In this document: piece after piece, positions 1 to 11,552 of the stretch
Layout: each line of letters opens with the position of its first letter
Position numbering within the stretch: the first letter of the stretch is position 1
Assembly: GCA_002293545.1 (NCBI GenBank)
Contig: DBDL01000066.1
Span: forward strand, 1 to 11,552
Direction: 5' to 3'
DNA from: Lachnoclostridium sp. UBA933
GTDB lineage: Bacteria > Bacillota > Clostridia > Lachnospirales > Lachnospiraceae
Length of the DNA: 11,552 nucleotides
The notes under the pieces: model-generated
What the model saw: the letters and a program-made list of their open reading frames with translations, nothing else
What the model was told of the DNA's origin: nothing
The model's database searches: none
Made by a program: the position numbers and the translations under genes

Positions 1-280
1 TTTTTTTTGCCGCCGTAAAAAGCTCGGTTACAAATTCGATTTGGAGTAACGGTTCTCCGCCTGATACGGTGATTCCGCCGTTTTTCAGGTAGGGAAGATA
101 ACGGTCATATTGGGTTAGGAGTTCGTCCGTACTTTTGTTTGTTCCGGTCCCAAATGCCCATGTGTCCGGATTGTGGCAGTATTTGCAGCGGAGCGGACAG
201 CCTTGCAGGAATACGACGAAACGGATTCCCGGACCATCTACGGTGCCCATTGTTTCAACGGAATGAACGATGCCTGTCAT
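1..280 (-). CDS. pflA: Pyruvate formate-lyase activating enzyme (partial, N-terminal 93 residues)
   Basis: Radical-SAM enzyme that installs the glycyl radical on PFL using S-adenosylmethionine and a 4Fe-4S cluster. The translation shows the activase N-terminus: an ETMGTVDGPGIR stretch (residues 9-20), the cluster motif CPLRCKYC (Cys28, Cys32, Cys35; CxxxCxxC), and the SGGEP radical-SAM motif at 73-77. The reading frame is open to the left edge, so roughly the last 60% of the protein lies outside. The ATG follows directly on the TAA of the small glycyl-radical gene, with a weak AGGA ribosome site inside the last codons of that gene. Translation is therefore probably coupled. Its place next to PFL fits the usual pfl-act operon. 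The identification is secure. Confidence 0.95.
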   Translation of the reverse strand, partial: MTGIVHSVETMGTVDGPGIRFVVFLQGCPLRCKYCHNPDTWAFGTGTNKSTDELLTQYDRYLPYLKNGGITVSGGEPLLQIEFVTELFTAAKK

Positions 281-523
281 TTATAAGTCCTGATGAAAGG
301 TTCTTGCAATCACTTCGTCCTGCTGCTCTTTTGTCAATTTGTTAAAGCTGACGGCGTATCCGGATACGCGGATTGTTAATTGCGGATATTTTTCGGGATG
401 TGCTTGTGCGTCCAGTAACGTTTCTTTTGTAAAGACATTAACATTCAAGTGATGACCGCCTTGTTCGCAATAGCCATCCAATAACTGTACAAGGTTATCC
501 ACTTGCCGGTCTGATGCAATCAT
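281..523 (-). CDS. Stand-alone glycyl-radical domain of pyruvate formate-lyase (80 aa)
   Basis: This small protein corresponds to the extreme C-terminus of PFL. It has the [10 protein letters not shown] segment (residues 9-18), HHLNVNVF (24-31), [17 protein letters not shown] (42-58) and the [14 protein letters not shown] tail. Gly55 in RVSGYA is the predicted radical site, equivalent to Gly734 of E. coli PflB. It starts at an ATG directly after the TAA of the large chain and in the same frame. An ideal AGGAGG at 532-537, 8 nt upstream and inside the large chain's last codons, shows that it is translated on its own. It resembles E. coli GrcA/YfiD in idea but is shorter. Here it is probably an essential subunit and not a spare part, because the neighbouring large chain has no radical domain. 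The next gene is the activase. Confidence 0.9.
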
Positions 524-2629
524 TTAATCTTCCTCCTCATATTTTATGGGTATTTTACATGCGATATCCGGACCGCATGCCGCTAATTGATCCAAATCAA
601 TCTGACCGATAAATACATGGTCTTCTTTTCCCAGTGCACCCGGCACAATCGAAAAGGTATTGGAAATACCGTCCATGGCATACCGGAACGGCAGCTTGGC
701 AACGGAAGCAAGTGACGCCAGTGCTCCGCTTGTATCCCTTTTGTGCATCGGATTGGCTCCGGGTGCAAAGGCTTCTCCCATTTTTCTTCCGTCCGGTGTA
801 TTTCCGGTTTTCTTTCCATACATGATATTGGAGGTTATCGTTAATATGGAGGCTGTCGGAACACTGCCCCGATAAGTGTAATGTTTCTTTATCTTTTCAA
901 GAAAAGTTCGTATCAAATCGACAGCCAAACTGTCCACCCGTTCATCATCATTCCCGTACTTCGGAAAATCTCCCTCGATTTCATAATCGGTTACAATGCC
1001 GCTTTCGTCACGAACCACTTTCACTTTCGCATATTTAATGGCGCTGAGTGAATCTGCGACAACGGAAAGACCTGCGATTCCTGTTGCAAAGTAGCGTAGC
1101 ACTTCACGGTCATGAAGTGCCATCTGGATACTCTCATAGCAGTATTTATCATGCATATAATGAATCACGTTCAGCGTATTTACATATAAATTCGCCAGCC
1201 AATCCATCATGTCGTCATACTTGGACATTACATCATCAAAATCAAGAATATCCCCTTTGACCGGACGGTATTCCGGTCCTACCTGCTGTTTTGTCAGCTC
1301 ATCCACCCCGCCGTTAATCGCGTAAAGCAAACACTTTGCCAGATTTGCCCTTGCCCCGAAAAACTGCATTTCTTTTCCGATACGCATCGAGGATACGCAA
1401 CAGGCAACGGCATAATCATCTCCATGCGTCGGGCGCATTAAATCATCATTTTCATACTGAATGGATGATGTTTCAATTGACATCCGGGCGCAATACCGTT
1501 TGAATGACTCCGGCAGGGAAACCGACCATAAGACAGTCAGGTTCGGTTCCGGTGCGGAACCGAGATTCGTCAGTGTGTGTAAATAACGGAATGATGTTTT
1601 TGTCACCATATGATGCCCGTCCACCCCGACGCCGCCGATTGATTCTGTCACCCATGTGGGGTCACCGGAAAACAGGGTGTTGTATTCCGGCGTTCTGGCA
1701 AATTTAATCATTCTGAGTTTCATGATAAAATGATCAATGTACTCCTGTGCTTCTTTTTCCGTAATAATATTATTGACTAAATCCCTTTGAATATATACAT
1801 CCAAAAAGGTTGAGGTACGTCCAAGACTCATCGCCGCACCGTTTTGTTCCTTTACAGCGGCTAAGTAGCCAAGGTACAGCCACTGTATTGCTTCTCTTGT
1901 ATTTTTCGCCGGTTTTCTTATGTCGCATCCGTAAATATCGCCTAATTCAATCAGCCGCTCCAGCGCATTAATCTGCTCCTGAAGCTCCTCACGCAATTGA
2001 ATGGTCTTGGGTACCATTCTGATAAGCGCCGTCGCCAACTGGTGTTTTTTATTGTCAACAAGGTATTCTGCGCCGTATAAAGCAACACGCCGGTAATCAC
2101 CGATAATCCTTCCCCGTCCGTATGTGTCGGGAAGCCCTGTTATAATTCCTGATTTTCTTGCCGCTTTCATTTCGGGGGTATAGACATCAAATACCCCTTG
2201 ATTATGCGTTTTCCGATAGGATGTAAATATTTTGGTTACGTTTTCATCTACTTGATATCCGTATGCTTCACATGCCGCCTGCGCCATCCGAATCCCGCCA
2301 AATGGCTGTAATGCACGCTTTAAGGGTTTGTCTGTCTGTAAGCCTACGATCTTTTCCAGACTTTTATCAATATACCCGGCTTCATGAGAGGTAATGGTCG
2401 AAATTGTTTCCGTATCCATATCAAGGACACCGCCGTTTCTATGTTCTTCCTCAAATAAAGCACTTACTTTTTCCCATAATTTTTTTGTATCGGAAGTGGG
2501 CGGTTCCAAAAAGGATTCATCACCGTCATACGGTGTTATATTTCTTTGGATAAAATCACGTACATTGATAGAATTGCTCCAACGTCCAAGTTTAAATCCT
2601 TCCCATTCTTTTTGTCTTTTATTGGTCAT
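524..2629 (-). CDS. pflB: Formate C-acetyltransferase large chain lacking the glycyl-radical domain (701 aa)
   Basis: Catalytic part of pyruvate formate-lyase (pyruvate + CoA to acetyl-CoA + formate), cytosolic and central to anaerobic sugar fermentation. Similarity to E. coli PflB runs almost full length. Landmarks are [22 protein letters not shown] (165-186), the catalytic Cys-Cys pair at 410-411 (AVACCVSSM), [11 protein letters not shown] (422-432), MHDKYCYES (492-500) and [10 protein letters not shown] (659-668). After GALGKED a normal PFL continues straight into the radical domain. This chain instead carries about 31 extra residues (two Cys, ending KYEEED) and stops at TAA. The radical domain follows as a separate gene. 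The start has a weak purine-rich GGAAAGG ribosome site and a strong promoter about 50 nt upstream. The family is certain; the split form is the unusual part. Confidence 0.95.
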
Positions 2630-2677
2630 TTGCTACGCCCTTTCCAACTATCGTTCAATAAATACAGCACATTTCTT

Positions 2678-2705
2678 ATTATAAAGGAAGCCGCCTTTTT
2701 GTCAA
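2678..2705 (-). promoter_or_regulatory. SigmaA promoter of the pfl operon
   Basis: On the minus strand TTGACA (2700-2705) and TATAAT (2678-2683) are separated by 16 nt. Both boxes match consensus perfectly. Transcription should begin near 2671, about 40 nt before the pflB ATG. I saw no clear Rex or CRP-type operator, so this looks like a strong, possibly constitutive promoter. Confidence 0.85.
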
Positions 2706-2915
2706 GGTCAATTTTATGGTTTTTTCTTACTTCTACCACTACATATAGTATATTCCATTTGATATTATTGGAAAAACCACAATTCTAATGTAAAGGCTGT
2801 CCTGAGAATACGGCACCCGAATTGAGTCGGTTAAGGGTATGTACGGGGATACGTAAAATACTGCTTCCTGTTTTTCTCATTTACACATATCCCCATTGTT
2901 CGATTCAAATTTTAC
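2706..2915. other. Divergent intergenic region between pflB and ferredoxin, with one hairpin
   Basis: No gene is visible. The left part is AT-rich. The right part has an imperfect inverted repeat: GGGGATACGTAAA at 2845-2857 and TTTACACATATCCCC at 2880-2894, a 13-bp stem with a 2-nt bulge and a 22-nt loop. It lies upstream of the predicted ferredoxin promoter, so it is more likely an operator or a relic than a 5'-leader element. It lacks the T-tract of a terminator. Confidence 0.35.
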
Positions 2916-2944
2916 TTGAAGTTTTATAGAAATTGTATTAAAAT
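2916..2944 (+). promoter_or_regulatory. Probable promoter of the ferredoxin gene
   Basis: TTGAAG (2916-2921) and TAAAAT (2939-2944) are separated by 17 nt, about 30 nt before the ferredoxin start. The boxes are near consensus and the spacing is ideal. Confidence 0.55.
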
Positions 2945-2973
2945 ATTCTTATTAAAGTAAAGGAGGATTTGTG

Positions 2974-3141
2974 ATGGCATATACTATTTCTGATGAATGC
3001 ATAAGTTGTGGTGCTTGTGCCGGCGAGTGCCCGTTTGAGGCAATTTCCGAAGGAAGTACACATTATGAAATCAATGCAGATGTTTGTCAAGACTGTGGTG
3101 CTTGTGCTGAAACATGCCCGACAAGCGCAATCAATTCATAA
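2974..3141 (+). CDS. 2[4Fe-4S] clostridial-type ferredoxin (55 aa)
   Basis: Small soluble electron carrier with two cubane clusters. Two CxxCxxCxxxCP motifs are complete: Cys9, 12, 15 and 19 followed by Pro20, and Cys38, 41, 44 and 48 followed by Pro49. The two halves show the internal duplication typical of clostridial ferredoxins, and 55 residues is the normal length. A strong AAAGGAGG (AGGAGG at 2961-2966) sits 7 nt before the ATG at 2974. An in-frame GTG just before is only 4 nt from it, so ATG is preferred. The gene stands alone between its own promoter and a terminator, divergent from the pfl operon. In this host it could serve pyruvate or hydrogenase electron transfer; its partner cannot be read from the sequence. 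Confidence 0.96.
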   Translation: MAYTISDECISCGACAGECPFEAISEGSTHYEINADVCQDCGACAETCPTSAINS

Positions 3142-3176
3142 GATACATAAATCAGTTTGTCCGTCCGGACATAAAT

Positions 3177-3230
3177 AAAAAGAAAGAACGCCTTTCCCGG
3201 AGAGGATCGGCATGTCCTTTCTTTTTGTTT
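3177..3230. terminator. Bidirectional intrinsic terminator between ferredoxin and agrB
   Basis: AAAAAGAAAG (3177-3186) pairs with CTTTCTTTTT (3217-3226), with a further imperfect GCC/GGC core. T-rich tails follow on both strands (TTTTTGTTTATTT on plus, TTTTTATTTA on minus). The site lies between two convergent genes, so it can end ferredoxin transcripts and any agrB read-through. Confidence 0.75.
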
Positions 3231-3273
3231 ATTTAATGGGAGCCGGCATTGCGAGCCTTATAAATTATCTGTC

Positions 3274-3428
3274 GGTTTTCGCAGAAAACCAAGTTTTCTT
3301 TTCTGCAAAAAACTTGGTACGTGCTAAAAAATATGTGGTTTTGATCTATCGTATGCACTTAATCATGTAATCCTCATAATTATGATGGGGGTGCCAAAAC
3401 ATAAATCGACAAATGTTACACCCCCATC
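3274..3428. repeat. Palindrome-rich tail downstream of agrB
   Basis: Several strong inverted repeats are packed here. A perfect 10-bp pair, GATGGGGGTG (3384-3393) and CACCCCCATC (3419-3428), has a 25-nt loop. A second perfect 10-bp pair is ACCAAGTTTT (3288-3297) and AAAACTTGGT (3309-3318). Overlapping the second are GGTTTT/AAAACC (3274-3290) and GCAGAAAA/TTTTCTGC (3281-3306), so these hairpins exclude one another. The region could be a terminator or 3'-UTR structure of agrB, or a dispersed palindromic element. I found no convincing gene in 3142-3463. Confidence 0.5.
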
Positions 3429-3463
3429 GCACGAAAGAGTACAAGATAAGATAGTAATCATTT

Positions 3464-4027
3464 TTATGCAGATACTTTCTTACGGAAACTGATTAGCGTA
3501 ATTGCTTCTATTAACACTCCATTTACCGCTATAATCGCCATATCAATATTATAAACCGTCAGAAACGAAATCACTGCCAATAAGATAAATATTACGACCC
3601 GGCTTCTCTTTTTAAAGATAATGTATTCTTCCGGGGAAAACGGTCTGTTTTCACATGCCAGCGGGGCAAATTTGTAAACAAGAATCACGGATACAAGTCC
3701 CGCTAAAAGTATATGGAAAACCATGAAACGTTCCGGCATATAAATCCCCAAAAAGATTCCGGATAAACTCATTGATAAGTATGCTAAAAAACAGTAAAAA
3801 TAATTAGGGGCATGGTGTCCGCCTCCGGACATGCGAAGCGCTCCATAAAATATCATAAATATTATCATTTCACTGAAAATCCCAAAGACGGCAGCCGCCG
3901 CCAAAATAAATACGCCATTTATAACCGTTGATAACAAGGATTCACAGCCGTAAATCAATGTGTCGGTATCAAGTTTACTTGTGCTGCAAAATTTATGTAC
4001 AATATTCCTGCTCACTTGATAAATCAT
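3464..4027 (-). CDS. agrB: AgrB-family membrane peptidase that matures the autoinducer peptide (187 aa)
   Basis: AgrB is an integral-membrane cysteine peptidase. It removes the C-terminal tail of AgrD and forms the cyclic thiolactone. The catalytic pair is present in GGGHHAPNYFYC: His72 and Cys79, seven residues apart as in S. aureus AgrB (His77/Cys84). Several hydrophobic membrane segments follow, and the length fits the family (about 190-200). I place the start at 4027 because GGAGG lies 7 nt upstream; a 17-codon extension to 4078 would run into the -35 box. No AgrD-type gene adjoins it. The likely substrate is the agrD product encoded at 8593-8736, whose promoter has the same operator. Transcription probably ends in the palindromes or the terminator at 3177-3230. 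Confidence 0.92.
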   Translation of the reverse strand: MIYQVSRNIVHKFCSTSKLDTDTLIYGCESLLSTVINGVFILAAAAVFGIFSEMIIFMIFYGALRMSGGGHHAPNYFYCFLAYLSMSLSGIFLGIYMPERFMVFHILLAGLVSVILVYKFAPLACENRPFSPEEYIIFKKRSRVVIFILLAVISFLTVYNIDMAIIAVNGVLIEAITLISFRKKVSA

Positions 4028-4049
4028 GTTCTTTCCTCCGTTAAGGCTA

Positions 4050-4078
4050 TTATTACAATAAAAAATCATTTGTGTCAA
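4050..4078 (-). promoter_or_regulatory. SigmaA promoter of agrB
   Basis: TTGACA (4073-4078) and TAATAA (4050-4055) with 17 nt between them, about 20-25 nt before the agrB start. The short leader holds only the GGAGG ribosome site. Confidence 0.75.
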
Positions 4079-4087
4079 TAGCCATAC

Positions 4088-4120
4088 GGCAAAAAGGGGA
4101 ATTTGATGGTGAAATGGGGA
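4088..4120 (-). promoter_or_regulatory. Direct-repeat operator upstream of agrB (candidate LytTR/AgrA site)
   Basis: On the plus strand ggcaaaaagggga (4088-4100) and ggtgaaatgggga (4108-4120) form an imperfect direct repeat with a 20-bp period. The inner copy ends 9 nt from the -35 box. Read on the minus strand the units are TCCCCATTTCACC-like, reminiscent of VirR boxes (CCCAGTTNTNCAC). Paired direct repeats about two helical turns apart are the usual target of LytTR-domain regulators. The same arrangement recurs at 8921-8953. Confidence 0.65.
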
Positions 4121-4144
4121 GAATTTTAATGCTTGACTTGTTTT

Positions 4145-4651
4145 TTATCTGATTTTTCGCTTTTCATTTATCCGTCCAATCCGCCATACTGCCATCGGAT
4201 GATTGGCAATCCGGTCAACCGTATCCTTATTCTCAAAAAGTAGCTGCGGTTCGTAACGACCCGTTGAAAATCGCTGTAAAAAGGCAGTTTCTCTTTCATT
4301 CAGATTCATCAGCTCGAATAAAAAAAGCGACACACGTTCTTTTGCCGCAGTAAAGTCGAACTGTTCCGCATGGCGTATCATGGGATATAATTCGGCTTTG
4401 ATTGTCCTTTCCGTAATCCGGGTCATCTTATCAAAATGAAAACCCTGCGCAGTTGTATCCCCGGCAATTGCAAAATACAAGGCGGCACATTTTCGCAATA
4501 GCGTCAGGTCTGTTTCATCAAATAATCCGAAATATATCATATTGTTCAAATCATATAGGTCACGGGCGGCGGCTCTGCTTGACAATACCACGATTTTACT
4601 AGCAAATTCCTTTGCCTTTCTGCTCAGTATGAGTTTGTCATAATTCGGCAT
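4145..4651 (-). pseudogene. AbiEii-type nucleotidyltransferase toxin, N-terminally truncated (168 aa)
   Basis: The sequence matches the C-terminal half of AbiEii/AbiGii-family toxins: a KEFASKI helix and the RAAARDLYDLNNMIYFGLFDE block (residues 26-46), ending NHPMAVWRIGR. Full-length relatives are roughly 280-300 residues. They begin with a nucleotidyltransferase core bearing GS...D and D-x-D catalytic residues, and none of that is present here. The ATG overlaps the antitoxin gene by 14 nt, the usual abiEi-abiEii coupling. An in-frame loss of about 110-130 codons just after the original start would explain both the conserved overlap and the missing core. It is probably inactive as a toxin. 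It could instead be a protein retained for another use, since the frame is open. Confidence 0.7.
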
Positions 4652-5414
4652 TTCCCTCTGCTCCTTTCGTCGTCAGGTTCATCAGATTTTCAGGCGTGAT
4701 CAATTGCCATTCTTTATTATAAATACCGTTTTCACCGGTGATAAGATAGCGGGTACTTTTTCCGATGTAGGCGGCACATTCGGAGAAGAAAGCTTCGCTT
4801 AAATGAAACTCCTTTTGAAAATGCCGCAGGATATAGCCCGTTTTCTGATACAGCACTTGTTTTTTATATAAAGCAAGATAGGCAAGCAGTCTGTTTTCTT
4901 TTACTGATGGCAGAAGTGCCAGACAGCGCAAAAGCTCCTCCAGCCCCATGACTTTCTCAAAATCGTTGATACCGTCCAGCACTGTGCGTTCCGTATCCGT
5001 TACCCGGACACCGTCGGGACGCGTTACAATACCATCCGTTATACGGGAAGCCAAATAGACATAGGTATTGCCGCCAAAGCCAAAGGGAGTAAACGACGTT
5101 GCGGAAGAAACCTCTATCTGATAGGATACCTGATTAGCACAGCCGTAATAATCAAATGCCGCATGATGCGATGCATAAGAGGATGGGGTGATCTCTCCGG
5201 CGATACGGAATTTACTTACTACAGGCTCATCATCCGCTAGATTGACGGCAACATATAGATTGCGTCTAACCTTACGGACATAGCCTTTTTGTAAATAACG
5301 CTTTAGCAGTGTTCCTGCCGTATTGTAATTGCCCGTGAGTTCGGTTAAGTCTTCCCTTGTAAAACAACCTCGTGTCAATAAATCACTGTAGTATTTTATC
5401 TTCCGCACCTCCAA
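4638..5414 (-). CDS. AbiEi-type antitoxin/transcriptional repressor (up to 258 aa)
   Basis: Resembles AbiEi-family antitoxins of type IV toxin-antitoxin/abortive-infection systems. It has an N-terminal winged-helix part (residues about 6-60, with CFTREDLTELTG and a YLQKGYVRKVRRNLYV wing), then a central part with SSYASHHAAFDYYG (78-91) and VTDTERTVLDGINDFEKVMG (139-158). Such proteins repress their own operon and neutralise the AbiEii partner encoded immediately downstream with a 14-nt overlap. The start is problematic. The only standard start codon, TTG at 5414, lies 5' of the GGAGG site (5407-5411). The codon 8 nt after that site, where relatives begin MKYYxDLL, reads ATA (5397-5399). The gene may therefore be poorly translated. 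Its promoter lies inside repeat copy 1. Confidence 0.78.
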   Translation of the reverse strand: MEVRKIKYYSDLLTRGCFTREDLTELTGNYNTAGTLLKRYLQKGYVRKVRRNLYVAVNLADDEPVVSKFRIAGEITPSSYASHHAAFDYYGCANQVSYQIEVSSATSFTPFGFGGNTYVYLASRITDGIVTRPDGVRVTDTERTVLDGINDFEKVMGLEELLRCLALLPSVKENRLLAYLALYKKQVLYQKTGYILRHFQKEFHLSEAFFSECAAYIGKSTRYLITGENGIYNKEWQLITPENLMNLTTKGAEGNAEL

Positions 5415-5422
5415 TCGGACTC

Positions 5423-5701
5423 ATTTTCTTTAATTATATATGGGTTTAGTCTAAAAAGCAACTACAATTCATGCATTATAAAGATTTTTTATTTAATCAG
5501 TGATTTTTATATCGTATTCCTTTCGCAGAATGATTCTTCGGGTGTTGGGATTGGTTTAAAAAATAGTGTCAAGAAAAGCAGGAAGATTTTTCGTACTTTT
5601 GACAAATATACTCTGCGGCCTTGACACCATGTGGTTGGCAGGGTTATGTACAAATAGGGCTTCTATCTTTACAAATCTCGTAGAAGCCCTATTGCAATTA
5701 C
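5423..5701. repeat. 279-bp direct repeat, copy 1
   Basis: This stretch is about 91% identical to 7364-7642, in the same orientation, with a few compensating single-base indels. It ends in a perfect 13-bp inverted repeat, AATAGGGCTTCTA (5653-5665) and TAGAAGCCCTATT (5681-5693). It fills the gap between the Fic gene and the AbiEi gene. I see no transposase, clear terminal inverted repeats or target duplication, so the type of element is unknown. It may be a non-autonomous mobile element or a decayed insertion-sequence end. The remaining gap up to the Fic stop (5702-5826) shows nothing recognisable. Confidence 0.85.
5433..5461 (-). promoter_or_regulatory. Probable promoter of the AbiEi/AbiEii pair, inside repeat copy 1
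   Basis: Perfect TATAAT (5433-5438) with TTGCTT (5456-5461) 17 nt upstream. The spacer contains the small inverted repeat TTTAG-A-CTAAA, which could be an autoregulatory operator for the winged-helix antitoxin. The -10 box is conserved in copy 2; the -35 box is not. Confidence 0.5.
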
Positions 5702-5826
5702 TGTATATACAAAAGCACATCTACCGGAACAACCCAACCCTTTTTGTGAATATTTTGATACATGGCGTTATGGATTTGCCCGATTCAATTCTTCTTATCC
5801 ATGCTCTTAGCTACCTTTCCTATGCC

Positions 5827-6882
5827 TTATCTTTTTTTCGACAAGTCAATACGGAACATACGGCAATAATCCTTTTGCGCTTCAATTTCACATTCTGAAA
5901 TAAGCTGTAAGAATGCTTTGTCGCTCGGATTTTTGCTTTTCTGTGCCGCCTGCAATGTGCCAATGTACTCCATACGTAATATCGGCGGTATTGACACAAT
6001 CTGATACCCTTTATTCACAAGGATAAGGTTCATCATAAGCCTTGCAGTGCGTCCGTTTCCGTCCGTAAAGGGATGAATATCGACAAGTCGCCTATGGGCA
6101 AATGCTGCCAATACAACCGGATGCAGTGTTTCTTTTTTATCGTTTAATTCAGAAACAAATGCGTTCATCAGCTCCGCAACCACGGAAGCCTCCGGCGGCA
6201 GATACTCGGTTCCTGTAATAAAAACCTGATAGGTGCGATATTTTCCTGCATTTTCTGCGTCAAGACTGCTGTAAAACAGCTTGTGTAGGGTCAATATCAT
6301 TTCTTCGGAAAAAACAAGATTTTCGGCACGAGCGGCGGAGAGCATGAAATCATAGGCCTTTGCATGTCCCGTCGCTTCGCAGCAGTCCTTCAATGGCTTG
6401 CCGCCCACGGTTATGCCGTCTTCAATGATAACCTTTGTTTCACTGATTGTCAGCGTATTACCTTCAAGGGCGTTCGAGGTATAGGTAAGCCCTATACGAA
6501 AATAATCATCAAGCTCTTTTATTTCTTCCATTGTGAGTGGCCTGCGGCTGTCAATGACCGCCTTGTATTCGTCAATTTTCTTTAAAAGGGCAGTGGGTTC
6601 CATATGCTTTCCTCCATTTATATTATCGGGTATGGTTTCAAACGCTTTATATTCGTTGCTTTTCAGAATAAAATCAGGTTCCTTGCCGAGCGCAACAGCT
6701 ATTTTGATTAGAAGATCAAGCGATGGATTTTGTTCGCCCCGTTCAAATCTGGCTAAATTAGAACGTTGTATATGAAGCCTTTTTGAAAGAGCTTCCTGCG
6801 TCAGTTTTTGCGTTTTTCTTTCAGCCACCAACAAACGGACAATATCCTGCCTTATTTTGATATAGCTTTCTGTGCTATCCAT
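5827..6882 (-). CDS. XRE helix-turn-helix/Fic-domain fusion protein (351 aa)
   Basis: Fic enzymes transfer AMP or another phosphate-containing group to target proteins. The N-terminus (about 15-75) is an XRE DNA-binding domain (LTQEALSKRLHIQRSNLARFERG). The C-terminal part holds the complete Fic motif HPFTDGNGRTAR (270-281). An inhibitory-helix motif of the (S/T)xxxE(G/N) type, SNALEG (136-141), precedes it, so the enzyme is probably self-inhibited. The start at 6882 has GGGAGG 6 nt upstream and lies below its own promoter. The frame extends to 6951, but that would cross the promoter. A second perfect GGAGG site sits 7 nt before Met94 (ATG 6601-6603). Fic alone (258 aa) may therefore also be made. 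The XRE part probably represses the promoter through the palindrome at 6905-6926. The gene stands alone between the two 279-bp repeats. Confidence 0.92.
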   Translation of the reverse strand: MDSTESYIKIRQDIVRLLVAERKTQKLTQEALSKRLHIQRSNLARFERGEQNPSLDLLIKIAVALGKEPDFILKSNEYKAFETIPDNINGGKHMEPTALLKKIDEYKAVIDSRRPLTMEEIKELDDYFRIGLTYTSNALEGNTLTISETKVIIEDGITVGGKPLKDCCEATGHAKAYDFMLSAARAENLVFSEEMILTLHKLFYSSLDAENAGKYRTYQVFITGTEYLPPEASVVAELMNAFVSELNDKKETLHPVVLAAFAHRRLVDIHPFTDGNGRTARLMMNLILVNKGYQIVSIPPILRMEYIGTLQAAQKSKNPSDKAFLQLISECEIEAQKDYCRMFRIDLSKKR

Positions 6883-6904
6883 AAAATCCCTCCCAATATT
6901 CATT

Positions 6905-6933
6905 ATTGTACCATAAATGATACAATAAATCAA
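6905..6933 (-). promoter_or_regulatory. Promoter and palindromic operator of the XRE-Fic gene
   Basis: TTGATT (6928-6933) and TACAAT (6905-6910) are 17 nt apart. A near-perfect 22-bp palindrome spans 6905-6926: arms ATTGTAyCAT and ATGrTACAAT around a 2-bp AT centre. It covers the -10 box and most of the spacer, a classic position for repression. The XRE domain encoded just downstream is the obvious candidate to bind it. Confidence 0.75.
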
Positions 6934-6951
6934 CAGCAGGAGGACTATCAA

Positions 6952-6991
6952 TAAAAATAAAAACGACGTTGATTTTCAGACCAACGCCGCC
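6952..6991. terminator. Intrinsic terminator upstream of the Fic promoter
   Basis: On the minus strand GGCGGCGTTG pairs over 10 bp (with G-U pairs) with CAACGTCGTT, followed by TTTATTTTT. The plus strand is also followed by a T-rich run. It would end leftward transcripts coming from the 7000-7240 region and insulate the Fic gene. Confidence 0.75.
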
Positions 6992-7020
6992 TTTATTTTA
7001 TCCCTGTATTTTTACTTAAA

Positions 7021-7166
7021 TCACATCAATACAGCTTTCTTTTGGGAAGAAACCGGCGGAATCGGCTCCGCTCCCCCCAGTAACAGGGCAAACAGCAGAA
7101 TGGCGGCAACCATGCTTTTCCTTACCGGGTAAAACTCATGCTTCTCTTATCTCTTACTCTTTTCAT
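7021..7166 (-). pseudogene. Possible small secreted or membrane peptide gene, apparently frameshifted
   Basis: A good AAAGGAG site precedes ATG 7164-7166, which opens a basic peptide MKRVRDKRSMSFTR that stops at 7122-7124. In another frame a second AAGGA site precedes ATG 7111-7113 and the 30-residue hydrophobic peptide MVAAILLFALLLGG... that ends ...PIPPVSSQKKAVLM. Reading across one base change would join them into one peptide of about 49 residues: charged N-terminus, membrane segment and short polar tail. A TATAAT box lies at 7236-7241 and the terminator at 6952-6991 follows. I do not recognise the family. It may be a decayed peptide gene or two tiny overlapping genes. Confidence 0.3.
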
Positions 7167-7363
7167 GTTCTTCTCCTTTGGCTTAACAAACGGTACATTC
7201 CGTATACGGTATTTGTTTCCACAAATGTATTTTTTATTATACGTCACAATTTACCAATTGTAAGGTGGTTTTTTGTATTTTTTCGTCGATTTATTGAACA
7301 ATGAGGTGAAATATTGAGATGTGTTAGGAAATGATTCCCGAATCCGTACCGTCTTTCGGTTTT
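7167..7363. other. AT-rich intergenic region with a possible minus-strand promoter
   Basis: A perfect minus-strand TATAAT occurs at 7236-7241, but the -35 region (near 7258-7264) is poor. Between them lies an inverted repeat CAATT-tacc-AATTG (7247-7260). A palindrome CCGTATACGG (7199-7208) lies downstream. These could be operators. No gene is visible. Confidence 0.3.
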
Positions 7364-7642
7364 ATTTTCTTTAATTATATATGGATTTTAGTCAAAAAAG
7401 AAACTACAATTCATATATTATAAAGTTTTTTATTTAATCAGTGATTTTTACATCGTATTCCTTTCACAGAATGATTCTTCGGGTATTGGGATTGGTTTAA
7501 AAAATAATGTCAAGAAAATCAGGAAGATTTTTTGTACTTTTGACAAAAATACTCTACGATTTTGACGCCATAGGGTTGGCAGGGTTATGTATAAATAGGG
7601 CTTCTATCTTTACAAATCTCGTAGAAGCCCCATTGCAATTAC
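7364..7642. repeat. 279-bp direct repeat, copy 2
   Basis: Same orientation and length as 5423-5701, offset by exactly 1941 bp, about 91% identical. The terminal hairpin is kept with one change that on the minus strand gives a G-U pair, so that strand's RNA could still fold. It lies just downstream of the VanZ-like gene. The gap 7643-7714 holds nothing else I can recognise. Confidence 0.85.
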
Positions 7643-7714
7643 CAATATTAACTTGTTATTTATAGTATCTTTTCGATGGATAATTTATCTTAACTTAACG
7701 TTTCCTTAAAATCA

Positions 7715-8332
7715 TTATGATTCATCCGAAGTATATGTATGCTTTTTTTCTTTTGATTTCGGAAAAAGAAAATGGTACAGAAACATTGTGGTAAAATATC
7801 CTGCCATTCCTCCTATCGTGTTCAGTAATAAATCATCAAAATCCATGCTTCTGTATGTATACCCTAACATAATACTATATATCCCTTGAATAATCTCAAT
7901 GGAAAGGCTTGTTATAATACATATTAGGATCGTTTTAAAAAAACTTCTTTGGGTTTTAAATAACAAAATATTAAGACTAAAACCATAAGGTACAAAGATT
8001 ATAATATTTCCAATCAACTGATACCAAAATACAGAAGTGTACCCATTTACTGCGCTTTTGATGTAACCGATTATACTTTTGAACGGGACAAGATTATTTA
8101 CCTGTCCAAGTTCATTTTTAATATTGGATTCTATCTCACTTGGTACGACAGGAAACGGGAAAAAAACAATAATAAAGATTATTATTAATGAAATGAGTGT
8201 TATTCTGTATCCTATAAAGACTGCCGTTCTTTTTTTGGTATTGACAAAGCCGGTCATACCAATTCCTAAGATGGTCATCCCTATTATTGTAAAATGCAAT
8301 AAAATCATTGTGGGTAAAAGATATGTTACCAC
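7715..8332 (-). CDS. VanZ-family membrane protein (205 aa)
   Basis: VanZ-like proteins are small multi-spanning membrane proteins. The founding member gives low-level teicoplanin resistance, and most others have no proven role. Family signs are NLVPF (residues 80-84), GNIIIFVPYG (108-117), SIEIIQ (144-149) and the R-x-x-DFDDLLLNTIGG block (161-175), with about five hydrophobic segments. I choose GTG 8330-8332 as the start because a perfect AAGGAGG lies 6 nt before it. A longer open frame to 8473 would translate through a terminator hairpin and T-box-like leader and looks non-coding (charged, no membrane character). It lies downstream of agrD on the same strand, so it may be co-expressed with the quorum-sensing system. 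Confidence 0.85.
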   Translation of the reverse strand: MVTYLLPTMILLHFTIIGMTILGIGMTGFVNTKKRTAVFIGYRITLISLIIIFIIVFFPFPVVPSEIESNIKNELGQVNNLVPFKSIIGYIKSAVNGYTSVFWYQLIGNIIIFVPYGFSLNILLFKTQRSFFKTILICIITSLSIEIIQGIYSIMLGYTYRSMDFDDLLLNTIGGMAGYFTTMFLYHFLFPKSKEKKHTYTSDES

Positions 8333-8363
8333 TGTATACCTCCTTGATAACACTTCATTACAT

Positions 8364-8504
8364 AAAACTGCCAATCCGAAACCGGTATTCCATACCACTC
8401 CGGACCGGCAGCTCCGCGGTACCATCCTATTTACATTCTCTGTGTTTCCCCGCTCTGTAAATATGGTTAGCACCTTAATTTATATTAAATCCTTACTCTC
8501 TTTT
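8364..8504 (-). promoter_or_regulatory. T-box-like leader with antiterminator/terminator upstream of the VanZ gene
   Basis: On the minus strand AGGATGGTACCGCGG (8414-8428) closely matches the T-box consensus AGGGTGGNACCGCG, where uncharged tRNA pairs. GGA and CGG can pair with the following CCG and TCC to make the antiterminator with its TGGTACC bulge. The same CTGCCGGTCC strand instead opens a long hairpin (8368-8411, closing with GGATTGGCAG) followed by TTTT, which acts as terminator. This mutual exclusion is the T-box design. A TTTACA/TGTAAA stem (8430-8461) precedes it, and an AGAGAGTA element lies near 8494-8501. Only about 65 nt separate that element from the T-box motif. A normal specifier Stem I of about 100 nt is therefore missing or shrunken, and the amino acid cannot be read. 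Confidence 0.55.
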
Positions 8505-8554
8505 ATCATTTTATTCCTCATAAAATAGATTTGTTTGTATCCATACATTGATTT

Positions 8555-8581
8555 TTGTTTCATTCCCTAAATATGAAACAA
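8555..8581. repeat. Perfect 9-bp inverted repeat downstream of agrD
   Basis: TTGTTTCAT (8555-8563) and ATGAAACAA (8573-8581) around a 9-nt loop, starting 11 nt after the agrD stop. No T-tract follows on the minus strand, so it is more likely an mRNA 3'-end stabiliser or operator than a terminator. Confidence 0.45.
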
Positions 8582-8592
8582 GACCGTATGCC

Positions 8593-8736
8593 TTATGATT
8601 TTTTTAGATTCCTGAGATGCTCCGGTACTTTAGGCTGACCGAATAAAAACATACATGATATACTTGACGTTTTTTTTGCTGTTGTGTAAAATACGGTTTC
8701 AGTGAATTTCCCCATTTTCTTTTTTAACACAATCAT
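8593..8736 (-). CDS. agrD: AgrD-type autoinducer peptide precursor (47 aa)
   Basis: Precursor of a cyclic thiolactone signal. It shows the three-part AgrD plan: a basic amphipathic leader (MIVLKKKMGKFTETVFYTTAKK), a core around Cys28, and a charged tail GQPKVPEHLRNLKKS that AgrB would remove. The tail's xQPKxPE pattern is typical of clostridial AgrD proteins. The predicted ring is Cys28-Met-Phe-Leu-Phe32 (five residues), similar in character to the Listeria ring. The ATG at 8734-8736 has a GGAAAGGA ribosome site. An in-frame GTG at 8790 lacks one and would add an atypical extension. The gene follows agrC and has its own regulated promoter with a leader of about 140 nt. Confidence 0.85.
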   Translation of the reverse strand: MIVLKKKMGKFTETVFYTTAKKTSSISCMFLFGQPKVPEHLRNLKKS

Positions 8737-8882
8737 ATCTTCCTTTCCATGTAAGATTTTGACGAAAGTAAATGCATCATTTCCCACCACCGCTATTGCC
8801 GCAAGATTTATATATTGATTTATTCATAAAGCATTATGTTCCCCTTTTGTCGATAACAGTTTGATTTCACACTTTTTAAGAG

Positions 8883-8911
8883 AATATAGCAAAAAACCGT
8901 ACCTATGTCAA
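8883..8911 (-). promoter_or_regulatory. SigmaA promoter of agrD
   Basis: TTGACA (8906-8911) and TATATT (8883-8888) with a 17-nt spacer, immediately below the direct-repeat operator. The TSS should be near 8876. Confidence 0.8.
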
Positions 8912-8920
8912 CATAGATAC

Positions 8921-8953
8921 GGTGAAATGGGGAATTTTCTGGTGAAATAGGGA
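8921..8953 (-). promoter_or_regulatory. Direct-repeat operator upstream of agrD (candidate LytTR/AgrA site)
   Basis: On the plus strand ggtgaaatgggga (8921-8933) and ggtgaaataggga (8941-8953) form a direct repeat with one mismatch and a 20-bp period. The inner copy is 9 nt from the -35 box, the same spacing as upstream of agrB. It lies between the agrC stop and the agrD promoter, where autoinduction by the adjacent LytTR regulator would be expected. Confidence 0.75.
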
Positions 8954-8976
8954 TTTTCTTGTAACGACATCAGGAT

Positions 8977-10272
8977 TTATTTCTTAGGAAAGCTCAATAT
9001 GGCAGAAAAAAGTTCCTCCGTTACTTCAATATCCAACGTTCCGTCATATTTATTCATAATGCTTTCCACACTTTTTAAACCAAACCCGTGTTTCTTTTTG
9101 TCTTTCTTTACTGTACACAGCTTTCCTTTTTCCATCACGACTTTTCCTTGATAGGTATTTTCAATAATAATGATATTACAGCTCTTGTGAAGTAATAATT
9201 CAAGTGAAATCCGACGTTTCTTGTTTTCAATCTTTCTTACCGCTTGAAATGCATTTTCTAACACATTACTTAAAACGATGTTCAAATCGCCATCATAAAT
9301 TGATATGTCAAGCTTCCCCTGCAATTCTATGTTAAAATCAATGTTTTCTTCCCTTGCCTGTTTACTCATTTTAATCAATGTAGTGGAGGTAGCCGGATAT
9401 TTCTCAATATAACCTTTCGTAAAATCTTCAACACCATCTTTAATTCCATTAAAATAATCAACGGCACTTTCATACAAATGATTATCGAGCATTGCTCTCA
9501 GCGTCTGTAAATGAAAACGGTAATCATGTTTCAGCATTCTCAATTCTTCAATCATAACCTTGATATTTTCTTCATAATCTTTTTTCAATTGATTCTCCAA
9601 ATTAATCAGTGCATTTGATTCATTTTCTTTTGCTATGCTTTCCATTTTAAAAATCATAAAAAATAAAAAAACAAAATACAACACTATAAAAGCAAAAAAG
9701 TATATCAGGTAAAAGTTTGATATTGTTTTGTACTCTGCCAATCTTATATATAAAATCGAAGTATTAAACATGATTCCCGCCGTAACAATCAAAAAGATAA
9801 ACCGAAATGAATGGAATGACTGAGCCAAACTATCTCTGAATTTTTTCGTTATACTAAACGCACATATATATTCCAGCAATTTTGACAAGACAACAACAAG
9901 AACTGCTATGATATCATCTTTTTCCGCGATGTCACTTATCTGCCGCCCTGACAAAAGCGACATCACATTTACGGCAACAATTTCACTTATGAAAATCAAC
10001 CCAATTAACATAATGGTTACAAGAAAATTACCTATCTTTCTAACATAAAAAATGCATACAAAAACAGTCACGAGGATGAATATAACAGGAACCGAAATAC
10101 TATTATTTGTAATAAAATGCGAGCAAAGCGTTATTACAATCCCCCAAGTCAATACAAACAAAAGACTGCTCCCTTTTTGATTCCAGCGCCTTGTGCAAAA
10201 CCGTGACGCAATCATAATAAGGATATAGGCATCAAAAATATTCGTAGCTAAACTCACCAAAAAAAATATCAT
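8977..10272 (-). CDS. agrC: AgrC-type sensor histidine kinase with GHKL ATPase (431 aa)
   Basis: Membrane receptor for the autoinducer peptide. Residues 1-210 are strongly hydrophobic, with about six membrane segments. A helical linker follows (211-245), then the phospho-acceptor region LRMLKHDYRFHLQ with His249 (HPK10/AgrC-like HDY). The GHKL ATPase has an N-box NVLENAFQA (Asn336, Asn340) and a G-box HGFGLKS (395-401). The length fits AgrC (about 430). The ATG overlaps the regulator's stop by 4 nt (ATGA), with GGAGG 8 nt upstream, so the two are translationally coupled. It lies directly upstream of agrD and is presumably the receptor for that peptide. Confidence 0.93.
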   Translation of the reverse strand: MIFFLVSLATNIFDAYILIMIASRFCTRRWNQKGSSLLFVLTWGIVITLCSHFITNNSISVPVIFILVTVFVCIFYVRKIGNFLVTIMLIGLIFISEIVAVNVMSLLSGRQISDIAEKDDIIAVLVVVLSKLLEYICAFSITKKFRDSLAQSFHSFRFIFLIVTAGIMFNTSILYIRLAEYKTISNFYLIYFFAFIVLYFVFLFFMIFKMESIAKENESNALINLENQLKKDYEENIKVMIEELRMLKHDYRFHLQTLRAMLDNHLYESAVDYFNGIKDGVEDFTKGYIEKYPATSTTLIKMSKQAREENIDFNIELQGKLDISIYDGDLNIVLSNVLENAFQAVRKIENKKRRISLELLLHKSCNIIIIENTYQGKVVMEKGKLCTVKKDKKKHGFGLKSVESIMNKYDGTLDIEVTEELFSAILSFPKK

Positions 10273-10991
10273 CGTTTATACCTCCAGTGATTTTTCCCAT
10301 ATCTGGCATATGCATTTTTGAGGTCCTTTAAATATTTGACCCCTATACTGATCGGAAAGGAGCATCCCAGCAGCGATACTTGATTTTCTTTATCCCTCAG
10401 CCTGAGGTCCAGTATCCTGCTCATATTAATCACAAACCCTTTATGACAGCGCACAAACGTATTATCCAGATAACCGACAACTTCATACAGCGTTCCGCGG
10501 ACTGTATGTTCACCGGTATCCGTCGAAATGACCAGGTTATCCCGTGATTTTTCAATATAAATTATGGATTTCATTCGGATATGAAGGTTATGATAATCAA
10601 AGTACGCCTCCTGCTCCTCGAATATGTTCATATACTCATCCAAGATAGAATAGGCATCCTCTTTTTCAATCGGCTTGATCACATAATGAAACGGGTGCGC
10701 CGTATATGCCTCCAGCATATATTTGTCGTGCCCGGTCAAAAACACAATCGCAACCGATTTGTCAATTGACCAGATCCGACGGGCTACCGCAATCCCATTC
10801 TGTCCATCCCCCATTTCAATGTCCAGAAAGATCAAAGAAAATTTTTCAGCATAAAAATCATTCAGTAATTCCTCTCCTGTACTATATTCACTGATTTCAA
10901 TCATAATCTGATTTTTTGAACTATAATTCAAAATGTATCTTTTCATTGAGTGCCTTATCTCTAATGAATCATCACAAACAGCCATTAACAT
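10269..10991 (-). CDS. agrA: LytTR-type response regulator, AgrA-like (240 aa)
   Basis: Cytosolic transcription factor with a receiver domain (1-120) and a LytTR DNA-binding domain (about 130-235). The receiver keeps the acidic pair Asp7-Asp8, phospho-acceptor Asp57 (FLDIEM), Thr86 and Lys106. The LytTR part shows YIEKSRDNLVI (145-155), TFVRCHKGFVINM (178-190) and FPISIGVKYLKDLK (212-225). The start ATG 10989-10991 has GGGGGAG 8 nt upstream; an ATG two codons later is less well placed. It forms a two-gene unit with the kinase. LytTR proteins bind paired direct repeats, so the repeat pairs before agrB and agrD are its likely targets. No strong promoter stands out in 10992-11065, and read-through from tyrS is possible. 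Confidence 0.93.
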   Translation of the reverse strand: MLMAVCDDSLEIRHSMKRYILNYSSKNQIMIEISEYSTGEELLNDFYAEKFSLIFLDIEMGDGQNGIAVARRIWSIDKSVAIVFLTGHDKYMLEAYTAHPFHYVIKPIEKEDAYSILDEYMNIFEEQEAYFDYHNLHIRMKSIIYIEKSRDNLVISTDTGEHTVRGTLYEVVGYLDNTFVRCHKGFVINMSRILDLRLRDKENQVSLLGCSFPISIGVKYLKDLKNAYARYGKNHWRYKR

Positions 10992-11065
10992 AATCTTATC
11001 TCCCCCGTGTCTTAATTAAATACATTTGAATTGTGTCATCTGCCAGAGTGTGTGCTTCTCTGTTG

Positions 11066-11552
11066 TTATTTTAACTTGCGGAAGTTTTTCTTCCCTTTTT
11101 TCAGTACCGGGTGACCGGAACGAATCCTCTCTTTCGTAAATGCCGCTGTTATGTCGGTAATCTTCTCCCCGTCCACACTGACACCTCCTTGCTGCACCGC
11201 ACGTCTTGCCTCGGATTTGGACGGAACCAACCCGGCTTTCAGCAGCATCGTTATGATATCAATACTTCCTTCCGTAAAATCCTCCTCCGCTATTTCGGTT
11301 TCCGGCATGTTTTCTGCGTTTCCTCCCGAAAACATTGCTTTCGCCGCTTCTTTTGCTCTCTCCGCTTCTTCCGTACCGTGTACCATTTCGGTCAGTTCAA
11401 ACGCCAGTATTTCTTTTGCTTTGTTTAACTGCCCGCCTTGCCATTTCCCCATCTCCTCTATTTCCTCCAATGGTAAAAATGTCAGCATCCGTATACATTT
11501 TATTACGTCTTCGTCGGTAACATTTCTCCAGTATTGATAAAATTCAAACGGG
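11066..11552 (-). CDS. tyrS: Tyrosyl-tRNA synthetase (partial, C-terminal 161 residues)
   Basis: Charges tRNA-Tyr in the cytosol. The visible part begins inside the catalytic/anticodon region with PFEFYQYWRNVTDEDVIKC and MLTFLPLEEIEEM. It ends in an S4-type RNA-binding domain (AGLVPSKSEARRAVQQGGV, then VDGEKI). The frame is open to the right edge, so about 60% of the protein (the HIGH and KMSKS motifs) is outside. A weak CAGAG/CTCTG stem without a T-run follows the stop, so termination before agrA is uncertain. Confidence 0.95.
   Translation of the reverse strand, partial: PFEFYQYWRNVTDEDVIKCIRMLTFLPLEEIEEMGKWQGGQLNKAKEILAFELTEMVHGTEEAERAKEAAKAMFSGGNAENMPETEIAEEDFTEGSIDIITMLLKAGLVPSKSEARRAVQQGGVSVDGEKITDITAAFTKERIRSGHPVLKKGKKNFRKLK

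Follow-up and report, generated by a model that had tools for sequence, protein, structure and literature searches.

Pyruvate formate-lyase (PFL) is a central fermentation enzyme and the model one-chain radical enzyme. In the window analyzed here, the whole 11,552-nucleotide stretch of Lachnoclostridium sp. UBA933 contig DBDL01000066.1, the catalytic chain and the radical glycine are encoded by two adjacent genes, an arrangement that an earlier note, made from the sequence alone, had read as a two-subunit glycyl radical enzyme. Two questions arise: (i) is the break an accident or a conserved layout and (ii) is the small chain an obligatory subunit or a spare part. We consider it highly probable that the locus encodes a separate-chain PFL, in which a catalytic barrel chain works with an obligatory GrcA3 radical subunit, with PflA and, as we propose, with a cysteine module. 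The features that bear on these questions are listed in Table 1.

Table 1. Features of the split pfl locus (window positions) and of the third protein encoded in related loci
Feature	Position	Strand	Basis or remark
pflB catalytic chain, 701 aa, Cys410–Cys411, without radical domain	524–2629	−	ORF and profile matches
Radical subunit, 80 aa, RVSGYA, Gly55 (codon 359–361), NCBIfam GrcA3	281–523	−	Profile matches
Stop codon TAA between the chains	524–526	−	TGA in second genomic copy
AGGAGG, ribosome-binding-site-like, for the small gene; inside codons of the large gene's acidic end	532–537	−	
Added C-terminal tail, residues 669–701, cysteine module C685...C691	527–625	−	
pflA (activating enzyme) start, immediately downstream of the small gene; truncated by the contig end	1–280	−	
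Promoter-like TTGACA-16-TATAAT upstream of pflB	2678–2705	−	Consensus match only
Third protein: radical-subunit-like start, paired cysteines, acidic end	L142:5735–5953 and 22 other loci		

The two genes are in the same frame and only one TAA separates them; the small gene's ATG follows it directly, and the AGGAGG ends 8 nt ahead of that ATG. The coordinates, frame and spacing given in the earlier note are correct, as is its view that no frameshift is involved. The large chain matches the PFL model TIGR01255 with 1100.8 bits, above the equivalog cut-off of 994.2, over profile positions 1–666 of 744, and positions 663–744 are matched by the small chain. The large polypeptide therefore has the cysteine pair and lacks the radical glycine, which sits on the 80-residue protein, as had been claimed. 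Both active-site cysteines are invariant in 78/78 aligned split catalytic chains. The small chain scores 164.3 bits against the GrcA3 model NF038360 (cut-off 158), matches Pfam Gly_radical positions 50–106 and stays below the cut-off of the GrcA model TIGR04365 (98.2 versus 170 bits). Following ALGK668, the large chain carries a tail of 33 residues, so the addition noticed earlier is real and slightly longer than the 31 or so residues first estimated. The nearest sequences to the catalytic chain in the PDB are 38lb_A, 38la_A and E. coli PFL (1h16). The promoter-like site agrees with the consensus at 12/12 positions, where 3300 bases hold 10 promoter-like sites against 9.0 expected, and no RNA element in the window reaches an Rfam gathering score.

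Divergent from the pfl operon is a 55-residue ferredoxin-like ORF with two 4Fe–4S motifs (2974–3141, plus strand); that it serves as electron donor for PflA is a guess. The other genes of the window lie on the minus strand. An AgrB protein, a GHKL-type kinase and a LytTR regulator (3464–4078 and 8977–10991) form an agr-like quorum-sensing set with the 65-residue ORF at 8593–8790, which has no Pfam match and which we take to be an AgrD-type peptide precursor. Also present are an AbiEii/AbiEi-like pair just below the Pfam cut-offs (4145–5414; 20.5 versus 22.5 and 24 versus 25 bits), with the AbiEii-like part covering only the later part of its profile, a Fic-domain protein with an N-terminal helix-turn-helix domain (5827–6951) and a VanZ-like protein (7715–8473; PF04892, 88 bits).

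A second copy of the junction is found in the same assembly (G000:C33:1–1777, L002), with grcA3 and a complete pflA at a contig end, followed by a small, presumably DUF1858-like ORF (L002:1012–1302). It is either a paralogue or the copy of another strain in the bin, the genome being 92.6% complete with 3.7% contamination. Over 614 aligned DNA positions the copies show 102 differences (83% identity). Their small proteins share 78 of 80 residues (98%), the second scoring 159.2 bits against NF038360 (cut-off 158), and all 30 tail residues that could be compared are identical. Changes in the small gene are overwhelmingly silent (34.5 synonymous versus 2.5 non-synonymous; dN/dS 0.008), and the stop is TGA where the window has TAA. 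The split is no accident, because the second copy keeps the break under this constraint, with a different stop codon, and because 100 rows of two-gene pairs, the window among them, come from three phyla. The earlier argument against a chance nonsense mutation is thus borne out.

The spread of the split was followed with the GrcA3 model in 391 genomes of the class. Some match occurs in 295 and a match above the cut-off in 21, all of them short frames of 78–106 residues; two more genomes (G192 and G202) have separate radical-domain genes, yet fall below the cut-off. Among the matches listed, those ranked next are nearly all one-chain PFLs, in frames of ~730–840 residues, and a few are shorter. 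At least 80 GrcA3 loci come from named genomes of Lachnospiraceae, Oscillospiraceae, Erysipelotrichaceae, Atopobiaceae (Actinomycetota) and Spirochaetota, the last represented by metagenome bins. In the 100 pair rows, from three phyla, two genes are separated by −38 to 432 nt, with start codons assigned by rule rather than by evidence. The genes share a frame in 34 rows and differ in 66; only the window, L081, L106 and L112 combine a zero spacer with a common frame. The catalytic chain ends in TAA (78 rows), TGA (13) or TAG (9), a loose SD-like motif precedes the small gene in 99, and 91 have a PflA-like frame on the same strand, which is within 60 nt in 71. The small chains carry VSGYA in all rows except one, which has ISGYA. 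The split is conserved in many relatives. Three further small-gene loci (L007, L123 and L128) have no catalytic chain in reach. In L049 (G205) an in-frame TAA interrupts the catalytic chain at about residue 292 of the query, which may reflect a sequencing error or decay.

For the second question, the content of the genomes is informative. This genome, in a bin that is 92.6% complete, yielded no full-length PFL elsewhere (a single PF02901 match), a point raised in the earlier note, and no intact PFL beside the small chain for it to rescue. Its other Gly_radical matches are the second GrcA3 copy and NrdD, identified from the ORF beside an NrdG-like one. Full-length PFL1 was detected in 2/22, 2/13 and 1/36 of the other split genomes in three sets, leaving 66/71 in which none was found, a count that includes some incomplete bins and possibly overlapping genome sets. 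Assembly of the split catalytic chain itself is incomplete in G154, G202 and G367. Because 66 of 71 other split genomes, and this one, are without a detected full-length PFL, the small chain looks obligatory, that is, like the radical subunit itself. The name GrcA3 suggests a spare part, whereas the genome surveys point to an obligatory subunit; the family's own note in NF038360 may already describe such a role. The earlier note's comparison with GrcA agrees with the sequence family and with NCBI's naming but not with the role, since the small chain is here the sole radical source found for PFL. A detachable radical domain may, as that note suggested, make activation or replacement after oxygen damage easier.

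Two rival explanations concern the split itself. In the first, the pfl gene has been broken, and the small protein is either a remnant or serves a different, intact PFL as an ordinary spare part. Two in-phase frames are also what a nonsense mutation in a one-chain gene would leave, and 5/71 other split genomes do have a full-length PFL. Strong purifying selection on the small gene, an unchanged tail, the single PFL-like match in this genome and relatives with spacers, SD-like motifs and mixed frames nevertheless make this reading very improbable. Frameshift and chance nonsense mutation are themselves ruled out by the second copy, the purifying selection and the spacers and frames of the relatives. 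Even harder to credit is read-through of the stop codon to give an enzyme that acts mainly as one fused polypeptide: the in-phase, zero-length spacer of the window and three other rows would allow it, but this genome's two copies have different stops (TAA and TGA), 96/100 rows have a non-zero spacer and 66/100 have different frames. Read-through as a general mechanism is unlikely, and we reject it, because few rows pair a common frame with a zero spacer, many differ in frame and the stop is TAA in one copy and TGA in the other. The two-chain enzyme remains our preferred reading.

The tree built from 138 catalytic cores, 94 of them split and 44 one-chain (L113, L049 and L058, which are too short, and two duplicates lie outside it), requires three changes between split and one-chain forms. 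Ninety-three split rows cluster together with two one-chain enzymes inside, L038 (G331), from the window's family, and L039 (G327). These nested one-chain PFLs may be natural re-fusions; their genomes are not listed among the third-ORF matches described below. The remaining split row, L057 (G192), stands alone elsewhere on the tree and is apparently a separate split event; its catalytic chain ends right after LGKDD, with neither tail nor third ORF. In the AU test, a single clade of all 94 split rows has p = 0.0501, and p = 0.167 without L057, so neither several origins nor the re-fusion of L038 and L039 is proven. The Spirochaetota and Atopobiaceae rows fall inside the Bacillota rows, which suggests transfer of the split PFL between phyla.

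The tails add an element that the earlier note had missed: it recorded the extra residues and rightly proposed a two-subunit enzyme, now seen as a conserved two-gene PFL, and it overlooked the cysteine module and its occurrence as a separate small protein in other genomes. Of 96 tails following an ALGK-type motif, 67 have at least two cysteines, 29 have none and not one has exactly one. These counts omit four of the 100 rows, L046 and L053 (identical in sequence to L089 and L083) and the partial catalytic chains of L059 and L063. Cysteine motifs include DCACCEPN and CSNGACSTPTLFEGLD; the number of cysteines per tail is 2–3 in all but one case and their spacing varies. In 94 rows (also without L049 and L113), 24/24 spacers longer than 200 nt go with a cysteine-less tail and 65/65 cysteine tails with a shorter spacer. 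Fisher's test gives p = 8e-18 for this exclusion, a value not independent of descent; three independent pairs on well-supported branches give p = 0.5 in a sign test. Long spacers accompany cysteine-less tails because they hold a third ORF with the module, of 63–84 residues in 23 of the 24 and shortened in L090. In L042 (G151) the third ORF is placed after grcA3 instead.

Over the 96 loci, 67 have just the cysteine tail and 25 just the third ORF; no locus has both, and four (L057, L061, L062 and L091) have neither, so tail and third gene exclude one another. Blautia is an example of a genus with the cysteine tail and Holdemania of one with the third ORF. With the partial chains added back, L063 (G367) joins the third-ORF group and L059 (G154) the group with neither, giving 67, 26 and 5 of 98. 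The module is not universal among split pairs, since 4/96 (or 5/98) have neither form; two of these, L061 (G360) and L062 (G255), also have a full-length PFL. L123, with no catalytic chain in reach, has the third ORF.

The first ~30 residues of the third ORF resemble the start of GrcA3, including the strand that completes the barrel. The GrcA3 model matches five of six third-ORF proteins with E-values of 2.5e-4 to 0.08, hhalign gives a probability of 95.1 and E = 3.2e-08 over 34 columns, and 20/23 third ORFs outscore the best of 1150 shuffles; beyond about column 34 the kinship is without alignment support. The last part of the third ORF matches the ends of cysteine-tailed catalytic chains (for example in G107, E = 1.7e-5), and a model of this part scores 33/67 cysteine tails above all 670 shuffled tails; the remaining tails do not exceed them. 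The third ORF is under selection, with dN/dS values of 0.03–0.07 in five of six pairs among four relatives (synonymous sites are saturated in the sixth), and many loci, though not all, have a start codon and an SD-like sequence in place for it. A third-ORF model gives some match in 87/391 genomes, mostly weak and between its first part and radical domains, and strong matches (E < 1e-18) in nine, all among the 23 split genomes of the GrcA3 scan; this genome has no third ORF. A profile search returned 756 homologues at E ≤ 1e-3, and the best 120 of these have no Pfam domain and are all named 'hypothetical protein' at their source. Six members compared with NCBIfam and Pfam gave nothing better than E = 0.045, weak GrcA3 matches aside, and the profile has no meaningful match among PDB chains at E ≤ 10, a search that can miss distant kin. 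By database comparison, the third ORF and its cysteine module thus appear new, without a family or name of their own in Pfam or NCBIfam.

From these features we infer a working scheme. GrcA3 would dock into the barrel and contribute the strand and the glycine loop, which are present in cis in one-chain PFL; PflA would place the radical on the GrcA3 glycine, and the glycyl radical would abstract hydrogen from the active-site cysteine pair. The cysteine module, as tail or third protein, would occupy or guard the radical-subunit site by its thiols, as placeholder, redox switch or radical quencher. For the catalytic chain alone, AlphaFold gives pLDDT <50 in the tail (about 26–36) and in the last part of the barrel; in a tethered model, whose chain link is imposed, the tail has 37–47. 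The alignments included 77/95 and 10/95 of the other split chains and 0/44 and 44/44 of the one-chain ones. At tail values of 26–47, the models do not place the cysteines.

Several roles can be weighed for the module. That tail and third ORF form a thiol redox switch or placeholder, holding the radical-subunit site until released by the redox state, is plausible, though we hold it tentatively. The third ORF has the radical subunit's first ~30 residues with the barrel-completing strand, and in 22/23 measured cases its cysteines lie 17–39 residues past the strand Asn, around the place of the radical glycine (at 28, counted by hand from the sequence); against this, the kinship fades beyond about column 34 and the cysteine-tail form has no copy of the strand. 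It is somewhat doubtful that the module is a control subunit so far without a name, which would mimic the radical subunit with a thiol pair in place of the glycine loop and be either free or joined to the catalytic tail. Competition with GrcA3 for the barrel, or quenching of the radical, would then let the redox state turn activity on and off with no cut in the chain. We think it unlikely that two copies of the module pool their cysteines to bind a metal or iron–sulfur cluster and thereby stabilize the enzyme, as in benzylsuccinate synthase (BSS) subunits. Tail cysteines do come in twos or threes and never singly, and the 7–10 kDa accessory subunits of BSS and HPA decarboxylase carry [4Fe-4S] clusters (PMC12590467); nearly all tails, however, have only 2–3 cysteines at variable spacing, and the third-ORF profile has no meaningful PDB match. 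The module is a specific site at which oxygen or redox control built into the enzyme could be sought. In a natural two-chain PFL, the radical domain could be added, removed or swapped without oxygen cleavage, so that radical installation, transfer and repair become open to separate tests.

A 2025 paper still counts PFL among the single-polypeptide homodimeric glycyl radical enzymes and notes that further accessory subunits of such enzymes may await annotation (PMC12590467). One-chain PflB (E. coli 1H16/2PFL; TIGR01255) carries its radical domain in cis, whereas the split form has it as a separate gene product, with an added tail and, in some relatives, a third ORF. Two PDB entries named 'Formate acetyltransferase', 38la and 38lb, seem to be PFL chains without a radical domain, and both are absent from the radical-subunit matches; 38la ends right after LGKED and 38lb continues for ~50 residues without that domain, and either may be a cut construct. 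We recognised no paper on a split PFL among those listed by literature searches, most subscription journals being outside their reach.

The accessory subunits of BSS and HPA decarboxylase are likewise small extra subunits of glycyl radical enzymes, and BSS-beta influences thiyl radical formation (PMC12590467). They differ in being [4Fe-4S] proteins. We know of no radical-domain-like start in any of them. The class II ribonucleotide reductase of Pseudomonas aeruginosa uses adenosylcobalamin and is not known to have a detachable glycyl radical domain. It too is a radical enzyme encoded as two chains (PMC4520616).

Closest to the small chain are GrcA/YfiD and phage T4 Y06I, small PFL-radical-domain proteins that work in trans with PflA; the E. 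coli spare part rescues oxygen-cut PFL (PMC8683613). YfiD differs in acting on oxygen-cut PFL and in its disordered 60-residue start. The PFL that E. coli GrcA backs up includes a radical domain, whereas the split catalytic chain lacks one and no radical source other than the small chain was found for it. Already known is thus the small chain of the split, a member of NF038360 and named there 'autonomous glycyl radical cofactor GrcA3'. What appears new, by comparison with Pfam and NCBIfam, is the cysteine module, carried in the catalytic tail or in a third small ORF behind a copy of the first ~30 residues of the radical subunit.
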